Part shown: in pieces, positions 1 through 34,150 of the stretch
How the letters are laid out: every line of letters begins with the position of its first letter
How positions within the stretch are numbered: position 1 is the stretch's first letter
DNA from: an uncultured Pelagibacteraceae bacterium
GTDB taxonomy: Bacteria > Pseudomonadota > Alphaproteobacteria > Pelagibacterales > Pelagibacteraceae
Length of the DNA: 34,150 nucleotides
Direction of reading: 5' to 3'
Assembly (NCBI GenBank): GCA_902632515.1
Contig: CACPDA010000009.1
Location: 1-34,150, forward strand
Program-made: the position numbers and the translations under genes
The notes under the pieces: generated by a model
Told to the model about the DNA's origin: nothing
Seen by the model: only the letters and a program-made list of their open reading frames with translations
Database searches by the model: none

Positions 1-502
1 CTAATAGAATATCAAAAGGGTCGGCAATAAAAAAAATATTTATCTCATTAGATTTAATGTTTTTCTTTAAAATACTTATAAGTTCTTCACATTTTCTTAA
101 ATTTATACAAAAAAATTTAAATGATTTTTTTTTTTTAATTCTTTTAATTAATTTTTTATTTATTTCAAAGCCCAAGTATTTAATATCAAAAAATCTATCT
201 AAAAATATGGCTGGTCTTGAAAATCCGCAACCCAAATCTATGAAATTGAATTTGCCAATATCATTTTTTTTTAAATATTTTTTTAATAATATTAAAAAGT
301 AATAAGGTGTTGGCAGGTATCCAGTATTATAAATTTTCTTTGTTTTTGAATTCAAATACGATGTATTTCTATTTTCAATTAATTCATATTCTTTAAAATT
401 TTTAAAAAAAATTAATTCATGAAAAATTATTTTGATTGAATTTAAGTAACCATAGTTACTCATGTTTTTAATAAAAAGGATTATAAAAGATATTAGTTTC
501 AT
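1..502 (-). CDS. SAM-dependent class I methyltransferase, partial (C-terminus beyond window)
   Basis: The minus-strand frame is open from an ATG at 502 to the window edge, giving 167 residues with the C-terminus missing. Residues 87-97 read FIDLGCGFSRP, a class I methyltransferase motif I (the glycine-rich SAM-binding loop), and about 15 residues later YLGFEI fits the acidic motif II that binds the ribose. The ATG lies 2 nt after the stop of the FAD oxidoreductase, so it is the last visible gene of the glycan operon and likely translationally coupled. A second ATG at codon 14 is an alternative start. The substrate cannot be told; a sugar or lipid-linked intermediate is an inference from context. 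Composition is extremely AT-rich, like the rest of this operon. Confidence 0.75.
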   Translation of the reverse strand, partial: MKLISFIILFIKNMSNYGYLNSIKIIFHELIFFKNFKEYELIENRNTSYLNSKTKKIYNTGYLPTPYYFLILLKKYLKKNDIGKFNFIDLGCGFSRPAIFLDRFFDIKYLGFEINKKLIKRIKKKKSFKFFCINLRKCEELISILKKNIKSNEINIFFIADPFDILL

Positions 503-504
503 TC

Positions 505-1794
505 TTATTTGTTAAAAAAATTATTTACAAAAATATATTTCTTATTAATCATTCTTATATTCTTAAGAAATTTTTTTGTATGAGATGGATAAAACATATT
601 GATAATCTTTTTATTAATAAGACTATTTTTATATAAATTAATTTTACAATTAAATTTTAAATCTAATTTTAAAATTTTATCATAAAATTGATTAAAATTT
701 TTATCACAAATTATATGAATAGCTATAGCAAGTCCTTTTTCTGTAAATTCATAACCTTTTCCTCTTTTATTAAAAATTTTAAGATGTAATAAAGATATGT
801 TTGGTTTATATTTTTTTAGAAGGTTTTTAAACTCTAAAAGATAAAGTTCTATTTTTTTTTCAGGAATGATATTCTGATATTCTATAAATTTTTTTGATTG
901 AAATAAAAAATAAGAAGTATTGAAATTTGATGTGAATAAAAGATTATTTATATTTGTTTCTCTTTTAAAAAAAAATTTAAACCTTTCAAGAAAAAAATTT
1001 GTTTGAAACAATATTTTTTTTATTAATTCGTTATTAAAAAATTTAATTCTTATATCTGGTATTTTACGTAATCTTAAATTTGATAATTTGATATTTTTTT
1101 CGATAATTTTTTTCCCAGTAATTATCCTACCGACAAACAGATCTTCTTTATTGTAATCAACATAAAATGAGTTTTGATTAATCTCACAATTTGATTTTTT
1201 AATTAATTGATAACTTTTATACAAATCACTCTTATTGATAATTTTTATTTTATACTTTGAATGTTTAAGATTAAATACTTTTAATTTTATTTGAGTAATT
1301 ATACCTGTTAAACCAAACCCGTTTTTAGTCAATTGAAAAAGTTTCTTATTCTTTTTATTTGACAGAATTTTATAACCAAAATTGGGATTGAAAATTGTAA
1401 TTTCAGAAACATAATCGTTAAAAATTCCATCTTTTGAATTTATACCATGAACACCATTAGCCACACATGCACCAACTGTTATCCCTGGATAAGATGGAAA
1501 AAAGGGACAGTATCTTTTTTTTTTAATTAAAAAATTATGAATATCGACAATTTTAGCACTTCCGTTGCAACTAATTATATTTTTTTTTACATCTAAAATA
1601 AAATTATTTTTTAAAATTGGCTTAATCATTTCCCCAATCTTATTATAACTGATATTTGAAATAGAATTCCCTTCACCGTGAATTGTATTATATTTATCAA
1701 ACACTTGATTTTTTTCTGTGAAAAATCTTAAATCAATAGATTCTGAAAAGTGACCATCTATACTTTTTTTTCTTTTTTTATTTTGATTGCTCAT
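505..1794 (-). CDS. DprE1-like FAD-dependent oxidoreductase
   Basis: A 429-residue protein of the FAD_binding_4 (PCMH/VAO) family. The FAD pyrophosphate loop GEGNSIS lies near residue 40, and around residues 103-119 a PGITVGACVANGVHG stretch closely follows the VGG-AIA-xxxHG pattern of DprE1/GlcD-type oxidases, followed by NGFGLTGIIT. DprE1 oxidises the C2 hydroxyl of a polyprenyl-phosphate pentose. The same chemistry on a lipid-linked sugar is inferred here, not shown. The start overlaps the preceding aminotransferase gene by 17 nt, indicating translational coupling. L-gulonolactone or arabinonolactone oxidase-like activity is an alternative, but the sugar-modifying neighbours favour the DprE1-type reading. 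No membrane segment or signal peptide is evident. Confidence 0.8.
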   Translation of the reverse strand: MSNQNKKRKKSIDGHFSESIDLRFFTEKNQVFDKYNTIHGEGNSISNISYNKIGEMIKPILKNNFILDVKKNIISCNGSAKIVDIHNFLIKKKRYCPFFPSYPGITVGACVANGVHGINSKDGIFNDYVSEITIFNPNFGYKILSNKKNKKLFQLTKNGFGLTGIITQIKLKVFNLKHSKYKIKIINKSDLYKSYQLIKKSNCEINQNSFYVDYNKEDLFVGRIITGKKIIEKNIKLSNLRLRKIPDIRIKFFNNELIKKILFQTNFFLERFKFFFKRETNINNLLFTSNFNTSYFLFQSKKFIEYQNIIPEKKIELYLLEFKNLLKKYKPNISLLHLKIFNKRGKGYEFTEKGLAIAIHIICDKNFNQFYDKILKLDLKFNCKINLYKNSLINKKIINMFYPSHTKKFLKNIRMINKKYIFVNNFFNK

Positions 1795-3022
1795 GAGCTT
1801 TTTTTATACCCATAATTATTTTGTCCAAATGATTTTTATTTAGATAAGATGAATTTTGAATTCTAAGGAGTTTAGGGTTATTTTTTGATGTAATTTCAAA
1901 ATTATCATTATAGTTTTGAATCTCATAATCATAATCCAAACAATTCCATACATTTTCTTCCATTGCATGAATTCCTTGCTTAAATAATATTTTATTAAAT
2001 TTTTCGAAATTTTTTTTTATTTTGATCACAAAATATTGATAATTCCAATCAATATCATTTTCATAATTCAACAATTCTATATTTTCTAAACTTTTGATAT
2101 TTGCAATTAAATATTCTATATTTGCTTTTCTCTTTATTTTCATTTGGCTCAACTTTTTTAATTGCCCTAAACCAAACTCAATTTGATATTTTGAGAGAGT
2201 AGATCTCTCCATTGCATCAAATTTTTTTTTTGAAATACCCATACCAGAATAAATTATTTTTCTATAAATTCTTGGATTAAGTTTATCTAGAAAGAAAAAA
2301 ATTTTTGATGTCAGTATTGAATATAACAAAGGATAAGAATTTATTACTGAAACAATATTTTTTACAAATAATAAAATTTTTTTTTTGAATGAAAATTTAA
2401 TATTTTTTTCAGTCCAATTATTTATATATTCATTCAATTCTTTATTTGATGATATTAATATTCCACCACTGAGAGTTGTGGGTATTTTGATTAAACTGCA
2501 ACTAAAAATTCCAACATCACCAAACATTCCTGTTTCAGTGTTTTTATAAAATGTATCAAAAGATTGTGCACAATCTTCAACTAGAAGAATATTATTTTTT
2601 TTAGTAATTTTTTTAATTTCATCAATTTTACAAGGGTATCCAAACAGATGTGTTACAACGATACATTTCGTATTTTGTGATATTTTTTCCTCTAAAAGTT
2701 TATGATTAATGTTCATAGTATCACTATCAACATCAACTAATTTTATTTTAAGTTTAAGTTCAGAAGCTATCTTTAAATATAAAGGGAAACTCATAGAAGA
2801 AAAAATTATTTCATCTCCTTCCTTAAGATTTTTTTTTAAGGTTAAATAAAATCCAAGTCTTGCAGAGGGCAATATATTGATATATTTATTTTTAAATCTT
2901 TCATTTAACAATAAATTTATTTTATTTTGACTTTTATCTAAATTTATAGGAAGAAAAAAATCTTTAATTATTTTAAAAAATTCTTTGTTACTTAAATCTA
3001 TAGAAAAAAAAGGTATAGCCAT
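1778..3022 (-). CDS. DegT/DnrJ/EryC1/StrS-family PLP sugar aminotransferase
   Basis: A 414-residue fold-type I PLP enzyme of the DegT/DnrJ/EryC1/StrS family. Visible are the Asp that contacts the pyridine nitrogen in VEDCAQS (D150) and the candidate Schiff-base lysine K179 in SLIKIPTTLSGG, which aligns with the usual S(F)xxxK...GxGG motif. Such enzymes transfer an amino group, usually from glutamate, to a keto-sugar. It lies 7 nt after the glycosyltransferase and overlaps the FAD oxidoreductase by 17 nt. No NDP-sugar dehydratase is seen nearby, so the adjacent oxidase could supply the keto group (inference). The GG after K179 follows TTLS rather than the common TTGEGG. The family call is secure and the substrate unknown. 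Confidence 0.85.
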   Translation of the reverse strand: MAIPFFSIDLSNKEFFKIIKDFFLPINLDKSQNKINLLLNERFKNKYINILPSARLGFYLTLKKNLKEGDEIIFSSMSFPLYLKIASELKLKIKLVDVDSDTMNINHKLLEEKISQNTKCIVVTHLFGYPCKIDEIKKITKKNNILLVEDCAQSFDTFYKNTETGMFGDVGIFSCSLIKIPTTLSGGILISSNKELNEYINNWTEKNIKFSFKKKILLFVKNIVSVINSYPLLYSILTSKIFFFLDKLNPRIYRKIIYSGMGISKKKFDAMERSTLSKYQIEFGLGQLKKLSQMKIKRKANIEYLIANIKSLENIELLNYENDIDWNYQYFVIKIKKNFEKFNKILFKQGIHAMEENVWNCLDYDYEIQNYNDNFEITSKNNPKLLRIQNSSYLNKNHLDKIIMGIKKAHEQSK

Positions 3023-3029
3023 AAATAAT

Positions 3030-3710
3030 TTATTTTGTGATAATAAAGTATTTAAAACTTTTTATAATTTCAATGAGTATATATAACCCATCAATCAAAG
3101 CATTTACTTTTTTTTGCCCCCCGAACCTTTTTCGTTCCTTCATTGATAACTCTGTATAAGAGTGGTTATTAAATTTAATTTTAACAGGAAGTTCTATACA
3201 AAGCTTAAAATCATCATTTTTTAGCGCTAATTTTTTAAATAAATCTACATTACAAAGAACATATGTAAATAAAATATCTGAAAGATTTATTCTTAAAAAA
3301 TATCGAGTAATAAATGAGAAGACTTTGTTTCCAATTAGAGTGACTATATCGTCATCATCACTACCTGAATTTTTAGTATACCTAGTTCCAAAAACAAAAT
3401 TATAATTTCTGGAAATTTGAATTAACTCATTAAAATATTTTGGGTCGAACGAGTAATCAGCATTAAAAATACAGCCATATTCACTTTTGGCATTCTCAAA
3501 GCCTTCTATTATTGCTGACCCATAACCTTTTTTTTTCTGAATAATAATTTTGCAATTAAATTTTTTTGCAATTGGAATTGAATTATCTTCATTACTATCT
3601 ACTACCAAAATTTTTTCATAAACATATGGATTATTTTCAATTTCACTTAAAACAGCCTCTAAACTCTCTTTTTCATTTTTTGCAGGAATTATTAAAGAAA
3701 TTTTCTCCAT
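3030..3710 (-). CDS. Family 2 glycosyltransferase, DPM1-like (polyprenyl-phosphate sugar synthase type)
   Basis: A 226-residue GT-A glycosyltransferase. The N-terminus SLIIPAKNEKESLEAVL is the classic GT2 nucleotide-binding strand and helix, ILVVDSNEDNS is the second motif, KKKGYGSAIIEGF matches the dolichyl-phosphate mannose synthase pattern (KxGxGxAxxxG), and FNADYSFDP occupies the DxD position. The short length and absence of membrane segments fit a DPM1-type catalytic domain transferring a sugar from an NDP-sugar to a polyprenyl phosphate at the cytoplasmic membrane. It is the first gene of the minus-strand operon and begins 52 nt after the 3' end of tRNA-Arg. No Shine-Dalgarno sequence is visible before the ATG. 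The sugar is unknown. Confidence 0.85.
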   Translation of the reverse strand: MEKISLIIPAKNEKESLEAVLSEIENNPYVYEKILVVDSNEDNSIPIAKKFNCKIIIQKKKGYGSAIIEGFENAKSEYGCIFNADYSFDPKYFNELIQISRNYNFVFGTRYTKNSGSDDDDIVTLIGNKVFSFITRYFLRINLSDILFTYVLCNVDLFKKLALKNDDFKLCIELPVKIKFNNHSYTELSMKERKRFGGQKKVNALIDGLYILIEIIKSFKYFIITK

Positions 3711-3762
3711 AATCAGATTTATTTTTTATATTCTTAATTTTAATGTATCAATCCTATTTTTT

Positions 3763-3839
3763 TGGTGCGCCTGCTAGGAGTCGAACCCAGAACCTCCTGG
3801 TCCGTAGCCAAGCGCTCTATCCAATTGAGCTACAGGCGC
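3763..3839 (-). tRNA. tRNA-Arg (anticodon ACG)
   Basis: A 77-nt cloverleaf read on the minus strand. The acceptor GCGCCTG pairs with CAGGCGC, discriminator A, and CCA is encoded. The anticodon stem CTTGG/CCAGG carries loop CTACGGA, so the anticodon is ACG (wobble A normally deaminated to inosine). The TTCGACT T-loop is present. The glycan operon starts just 3' of it on the same strand; a divergent thiolase lies on the other side. Confidence 0.97.
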
Positions 3840-3910
3840 AATTTTTATTTTATTTAATTATCGTATATTAATTTTTAGTGTATTTTAATTATAAGACAAA
3901 TTTAAAATTT

Positions 3911-5086
3911 ATGATCAATAAAAGTGAGGAAATTGTAATTCTTGACGGTTTAAGAACACCAATAGGTGCATACAAAGGTTCTTTAAAAAATGTAAAAGCT
4001 GATCGGCTTGGATCTATAGTTATCAAAGAATTATTAAAAAGGACAAAAACAAATCATGAAGAAATAGATGAAGTTATAATGGGACAAGTATTGACTGCTG
4101 GAGGTGGACAAAATCCAGCAAGACAAGCAGCAATTAATGCTGATATACCTTTCTCAAAGCCGGCATACATTATTAACCAAGTTTGCGGTTCTGGTTTAAG
4201 AGCTGTTATTTCAGCATATCAATCAATTAAATTAGGAGATGTTAAAAATGTTATTTGTGGTGGTCAAGAAAATATGTCAATTGCCCCTCACTCAATTTTT
4301 TATAGAGATGAAAAAAAAGTTTCAGAAGATAAATTATTAGACACAATGATTAACGATGGATTAATGGATGCATTTAATAATTATCATATGGGGGTAACAG
4401 CTGAAAATATTGCTAAAAAATTTAATATTTCAAGACAAGAACAAGATAAATTTGCTTTAGATTCCCAAAAAAAAACAGAATTAGCTATAAATAAAAATAA
4501 ATTTGATGATGAATTAATTAAGATAAATCATGGTGAAAATAAATTAGATAAAGACGAGCATCCCAGAAAAGGTCTAAAAATTACAGATTTAGAAAAATTA
4601 AAAACAGTTTTTAAAGAGAATGGAACAGTTACACCAGGAAACTCTTCAGGAATAAATGATGGAGCTGCAGCTTTATTATTAACGTCAGTAGAAGAAGCAA
4701 AAAAAAAATCGATAATTCCGTTAGCAAAAATAGTATCATGGTCTTCTGTTGGAGTAGATCCTGCTTTAATGGGTTTAGGTCCAATAAAGGCTATTCAAGA
4801 AGCATCAAAAAAAGCAAAATGGAGTTTAGATGAAATTGATTTATTTGAAATTAATGAAGCTTTTGCAGCTCAAAGTATAGCAGTTATTCGTGAGCTAGGC
4901 ATTGACATAAAGAAAGTTAATGTTAATGGAGGTGCTATTGCCCTAGGTCATCCTATTGGTGCTTCGGGAGCAAGAATATTGGTCACTTTAATTCATGAAA
5001 TGAAAAGGCAAAAAAAAAATAAAGGTTGTGCATCACTTTGTATAGGTGGTGGCATGGGAATAGCTGTGTGTGTAGAGAGAAGTTAG
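3911..5086 (+). CDS. phaA: Acetyl-CoA C-acetyltransferase (thiolase, PhaA/AtoB type)
   Basis: Condenses two acetyl-CoA to acetoacetyl-CoA, or the reverse, in the cytoplasm. Starting at the ATG at 3911 gives 391 residues, the normal length for this family; an in-frame GTG at 3878 would add 11 residues and is less likely. Motifs are all present: acyl-accepting Cys92 in NQVCGSGLRAV, GGQENMS, NEAFAAQ, GGAIALGHPIGASGAR with the catalytic His, and the C-terminal CIGGGMGIA with the second catalytic Cys. No phaB or phaC lies nearby, so a role in polyhydroxybutyrate, ketogenic amino-acid or short-chain fatty-acid metabolism cannot be chosen from context. The stop codon overlaps a possible minus-strand small frame by three bases. 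Confidence 0.95.
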   Translation: MINKSEEIVILDGLRTPIGAYKGSLKNVKADRLGSIVIKELLKRTKTNHEEIDEVIMGQVLTAGGGQNPARQAAINADIPFSKPAYIINQVCGSGLRAVISAYQSIKLGDVKNVICGGQENMSIAPHSIFYRDEKKVSEDKLLDTMINDGLMDAFNNYHMGVTAENIAKKFNISRQEQDKFALDSQKKTELAINKNKFDDELIKINHGENKLDKDEHPRKGLKITDLEKLKTVFKENGTVTPGNSSGINDGAAALLLTSVEEAKKKSIIPLAKIVSWSSVGVDPALMGLGPIKAIQEASKKAKWSLDEIDLFEINEAFAAQSIAVIRELGIDIKKVNVNGGAIALGHPIGASGARILVTLIHEMKRQKKNKGCASLCIGGGMGIAVCVERS

Positions 5087-5259
5087 GAATTAATTTTTCC
5101 GTATTTTTCCTCTAGTAAAATTTTTTGTATCCATATTTTAGCATCTACATAGGAGCTAACTTTTGGTTGAATAAGAGTTTTTAATAACTTTTTTATCATT
5201 TTTGAAGCATGTACGCAAAGAGTGTCAAAAAATTGTGCAGAATGTGTTAAGATTTGCAA
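5083..5259 (-). CDS. Possible small unrecognised ORF (58 codons) or gene remnant
   Basis: The gap between thiolase and aceE is open on the minus strand from a TTG at 5259 to a TAA at 5083-5085. A shorter version from an ATG at 5199 gives 38 residues containing SSYVDAKIWIQKILLEEKYG. The product looks protein-like (amphipathic, one Trp, mixed charge) and 5200-5260 is less AT-rich than typical intergenic DNA here. Its stop interlocks with the thiolase stop as TTAG, the same geometry seen at three other convergent gene ends in this window. I do not recognise a family. The TTG start is only 34 nt from the divergent aceE start, so the sequence could instead be a decayed gene plus the aceE promoter region. 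Confidence 0.35.
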   Translation of the reverse strand: MQILTHSAQFFDTLCVHASKMIKKLLKTLIQPKVSSYVDAKIWIQKILLEEKYGKINS

Positions 5260-5293
5260 TTAACTACATTTTTATAGTGTATAAACATAAAAA

Positions 5294-8200
5294 ATGACTG
5301 AAAAATTATTAGTTCCTGACATAGGTGATTTTGAAAAAGTAGAAGTAATAGAATTGTTAGTTACAGAGGGACAAGAAATTAAAAAAGATGATCCAGTTGT
5401 CACAATAGAAAGTGATAAATCAAGTGTGGAAATACCTTCAATTTTTTCTGGAAAAATACAGTCTATAGCAGTAAAAGTTGGAGATAAAGTTTCAAAAGGT
5501 GATTTACTTTTAAATATATCGAGCTCAAATCAAAAATCCTCTTCACCTGAAGATGTTCCAAAAAATACAGAAAATTTAATTCAAGAAGCTGAGAATTCTT
5601 TGAAAAGAAATGAAGAAAAAATAATATTAACTGAAAATACTAAAAAGAAAAAAACAGAAATAATTCAAGTCATAAATGAAGGAGATATTGATCCGTTAGA
5701 GACAAGTGAGTGGCTCGAATCTCTCTCAGATGTTATTGAAAAAGATGGTAACGATAGAGCTCATTACCTAATCAAAGAATTAATTAATAAAGCATATATG
5801 GAGGGAGCTAATATTCCTTATACTCAAAACACACCATATATAAATACAATTCCTGTAAGCGAGGAAAAGAAATCTAATGGTGATCAAAATATAGAAAGAA
5901 GAATTAGATCGTTGATTAGATGGAACGCTGCTGCAATGGTAGTGAGAGCTAACAAAAAATTTCCAGAACTTGGTGGACATATCGGAACTTTTGCATCAGC
6001 TGCAACTCTTTATGATGTTGGAATGAATCACTTTTGGAGAGCCAAAAATAATAAATTTGGTGGTGATTTAATCTATTTTCAAGGTCATAGCGCACCTGGT
6101 ATGTATGCAAGAGCTTTTCTTGAAGGAAGATTAAGTGAAAAACAATTAGATAGCTTTAGACAAGAAGTCAAACCTGGTGGTTTATCATCGTACCCACATC
6201 CTTGGTTGATGCCAAAATTTTGGCAATTTCCAACTGTATCAATGGGGCTAGGTCCAATGTTAGCAATCTATCAAGCTAGATATATGAAGTATCTAATAAA
6301 CAGAGGTTTGATAAAAGATGAAGGTAGAAAAGTTTGGGCATTTTTAGGTGATGGGGAAATGGATGAGCCAGAATCTTTAGGAGCAATAGGTTTAGCCGCA
6401 AGAGAAAAATTAGATAATTTAATATTTGTTGTAAATTGTAACCTTCAAAGATTAGATGGGCCTGTACGAGGGAATGGAAAAATTATTCAAGAGTTAGAGG
6501 GAATTTTTAGAGGAGCAGGTTGGAATGTTATTAAAGTAATATGGGGTTCTTACTGGGATCCATTATTAGCAAATGATAGTACAGGACATCTAGTAAAAAC
6601 AATGAACGAGACTGTTGATGGTGAATATCAAGCAATGAAAGCAAGAGATGGAGCATATGTTAGAGAAAAATTTTTTGGAAAATATTTAGAAACAAAAGAA
6701 TTAGTTTCTAACCTCTCTGACAAAGATATTTGGAGATTAAATAGAGGAGGCCACGATCCTCATAAAGTTTTTGCTGCTTATGACAAAGCCTCCAAAAATA
6801 TTGGCAGTCCAACGGTTGTTATTGCAAAGACTATTAAGGGTTATGGAATGGGTAAAAGTGGAGAAAGTGTAAACACTACTCACCAAACTAAGAAATTAGA
6901 TGTTGATGATTTAATGTATTACAGAGATAGATTTGATGTCCCTTTAACAGATCAACAGGTTAAAAATATCGAATATTACAAACCAGACCAAAATTCTCCT
7001 GAGATAAAATATATTAAAGAACGAAGACTTCAACTGGGTGGTTTCATACCAGAAAGAACTACTTATGCAAAACCGATAAAAGCTCCTCCTAAAGATATTT
7101 TTGATAATATGAAAGTATCAACAGGTCAAAAAGAAATGTCCACTACCATGGCTTTAGTGAGAATGTTAACAAATCTTTTGAGAGATAAAAATGTTGCACC
7201 TAGATTGGTTCCAATAATCCCTGATGAAGCTAGGACATTTGGCATGGAGGGATTCTTTCAAAAAGTGGGAATTTATGCTCATGAAGGTCAAAAATATGAA
7301 CCTGAGGACTCTGCACAATTAAGTTCATATAGAGAAGAAAAAAGCGGACAAGTTTTAGAGGAGGGAATAACTGAAGCCGGAGCAATGTCGTCTTGGATTG
7401 CGGCAGGAACTTCGTATACAAACCATGATATTGAAATGATACCTATTTATCTTTTTTACTCAATGTTTGGATTCCAAAGAATTGGAGATTTTGCGTGGGC
7501 AGGTGCAGACAGTCAGTCTAGAGGTTTTTTAATTGGGGCTACAGCTGGAAGAACGACTTTAGCAGGAGAGGGCTTACAACACCAAGATGGCCATAGTCAT
7601 TTGATGGCATCAACTATTCCTAACTGTGTATCATATGATCCAACTTTTCATTATGAATTAGCAGTTATTTTTAGAGAGGGATTAAAAAGAATGCATGAAA
7701 GAAAAGAAAATATTTTTTACTACATTACAACTATGAATGAAAATTATCCTCACCCTGCAATGCCAAAAGATAAATCTTGTGAAGAAGGAATTTTAAAAGG
7801 GATGTATAAGATTAAAGAATTTAACAAGTACAAAAAAACTAAAATTCAATTTTTAGGTTCTGGTGCAATTTTAAGGGAAATGATGGAAGGTGCAGAAATT
7901 CTCCAAAAAGAATATCAAATTGATAGTGAAATATGGAGTGTAACAAGTTTTAATGAGCTTAGGAGAGATGGTTTAGAGACAGAAAGATATAATCTTTTAA
8001 ATCCAGATAAAGAACCAAAAAAATCTTATGTTGCAAAATGTTTAGGTAAAACAGAAGGACCTATTTTGGCTGCCTCTGATTACATAAGAATAAATTCAGA
8101 TCAAATTAGACCTTATGTAAATAAAAGTTTTTATTCATTAGGAACAGATGGATTTGGGAGAAGTGATACAAGAAAAAATTTAAGAAATTTTTTTGAAGTT

Positions 8201-8332
8201 GATAAAGAGCATATTGTTACATATGGGTTAAGTGTATTAGCCAAAGAGCAACTAATTGCATCTAAATATGCAAAAGAAGCTATCAAAAAATATAAAATTG
8301 ATCCTAATAAACCTATGCCAACTAAATCATAA
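5294..8332 (+). CDS. aceE: Pyruvate dehydrogenase E1 (homodimeric AceE type) with N-terminal lipoyl domain
   Basis: Thiamine-diphosphate enzyme that decarboxylates pyruvate and acetylates lipoyl groups in the pyruvate dehydrogenase complex. The 1012 residues contain an N-terminal lipoyl domain (about 1-76, candidate lipoylated K42 in ESDKSS), a charged linker to about residue 130, and then a full AceE starting at DIDPLETSEWL. The ThDP/Mg site GDGEMDEPES and the following NCNLQRLDGPVRGNGK are intact, as are YINTIPV and ERRIRSLIRWNA. AceE alone is usually near 890 residues, so the extra length is the lipoyl domain and linker. The stop codon overlaps the aceF start by 1 nt (TAATG). No Shine-Dalgarno sequence is visible. 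No E3 (lpd) gene is present in the window. Confidence 0.95.
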   Translation: MTEKLLVPDIGDFEKVEVIELLVTEGQEIKKDDPVVTIESDKSSVEIPSIFSGKIQSIAVKVGDKVSKGDLLLNISSSNQKSSSPEDVPKNTENLIQEAENSLKRNEEKIILTENTKKKKTEIIQVINEGDIDPLETSEWLESLSDVIEKDGNDRAHYLIKELINKAYMEGANIPYTQNTPYINTIPVSEEKKSNGDQNIERRIRSLIRWNAAAMVVRANKKFPELGGHIGTFASAATLYDVGMNHFWRAKNNKFGGDLIYFQGHSAPGMYARAFLEGRLSEKQLDSFRQEVKPGGLSSYPHPWLMPKFWQFPTVSMGLGPMLAIYQARYMKYLINRGLIKDEGRKVWAFLGDGEMDEPESLGAIGLAAREKLDNLIFVVNCNLQRLDGPVRGNGKIIQELEGIFRGAGWNVIKVIWGSYWDPLLANDSTGHLVKTMNETVDGEYQAMKARDGAYVREKFFGKYLETKELVSNLSDKDIWRLNRGGHDPHKVFAAYDKASKNIGSPTVVIAKTIKGYGMGKSGESVNTTHQTKKLDVDDLMYYRDRFDVPLTDQQVKNIEYYKPDQNSPEIKYIKERRLQLGGFIPERTTYAKPIKAPPKDIFDNMKVSTGQKEMSTTMALVRMLTNLLRDKNVAPRLVPIIPDEARTFGMEGFFQKVGIYAHEGQKYEPEDSAQLSSYREEKSGQVLEEGITEAGAMSSWIAAGTSYTNHDIEMIPIYLFYSMFGFQRIGDFAWAGADSQSRGFLIGATAGRTTLAGEGLQHQDGHSHLMASTIPNCVSYDPTFHYELAVIFREGLKRMHERKENIFYYITTMNENYPHPAMPKDKSCEEGILKGMYKIKEFNKYKKTKIQFLGSGAILREMMEGAEILQKEYQIDSEIWSVTSFNELRRDGLETERYNLLNPDKEPKKSYVAKCLGKTEGPILAASDYIRINSDQIRPYVNKSFYSLGTDGFGRSDTRKNLRNFFEVDKEHIVTYGLSVLAKEQLIASKYAKEAIKKYKIDPNKPMPTKS

Positions 8333-9591
8333 TGTCAGATATTGAGATAAAAGTACCGAACATAGGAGATTTTAAAGATGTAGAAGTGATAGAAGTTTTA
8401 GTATCAGAAGGACAAATACTAAAAAAAAACGATCCTTTAATCACAATAGAGAGTGATAAATCAAGCGTAGAAATTCCATCAAATTCAGATGGTAGAGTTA
8501 AAACGTTAAAAATAAAAGTAGGAGATAAAGTTTCAGAAGGTGATTTAATATTAATTTTAGAAAGTAAATCAGAAATTCAGAAAAAGGTTGAAAAAAAAAC
8601 AGTAATTGGAAAAGAGCTTAAAAAAACCCAGATTGTAAAACCTGAAGTTTATGAAACTTCAACTAGTCAAAATAGGGATAAAGGTATTTCATCAGCAAGT
8701 CCAAAAGTTCGAAAATTTGCAAGAGAGCTTGGGGTGAATATCAATCAAGTTATTGGTAGCCAACGAAAGGGTAGAGTTATTGAGAGTGATATTAAGTTAT
8801 TTGTAGCGTCGAAATCAAAAAATACAGCAAGTAATGAAACTAAAGATAATAAAAAGATAAGACAGGAATATTCTCATTCTGAATTTGGAGAAATTGAAAT
8901 CAAAGATATTCCAAGAGTAAAAAAATTATCATCCAAATATTTAATGAATTCATGGACTAACATACCTCATGTAACTAATCATGATGAGGCAGACATTACA
9001 GAGCTTGAAGAATTTAGAAAATCATTAACTGATATGTATACGGGTGAAAAGAAAAAAATCACACCCTTAGCATTTATTGTTAAAGCTTTATCAGCATCAT
9101 TAAAAAAGTTTCCAAATTTTAATAGTTCTATTGATGAAATAGAAGAAGGAAAAATGACTATCAAAAAATATTTTCATATTGGTATAGCTGTAGATACCCC
9201 ACATGGTTTAATGGTTCCAAAACTTAGAAATGCAGACAATAAAAATATTAATTTAATAAGTTCTGAGCTTAAAAAATTAAGTGATGAATGTAGAAATCTT
9301 AAAATTGATAAAAAAGAATTATTCGGTGGATCTATGACAATAACAAGTTTAGGTGGAATTGGTGGCTCGTTTTTCACACCGATTATAAATTTTCCAGAGG
9401 TTGCAATTTTAGGTGTTGGTAAATCTGAAAAAAAACAAGTTTTTCTTAATGGTAAATTTGTAACAAGAACAATGTTGCCTTTATCATTATCTTATGATCA
9501 TAGAATTATTGATGGTGCAGAAGCAGCCCGTTTTAATAATGATATAAAAGAAAACTTGGGTAAAAACTTTGCATATAAATTAGCGGTTTAA
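8332..9591 (+). CDS. aceF: Pyruvate dehydrogenase E2, dihydrolipoyllysine acetyltransferase
   Basis: Core of the pyruvate dehydrogenase complex, moving the acetyl group from lipoamide to CoA. The 419 residues comprise one lipoyl domain (1-77, K43 in ESDKSSVEIPS), a flexible linker, a peripheral-subunit-binding domain (about 122-158: SPKVRKFARELG ... GRVIESDI) and the catalytic acyltransferase domain ending with SYDHRIIDGAEAARF, with active-site His390 and Asp394. Its lipoyl domain is very similar to the one fused to AceE, for example sharing ESDKSSVEIPS. With only one lipoyl domain it is shorter than the three-lipoyl E. coli E2. It is translationally coupled to aceE by a 1-nt overlap. Confidence 0.95.
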   Translation: MSDIEIKVPNIGDFKDVEVIEVLVSEGQILKKNDPLITIESDKSSVEIPSNSDGRVKTLKIKVGDKVSEGDLILILESKSEIQKKVEKKTVIGKELKKTQIVKPEVYETSTSQNRDKGISSASPKVRKFARELGVNINQVIGSQRKGRVIESDIKLFVASKSKNTASNETKDNKKIRQEYSHSEFGEIEIKDIPRVKKLSSKYLMNSWTNIPHVTNHDEADITELEEFRKSLTDMYTGEKKKITPLAFIVKALSASLKKFPNFNSSIDEIEEGKMTIKKYFHIGIAVDTPHGLMVPKLRNADNKNINLISSELKKLSDECRNLKIDKKELFGGSMTITSLGGIGGSFFTPIINFPEVAILGVGKSEKKQVFLNGKFVTRTMLPLSLSYDHRIIDGAEAARFNNDIKENLGKNFAYKLAV

Positions 9592-9596
9592 GAAGT

Positions 9597-10487
9597 ATGT
9601 CAAAAACTGTTTCATTATTAAGCGCTTTATTGTGTACATTTATTTGGGGAACCACTTTTATCGCACAAGATACGGGCATGGATGATATAGGTCCATTCAC
9701 TTTTAATGCTGTAAGATTTTTTGTGGGATTTTTAGCAATCATTCCTCTTGCTTTCTTATTCGAATTTAAAAAATTTGAGTCGGAGTTTAAATTAGATTTA
9801 AAAACATTTGTTATACTCTCTTTTTTAATAGGTTTATCACTTTTTTTAGGTTCTGCATTACAACAGGTTGCTCTTCTATACACAGATGTAGCAAACGCAG
9901 CATTTTTTACAATTTTCTATGTTCCAATGGTACCAATAATAATTTTCATTTTTAAAAAAAAAACAATTCATTGGAGCGTTTGGCCTTCTGTTGTTCTATG
10001 TCTAATTGGCGGATATCTTCTTACAAATTTTCACGACGCAACAGTAAGGCTTGGGGATACCCTTGTTATTTTAGGTGCTTTGTTCTGGAGTACACATATC
10101 ATTTTTACTGGAATAATAGTCACCAAATATAATTTACCTTTAACCTTAGGTGCAATTCAAACTTTATTGGTAGCTTTATTTTCTTTTGTGATCGGATTAA
10201 TTTATGAAGAATTTATAATTGAAAATATTTTAAATGAAATAGTTTCAATTTTATATGCAGGAATACTCTCAGGTGGATTTGCCTTTGTTTTACAAATTTA
10301 TGCTCAAAAGAATATAACACCAGCTCCAGCAGCAATAATTTTTTCATTGGAGGGAGTTTTTGCAACTATTTCTGCTTGGTTTTTGTTAAATCAAATATTA
10401 GGTATTAATAATTTATTAGGATGTTTTTTCATATTATGTGGTGTTTTGTTATCTCAATTACTACCTTTGACAAAAAGATCGTTTTAA
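9597..10487 (+). CDS. EamA-family (DMT superfamily) permease
   Basis: A 296-residue hydrophobic inner-membrane protein with two EamA repeats and about ten predicted helices. The opening LLSALLCTFIWGTTFIAQ is the family hallmark (xWGxxF), and the second repeat contains ILGALFWSTHIIFTG and a late conserved region AAIIFSLEGVFA typical of DMT exporters. The start lies 5 nt after the aceF stop, so it is probably cotranscribed with aceEF. The substrate of such transporters, often an amino acid or other metabolite, cannot be predicted. Its stop interlocks with that of convergent uppP over four bases. Confidence 0.9.
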   Translation: MSKTVSLLSALLCTFIWGTTFIAQDTGMDDIGPFTFNAVRFFVGFLAIIPLAFLFEFKKFESEFKLDLKTFVILSFLIGLSLFLGSALQQVALLYTDVANAAFFTIFYVPMVPIIIFIFKKKTIHWSVWPSVVLCLIGGYLLTNFHDATVRLGDTLVILGALFWSTHIIFTGIIVTKYNLPLTLGAIQTLLVALFSFVIGLIYEEFIIENILNEIVSILYAGILSGGFAFVLQIYAQKNITPAPAAIIFSLEGVFATISAWFLLNQILGINNLLGCFFILCGVLLSQLLPLTKRSF

Positions 10488-11251
10488 AAATAAATTATAG
10501 TTAGTAAAATTAGTGCAATTATTAACCTATAAACTACAAAGATATTTAAAGAAAATTTATTTAGATAATTTAAAAAAAACTTTACTGTTGTATAGGAAAA
10601 AAGAAAAGATAAAACTACAGCAATAATTATTAATATATTTATCTCTAAAGTCTCATTTTTTAAATTTTTTAATCCAAGAAAACTTGCTCCCACTAGGGCG
10701 GGAATAGAAAGTAAAAATGAAATTTTACCTGAGTCTACCCTATTGAATTTTAAAAATCTTGCAGCTGTCATGGTAATTCCTGCTCTACTGACACCTGGTA
10801 TTAATGCAAGTATTTGAAATAAACCAATAAATATAATAGATTTTACATTTAGATTAGATGAAATATTTTGATCAATTTTTCTCTGATCAGCAAAGTATAG
10901 AATTATACCAAAAAATAATGTTGTCCATGCTATAACTTTAATATTTCTCAAAAGATGGATTAATCCAGTCGAATGTAGTATGTATCCAAAAACCATAAGT
11001 GGTATAGAGCCAATTATGATTAATTTTAATAATTTTTGATTATTTTTTAGATTAAATAAATCTTTCCTAAAAAAAAATATTATAGCCAACAAAGAACCTA
11101 AATGTAAACTTATATCAATTAATAGTGAGCTTGCTTTTAGATCATAGAGGCTAGAAACTATAATTAAATGAGCTGATGAACTTATCGGCAAAAATTCAGA
11201 TATTCCTTGAATCGCTGATAGAATTAAAATTTCTATAAAATCTCTGAACAT
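10484..11251 (-). CDS. uppP: Undecaprenyl-diphosphatase UppP/BacA
   Basis: Integral membrane phosphatase that regenerates undecaprenyl phosphate, the carrier for peptidoglycan and other glycans. The 255 residues contain both family signatures: GISEFLPISSSAHLII near the N-terminus, with the essential Glu and the SSSAH segment, and PGVSRAGITMTAARFL near residues 155-170 with the catalytic Arg. Several hydrophobic helices fill the remainder, and the length is normal. The gene is convergent with the EamA permease and divergent from gltD, with which it shares a 183-bp promoter region. No Shine-Dalgarno motif is seen before the ATG. Confidence 0.95.
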   Translation of the reverse strand: MFRDFIEILILSAIQGISEFLPISSSAHLIIVSSLYDLKASSLLIDISLHLGSLLAIIFFFRKDLFNLKNNQKLLKLIIIGSIPLMVFGYILHSTGLIHLLRNIKVIAWTTLFFGIILYFADQRKIDQNISSNLNVKSIIFIGLFQILALIPGVSRAGITMTAARFLKFNRVDSGKISFLLSIPALVGASFLGLKNLKNETLEINILIIIAVVLSFLFSYTTVKFFLNYLNKFSLNIFVVYRLIIALILLTIIYF

Positions 11252-11357
11252 ATAAGTGTCGTAACTTAAAAAATATCCTTTTAAAACAATTCGATTTAAT
11301 CATATTAGGTATGCAAAAATTAAAATTTCTATATTTTAAGCTAATTTTGACTAAATA

Positions 11358-11378
11358 TAGGTCATATATATTGACCTA
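11358..11378. promoter_or_regulatory. Perfect inverted repeat over the gltD -35 region (candidate operator)
   Basis: TAGGTCA (11358-11364), a 7-nt all-A/T spacer, and TGACCTA (11372-11378) form a perfect dyad; one more flanking base pair allows near-complete 10-bp arms. The right arm overlaps the predicted -35 hexamer of gltD, the position expected for a repressor site. The regulator is unknown. Confidence 0.5.
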
Positions 11379-11398
11379 AATATTTCTTTTACTATAAA
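11371..11398 (+). promoter_or_regulatory. Predicted sigma70-type promoter of gltDB
   Basis: TTGACC at 11371-11376 and TATAAA at 11393-11398 are separated by 16 nt. The -10 box ends 36 nt before the gltD ATG. It is the best promoter match in the uppP-gltD divergent gap. Confidence 0.55.
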
Positions 11399-11434
11399 AA
11401 ACAATGTATATTTTGCCCTGATTTTAAAAAATAT

Positions 11435-12874
11435 ATGACTGATAAAATGTTAAAATTTGTAAAAATAGGTCAACAAACTCCACCTAAAAGAGAAGTGGCC
11501 AACAGAAAAGAAGACTTTAATGAAATTTATGATGATTTTATTAAAAAAAAAGCTGAAGAGCAATCAAGCAGATGTTCTCAGTGTGGAGTTCCATTTTGTC
11601 AAGTCCACTGTCCTCTTAGCAACAATATCCCGGATTGGCTAAAATTAACAGCAGAGGGAAGATTGCAAGAAGCCTACGAATTATCTCAAAGTACAAACAA
11701 TATGCCCGAAGTCTGTGGAAGAATATGTCCACAAGATCGTCTTTGTGAAGGAAATTGTGTTATTGAACAGTCTGGGCATGGCACAGTTACCATTGGATCG
11801 ATGGAAAAATACATAACAGATAATGCGTGGGAACAAGGTTGGGTTAAACCAATTGAGGTAAAATATGAAAAAGATCAAAGCGTCGGTATCATAGGGGCAG
11901 GACCAGCAGGATTAGCAGCAGCTGAACAATTAAGAAAGAATGGATATAAAATAACTGTTTATGACCGTTATGATCGTGCTGGAGGTTTATTAATTTATGG
12001 TATTCCAAATTTTAAATTAGAAAAACATGTAGTCGAAAGACGAACCAAGCTTCTTAATGAGGGTGGTATTGAATTTGTTCAAAACTTCGAAGTTGGTAAA
12101 GATGCTGACTTAGAACAATTAAGAAAAAAGCATGATGCAATTTTGATTGCAACAGGAGTATATAAGCCAAGAGAAATTAATTTACCAGGAAATGATTTAG
12201 AAAATATTTTTCCAGCCATGGAATTTCTAACAGCATCAAATAAAAAAGGATTAGGAGATAAAGTAGAACTATTTGATAAAGGAATTTTAAATGCTGAAGG
12301 AAAAAATGTTGTTGTTATTGGAGGCGGTGATACTGCGATGGATTGTGTTAGAACCTCGGTAAGACAAAAAGCTAAATCAGTTAAATGTCTTTACAGAAGA
12401 GACAAAGAAAATATGCCAGGTTCTGCAAGAGAGGTTGCAAACGCTGAGGAAGAAGGTGTAGAATTTGTTTGGTTATCAAGTCCAAAAGAATTTAAAGGCA
12501 TAAATAAAATAGAAAAATTAGTTGTAGATCAAATCCAATTAGGTGAACCAGATGATTCAGGTAGACGAAGACCTCAAGTGAAAGAGGGTTCCGAATTTGA
12601 AATCAAGGCTGACATGGTCATTAAGGCTCTTGGATTTGATCCTGAAGACTTGCCATATTTGTTCGACTCAAAAGAATTACAAGTAACAAAATGGGGAACT
12701 TTAAAAACTAATTTTGATACCATGGAAACAAATTTAAAAGGTGTGTTTGCTGCGGGAGATATAGTTAGAGGTGCATCACTTGTTGTTTGGGCTATAAAAG
12801 ATGGCAGAGATGCTGCAGAAGCTATGAAAACTTATTTAGAAAGCAATGAACAGAAAAAAATAAAAGTAGCTTAA
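11435..12874 (+). CDS. gltD: Glutamate synthase (NADPH) small subunit
   Basis: Supplies electrons from NADPH to GltB for glutamate synthesis from glutamine and 2-oxoglutarate. The 479 residues show the N-terminal Fe-S region with cysteines C47, C50, C55, C59 and C94, C98, C104, C108, then an FAD site GAGPAG (154-159), the NADPH-binding VVIGGGDTAMDC near 290-300, and the C-terminal GVFAAGDIVRGASLVVWAI that contacts FAD. It precedes gltB, the reverse of the E. coli gltBD order, and its stop overlaps the gltB ATG by 1 nt (TAATG). Upstream lies a good promoter overlapped by a dyad. No Shine-Dalgarno sequence is seen. Confidence 0.96.
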   Translation: MTDKMLKFVKIGQQTPPKREVANRKEDFNEIYDDFIKKKAEEQSSRCSQCGVPFCQVHCPLSNNIPDWLKLTAEGRLQEAYELSQSTNNMPEVCGRICPQDRLCEGNCVIEQSGHGTVTIGSMEKYITDNAWEQGWVKPIEVKYEKDQSVGIIGAGPAGLAAAEQLRKNGYKITVYDRYDRAGGLLIYGIPNFKLEKHVVERRTKLLNEGGIEFVQNFEVGKDADLEQLRKKHDAILIATGVYKPREINLPGNDLENIFPAMEFLTASNKKGLGDKVELFDKGILNAEGKNVVVIGGGDTAMDCVRTSVRQKAKSVKCLYRRDKENMPGSAREVANAEEEGVEFVWLSSPKEFKGINKIEKLVVDQIQLGEPDDSGRRRPQVKEGSEFEIKADMVIKALGFDPEDLPYLFDSKELQVTKWGTLKTNFDTMETNLKGVFAAGDIVRGASLVVWAIKDGRDAAEAMKTYLESNEQKKIKVA

Positions 12875-15800
12875 TGGATAATTATAAAAAAAATCTTAAA
12901 CTTTTGACTGAAAACAATGTTTATTCAAAAGACATGGAACATGACGCTTGTGGAGTAGGCGTAATTGCTTCAACAGAAGGAAAAAAATCTCGAAGAATTG
13001 TTGAATATGGTATCGAGGCTTTAAAAGCAGTCTGGCATAGAGGAGCTGTTGATGCTGATGGAAAAACAGGTGATGGAGCAGGCATACATGTTGAAATTCC
13101 AAAAGATTTTTTTATAGAAAAAATCGAAGTGACAGGGCATGACTATGATAATTCAGAAATTTGTGTTGGTATGATTTTTCTACCAAGAAATGACTATTCT
13201 TCTCAAGAAAGTTGTAAAACTATCGTAGAAAGTGAGTTGACTAAAAATGATTTTAGCATTTATGGTTGGAGACAAGTTCCTGTAAATCCTAAAATTTTAG
13301 GTGAAAAGGCATTTCAGACTATGCCGGAAATTATTCAAGTATTATTTAAGCCAAATGATTCAAATTTAATAGATAAAAATTTAGAAAGAAAAATTTATGA
13401 AACAAGAAAAAAAATTGAAAATAAAGCATTTGAGCTATCATTAAATAATTTTTATATTTGCTCAATTAGTTCAAAATCAATTATTTATAAAGGACTGTAT
13501 CTAGCTGAGGCGATATCAGATTTTTATTTAGATTTAAAAGATAAAAGATTTATTTCACGATATGCAATATTTCATCAAAGATTTTCAACTAATACAGCCC
13601 CCAGTTGGAGTTTAGCCCAACCATTTAGAGCTATTGCTCATAATGGAGAAATTAATACTTATAAAGGAAATAAAAATTGGATGCGAGTTCATGAGCAAGA
13701 AATGAGTAGCCCACTTTTCGATGATATAGAAAATTTAAAACCTGTTATACAAAAAGGTGTTTCTGACTCTGCAGCATTAGATAATGTTTTTGAATTACTA
13801 AATAAATCAGGTCAGCCCGCACCTTTAGCTAAATTAATGTTAGTACCAGATGCATGGTCAAAAAAAAATAAAACTCTTCCAAAAAATCATCAACAATTGT
13901 TTAATTTTTTAAATAGTACAATGGAACCTTGGGATGGACCAGCTGCTATTGCCGCTACAGATAATGAATGGGTTATTGCTGCAAATGATAGAAATGGACT
14001 TAGACCTCTTAGATATGCTGTCACTAAAGATAAAATGCTTTTTGCAGGATCTGAAACAGGAATGATAGAATTAAATGAAAAAAAGATTTTATCCAAAGGT
14101 AGATTAGGTCCAGGTGAAATTATTGGTGTAAGAATTGAAAAAGGAAAAATCTTTTCAAATAATCAAATAAAAGATTATTTAGCAAAAGAGTTTAAGCATT
14201 TTAACTCTCAAATTATTGATTTAGATGAAAAATTAATTATTGCTAATGAACAAAATAGTTTTGAAGGAGAGAATTTAAGGAGAAGACAATATACTTTTGG
14301 AATAAGTTTAGAGGACTTGGAACTTATTTTACATCCTATGGCCGAGGACGCCAAAGAGGCAACAGGATCTATGGGAGACGATACACCTTTAGCTGTTTTA
14401 TCTGATAGGTATAGGCCACTATATCATTTTTTTAGACAAAATTTTAGTCAAGTTACTAATCCTCCAATAGACTCTTTAAGGGAAAATAAAGTGATGAGCT
14501 TAAAAACAAGATTTGGTAATTTGGGGAATATTTTAGATTTTGATACTTTAACAAAAGAAAATATTTATGTCCTAAACAGTCCGATTTTATCTAATTCACA
14601 ATTTAATAAATTTATCAATTTTTTTGGTAAAAACTCTATAAATATAGATTGTACATTTGCACAAGATGAAAATTTAGCAAGTGCCATTAAAAGAATTCAA
14701 AAAGAGGCAGAAATTGCTGTAAGACAGGGTGTGACACAGCTTATTCTAAGCGATAAAGATCTTTCTGCACAAAAATTACCGATGCCAATGTTATTATGTG
14801 TTGGTGCGATAAATACTTTCTTAATTAAGAAAAAATTGAGAGGTTATGTTTCTATTAATGTTCAGTCAGGAGAAGCTTTAGATACACACTCATTTGCAAC
14901 CATAATAGGAGTTGGGGCTACCACAGTTAATCCATATTTAGCTTTTGACAGTTTATACCAAAGACATGTAAAAAAACTTTTTGGTCAATTTAGCTTTGAT
15001 GAATGCGTTCAAAGATATATTAAATCCGTAAATGCAGGACTTTTAAAGATAATGTCGAAAATGGGAATTTCGGTTTTGAGCTCTTATAGAGGAGGGTGTA
15101 ATTTTGAAACTGTTGGACTTAGTAGAACAGTAGTAGATGATTATTTTCCTGGAGTGACTTCAAAAATATCAGGAATTGGCTTGATTGGTATTGAAAAGAA
15201 AATAAGAGAAATTCATAGAGAAGCATTCGAAAGCACAGAAACTGTATTACCTATTGGGGGTATTTATAGATACAGAAAAAATGGTGAAACTCATCAATAT
15301 CAAGGGAAGCTTATACACCTTTTACAGAGTGCAGTCGGATCAAACTCATATGATGCATACAAAAAATACGCACAAGGCATATATAATTTACCTCCAATTA
15401 ATTTAAGAGATCTAGTAAATTTTAGAAAAAAGAAATTAGGCTCACCAATTGAATTATCACAGGTAGAACCTATTGAAAAAATTTTAAAGAGATTTGGTAG
15501 TGGAAGTATGTCTCATGGAGCATTATCAAAAGAAGCACATGAAACTTTAGCTATAGGAATGAATAGAATTAAAGGAGCATCTTGTAGTGGTGAAGGTGGT
15601 GAAGATGAAAAAAGATTTAAAGTTTTGAATGATGGAGATAGTGCAAATTCAAGAGTGAAACAGATCGCCTCAGCAAGATTTGGGGTAACAGTAAATTATT
15701 TAAATAATTGTAATGAAATAGAAATAAAGATTGCACAAGGAGCAAAGCCTGGTGAAGGTGGGCAATTACCCGGATTTAAAGTTACAAATGAAATAGCTCG

Positions 15801-17379
15801 ATTAAGACATTCAACTCCTGGAGTTACCTTAATTTCTCCTCCACCTCATCATGATATTTATTCCATTGAGGATCTGGCTCAATTAATTTATGACTTAAAG
15901 CAAATAAATCCAAAAGCTAGAATTGGAGTGAAATTAGTTGCCTCATCAGGTGTAGGAACGATTGCTGCAGGAGTAGCAAAAGCAAAGGCAGACATAATTC
16001 TGATCTCAGGTCATAATGGTGGAACTGGAGCTACTCCACAAACGAGTGTAAAGTATGTTGGTATACCCTGGGAAATGGGTTTAACAGAAGCAAATCAAGT
16101 TCTTACTTTAAATAATTTAAGACATAAAGTTACTTTAAGAACGGATGGTGGTATTAAAACTGGTAGGGATGTTGTTATTGCCGCCATGATGGGAGCTGAA
16201 GAATACGGGGTTGCCACAACTGCTTTAGTTGCAATGGGATGTATTATGGTAAGACAATGCCATTCAAATACCTGTCCAGTTGGTGTTTGTACTCAAGATG
16301 AAAAATTACGGGAAAAATTTTCTGGCTCACCAGAGAAAGTAGTAAATTTATTTACTTTTATTGCCTCTGAAGTTAGAGAAATTTTAGCTGAGCTAGGTTT
16401 TAAATCATTAAATGATATTATTGGAAGAACAGACTTATTAATGCAAGTAAATAAAGCTTCATCTAATTTAGATGATTTAGATCTGAGTCCTTTATTTGTT
16501 CAAGCTGACCCAGGTAATAATAAAAGGTATTGTGAGTCTCAAGAGATAAATGAAGTTCCTAAAACTTTAGATCAAGAAATTTGGCCTGAGATAGAAAAAT
16601 TATTAGATAATTCAGAAAAAATTGAAAAAGAATTTATTATTAAGAATACTAATAGAGCGGTTGGTACAAGAATTTCTCACTATCTTTATAAAAAGTATGG
16701 CAATGAAAAATTAGATGTTAACTTTCTGACTTTAAACTTTAAAGGTTCTGCAGGACAATCTTTTGGAGCTTTTTCAACAAAGGGATTAAAATTAAATTTA
16801 AAAGGAGATGCAAATGATTATGTTGGTAAAGGCTTATCAGGAGCAACAATTGTAATTAAGATACCAGATGAAAGTAATTTAATATCATTTGAAAATACGA
16901 TTATCGGAAATACCGTTCTTTACGGAGCTACATCTGGTAAACTTTTTGCTGCAGGACAAGCTGGTGATCGATTTGCAGTTAGAAATTCTGGCGCTATAAC
17001 AGTTGTTGAAGGATGTGATTCTAATGGTTGTGAATATATGACTGGAGGAACAGCCGTAATCCTTGGAGCAGTTGGAGATAATTTTGCAGCTGGTATGACA
17101 GGAGGGATGGCATTTATTTATGATATTTCTGAAGATTTTGAAAAAAAAGTAAATCCAGAGTCAGTTGTTTGGCAAGATGTTGAAACTGATTATTGGAAAA
17201 ATTATTTAAAAACATTAGTTTTAGAGCATTTTAAAGAAACAAATTCAGAATTATCTAAAAAGATTATAGATAATTTTGATAATGAAGTTAAAAATTTTAT
17301 TCAAGTTTGTCCAAAAGAAATGATAAACAAACTTGATCATCCACTTACATCAAATCCGAAAATAAAAGAAGTTAGTTAA
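12874..17379 (+). CDS. gltB: Glutamate synthase large subunit
   Basis: Catalytic subunit of GOGAT; with glutamine synthetase it is the main ammonium-assimilation route. The 1501 residues match the normal length. Order: glutaminase domain with nucleophile Cys26 in EHDACGVGVIAS (a short propeptide before Cys is expected to be removed), central domain, FMN-binding synthase domain (GRFGSGSM-like KRFGSGSMSHGALS, GAKPGEGGQLPG, SGHNGGTGATPQTS), the 3Fe-4S cysteines in MVRQCHSNTCPVGVC, and the C-terminal beta-helix of G-rich repeats (GNTVLYGATSGKLFAAGQAGDRFAVRNSG, given here in part as the start GNTVLYGATSG). It is coupled to gltD. A hydrolase pseudogene runs convergently into its last eight bases. 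Confidence 0.97.
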   Translation: MDNYKKNLKLLTENNVYSKDMEHDACGVGVIASTEGKKSRRIVEYGIEALKAVWHRGAVDADGKTGDGAGIHVEIPKDFFIEKIEVTGHDYDNSEICVGMIFLPRNDYSSQESCKTIVESELTKNDFSIYGWRQVPVNPKILGEKAFQTMPEIIQVLFKPNDSNLIDKNLERKIYETRKKIENKAFELSLNNFYICSISSKSIIYKGLYLAEAISDFYLDLKDKRFISRYAIFHQRFSTNTAPSWSLAQPFRAIAHNGEINTYKGNKNWMRVHEQEMSSPLFDDIENLKPVIQKGVSDSAALDNVFELLNKSGQPAPLAKLMLVPDAWSKKNKTLPKNHQQLFNFLNSTMEPWDGPAAIAATDNEWVIAANDRNGLRPLRYAVTKDKMLFAGSETGMIELNEKKILSKGRLGPGEIIGVRIEKGKIFSNNQIKDYLAKEFKHFNSQIIDLDEKLIIANEQNSFEGENLRRRQYTFGISLEDLELILHPMAEDAKEATGSMGDDTPLAVLSDRYRPLYHFFRQNFSQVTNPPIDSLRENKVMSLKTRFGNLGNILDFDTLTKENIYVLNSPILSNSQFNKFINFFGKNSINIDCTFAQDENLASAIKRIQKEAEIAVRQGVTQLILSDKDLSAQKLPMPMLLCVGAINTFLIKKKLRGYVSINVQSGEALDTHSFATIIGVGATTVNPYLAFDSLYQRHVKKLFGQFSFDECVQRYIKSVNAGLLKIMSKMGISVLSSYRGGCNFETVGLSRTVVDDYFPGVTSKISGIGLIGIEKKIREIHREAFESTETVLPIGGIYRYRKNGETHQYQGKLIHLLQSAVGSNSYDAYKKYAQGIYNLPPINLRDLVNFRKKKLGSPIELSQVEPIEKILKRFGSGSMSHGALSKEAHETLAIGMNRIKGASCSGEGGEDEKRFKVLNDGDSANSRVKQIASARFGVTVNYLNNCNEIEIKIAQGAKPGEGGQLPGFKVTNEIARLRHSTPGVTLISPPPHHDIYSIEDLAQLIYDLKQINPKARIGVKLVASSGVGTIAAGVAKAKADIILISGHNGGTGATPQTSVKYVGIPWEMGLTEANQVLTLNNLRHKVTLRTDGGIKTGRDVVIAAMMGAEEYGVATTALVAMGCIMVRQCHSNTCPVGVCTQDEKLREKFSGSPEKVVNLFTFIASEVREILAELGFKSLNDIIGRTDLLMQVNKASSNLDDLDLSPLFVQADPGNNKRYCESQEINEVPKTLDQEIWPEIEKLLDNSEKIEKEFIIKNTNRAVGTRISHYLYKKYGNEKLDVNFLTLNFKGSAGQSFGAFSTKGLKLNLKGDANDYVGKGLSGATIVIKIPDESNLISFENTIIGNTVLYGATSGKLFAAGQAGDRFAVRNSGAITVVEGCDSNGCEYMTGGTAVILGAVGDNFAAGMTGGMAFIYDISEDFEKKVNPESVVWQDVETDYWKNYLKTLVLEHFKETNSELSKKIIDNFDNEVKNFIQVCPKEMINKLDHPLTSNPKIKEVS

Positions 17380-17690
17380 CAATTAAATCAAGTTCTTTTT
17401 TTAAAATTCTTAACCATTTTTGTGAAGATAGGCTATGATCACCATTTTTAATAATCACTAATTTTTTTTTATTAGTTTTAAATATTTTTAATACTTTTTT
17501 TGAATAAATGCTTGGCACTGAATTATCTTTGCTTCCGTGTATCATAACAACTTTAAAATTTTGACTTATTTTTTTGGATAGAACTCTATTTTTTTTTCCA
17601 TCCTTTATTAGCTGATATGTAATAGGATACTCGTAGTCTCCATGTTTTAAATTGATTATTCCATTTTTTTTTTATTTTCTAAATTATTTG
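17372..17690 (-). pseudogene. Decayed alpha/beta-hydrolase gene (C-terminal fragment)
   Basis: This 356-bp gap between gltB and dnaA holds no intact gene. On the minus strand an open frame from 17671 to a stop at 17372 encodes about 99 residues without any usable start before mid-frame. It includes HGDYEYPITYQLIKDG, then VVMIHGSKDNSVP (strand plus catalytic-acid region) and IIKNGDHSLSS (catalytic His). This order matches the C-terminus of the ABHD10-like alpha/beta-hydrolase family. The nucleophile elbow and the first ~170 residues are missing, an in-frame TAA sits at a run of ten A/T bases (17664-17673), and a shifted frame beyond it still looks family-like for a few codons. It was therefore probably frameshifted and truncated. 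The remnant overlaps the gltB end by 8 nt, and the dnaA promoter must lie within or beside it. Confidence 0.8.
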
Positions 17691-17735
17691 TTGCAAAAAT
17701 TTTATTATAGCTCTAACTGAAGTTTCTCCTAAATT

Positions 17736-19154
17736 ATGGAAAATACTTTTATAAATCATAAAGTTGATAAAACAGTATCTGATAATTTGGATTGGAACAT
17801 GGTGCAGTCTCAAATGAAAAGTGTTCTTGGTTCTGAAATTTATGAAAGTTGGTTGAAGAAAATTAGTTTCATTGAAGAATTTAATAATTATATTTTATTA
17901 TCTGTTCCAACAAGATTTATTCGTGATTGGATTACCTCTAGATATTTAGATCAAATTTTAAAAATTATTAAAGGAATAAAAAAAGATTTAATTAGAATTG
18001 AGTTTAAAATTGTTGAGCAAAATTTAAAAACTGAAAAAAAAAAAGAAAATTTAATTGATATTGAAACTAATGAAAACATCTCATTTATAAAAGACTCATA
18101 TCTCCAATATAATCGTATTGATCCAAATAAAAAATTCGAAAATTTTTTAACAAGTTCAAGTAACAAATTAGCCTTTGAAGCATCTTTAAAAGTTTCTGAA
18201 AATAACTCACAATATAATCCTTTGTACATATATGGAGGGGTAGGTATGGGAAAAACACATCTTCTTAATGCCATTGGCCATGAGTCAAAAAAAAATTGTA
18301 AGGTAATGTTTATTTCCGCAGAAAGATTTATGTATCAATTTGTAAAATCAATTAAATCGAATGAAATGGTTAAATTTAAAGAATATTTTAGAAATAGTGA
18401 TGTTTTACTTATTGATGATATTCAGTTTATGAATGGTAAAGAGGCAATGCAAGAAGAATTCTTCCATACTTTTAATGCTTTGATTGAAAAAGGATCAAAA
18501 ATTATCATATCGGCTGATAGAGCCCCAAATAGATTATCTAGAATACAAGAAAGAATAAAATCAAGATTTTCAGGCGGTCTGGTTGTAGACATTCAAAAAC
18601 CTGATCTAGATTTAAGAAAAAAAATTATTGAAAATAAAGTTAGTGAACTAAATAAATTGTATGATGAAGAAATTAAGATTTCAAAAGAAATTAAAGATTT
18701 TATTAGTAATGAAATTTCAACAAGTATAAGAGAATTAGTTGGTGCGATTAATAGATTAGTATCTTTTTCAAGAATTTATAAAAAAATGCCAAATTTAGCC
18801 GAAGCAAAAGTGGTATTAAAAGATTTACTCAATTTATCTGAAAATAAAGTCACGATAGATTTAATCCAAACATTGGTTTGTAAGTTTTTTAAAATAAGTA
18901 AAAATGAAATGTTATCATCTAGAAGGTCAAGGTACTTAGTTAGACCAAGACAAACAGCGATTTATTTAACTAAAATTTTAACATCTAAATCTCTTCCTGA
19001 AATAGGTCGTGAATTCTCTAATAGAGATCACACCACAATTATTCACTCAGTAAAGACCATTGAAAGATTGAAAGCAAAAGATCCAGAGATGGTTCAAAAT
19101 ATCGATAAATTAAAAAATCAAATATTATATAATAATAAAGAAAATGAAATTTAA
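17736..19154 (+). CDS. dnaA: Chromosomal replication initiator protein DnaA
   Basis: AAA+ initiator that binds DnaA boxes and opens oriC. The 472 residues show the N-terminal DnaB-interaction domain (WNMVQSQMKSVLGSEIYESW), a variable linker, Walker A GGVGMGKT (167-174), Walker B VLLIDD (223-228), and the C-terminal helix-turn-helix with the signature RPRQTAIYL and FSNRDHTTIIHSV. The last 11 nt overlap dnaN in another frame, so the two are cotranscribed. No Shine-Dalgarno sequence is visible. No clear group of TTATCCACA-type boxes was noticed in the flanks, so oriC is probably not immediately here. Confidence 0.97.
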   Translation: MENTFINHKVDKTVSDNLDWNMVQSQMKSVLGSEIYESWLKKISFIEEFNNYILLSVPTRFIRDWITSRYLDQILKIIKGIKKDLIRIEFKIVEQNLKTEKKKENLIDIETNENISFIKDSYLQYNRIDPNKKFENFLTSSSNKLAFEASLKVSENNSQYNPLYIYGGVGMGKTHLLNAIGHESKKNCKVMFISAERFMYQFVKSIKSNEMVKFKEYFRNSDVLLIDDIQFMNGKEAMQEEFFHTFNALIEKGSKIIISADRAPNRLSRIQERIKSRFSGGLVVDIQKPDLDLRKKIIENKVSELNKLYDEEIKISKEIKDFISNEISTSIRELVGAINRLVSFSRIYKKMPNLAEAKVVLKDLLNLSENKVTIDLIQTLVCKFFKISKNEMLSSRRSRYLVRPRQTAIYLTKILTSKSLPEIGREFSNRDHTTIIHSVKTIERLKAKDPEMVQNIDKLKNQILYNNKENEI

Positions 19155-20256
19155 CGTTAATCAACAAGATTTACAACAAGCATTAAATTACTGTCAGGGT
19201 GTAATAGAAAAAAGAAGCACTCTTCCAATTTTATCTAATATTTTATTAAATGCGCAAAATTCAAAATTAACAATTACAGCCACTGATTTAGACTTAATAT
19301 TCATTCATAATTTAAATAACATTGAAATTTTAGAGGAGGGAAAAACTACAACAACATCCTCTATTATGTATGATATTGTGCGTAAGTTTTCATCGGGTAA
19401 TAAAATCAATTTAACTTTAAATGATAAAAATAAGTTACATTTGGAATCGGAAAAATCTAATTTTAATCTTAACTGTATTGATGCTTCAGAATTTCCTCTT
19501 ACAGATGAGACTTTCGATCAGAATGAATTTTTGTTAAATTCAAAACAACTATTAAAATTATTGAATAAATGTAAATTTAGTATATCAAATGATGAGACAA
19601 GACATTATTTAACTGGCATTTATTTTCATCAGTCTGAAGTAGAAGATAAAAATTTTTTGACTGCAGTTGCTACTGATGGTCATAGAATGTCTATTTCTAA
19701 GATAAGATTGAATAATAAAATTAATTTTGAGCCAATAATATTACCTAAAAAAACTATTTTTCAACTTTCTGCACTTCTTGATAGTTATGATGGTGATGTA
19801 AAAATCTCAAACATGAAATCAAAAATTAAGTTTGAATTAAGTAACAGTATTCTTATTTCAAAATTAATCGATGGTAAGTTTCCAAATTATATTCAAATAA
19901 TTCCAAAAAATAATCAAAAAAAATTAGAAATTGATTTAAAATTATTTTTAAATTCTGTGGATAGAGTAGCCTCAGTTTCCCTTGATAAAAAGGATGGAGT
20001 AAAATTTAATTTATCTAAAGATCTTTTAAATTTATCTGTAAATAATACAAATAGTGGCGATGGTAAAGAAACACTAATTGTTAAATTTGAACACGATTTA
20101 GAAATAAGTTTCAACTCTAGATATTTGATTGATGTGGCCTCACAGCTTGATGGTGAAAAAATAGAGTTATTTTTAAATGATACTGGATCTCCTGCATTAA
20201 TTAAAGATCCTGGTGATTTTGATAGCATTTTTGTTGTGATGCCGATGAAAGGTTAG
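19144..20256 (+). CDS. dnaN: DNA polymerase III beta subunit (sliding clamp)
   Basis: Ring-shaped processivity clamp of the replicase. The 370 residues cover three clamp domains of normal length. Recognisable features are the N-terminal KRSTLPILSNILL, TATDLDL, the central FHQSEVEDKN/AVATDGHRMS segment, and the C-terminal FVVMPMKG, a variation of the usual VVMPMR/L ending. The start overlaps dnaA by 11 nt, the common dnaA-dnaN operon. Its stop interlocks with convergent plsC over four bases (TTAG). recF is not the next gene. Confidence 0.96.
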   Translation: MKFNVNQQDLQQALNYCQGVIEKRSTLPILSNILLNAQNSKLTITATDLDLIFIHNLNNIEILEEGKTTTTSSIMYDIVRKFSSGNKINLTLNDKNKLHLESEKSNFNLNCIDASEFPLTDETFDQNEFLLNSKQLLKLLNKCKFSISNDETRHYLTGIYFHQSEVEDKNFLTAVATDGHRMSISKIRLNNKINFEPIILPKKTIFQLSALLDSYDGDVKISNMKSKIKFELSNSILISKLIDGKFPNYIQIIPKNNQKKLEIDLKLFLNSVDRVASVSLDKKDGVKFNLSKDLLNLSVNNTNSGDGKETLIVKFEHDLEISFNSRYLIDVASQLDGEKIELFLNDTGSPALIKDPGDFDSIFVVMPMKG

Positions 20257-20954
20257 CTCAAAAAATCAAGTTCTGAGTATATTTTTTTTTCTAAAGTCTC
20301 TATAAAATTCTCTTTAGATAATCCTACATCGATAGGTTTTAAGATAGAAATTGTAATATCTTTATTTGATTTTTTTTTTCCTTTTTTTGGCCAAACATAA
20401 CCTGAATTAATTGCTACTGGCTGACATTGCATTTTTAGTTCATCATAAATTCTTGCTACACCTTTTTTAAATGGAGTTCTATCTGTTGGTAAAACCCTGG
20501 TTGCTTGAGGAAAAATAATTAGTGGTCTTTCTGAATTTTTAACCTTTTCTAAAATGTCATCAAAGAAATTTAAATTTTCTTTGGTTATCTTATTTCTATT
20601 AATTGAAATTGATCCAATTTTTTTTAGATACCAACCAAAAATTGGAATTAAAAGTAATTCTTTCTTTAAAATAAATATCGGATAATTAAAGATTGTTTGA
20701 AGATAAAATGTTTCAAACATTGATTGATGAGATGCAGCAATGAAAAATTTCTTATTTGTAATTATATTTTCCTTACCTTTTATTATTATTTTGGTAGAGA
20801 GAAATAATCTTAAACAAATACTTGACCAGTACCCCATTAATTTTCCACCAAATAAAACAAATTTTTGAGGTAATAAAAGAGTAGGTAGAAAAATTATAGA
20901 AATAAGAATTATTCCTAAAAAGAAAAAAAATGAAAATATAAAATCTTTTATCAT
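20253..20954 (-). CDS. plsC: 1-acyl-sn-glycerol-3-phosphate acyltransferase
   Basis: Makes phosphatidic acid from lysophosphatidic acid at the inner membrane. The 233 residues begin with a hydrophobic segment (IFSFFFFLGIILISIIF). The acyltransferase block I is SHQSMFET (H-X4-E, as in many alphaproteobacterial PlsC proteins, where others have H-X4-D), block II is KKELLLIPIFGWYLKKIGSI, and block III reads FPQATR where FPEGTR is usual. Since the Glu and Gly in block III are replaced, activity or specificity may differ, although the overall family is clear. It lies 10 nt after lysA and likely ends the argH-lysA transcript. Confidence 0.9.
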   Translation of the reverse strand: MIKDFIFSFFFFLGIILISIIFLPTLLLPQKFVLFGGKLMGYWSSICLRLFLSTKIIIKGKENIITNKKFFIAASHQSMFETFYLQTIFNYPIFILKKELLLIPIFGWYLKKIGSISINRNKITKENLNFFDDILEKVKNSERPLIIFPQATRVLPTDRTPFKKGVARIYDELKMQCQPVAINSGYVWPKKGKKKSNKDITISILKPIDVGLSKENFIETLEKKIYSELDFLS

Positions 20955-20964
20955 TTTTAAAAAA

Positions 20965-22179
20965 CTAAATTAAGTCTTTGAGATTTTGTCTCTTAGTAAT
21001 AACTTTTACCTTTGAATTTTTAATAAGTAGTTCAGCAGCTTTTGGTCTGAGATTATAATTTGAACTTAATGACATCCCGTATGCTCCAACATCACAAATT
21101 GCGATTAAATCACCTTCGTATAATTTTTGAAATTTTTTTTGAGATGAAAATTTGTCTGTAGTTTCACAAATTGGACCAACGAACTCATAAATTTTTTTTG
21201 CTTTTTTATTATTTTTATTTATTGGAATAATACGATGTTTTGCATTATATAAAGCAGGCCTCATTAGATCGTTCATAGCTGCATCTAATATAATAAATTC
21301 TTTTTTTTCACTTTCTTTAATATAAATTATTTTTGATATTAAATAACCAGTATTTGCAATTATTGATCTACCTGGTTCAAATATAATTTTGCTTTTATAT
21401 TTTTTTTTAAATTTTTTAATAATTAAAGAATATTTTTTTAAATTAAGAATTTTCTTTTTATTTTCGTAATTTATACCCATACCTCCACCCAAATCGATGT
21501 ATTCAAAATGAAAATTTGATTTATTAATTATTCTTTTTAAAACTTTAAGCATTTTTTCATAAGGTTTATTATCTAAAATTTGACTACCAATATGCACACT
21601 TAAACACTTAAGTTTTAGATGTTTTGAATTTTTAATATAATTAATTAGACTAAGAAAAGTTTTTTCAGAAACACCAAATTTATTATCTTTTTTTCCGGTT
21701 GAAATTTGACTTAAAGTTTTAGCATCAGTATTTGGATTAAGTCTTACACCGATATTAACTACCTTTTTATTTTTTTTTGCTATTTTTTCTATTTCTAGAA
21801 TTTCACTTTTTGACTCTGCATTAATGAGAAGTATTCTTTTTTTTACAGCATAATCTATCTCATTATTTGTTTTTCCCACCCCAGAAAATACTATTTGATT
21901 TGGTTTAATATCTGCTTTCAAAGCAGCCATTAATTCACCAATTGAAACTACATCAGCACCTAAACCAAGTTTGCCGATTTCACGTAATAATGTTAAATTT
22001 GAATTTGATTTTACAGAAAAACAAATTAATGGATTAATTGTCCTAAATACTTTCTTAAAATTATGAATATTTTCTCTTAACTTATTAAATGAGTAGCAAT
22101 ACAAGGGGGTAGAATATTTTTTTGCAAGTTCAGCAACACTCAACCTTTCAATAAAAATTTCTTTTTTTTTGTCTTTCAT
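20965..22179 (-). CDS. lysA: Diaminopimelate decarboxylase
   Basis: Last step of lysine synthesis, decarboxylating meso-diaminopimelate with PLP. The 404 residues show the PLP lysine K57 in CFSVKSNSN, HIGSQI, the glycine-rich phosphate-binding GGGMGINY, EPGRSIIANTG and the C-terminal active-site CDVGAYGMSLSSNYN, which together distinguish LysA from ornithine decarboxylases. The ATG overlaps the stop of a small lipoprotein gene by 1 nt (TAATG), placing it in the argH-lipoprotein-lysA operon widely conserved in Alphaproteobacteria. Confidence 0.96.
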   Translation of the reverse strand: MKDKKKEIFIERLSVAELAKKYSTPLYCYSFNKLRENIHNFKKVFRTINPLICFSVKSNSNLTLLREIGKLGLGADVVSIGELMAALKADIKPNQIVFSGVGKTNNEIDYAVKKRILLINAESKSEILEIEKIAKKNKKVVNIGVRLNPNTDAKTLSQISTGKKDNKFGVSEKTFLSLINYIKNSKHLKLKCLSVHIGSQILDNKPYEKMLKVLKRIINKSNFHFEYIDLGGGMGINYENKKKILNLKKYSLIIKKFKKKYKSKIIFEPGRSIIANTGYLISKIIYIKESEKKEFIILDAAMNDLMRPALYNAKHRIIPINKNNKKAKKIYEFVGPICETTDKFSSQKKFQKLYEGDLIAICDVGAYGMSLSSNYNLRPKAAELLIKNSKVKVITKRQNLKDLI

Positions 22180-22304
22180 TATAACACAATTCGATTAGTG
22201 CCAATTATTTTTGATTGGTTTTCTTTATATTCTGGATCACCTTTTTTTCCACATGTTGTAACCAGTGTTAATATAAATAAAATAAAAAAAATTTTTTTTA
22301 TCAT
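22179..22304 (-). CDS. Small LptM/YifL-like lipoprotein (41 aa)
   Basis: A 41-residue gene fits exactly between argH and lysA: its ATG overlaps the argH stop as ATGA and its TAA overlaps the lysA ATG as TAATG. The product starts MIKKIFFILFILTLVTTCGKKGDPEY, here in part: a Lys-Lys n-region, a hydrophobic core and a Cys at 18 followed by GKKGDP. This matches the LptM (YifL/LppL) family, whose mature end is typically CGxKGPLY and whose genes sit beside lysA or dapF. LptM helps assemble the LPS translocon LptDE in E. coli; the same role is inferred. The lipobox LVTTC is weaker than the canonical L-[AS]-[GA]-C. It is short enough to be easily missed. Confidence 0.85.
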   Translation of the reverse strand: MIKKIFFILFILTLVTTCGKKGDPEYKENQSKIIGTNRIVL

Positions 22305-23692
22305 AATTGTTTTTTATAACTCAATATCATTTTTTTAATATTATCAAAAGCTGTCCCCCCATAGGATTTTTTTGAATTTACAGAGTTTTTAACATTAAAA
22401 ACTTTTAATACATCTGCTGTAAGTTTTGGTTCAATTTTTTTTAATTCATTTAATGTAAGGTCAGTAAGTTTTTTTTTCTTTTTTTCAGCATAATTGACTA
22501 TAGCAGCAGTTTTTTGATAAGCCTCTCTAAAAGATATCGAGTGATTCTTTACTAAATAATCTGCTAAATCTGTTGCAGTAATATATCCAGAATTCGCAAG
22601 TTCTAACATCTTTTTTTTATCTGGTTTAAAATTATTTAAAACCTCATCTAATAATTTTATGTTATTAATAAGCGTTTCACTAGTTTTAAAAACTAATTCT
22701 TTATCATCTTGAAGATCTTTAAAATAAGATAATGGTAACCCTTTTAAAATTGTAAACATTGAAAATAAATTTCCATAAATTGGACCAGTTTTTCCTCTTA
22801 AAAATTCTAAAAGGTCAGGATTTTTTTTCTGTGGCATGATTGAAGAGCCAGTGACAATTTTGTCTGATAATTTGATTAAATTAAATCCGTCGGAACACCA
22901 TATAATTAATTCCTCAGCAATTCTAGAAATATGCATTGAACAAACAGAACAACAAAATAAATAATCCAAAACAAAATCTCTATCTGATACTGTATCAACT
23001 GAATTATTTGTTGGTGTTTTAAAACCAAGTTTTTTTGTAGTATAATATCTATCAATATTAAAAGAAGTGCCTGTTAGGGCTGAGACTCCTAAGGGATTTT
23101 CATTTAGATTTTCCAAATTATTTGTAAATCTTTTTTTGTCTCTATTAAACATCTCTACATAAGCCATAAGATAGTGTCCAAGTGAAATTGGTTGAGCATT
23201 TTTGAGATGGGTAAAACCAGGCATAATAGTTTCAATATTTTTTTCTGAAATTTTTAATGTCGTTTTTATAATCTTGTTTAGATTATTATTAATTTCTTTT
23301 GTTGAATTTTTTATCCATATTTTAAAATCAGTAATTACTTGGTCATTTCTAGACCTTGCCGTATGAACATAACCTGCTTCATCTCCAATTATCTGAAAAA
23401 GTCTCTTTTCTATATTCATGTGAATATCTTCATATTTTTTATTATATTCAAATTTATTTTTATATATTTCTTTTTCAATTTTCTTAAGACCATATATAAT
23501 TTTATTTTTAATTTTAAATGAAATTATTTTTTGCTTAAATAACATTTCAACATGAGCAATGGATCCAAGAATGTCTTCTTTATAAAGATTTTTATCAGTA
23601 TCAATAGAACTTCCAATCTTCTGAAAAATGGATGATGTATTTTTTTTTATTCTTGTATTCCATATTGCATGGTTGTTTTTATTTTTTGTCAT
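22301..23692 (-). CDS. argH: Argininosuccinate lyase
   Basis: Last step of arginine synthesis, cleaving argininosuccinate into arginine and fumarate. The 463 residues show HTARSRNDQ (110-118), the mobile catalytic signature GSSIMPQKKNPD (282-293), and the conserved N-terminal KEDILGSIAHVEML. Length is normal. The lipoprotein ATG overlaps its TGA (ATGA). It is divergent from the tlpA-like gene with only 24 bp between the two ATGs, so at least one promoter must lie inside coding sequence. Confidence 0.96.
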   Translation of the reverse strand: MTKNKNNHAIWNTRIKKNTSSIFQKIGSSIDTDKNLYKEDILGSIAHVEMLFKQKIISFKIKNKIIYGLKKIEKEIYKNKFEYNKKYEDIHMNIEKRLFQIIGDEAGYVHTARSRNDQVITDFKIWIKNSTKEINNNLNKIIKTTLKISEKNIETIMPGFTHLKNAQPISLGHYLMAYVEMFNRDKKRFTNNLENLNENPLGVSALTGTSFNIDRYYTTKKLGFKTPTNNSVDTVSDRDFVLDYLFCCSVCSMHISRIAEELIIWCSDGFNLIKLSDKIVTGSSIMPQKKNPDLLEFLRGKTGPIYGNLFSMFTILKGLPLSYFKDLQDDKELVFKTSETLINNIKLLDEVLNNFKPDKKKMLELANSGYITATDLADYLVKNHSISFREAYQKTAAIVNYAEKKKKKLTDLTLNELKKIEPKLTADVLKVFNVKNSVNSKKSYGGTAFDNIKKMILSYKKQL

Positions 23693-23716
23693 GATAATTA
23701 ATTATATCAATTTAAA

Positions 23717-24226
23717 ATGAGATTTTTAATATTATTTATTTTTTTAACTTCAAATGCTTTTGCTAATAATGAACTTAATATTAAAAATGTTGTTATTCAC
23801 AAGAATTTAAAAAAATACGATAATTTGACGTTTTTAGATAAAAAAAATAATGAATTAAGATTAAATGACTTTGAGGGAAAATTAGTAATATTAAATTTTT
23901 GGGCAACATGGTGTGCTCCATGTAAGGAGGAAATGCCTTCTTTAGATAAATTGCAAAATAATAAGAATTTGAATAATTTAAGAGTTTTTCCTATTAATGT
24001 TGGAAAAGAAAATATTCAAAAATCTCAAGAATTTTTTGACGACTTAAACATACAAAATTTGGATTTTTATTTAGATAATCAAATTACTTTGGCTAAAAAA
24101 TTAGCTTTAAGAGGTATTCCGACTTCAGTTTTATTTAATAAAGAAAATAAAGAATTCGCAAGAATAATTGGGTCCATTGATTTTGAAAATGAAGAATTTA
24201 TTAAATGGCTAATCAATTTTAATTAG
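23717..24226 (+). CDS. tlpA: TlpA-type periplasmic thiol-disulfide oxidoreductase
   Basis: A 169-residue thioredoxin-fold protein with a short signal peptide (about 1-16, ending NAFA) and the active site WATWCAPC with C66 and C69, followed by KEEMPSL. The downstream cis-proline segment reads LRGIPTSVLF. It is expected to be periplasmic and to reduce disulfides, for example in cytochrome c or oxidase copper-site maturation, as TlpA does in Bradyrhizobium (inference). The pairing tlpA / argH-lipoprotein-lysA is an alphaproteobacterial neighbourhood. Its stop interlocks with that of the next minus-strand gene over four bases. Confidence 0.88.
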   Translation: MRFLILFIFLTSNAFANNELNIKNVVIHKNLKKYDNLTFLDKKNNELRLNDFEGKLVILNFWATWCAPCKEEMPSLDKLQNNKNLNNLRVFPINVGKENIQKSQEFFDDLNIQNLDFYLDNQITLAKKLALRGIPTSVLFNKENKEFARIIGSIDFENEEFIKWLINFN

Positions 24227-24426
24227 TTTTTAAAAAAATAAGCAAATGCTACCAAAACAATTATTGCAACAAATTGTATTAAAACTCTTAATTGCATAAG
24301 TTTGTTTGAATATTTTTTACTAGTTTCACCACCTTTGAATAAAGTTCCAATCCCAAGAATTAAAACAATTCCTACTGCAACTAATAAAAAAATAGATAAA
24401 AATTTTACTAATATTCCAGAAATCAT
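24223..24426 (-). CDS. HIG1-like twin-transmembrane protein (67 aa)
   Basis: Starting at the ATG at 24426 gives 67 residues with two hydrophobic helices (about 7-27 and 44-65) joined by a polar loop FKGGETSKKYSNKLMQLRV. This loop, with GG and the SNKLMxxRV core, is typical of alphaproteobacterial twin-transmembrane proteins related to HIG1, which associate with respiratory complexes in mitochondria. A longer frame starting at 24501 would run across the ATG of the divergent esterase and adds a stretch unlike the family, so the internal start is preferred. The role here is inferred only from the family. Confidence 0.78.
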   Translation of the reverse strand: MISGILVKFLSIFLLVAVGIVLILGIGTLFKGGETSKKYSNKLMQLRVLIQFVAIIVLVAFAYFFKN

Positions 24427-24475
24427 AATTATATTGTAGGGTGTTTTAAAAATAAAAAAACATAAATCATACAGT

Positions 24476-25135
24476 ATGACATTTTGTCTGGATTCAACCA
24501 TTATTAAACCCGAGGATAATAGAAAAATTAAAAATGCAATAATTCTTTTGCATGGTTACGGAGGAGATGGAAAAGATATTAGTATGTTATCACTAAATTG
24601 GAAAAGACATTTACCTAATACTATCTTTATTTGTCCAAATGGTCACGAGACCTGCATAATAAATCCATCAGGTTTTCAGTGGTTTGATTTAACAAACGAT
24701 GATACTAAATATATTTTGGAGCAATCAATTAAAGCTGAGAGTAAATTAAATCAATTTATTGAAGAAGTAAAAAATGAATTTGATCTAGAAAATAATAAAA
24801 TTTGTTTATCTGGTTTTAGTCAAGGTTGTATGATGTCAATAAATTTAGGTTTAACATCAAAAAAAAAATATAATTGTATTGTAGGTTTTTCTGGTAAAAT
24901 AATTAATCAAGATGATCTTAAATCTAGGAAAAAAATTTCAACAGATGTACTATTAATTCATGGCGACTCGGATCAAGTTGTCTCACCTAATTACATGTTG
25001 GAAGCAAAAGATTTTTTTATTAGAAATAATATAGAAATAGAGACATATTTAATAAAAAATTGTGATCATCATATTCCCATTGAAGCATCTAGTATAGCAT
25101 TAAATTATATTTTAAAAAAATTTAATAAATCCTAA
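24476..25135 (+). CDS. Alpha/beta-hydrolase carboxylesterase (phospholipase/carboxylesterase family)
   Basis: A 219-residue soluble serine hydrolase. The oxyanion-hole LLHGYGGDG sits near residue 25, the nucleophile Ser115 in GFSQG, the acid Asp166 in LIHGDSDQVV and the base His198 in NCDHHIP. This order and size match the abhydrolase_2 family (E. coli YpfH, Pseudomonas EstB-type carboxylesterases). The substrate is unknown; small esters or thioesters are typical. It is transcribed divergently from the HIG1-like gene with 49 bp between starts and is followed by the HNH gene 38 nt downstream. Confidence 0.88.
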   Translation: MTFCLDSTIIKPEDNRKIKNAIILLHGYGGDGKDISMLSLNWKRHLPNTIFICPNGHETCIINPSGFQWFDLTNDDTKYILEQSIKAESKLNQFIEEVKNEFDLENNKICLSGFSQGCMMSINLGLTSKKKYNCIVGFSGKIINQDDLKSRKKISTDVLLIHGDSDQVVSPNYMLEAKDFFIRNNIEIETYLIKNCDHHIPIEASSIALNYILKKFNKS

Positions 25136-25154
25136 ATATTGAAATAGTTTTTTA

Positions 25155-25171
25155 TTTAAGTTAAACTTAAA
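25155..25171. promoter_or_regulatory. 17-bp perfect dyad just before the HNH gene
   Basis: TTTAAGTT, one centre base A at 25163, and AACTTAAA form an 8-1-8 perfect inverted repeat ending 2 nt before the ATG at 25174. It could be an operator or a weak leader structure. In DNA this AT-rich a repeat of this size may arise by chance, so confidence is low. Confidence 0.3.
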
Positions 25172-25173
25172 GT

Positions 25174-25743
25174 ATGAATAGCTTTATTGAACAAGAAGTA
25201 TCATTAGAAAAATGTCCTGCATTAGTTTTGAATGCAGACTATAGACCACTAAGTTATTATCCTTTGTCATTATGGTCATGGCAAGATACTGTAAAGTCGG
25301 TTTTTTTGGATAGGGTTATTATAGTTAGTAGTTATGATAGAATTGTTAGAAGTCCATCGTTTAACATGCAGTTACCAAGTGTTATTGCGCTAAAAGATTA
25401 CATAGTGCCTCAATCAAAACCAAGCTTTACAAGATTTAATGTTTTTCTTAGGGATAAATTTGCTTGCCAATATTGTGGGAGTGCGGAGGAATTAACTTTT
25501 GATCATTTATTGCCGAGATCTAAAGGTGGGGAAACAAATTGGGATAACGTTGTGACAGCATGTTCCGCTTGTAATGTAAAGAAGGGTGGAAAACTATTGA
25601 AATTATCAGGAATGAAGCTTAATTCATATCCTTACCAACCATCTACTGAAGATTTACACCGCAATGGTAAAAATTTTCCTCCAAATTACTTACATAAAAG
25701 TTGGATGGATTATTTATATTGGGATGTAGAGCTACAGGCTTAA
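25174..25743 (+). CDS. HNH endonuclease-domain protein
   Basis: A 189-residue protein with N-terminal PALVLNADYRPLSYYPLSLW and a C-terminal HNH nuclease fold: zinc cysteines CQYC and CSAC, FDHLLPRSKGG with the general-base His, NWDN, and the final NVKKGG of the HNH motif. This compact HNH family is found as a single housekeeping-like copy in many Alphaproteobacteria and cyanobacteria without an obvious restriction partner; its role is unknown to me. No methylase, mobile element or intron lies near it, which argues against a restriction system or homing function. It is convergent with coq7 with a 3-nt gap. Confidence 0.88.
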   Translation: MNSFIEQEVSLEKCPALVLNADYRPLSYYPLSLWSWQDTVKSVFLDRVIIVSSYDRIVRSPSFNMQLPSVIALKDYIVPQSKPSFTRFNVFLRDKFACQYCGSAEELTFDHLLPRSKGGETNWDNVVTACSACNVKKGGKLLKLSGMKLNSYPYQPSTEDLHRNGKNFPPNYLHKSWMDYLYWDVELQA

Positions 25744-25746
25744 TAT

Positions 25747-26277
25747 CTAAATTTTTTCAGAAATATTAATTGCTATTTTCGAACCAGTTTTTATAATTTT
25801 GTCCATTATTGAGTATAAACCTTTTTTAGTCGCACCTTCGTCGTAAGCTATATCTTTATGATGTAATTCATCTTCCCTAAATTTAATAATTTTATTTTTT
25901 AATTCTTTTTCATCAGAACCTAATTGATCTATTTGATTTTGATAATGTTTATCAATAACTTCTTCTACAGACGCAGTACATAGCATTGCAGCTTTTTTTC
26001 CAAGAAGAGTTGATCCAAAACCTAATCCTACTCCAAGTAAGTCCCAAAGTGGTAAAAACTTTGTTGGTGTAATTTTTCTTCTTTTTATTTCTGACTCAAA
26101 AAATTCACAATGTTCCTTCTCATGAATTTTCATCTCTTCAATCGTTTTTTTTAAGCTTTCATCTTTCACCAATGTACTAAGTGCCAATAATTGACCCTCA
26201 TAAATTTTTACAGCACCACGTTCTCCTGCATGATCAACTCTTATAAATTCCTCAACTTTATTTTTTGAACTTTTCAT
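25747..26277 (-). CDS. coq7: Demethoxyubiquinone hydroxylase (Coq7)
   Basis: Di-iron monooxygenase that performs the penultimate hydroxylation in ubiquinone synthesis at the membrane. The 176 residues carry the iron ligands in RVDHAGERGAVKIYEGQ, MKIHEKEHCEFFESE, ASVEEVIDKHY and FREDELHHKDIAYDEGA, the usual pattern for Coq7/CAT5 proteins. It is the last of the yqaA-dsbB-coq7 minus-strand operon and overlaps dsbB by 20 nt. Coq7 in place of the flavin enzyme UbiF is usual in Alphaproteobacteria and eukaryotes. Confidence 0.95.
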   Translation of the reverse strand: MKSSKNKVEEFIRVDHAGERGAVKIYEGQLLALSTLVKDESLKKTIEEMKIHEKEHCEFFESEIKRRKITPTKFLPLWDLLGVGLGFGSTLLGKKAAMLCTASVEEVIDKHYQNQIDQLGSDEKELKNKIIKFREDELHHKDIAYDEGATKKGLYSIMDKIIKTGSKIAINISEKI

Positions 26278-26746
26278 AATTTTTAAAAATATTTGTTAAT
26301 AAAACAACAAAAATTAAACTTAAAATCATATTAAATGTAGTTAGCGAAAATCCAAAAAATCTAAATGTCACATCTTTACAGCTTATAGTTTTTGTCTGTA
26401 ATTGTTTCAATAATTCGTCTTTGGTTAGAATTTCAGATGTATTTTTTAATCCACAAACTGAGGACTCATCAAAAAATCCTTGTTCAATACCAAAGTGATA
26501 AAAGGATATTGTAGTAGAAAATGTAAATATTAGGATTAATAAGAGAATGATAAATTTTTCATCTCTTTTGAGGGTATAATTTAATATTATCAAAATAATA
26601 CTTAACCAATAAGGTATCCTTTCAATTAAGCAAAGATTACAAGGCTGATGTCCGAGAATATATTCAATAAAATATGCTGAAATTATTGAGATCAAGCAAA
26701 TAAAAAAAATTATTTTTAGGAATACGTTAATTTTAAAGTTAAGCAT
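26258..26746 (-). CDS. dsbB: Disulfide bond formation protein DsbB
   Basis: Inner-membrane quinone reductase that reoxidises DsbA. The 162 residues include four hydrophobic helices and two cysteine pairs: C36 and C39 in GHQPCNLC and C98 and C123 in the periplasmic loop (SSVCGLK, TISCKDV). The arrangement QPCxLC followed by IERIPYW is diagnostic. It lies 4 nt after the YqaA-type gene and overlaps coq7 by 20 nt. No dsbA is seen in the window. Confidence 0.94.
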   Translation of the reverse strand: MLNFKINVFLKIIFFICLISIISAYFIEYILGHQPCNLCLIERIPYWLSIILIILNYTLKRDEKFIILLLILIFTFSTTISFYHFGIEQGFFDESSVCGLKNTSEILTKDELLKQLQTKTISCKDVTFRFFGFSLTTFNMILSLIFVVLLTNIFKNYEKFKK

Positions 26747-26750
26747 GAAA

Positions 26751-27344
26751 TTAAAAAATTAAATAAATTATTAAACCAACTATAACAATTGATATTCCAA
26801 TTATTGTAAACCATTTAGATCCATATTTATCCATGTATTTAGTAAAATTTTCTCCAAATTTATATGATAAATAAGAAACTATAAAAAAACGTAAACCCCT
26901 GGAAATTAAACTTATTAAAATAAAAATTAGAATATTAAAACCTAACAAACCACTAGCAATTGTAAAAACCTTATATGGGAGAGGGGTGAAACCTGCTAAA
27001 AAAAGAATTCCAAGCCAAGCATAAAAACCTTCACTATTGATTAAAGCATTTTTAAGTTTTACTAATTCGTCTTCATAACCATAAAAACTCATTATTTGCA
27101 TTCCTAAATCAAAAAAAAATGCTCCAATAAAATAACCTAATATTCCACCTAGTACAGAAAATATAGTAGTGATAAGAAAAATTTTAAAGAAATCTTTTTT
27201 TTTGGAAATAACCATTGGTATTACCATTACATCTGGTGGAATAGGAAAAAATGAACTTTCAATAAAAGAAACTAATGCTAAATAATACTTGGAACTTTTG
27301 TGAGCAGCTAAATCTAAACATTTTTTGTAAAGAGAATTAAACAT
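26751..27344 (-). CDS. DedA/SNARE-associated (YqaA-type) membrane protein
   Basis: A 197-residue membrane protein. Near the N-terminus, ALVSFIESSFFPIPPDVMVIPM carries the FxE...xPxPPD signature of YqaA-like VTT/DedA proteins, here cited only in part as SFIESSFFPIPPD. GGILGYFIGAFFF and a mid-protein LAGFTPLPYKVFTIASG are also typical. The family includes lipid-handling membrane proteins such as undecaprenyl-phosphate flippases; the specific substrate here is not known. It is the first gene of the yqaA-dsbB-coq7 run, 59 nt before the divergent tRNA-Leu. Confidence 0.88.
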   Translation of the reverse strand: MFNSLYKKCLDLAAHKSSKYYLALVSFIESSFFPIPPDVMVIPMVISKKKDFFKIFLITTIFSVLGGILGYFIGAFFFDLGMQIMSFYGYEDELVKLKNALINSEGFYAWLGILFLAGFTPLPYKVFTIASGLLGFNILIFILISLISRGLRFFIVSYLSYKFGENFTKYMDKYGSKWFTIIGISIVIVGLIIYLIF

Positions 27345-27403
27345 TTTTTGGTTTTAATATAATTTTAGTTCTTATACTATTTAATTAATTATTAAACAAT
27401 TAA

Positions 27404-27488
27404 GGGCGAATGGCGGAATTGGTAGACGCGCACGACTCAAAATCGTGTTTCGAAAGAAGTGAGAGTTCGATTCTCTCTTCGCCCACCA
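27404..27488 (+). tRNA. tRNA-Leu (anticodon CAA)
   Basis: An 85-nt class II tRNA. The acceptor GGGCGAA pairs with TTCGCCC, discriminator A and encoded CCA. The anticodon stem CACGA/TCGTG encloses CTCAAAA, so the anticodon is CAA. There is a long variable arm, and the T arm GAGAG-TTCGATT-CTCTC is clear. It ends just 4 nt before the ATG of the following acyl-CoA synthetase. Confidence 0.97.
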
Positions 27489-27492
27489 AATT

Positions 27493-29193
27493 ATGGAATT
27501 AGATAAAACAAATAGTTTAGTAGAGCTTTTTTTTGAAAAGTATAAAGAAAAAAAAGAATTAAAAAAAGAACCATTTCTAAAATGGTTAAAAAAACAAGAC
27601 AATAAATTTTTAACATGGGAACAAATTAAAGATAAAATTTGTTTACTATCTGAGTATTTAAAAGAAAATTTATCCAAAGGAGATAGATGTGTTTTGTTAT
27701 CTGAAAATCGACCAGAGTGGCTTATTGCAGATATCGCAATAATGAACTCAGGTGGTGTAACTGTTCCATTATTTACAACATATTCAGAAAAAGATTATGA
27801 ATATATAATTAATGATTGTAAACCAAAGATTTGTATTATTTCTAGCGAAATTCAATTTAAAAAAATTGAAAAATTTATTACTAATAAAACAAAAGTTATT
27901 TCATTTGAAAATTTTTCACAAAAGGTTGAATGTATAGAAAATATTCTTAAAAAAAATTCAAAACAAGAAAAAATCAATTTATATGACAATTTTAATAATA
28001 GTATAAAAAGACAAGATCTTGCTTGCATAATATATACATCAGGAACAACTGGAAATCCTAAAGGAGTGATGCTTAGTCATGGTGGAATTTTATCAAATTG
28101 TGAGGGTGCTCAAGAAATTTTAAAATCGTTAGTTAAAAATGAAAAACCAGTTTTTTTAACTTGGCTTCCATTGTCTCACTCATATGAACATACTGTTCAA
28201 TACGTGCAAATATCACTTGGAGCAAAAGTTTATTATGCTGAGAGTTTAGAAAAATTAATACCAAACATGGCAGTTGCTCAACCAACAATTATGACAGCTG
28301 TTCCAAGATTTTATCAAAATTTATATAGTAAAATATTTCTGAATTTTTCAAAACAAAAAGGTTTTAAAAAAAAATTGATTGAGAATACAATTTATCTTGG
28401 AGCCAAAAATCTGAACAAAGAAAAATTAAATTTTAAAGAAAAAATCATTAATTTTTTGTGTGAAAAATTAGTAAGAGGAAAAATTAAGAAACAGTTTGGA
28501 GGTAAATTAAAAGCCTTTGTTTCTGGGGGAGGAGCTTTAGATCAAAAAATCGGTGAATTTTTGAATTCTATAGGTTTGCCAACTCTACAAGGCTATGGAT
28601 TAACCGAAACCTCACCAGTCGTTAGCTGTAATATACCTGGAAAAATTAAAATCGAAACTGTTGGCCCTCCTTTTAAAACTAATAAAGTTAAAATTGCTGA
28701 TGATGGTGAAATTTTGGTTAAAGGTGAAAACGTTATGCTTGGCTATTGGAATATGAAAAAAGAGACAGAGGAGATAATTAAAGATGGTTGGCTGCATACC
28801 GGAGATATTGGTGAGTTTACTCAAGAAGGAAATTTGAAAATAACAGATAGAAAAAAAGAAATTATAGTTAATTTAGGAGGAGATAATATTTCACCATCTA
28901 AAATTGAAAATTTATTGTGCCTTAATGAAAAAATTAAACAAAGTTTTGTTTATGGAGATAAAAAAAATTATTTAGTTGCTTTAATTGTCAGTGAAAGTAA
29001 AGAAAATGAGAAAGAAATTGAAAAATATTTAGAAAATTTAAATAAAAGTTTGTCTTTAGTGGAAAAAGTAAAGAAATTTAAATTAATTATAGAAGAATTT
29101 ACAATTGAAAATGGAATGTTAACACCAACTTTAAAACTAAAAAGAAAAAAAATTTTAGAAAAGTATAAATCTGAATTAGATAAACTTTATTAA
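27493..29193 (+). CDS. fadD: Long-chain acyl-CoA synthetase (AMP-forming, FAA1 type)
   Basis: Activates fatty acids to acyl-CoA through an acyl-adenylate. The 566 residues show the P-loop YTSGTTGNPKG (181-191), PLSHSYE, the core SGGGALDQKIGEFLNSIG, the adenylate motif QGYGLTETSP (366-375), WLHTGDIGEF and the C-terminal hinge ITDRKKEIIVN. SHSYE and SGGGAL place it with the FAA1/FadD15 group. The ATG is 4 nt after the tRNA-Leu CCA, so the mRNA leader is almost absent once the tRNA is removed. The gene_symbol is family-level only. Confidence 0.92.
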   Translation: MELDKTNSLVELFFEKYKEKKELKKEPFLKWLKKQDNKFLTWEQIKDKICLLSEYLKENLSKGDRCVLLSENRPEWLIADIAIMNSGGVTVPLFTTYSEKDYEYIINDCKPKICIISSEIQFKKIEKFITNKTKVISFENFSQKVECIENILKKNSKQEKINLYDNFNNSIKRQDLACIIYTSGTTGNPKGVMLSHGGILSNCEGAQEILKSLVKNEKPVFLTWLPLSHSYEHTVQYVQISLGAKVYYAESLEKLIPNMAVAQPTIMTAVPRFYQNLYSKIFLNFSKQKGFKKKLIENTIYLGAKNLNKEKLNFKEKIINFLCEKLVRGKIKKQFGGKLKAFVSGGGALDQKIGEFLNSIGLPTLQGYGLTETSPVVSCNIPGKIKIETVGPPFKTNKVKIADDGEILVKGENVMLGYWNMKKETEEIIKDGWLHTGDIGEFTQEGNLKITDRKKEIIVNLGGDNISPSKIENLLCLNEKIKQSFVYGDKKNYLVALIVSESKENEKEIEKYLENLNKSLSLVEKVKKFKLIIEEFTIENGMLTPTLKLKRKKILEKYKSELDKLY

Positions 29194-29309
29194 AAACTTT
29201 AATCTATTGATTATTAATCGCATAAACATTAACTTTTTTACACTTTAAAACAAAAAAAATTTATTTTTTAAATTTTAATTTAAAAAAAAATTTAACTTTA
29301 ATTAAAGAA

Positions 29310-29338
29310 TTGACATAACGTGTATAAAAAAATAAAAA
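29310..29338 (+). promoter_or_regulatory. Predicted strong promoter of the 25-aa basic protein gene
   Basis: A consensus -35 TTGACA at 29310-29315 is followed, after 17 nt, by TAAAAA at 29333-29338 as -10. The predicted transcription start is close to 29345. It is the best -35 match noticed in the window. Confidence 0.55.
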
Positions 29339-29349
29339 TAAGGTAATTG

Positions 29350-29366
29350 CGAATCATTATGATTCG
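29350..29366. promoter_or_regulatory. Perfect 8-1-8 dyad in the leader of the basic protein gene
   Basis: CGAATCAT, centre T at 29358, ATGATTCG. It starts a few bases after the predicted transcription start, so it could be a 5' mRNA hairpin (six-pair stem with a short loop) or an operator. The G/C content of the arms makes chance less likely than for the dyad before the HNH gene. Confidence 0.5.
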
Positions 29367-29390
29367 TTTAACTAATAAAGGGAGCTAAAG

Positions 29391-29468
29391 ATGGCTAAAA
29401 GAAGAAAAAAAGCAAAGAAGGCTAAGAAAAAAGCTAAGAAAAAAGCTAAAAAAAGAAGAAGAAGATAG
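29391..29468 (+). CDS. 25-aa polybasic (Lys/Arg/Ala) microprotein
   Basis: A complete 25-codon gene beginning MAKRRKKAKKAKKKAKKK and ending in four arginines. It contains 13 Lys, 6 Arg, 5 Ala and the initiator Met: no acidic or aromatic residue. Expression signals are unusually complete: a TTGACA promoter, a dyad in the leader, the Shine-Dalgarno GGGAG at 29380-29384 six bases before the ATG, and a strong terminator 22 bp after the stop. Most other starts in the window have no Shine-Dalgarno match. The composition suggests binding to nucleic acid or the ribosome, like histone H1 tails, protamines or the 25-aa eukaryotic/archaeal ribosomal protein eL41, but this is compositional similarity only and I recognise no family. 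It faces carD, whose product also has a lysine-rich tail. Confidence 0.75.
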   Translation: MAKRRKKAKKAKKKAKKKAKKRRRR

Positions 29469-29490
29469 TAACTTAGTATTCTTTATTAAA

Positions 29491-29533
29491 AACGCTTCTC
29501 ATAACGCTTTATGTGTGAGAGGCGTTTTTTTTT
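29491..29533 (+). terminator. Rho-independent terminator after the basic protein gene
   Basis: AACGCTTCTCA (29491-29501) pairs with TGAGAGGCGTT (29516-29526) as an 11-bp stem with one G-U pair, a 14-nt loop, then nine T residues to 29533. It sits at the convergent end of carD, and the shorter T run on the other strand may give partial bidirectional termination. Confidence 0.9.
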
Positions 29534-30413
29534 ACCCTTCTATATTCTCTTCATTTTCAGGAATAGGTTCTTCTTCTGGTAAATCTGAACTTGTAGTTTT
29601 AGCTACTTGTGAAGCAGGTTTTAATTGATCATTAGTATTTCGTTTTAAAGCTTTATCTAGTTTTTTTTGAGTATCCTCTAATGATACATTTAATATAATT
29701 TTAAATTCAGTAAGAATTCTATCATAAGCTTTTTCAAATAACTGTCGTTCACTATATGATTGATCCACCATTAGATCATCACCTTTATTTAAATCTCTTA
29801 CAACTTCAGCTAATTCATAAATTTTACCTGATGATATTTTAGCCTCATATTCTTGAGCTCTTCTACTCCACATTGATCTTTTGATTTTAGGCTTACTTTT
29901 TAAAATAGAGATACATTTATTTACCTGATTGATTGTAGCTAATGGACGTAAATGTGATTGTTTGTTTACAGGAACCATACCATTAGCTTTATCTTTTTCA
30001 AATCTAATGACATATGTCTCTACGTCAATACCACCAATATTTATCTTCTTAAATTCATTTATTTGGCCGACACCATGTTTAGGATAAACAATAAAGTCTT
30101 TTATTTTATAATCTCTTTTTTCAGTTTCTTGCTTTTTTACTTTTTTAATTTCCGGTTTACTCTCAGCGTTTTTACTTATTCTTAAATTTTCAATTTTATT
30201 ATCAGAGGTTTTATCCTGAATTTTAGTAATTTTTTTTTTTGTGTTTTTTTTAATGTTTTTAGTTGAAATCTTAGTAGATTTTTTTGAGGTAATTTTTTTG
30301 GTCTTTATAGCTTTTTTTGCTACTTTCTTAACCTTTTGTTTTTTTAATTTTTTTTTAAACGTTTTCTTTAAAATATTTTTCAAACTTATTTTGCTCATTT
30401 TTATATTTTTCAT
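29532..30413 (-). CDS. carD: CarD/CdnL-family RNA polymerase-binding regulator with lysine-rich N-terminal tail
   Basis: The 293 residues have a CarD/CdnL module from about residue 100: [14 protein letters not shown] starts the RNA-polymerase interaction (Tudor-like) domain, [12 protein letters not shown] follows, and the helical DNA-binding part includes [15 protein letters not shown] and LAEVVRDLN. These proteins stabilise the open promoter complex at many promoters, including rRNA. Before it lies a ~100-residue extension with 29 Lys in the first 64 residues and no acidic residue before D67; most CdnL proteins are near 170 residues. The ATG at 30413 overlaps fdxA by 59 nt; a second ATG at 30398 shortens the product by five. 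A C-terminal acidic tail ([15 protein letters not shown]) follows. No ATG exists at the domain border. Confidence 0.88.
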
Positions 30414-30681
30414 GATCCGATGGAGGATCCTTTTTTTTACTTATGTTCGGCCAGATCTCAGAGTATTCTTTATTGATCTCTAACCATTTTTCGCTGCCAG
30501 GCTCTGTGTCAGCTTTGATAGCATCGACAGGGCATTCTGGTTCACAAACACCGCAATCTATACACTCATCAGGTTTAATTACAAGCATATTTTTTCCCTC
30601 ATAAAAGCAGTCAACTGGACAAACTTCAACACAATCCATTAATTTACATTTTATACAATTTTCATTTACTATGTATGTCAT
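30355..30681 (-). CDS. fdxA: Seven-iron ferredoxin FdxA
   Basis: A 108-residue electron carrier with [3Fe-4S] and [4Fe-4S] clusters. The cysteine pattern is C9, C12, C17, C21, C25 in the first half and C40, C43, C46, C50 in [17 protein letters not shown], followed by the long C-terminal tail with WPNISKKKD and the family end KFEKYF, which supports the stop position. It is a common partner of carD in Alphaproteobacteria. It starts with a 1-nt overlap with the TerB-like gene, and its 3' end is overlapped 59 nt by carD. Its electron partner is not known. Confidence 0.94.
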
Positions 30682-31094
30682 TATGATTTTGTTTTTTTAA
30701 TTTTTTCTTTAATATCTCCCATAATTTTATTGTCAATATACAATAGACCGCCAAGTCTACGCATCAAGTTTGACTCATAAATATCCACCTCATTATTTGA
30801 AAAAATAATTTCCCAAAGTGCTTCGATAATTTTAATTTTATCTTTTTCTTCCATATTTTTTACTCTTTTTGTAAAATTTAGTATTTGATTTGAATCTTCT
30901 TCAATTATTTTTGCCTCTTTAATTATACTATTTAGCTTATCTTCTTTCACACCAATTATTAAAAGGGTTTTTTTAACGATTTCTTCTTCTTTTATAGAAT
31001 AATTCTCATCAATTTTTGCAGCATGTATTAATAAGGCGCAAATATCAATAAATTTTTCATTTTTGTTTTGATCTTCTTTTTTTTTAAAAAACAT
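30681..31094 (-). CDS. TerB-like (tellurite-resistance superfamily) helical protein
   Basis: A 137-residue all-helical acidic/basic mixed protein. [25 protein letters not shown] resembles the TerB/DjlA N-terminal motif (A.AD....EE....), quoted here in part as [15 protein letters not shown], and a second half with [23 protein letters not shown] matches the later TerB repeat. TerB-like domains bind metal or other proteins; a role in tellurite resistance is not implied. It lies 2 nt after the helicase and overlaps fdxA by 1 nt, so it belongs to that operon. In many Alphaproteobacteria an S4 RNA-binding protein occupies this place, so this may be a replacement. Confidence 0.7.
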
Positions 31095-31096
31095 TT

Positions 31097-33577
31097 TTAA
31101 TTTAAATTGAGATTTTTTAAAATACCAAAAGGATTTTCTTTAGATTTTTTTTTATCAAAAGTTTTTTTTATTTTTTTATTTGGCATATATTTGAAAAACA
31201 TTTCATTATTTTTCTCTATTACCATGTAATTCATAGTTTTTATAAGTTTTTTGAAATTGTCTTTGCTACATCCTAATAAATTTAACATTTCTGGCACGAG
31301 TTTTATTTCTTTATCTTTTTCTAAATTTGAATTTATTATTTTCATAAATAATCTTTCTAGAATATCAATCCTAACAAAAAAATTATTAAATTTTTCAAAT
31401 CCACAAAGAAGCATAAAGTTTTTGTTTCTATTACTTTGATCATTTAAAAAATTTAATCCAAAGATAGGTGGTTTTAAATTGAAGTATTTTTGGTTATAAT
31501 TTTTCCATAGCAATGTTCTTAAAGAAACAGCCTCTGGTTTAATCAATCTGTGTAAAAATATATGATACCTTCCAAATTTAACACCTAAATCTCTTAAAAT
31601 TTTTCTTTCAGTTTGTTCTAATTTTTTTAAATACTCGGAAACTTGATCTCTTTTTAGTACACCATTATTTTCATAAAGTTGGAATGCTAATGCTTTTATT
31701 GATGTATTATTTTCTTTTATATTTTTTAAATCAACAAGACTCTTTAAAACAGTATTAATTTTATTTTTTATCCATTTTTCTATAAAAATTGTTAATCTCT
31801 GCTTTTGATTCTGTTCTAAAATGTCATCTACAATTAATTCAATATTTGGATTTAAATAATCTCTACCAGCTATTATTCTAGCAATTGGTGATTTATTCCA
31901 ATAAATTTTAAAATCATCTTTTAGTTCAATTATACCAGTACTTATTATAATCTGAATTCTTTTTTCTAACTCTGGTCCAACAGTTTGTCTAGCAGCTTTT
32001 TTGAGAGATTTAATATCTGTTTCAAGGGCACCTTTTTTTAAATCTAATTCTAGTTTCAGTCCATTAATTTTTCCAATAAATTGATCATCAATCATGACTT
32101 CATTATTTTCTAAAATTTTTGTATCAAATTCCATTTCTTGTTTTAATCCTCTTGCAAGCACGCTTGCTCGTTTATCAATAAATGTTTTTGTAAGTTCTTC
32201 ATGAAGTCTATCTGAGAGTTTATCTTCTAATAATTTTGTTTTTTCAATCCAATAGTTTTGATTTTCTATCCAATTATTTTTATTCGAAACATATGACCAA
32301 GTTCTTACATTTGCAATTCTATTTGATAAAGAATCCACATTTCCCTCTAATTTATCAAGTTTCATTAGTTGGAGACGCATGAAATCATCGGTAATTTTAC
32401 CTTTTTTACTATTTAAGAATTTAAAAACACTTTCAATTACCTCATAGTGATTTCCATAAGTTTTCTTTACAAAATCCGGAATTTGGCAGCATTCCCATAA
32501 AAGATTCAATTTTTCTTCATTAAATTCTAAATTCTCTAAATTTTTGCTTCGAAGAAAAAATTTAAGAGCTTTTTCATCCTCACATTCACTTATTTTTCTA
32601 AGCCAGCTTTTTGGTGGTTTTTCATCTAAAGATTTTACTAAAGATAAAGGATTTTCAAAATTGAGCGTAGAATTTCTCCAATATAATGATTGAAGATTCT
32701 CAAACTTATGGTTCTCAAGCAATTCAACTTCTTCAGAATTTATTTCTTTGCATTGTCCAGTAATACCAAAAATACCATCATTTAAATATCTACCTGCTCT
32801 ACCAGCGATTTGTCCGATTTCAGATAAATTTAAACGTCTTAATTTTTTCCCATCAAATTTCTTTAAATTTGAAAAGTAAATTTGATTTAAATCCATGTTT
32901 ATTCCCATTCCAATTGCATCAGTAGCAACTAAAAAGTCAACATCGCCAGATTGATATAGTTCAACTTGAGCATTTCTAGTCTTTGGACTTAAAGATCCCA
33001 TTACAATTGCTGCACCTCCTTTTTGTCTTCGAATTAATTCAGCTATCGCGTAAACTTCTTCAGCAGAAAAGGCAATAATTGCTGTTTTTCTATTAATCCG
33101 TGAAATCTTTTTGTGTCCTGAATATGAAAGTTTTGATAATCTATCTCTATTAATAAATTCTATATCATCATCTAAATTAGATATTATATTTCTAATAGTA
33201 TTAGAGCCCATTAACATAGTTAATTTATTACCCCTCATATTTAATAAACGATCAGTAAAAATATGACCACGTTCATGATCTGAACACATTTGTATTTCAT
33301 CTACTGCAACAAAATCTAATTCTTTATCAATAGGCATCGACTCCACAGTACATAAAAAGTATTTAGCATTTAAAGGAATTATCTTTTCTTCTCCAGTAAT
33401 CAAAGCTACTTTATCAAATCCAATTTTTTTTATTACTTTGTCGTAAACTTCTCTAGCCAAAAGTCTTAATGGGAAACCAATCATGCCACTTTCAAAAGAC
33501 AACATAGTTTCAATAGCTAAGTGAGTTTTGCCGGTGTTAGTTGGACCGAGAACAGCTGTTATTTTATATTTAGACAT
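31097..33577 (-). CDS. Suv3-like superfamily 2 RNA helicase
   Basis: An 826-residue protein with SF2 helicase core: Walker A GPTNTGKTH (11-19), DEIQ box (93-96), GSLSPKTR, VATDAIGMGIN and motif VI QIAGRAGR (256-263). DEIQ and the GINMDLNQIYF segment are typical of the Suv3/MgpS group, whose mitochondrial member works in the RNA degradosome. A C-terminal half of about 450 residues, rich in Lys and aromatic residues, includes FGRYHIFLHRLIKPEA, seen in alphaproteobacterial members. It is the first gene of the helicase-terB-fdxA-carD operon. A role in RNA metabolism is inferred from the family. Confidence 0.92.
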   Translation of the reverse strand: MSKYKITAVLGPTNTGKTHLAIETMLSFESGMIGFPLRLLAREVYDKVIKKIGFDKVALITGEEKIIPLNAKYFLCTVESMPIDKELDFVAVDEIQMCSDHERGHIFTDRLLNMRGNKLTMLMGSNTIRNIISNLDDDIEFINRDRLSKLSYSGHKKISRINRKTAIIAFSAEEVYAIAELIRRQKGGAAIVMGSLSPKTRNAQVELYQSGDVDFLVATDAIGMGINMDLNQIYFSNLKKFDGKKLRRLNLSEIGQIAGRAGRYLNDGIFGITGQCKEINSEEVELLENHKFENLQSLYWRNSTLNFENPLSLVKSLDEKPPKSWLRKISECEDEKALKFFLRSKNLENLEFNEEKLNLLWECCQIPDFVKKTYGNHYEVIESVFKFLNSKKGKITDDFMRLQLMKLDKLEGNVDSLSNRIANVRTWSYVSNKNNWIENQNYWIEKTKLLEDKLSDRLHEELTKTFIDKRASVLARGLKQEMEFDTKILENNEVMIDDQFIGKINGLKLELDLKKGALETDIKSLKKAARQTVGPELEKRIQIIISTGIIELKDDFKIYWNKSPIARIIAGRDYLNPNIELIVDDILEQNQKQRLTIFIEKWIKNKINTVLKSLVDLKNIKENNTSIKALAFQLYENNGVLKRDQVSEYLKKLEQTERKILRDLGVKFGRYHIFLHRLIKPEAVSLRTLLWKNYNQKYFNLKPPIFGLNFLNDQSNRNKNFMLLCGFEKFNNFFVRIDILERLFMKIINSNLEKDKEIKLVPEMLNLLGCSKDNFKKLIKTMNYMVIEKNNEMFFKYMPNKKIKKTFDKKKSKENPFGILKNLNLN

Positions 33578-33721
33578 TTCTATCTTTGGTATGTATTTTT
33601 TTTGACCTACAAGATATTGTTGCTGTTAAAGAACAAAAATAGACTAAAACATGACCGAATCACAGAGTAAAAAGTTCTCATTTTAAAAATATTAGATTTA
33701 TCTTAGCACAAAAAACAAAAT

Positions 33722-34147
33722 TTAACCACCAGGCCCTAAATCTGATGGTTTGACTTTTAGTATTTTCCACACACCAGATGCCGATGTAATTATTTTATTA
33801 TTACAAGTTAGCTCACAAAATAAAAACACTAAAGTTTTAGTTTTTTTTAAGATTTTGACGTGACCAATGATTTCATCTCCTACTTTTGATGATCCAATAA
33901 ATTTAAGATCTAATGAGATAGTTACACAAGGAGCGTTATCAGAAGAGCGATGAGCTGCTGTACCAGCGCCAGCATCAACTAAAGCAGATAAATATCCACC
34001 ATGAGTTATTCCAGCAGCATTTAAGTGATTTTTATTTATAGATGATTTGAATTCATAATCCGTTTCCGAAATTTTTCTAAATAGTACACCTCCATTATGT
34101 TTCATGAAACCTGGTTTTAAACTAATTTGTTCAAATTTTTTAGACAT
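33722..34147 (-). CDS. PaaI-family hotdog thioesterase
   Basis: A 141-residue single-hotdog acyl-CoA thioesterase. GITHGGYLSALVDAGAGTAAH carries the HGGxxxxxxD signature of PaaI-type enzymes, quoted here as HGGYLSALVDAG, with the acid Asp expected to assist hydrolysis, and CVTISLDLKFIGSSKVGDEI is the usual central strand. Substrate is unknown, commonly aromatic or short/medium-chain acyl-CoA. It is fully contained, ending at an ATG three bases from the window edge. A 144-bp gap separates it from the helicase; it holds no convincing gene. Confidence 0.9.
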   Translation of the reverse strand: MSKKFEQISLKPGFMKHNGGVLFRKISETDYEFKSSINKNHLNAAGITHGGYLSALVDAGAGTAAHRSSDNAPCVTISLDLKFIGSSKVGDEIIGHVKILKKTKTLVFLFCELTCNNKIITSASGVWKILKVKPSDLGPGG

Positions 34148-34150
34148 TAT

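Follow-up and report, generated by a model that had tools for sequence, protein, structure and literature searches.

Why would a reading frame of 25 amino acids carry a promoter, a leader dyad, a strong Shine-Dalgarno (SD) sequence and a terminator of its own? The question is raised by a locus in a 34,150-nucleotide stretch of DNA from an uncultured Pelagibacteraceae bacterium (assembly GCA_902632515.1, contig CACPDA010000009.1, positions 1 to 34,150), hereafter called the window. A sequence-only reading of the window had taken these signals as a mark of an abundant protein. Because the SD and start codon proved to be the complement of a conserved, trans-encoded RNA, the signals indicate tight regulation and not simply abundance. 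We consider it probable that the locus encodes an H1-tail-like condenser of nucleic acid and that this protein would be repressed by a dedicated trans-antisense sRNA. The features discussed below are as follows.

29310..29338, + strand: promoter, TTGACA (29310-29315) and -10-like TAAAAA (29333-29338) at 17-nt spacing; from sequence and relatives
29350..29366, + strand: leader hairpin CGAATCA-TTA-TGATTCG near the predicted 5' end; from the dyad and stem conservation
29380..29398, + strand: SD, start codon and codons 2-3, complement of the RF01814 sRNA; from the Rfam match and complementarity
29391..29468, + strand: polybasic microprotein, 25 aa; from translation, synteny with carD and synonymous excess
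about 29490..29533, no strand assigned: terminator hairpin and T run between convergent genes; from sequence and a hairpin in the predicted fold
29532..30413, - strand: carD homologue with a lysine-rich N-terminus (Pfam CarD_C and CarD_TRCF_RID); syntenic neighbour, outside the switch

A conserved polybasic microprotein gene beside carD

The frame translates as MAKRRKKAKKAKKKAKKKAKKRRRR, with lysine or arginine at 19 of 25 positions and neither aspartate nor glutamate, as the sequence-only reading had it. Relatives were fetched through the convergent carD gene, and the best 80 of 370 loci were read; by their titles these belong to Pelagibacteraceae, Pelagibacterales or Candidatus Pelagibacter. 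Synteny in other SAR11 genomes, which had been proposed as a check, was found: a polybasic ORF lies just past carD on the opposite strand in 79 of the 80 loci, and in the exception (L019) the contig ends 161 nt beyond the carD match, where the ORF is expected.

Near-identical copies of the microORF differ by 24 synonymous and 11 non-synonymous events, the events being partly dependent on each other, and nine of the 11 are K/R swaps. The synonymous share expected is 0.186 (p 1.4e-10), or 0.333 with transitions only (p 2e-5). Since the changes among near-identical copies are mostly synonymous, the microORF is very probably translated. Counted more crudely, over entire length classes, there were 49 synonymous and 55 non-synonymous codon variants, the latter including 22 K/R swaps and 25 K/A exchanges that we ascribe to repeat units out of register. 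The open frame is retained across 71 distinct DNA sequences of 13 lengths, all of them chosen as open frames. Decay of the frame in related genomes had been named as the outcome that would speak against a protein; the frame is conserved and selected as coding. Judged from these sequences, the polybasic microprotein gene is real and conserved, carries signals for its own expression and is very probably translated.

No Pfam or NCBIfam family was found for the 25-aa (P0001), 35-aa or 58-aa forms, and the 85-aa form gave a single chance Pfam match (E 8.5); such searches are weak at 25 low-complexity residues. PDB sequences yielded no chain at E up to 10, likewise a weak test for 25 residues. Deeper clades were more informative about the kind of protein than family, homologue or PDB searches with the polybasic sequences. 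There, carD was found in 36 of 44 genomes, and a polybasic ORF adjoins it in 29 of the 30 loci read (none was found at L274). These deeper versions are 21-85 aa long, and the longer ones carry AKK and PAKK repeats and resemble H1 tails, while the shortest form in the sRNA clade has 20 aa (L099). The repetitive Lys/Ala(/Pro)-rich composition is that of histone H1-like and Hc1/Hc2 proteins, although no curated model of those families matched. We therefore call the microprotein H1-tail-like in composition; at best it would work like such proteins, and membership of their family is not implied.

Linkage to carD outside the order was considered and rejected: carD was present in 97 of 115 genomes of the class, and an AKK-type ORF stood beside it in none of 28 further loci read (L294-L321). 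Four of these loci (L294, L298, L305 and L317) have a Lys-rich frame of some kind, which at L294 looks like carD's own extension. The CarD homologue of the window itself has a long Lys-rich N-terminal extension, and the distant one at L294 seems to have Ala/Lys/Pro repeats.

Expression signals of the microORF

The signals listed by the sequence-only reading are present in the window and recur in its relatives. TTGACA occurs at a fixed spacing to ATAAAAATA in 78 of 80 loci (the window and 79 relatives), and the leaders of the remaining two (L055 and L061) are cut short by contig ends. Both arms of the dyad are found in all 80, around a spacer of 3 nt in 60, 2 nt in 18, 4 nt in one and 5 nt in one. 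A 6-bp leader stem is present in each of the 112 distinct leaders from the sRNA clade, and all 131 distinct leaders examined have a hairpin at this position, deep clades using other stems. The hairpin probably protects the 5' end of the mRNA. The dyad also contains a pair of GANTC motifs; GANTC is the CcrM site. Methylation was rejected as the main reason for the dyad, given the variable spacer, the other stems of deep clades and the clade B leaders shown (clade B is described below), which lose one GANTC yet keep the hairpin through G-U pairing.

GGGAG (29380-29384) stands six bases ahead of the ATG at 29391, and GGGAGCTAAAG is found in 80 of 80 loci. That so strong an SD is unusual here was also borne out, as none of the 24 window ORFs of 150 aa or more shows GGAG in the 16 nt before its start (placed at the first ATG). 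The longer motif GGGAGCTAAAGATG occurs once in the window; the shuffled mean was 0.12 with up to 2 mismatches allowed. Another small gene with a strong SD was seen at L186 and L190 (genomes G319 and G378), where a small hydrophobic protein (MKILSGLTGTINSLTSVVIALLGLGIVVSLLGG...) is preceded by GGGAGCTAAAT.

Downstream, the terminator hairpin and T run look bidirectional. The hairpin is flanked by A and T runs on either side and may serve the microORF and carD alike. Leader and terminator are both very strongly conserved.

The SD and start codon are complementary to the loop of RF01814

GGGAGCTAAAGATG is present in 115 of 197 genomes of the order, with exactly two sites in 94 and one site in 21; its reversed control gave zero matches. 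One of the two sites is the microORF, and the other lies antisense to the loop of RF01814, the 'rhtB sRNA'. The opposite strand of the second-site loci scored 71.9-88 bits with RF01814 in seven of seven cases (cut-off 55), and each of 30 further two-site genomes had one microORF and one sRNA. The ratio of one-site to two-site genomes (21:94) is, by our estimate, that expected at about 90% genome completeness; one of the 21 (G129) is accounted for by a G-U wobble, leaving 20 of 115.

The 13-nt loop of RF01814, AUCUUUAGCUCCC, is the complement of GGGAGCUAAAGAU (29380-29392), that is, of the SD and the AU of the AUG. In MAK-type genes, including the window gene, GGCUAA lengthens the complementarity past the loop, and in MPK-type genes codon 2 is a mismatch in this outer part. 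Both halves were available in 56 genomes: the 13-nt complement is perfect in 55 and has the one G-U in G129; most of the 56 pairs were fetched with the RBS motif, which favours perfect pairs and biases this rate. For the mRNA half, the loci fetched through carD do not depend on the RBS motif.

Within the window only two tRNAs exceeded Rfam cut-offs, and RF01814 gave no match above its cut-off there, only one of 20.5 bits on the window's own target site. The antisense sRNA lies outside the window and so was invisible to a reading of the window alone; judging by relatives, the window's own genome would contain the partner. A reading of the second motif copy as a paralogous microORF was rejected, since its frame is not conserved (3-28 aa) and the Rfam match is on the opposite strand. 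Carriage by phage was rejected too, the five IMG/VR matches to the 18-nt motif being other genes with a similar SD.

The match of RF01814 to the SD and start of the microORF is new, and the regulatory link is our main result. The two RNAs very probably form a real sRNA-mRNA pair, and the sequence comparisons strongly support the pairing.

The two halves of the pair changed in step

A variant motif, GGGAGCTAAA[ACT]ATG (the A-form), was found in 23 of 397 genomes. Ten of these (G162, G180, G208, G232, G238, G248, G273, G365, G374 and G380) have the A-form in both halves, so that the change is in step in 10 of 10 genomes of the A-form clade with both halves, and no mixed pair was seen. Three genomes have one half only, the mRNA in G307 and G354 and the sRNA in G353, with no second site within one mismatch, and the loci of the other ten matches were read and found to be unrelated sequence. 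A quick carD tree of 86 rows, with 39 of its 82 inner branches left open, explains the 12 A-form rows by a single change (SH-aLRT 86), so the co-change counts as one event. It hit the matching position with the matching base at two unlinked loci. Complementarity to a distant RBS that is kept by compensation, as expected of a trans-encoded antisense sRNA, is thus found here, with one compensatory event.

The strand of the RNA is indicated by its outer stem. Across 62 of 63 distinct copies (L360, which departs from the stem pattern, was left out), the antisense strand has 548 Watson-Crick, 10 G-U and 0 A-C cells. A sense-strand mimic was rejected on this basis, as all 10 non-Watson-Crick cells are G-U on the antisense strand and would otherwise be A-C. 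An extended -10-like motif, TGNTAN, occurs at most 35 nt upstream of the sRNA in 63 of 63 copies, although the pattern is a loose one, and in 22 of 63 the stem runs straight into poly-T. The rhtB gene starts 4-14 nt past the stem in 36 of 53 RF01814 loci, and 17 have another near gene or none (the class of L102, L105 and L192 was assigned by eye). The RNA may be a free-standing sRNA or one derived from a leader, and the hairpin may also affect translation of rhtB. The 4-14 nt between stem and rhtB leave little room for an SD of rhtB's own.

Pairing energy and accessibility of the target

The microORF start and a 19-nt stretch of the sRNA form a duplex of -33.7 kcal/mol, and the next of 29 listed window gene starts reaches -8.7. 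Away from gene starts, pairing of the loop reaches -22.5 kcal/mol in coding sequence. In a one-mismatch search of 16 genomes, the extra sites that were read were unrelated. Over 114 distinct transcripts, the 13-nt target is unpaired with a mean probability of 0.63 and is thus only partly open. In their minimum free energy (MFE) structures, the site forms a weak local hairpin in 94, pairs as SD with the 3' UTR in six, is otherwise paired in 13 and is open in one. The window's own MFE structure pairs the SD with the 3' UTR; an SD-occluding 3'-UTR element was rejected as a general feature at six of 114.

Proposed mechanism and alternatives

We propose that a short mRNA would run from a promoter-proximal 5' hairpin through a strong SD and the ORF to the terminator. 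An RNA of roughly 50 nt encoded in trans, or a leader-borne form of it (RF01814), would display the 13-nt hairpin loop, which would pair with its target, cover the SD and start codon and block ribosome entry; mRNA decay would probably follow. We infer the production of this RNA, its repressive effect, the timing of that effect and the ligand of the protein. To judge by its composition, the microprotein, which is H1-tail- or protamine-like, is most likely a binder and condenser of nucleic acid, DNA or RNA, with the nucleoid as the probable site, and a nucleoid role would be a good reading of that composition.

Of the functions offered by the sequence-only reading, a nucleoid-associated protein or polyanion condenser fits best, because the deeper relatives at the same place are longer, AKK/PAKK-repeat, H1-tail-like proteins. 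Its other suggestion, a small ribosomal protein, fared less well. A small ribosomal or RNA-bound structural protein (eL41- or bL37-like), its synthesis trimmed by the sRNA, would suit the size, the charge and the strong SD in all 79 relatives read, but we think it unlikely, as length varies from 20 to 85 aa in repeat units and no PDB chain, ribosomal or other, matched at E up to 10, weak as that search is for 25 residues. Very strong conservation of leader and terminator might instead mean that the short transcript is a functional RNA with an incidental frame. The synonymous excess, the K/R swaps, the retention of the frame in those 71 sequences of 13 lengths (picked as open frames), the invariant SD and the longer coding relatives in deeper clades make this highly improbable.

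Type I toxin-antitoxin pairs have an antisense RNA across the start of a very small ORF, and their toxins are mostly hydrophobic. An antisense RNA across the SD of a tiny ORF could make the present locus such a pair, with a polybasic peptide harmful when overmade and the sRNA as antitoxin; the histone-like HctA of Chlamydia, which according to PMC3469542 kills E. coli unless countered by its sRNA, offers a parallel. Unlike in type I pairs, however, the antisense gene neither overlaps nor adjoins its target (the genomes read have the two sites on separate contigs or at a long distance from each other), the product is hydrophilic and polybasic, and the gene is syntenic in 79 of 80 loci and retained in deeper clades where no matching sRNA was found. 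We regard a toxin-antitoxin function as very unlikely. It is also unlikely that RF01814 serves chiefly in cis, as a leader or terminator hairpin of rhtB, and that its match to the microORF start is a by-product. The close rhtB start at 36 of 53 loci and the poly-T after 22 of 63 stems would fit that account, and Meyer et al. 2009 (PMC2704228) discussed the element as a possible regulator or termination signal. Against it, the loop is retained at the 17 of 53 loci with another near gene or none, and a cis role accounts neither for the match over the 13-nt loop nor for the change in step with an unlinked gene.

Relation to known systems

The nearest counterpart to a condenser under a trans-antisense sRNA is found in Chlamydia, where the histone-like HctA is repressed by the trans-encoded sRNA IhtA, whose loop 1 covers 7 nt around the hctA AUG (as described in PMC4355289 and PMC3469542). 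Both systems have a basic protein, a start codon under the loop of a trans-encoded sRNA and lineage-wide conservation, repression in SAR11 being what we infer. According to the same sources, IhtA has 107 nt, three stem-loops, 7-nt pairing around the AUG and a second target, whereas the SAR11 RNA would cover 13 nt over the SD and the AU of AUG with one hairpin, and no second perfect site was found for it; the likeness drawn here is one of arrangement. Coxiella ScvA and Hq1 are described as small basic DNA-binding proteins that are more plentiful in the small-cell variant, whose nucleoid is condensed (PMC4766238). By this description they resemble the SAR11 microprotein in size and charge; unlike them, the SAR11 gene is conserved in marine genomes and has an antisense RNA.

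Meyer et al. 2009 (PMC2704228) describe the rhtB element as a hairpin with a bulge, known from about 1250 representatives and with rhtB or other genes beside it; whether it acts in regulation or as a termination signal is left open there, and that description names no target. By score, the SAR11 partner RNA is a member of this family. The term 'rhtB' is absent from the main text of the Red Sea TSS study (PMC5069720). In open-licence literature we found no paper mentioning 'rhtB sRNA' or 'RF01814' and nothing on a Pelagibacter histone-like lysine-rich protein, and the titles and abstract starts of papers on SAR11 or Pelagibacter nucleoid, histone, Hfq or sRNA held none on this pair. The present results propose a target for an RNA family of 2009 whose function stayed open, suggest a minimal counterpart to the chlamydial histone/sRNA switch and add a microprotein that no family model covers to what is known of SAR11, in which chromatin and post-transcriptional control are little known.

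Origin of the sRNA

In a sister clade, clade B, rhtB and a DUF2805-like gene lie close together, and the hairpin is missing from this interval, the usual place of the sRNA, in seven of seven readable loci (L387 and L389-L394; L388, L400 and L401 were left out of the count, their starts being misplaced). The clade B RBS reads GGGAGAAAAG or GGGAGATAAG; a search with it gave a microORF match in 12 of 20 genomes, and three genomes had a second match, differently spelled. The clade B interval showed weak complementarity to the local RBS, at -10.6 to -14.9 kcal/mol against -28.4 for the positive control. Among the 82 genomes without the exact motif, 80 were searched and two exceeded the RF01814 cut-off, both of the A-form. 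At the sensitivity of the searches used, no matching sRNA was found in deeper clades, and in G005 and G161 matches were no more frequent than with the reversed control. The lineage with the RBS GGGAGCUAAA[GA] was grouped at 99 on the carD tree. As the hairpin is absent in clade B and the RBS differs there, the sRNA was, most simply, gained in the GGGAGCUAAA[GA] lineage. The 19-nt match suggests that it may have arisen as an inverted copy of the microORF start.

No Hfq match was found in any of 12 Pelagibacterales genomes tested, 10 of them with the sRNA motif, the completeness of these genomes not being given. Two of two other Alphaproteobacteria did match, as did E. coli and Caulobacter among the controls. 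This suggests that a dedicated sRNA switch is possible through a long, perfect loop duplex in a lineage without detected Hfq. Tentatively, and with somewhat more doubt than belief, one may go further: the ocean's most abundant bacteria might set nucleoid compaction through a protamine-like microprotein of 20-35 aa, an H1-like protein in shrunken form, under a one-target, Hfq-independent hairpin sRNA. This sRNA would have been gained in the lineage where the RBS acquired its present shape, and the whole would be a minimal antisense switch that converged on the arrangement of Chlamydia IhtA/HctA.

In four leaders (L167, L168, L262 and L263) from deep clades in which the searches gave no matching sRNA, CTCC stands ~10 bases before the GGAG of the SD. 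From its sequence, it may mask the SD in cis and is possibly an older form of the same control.
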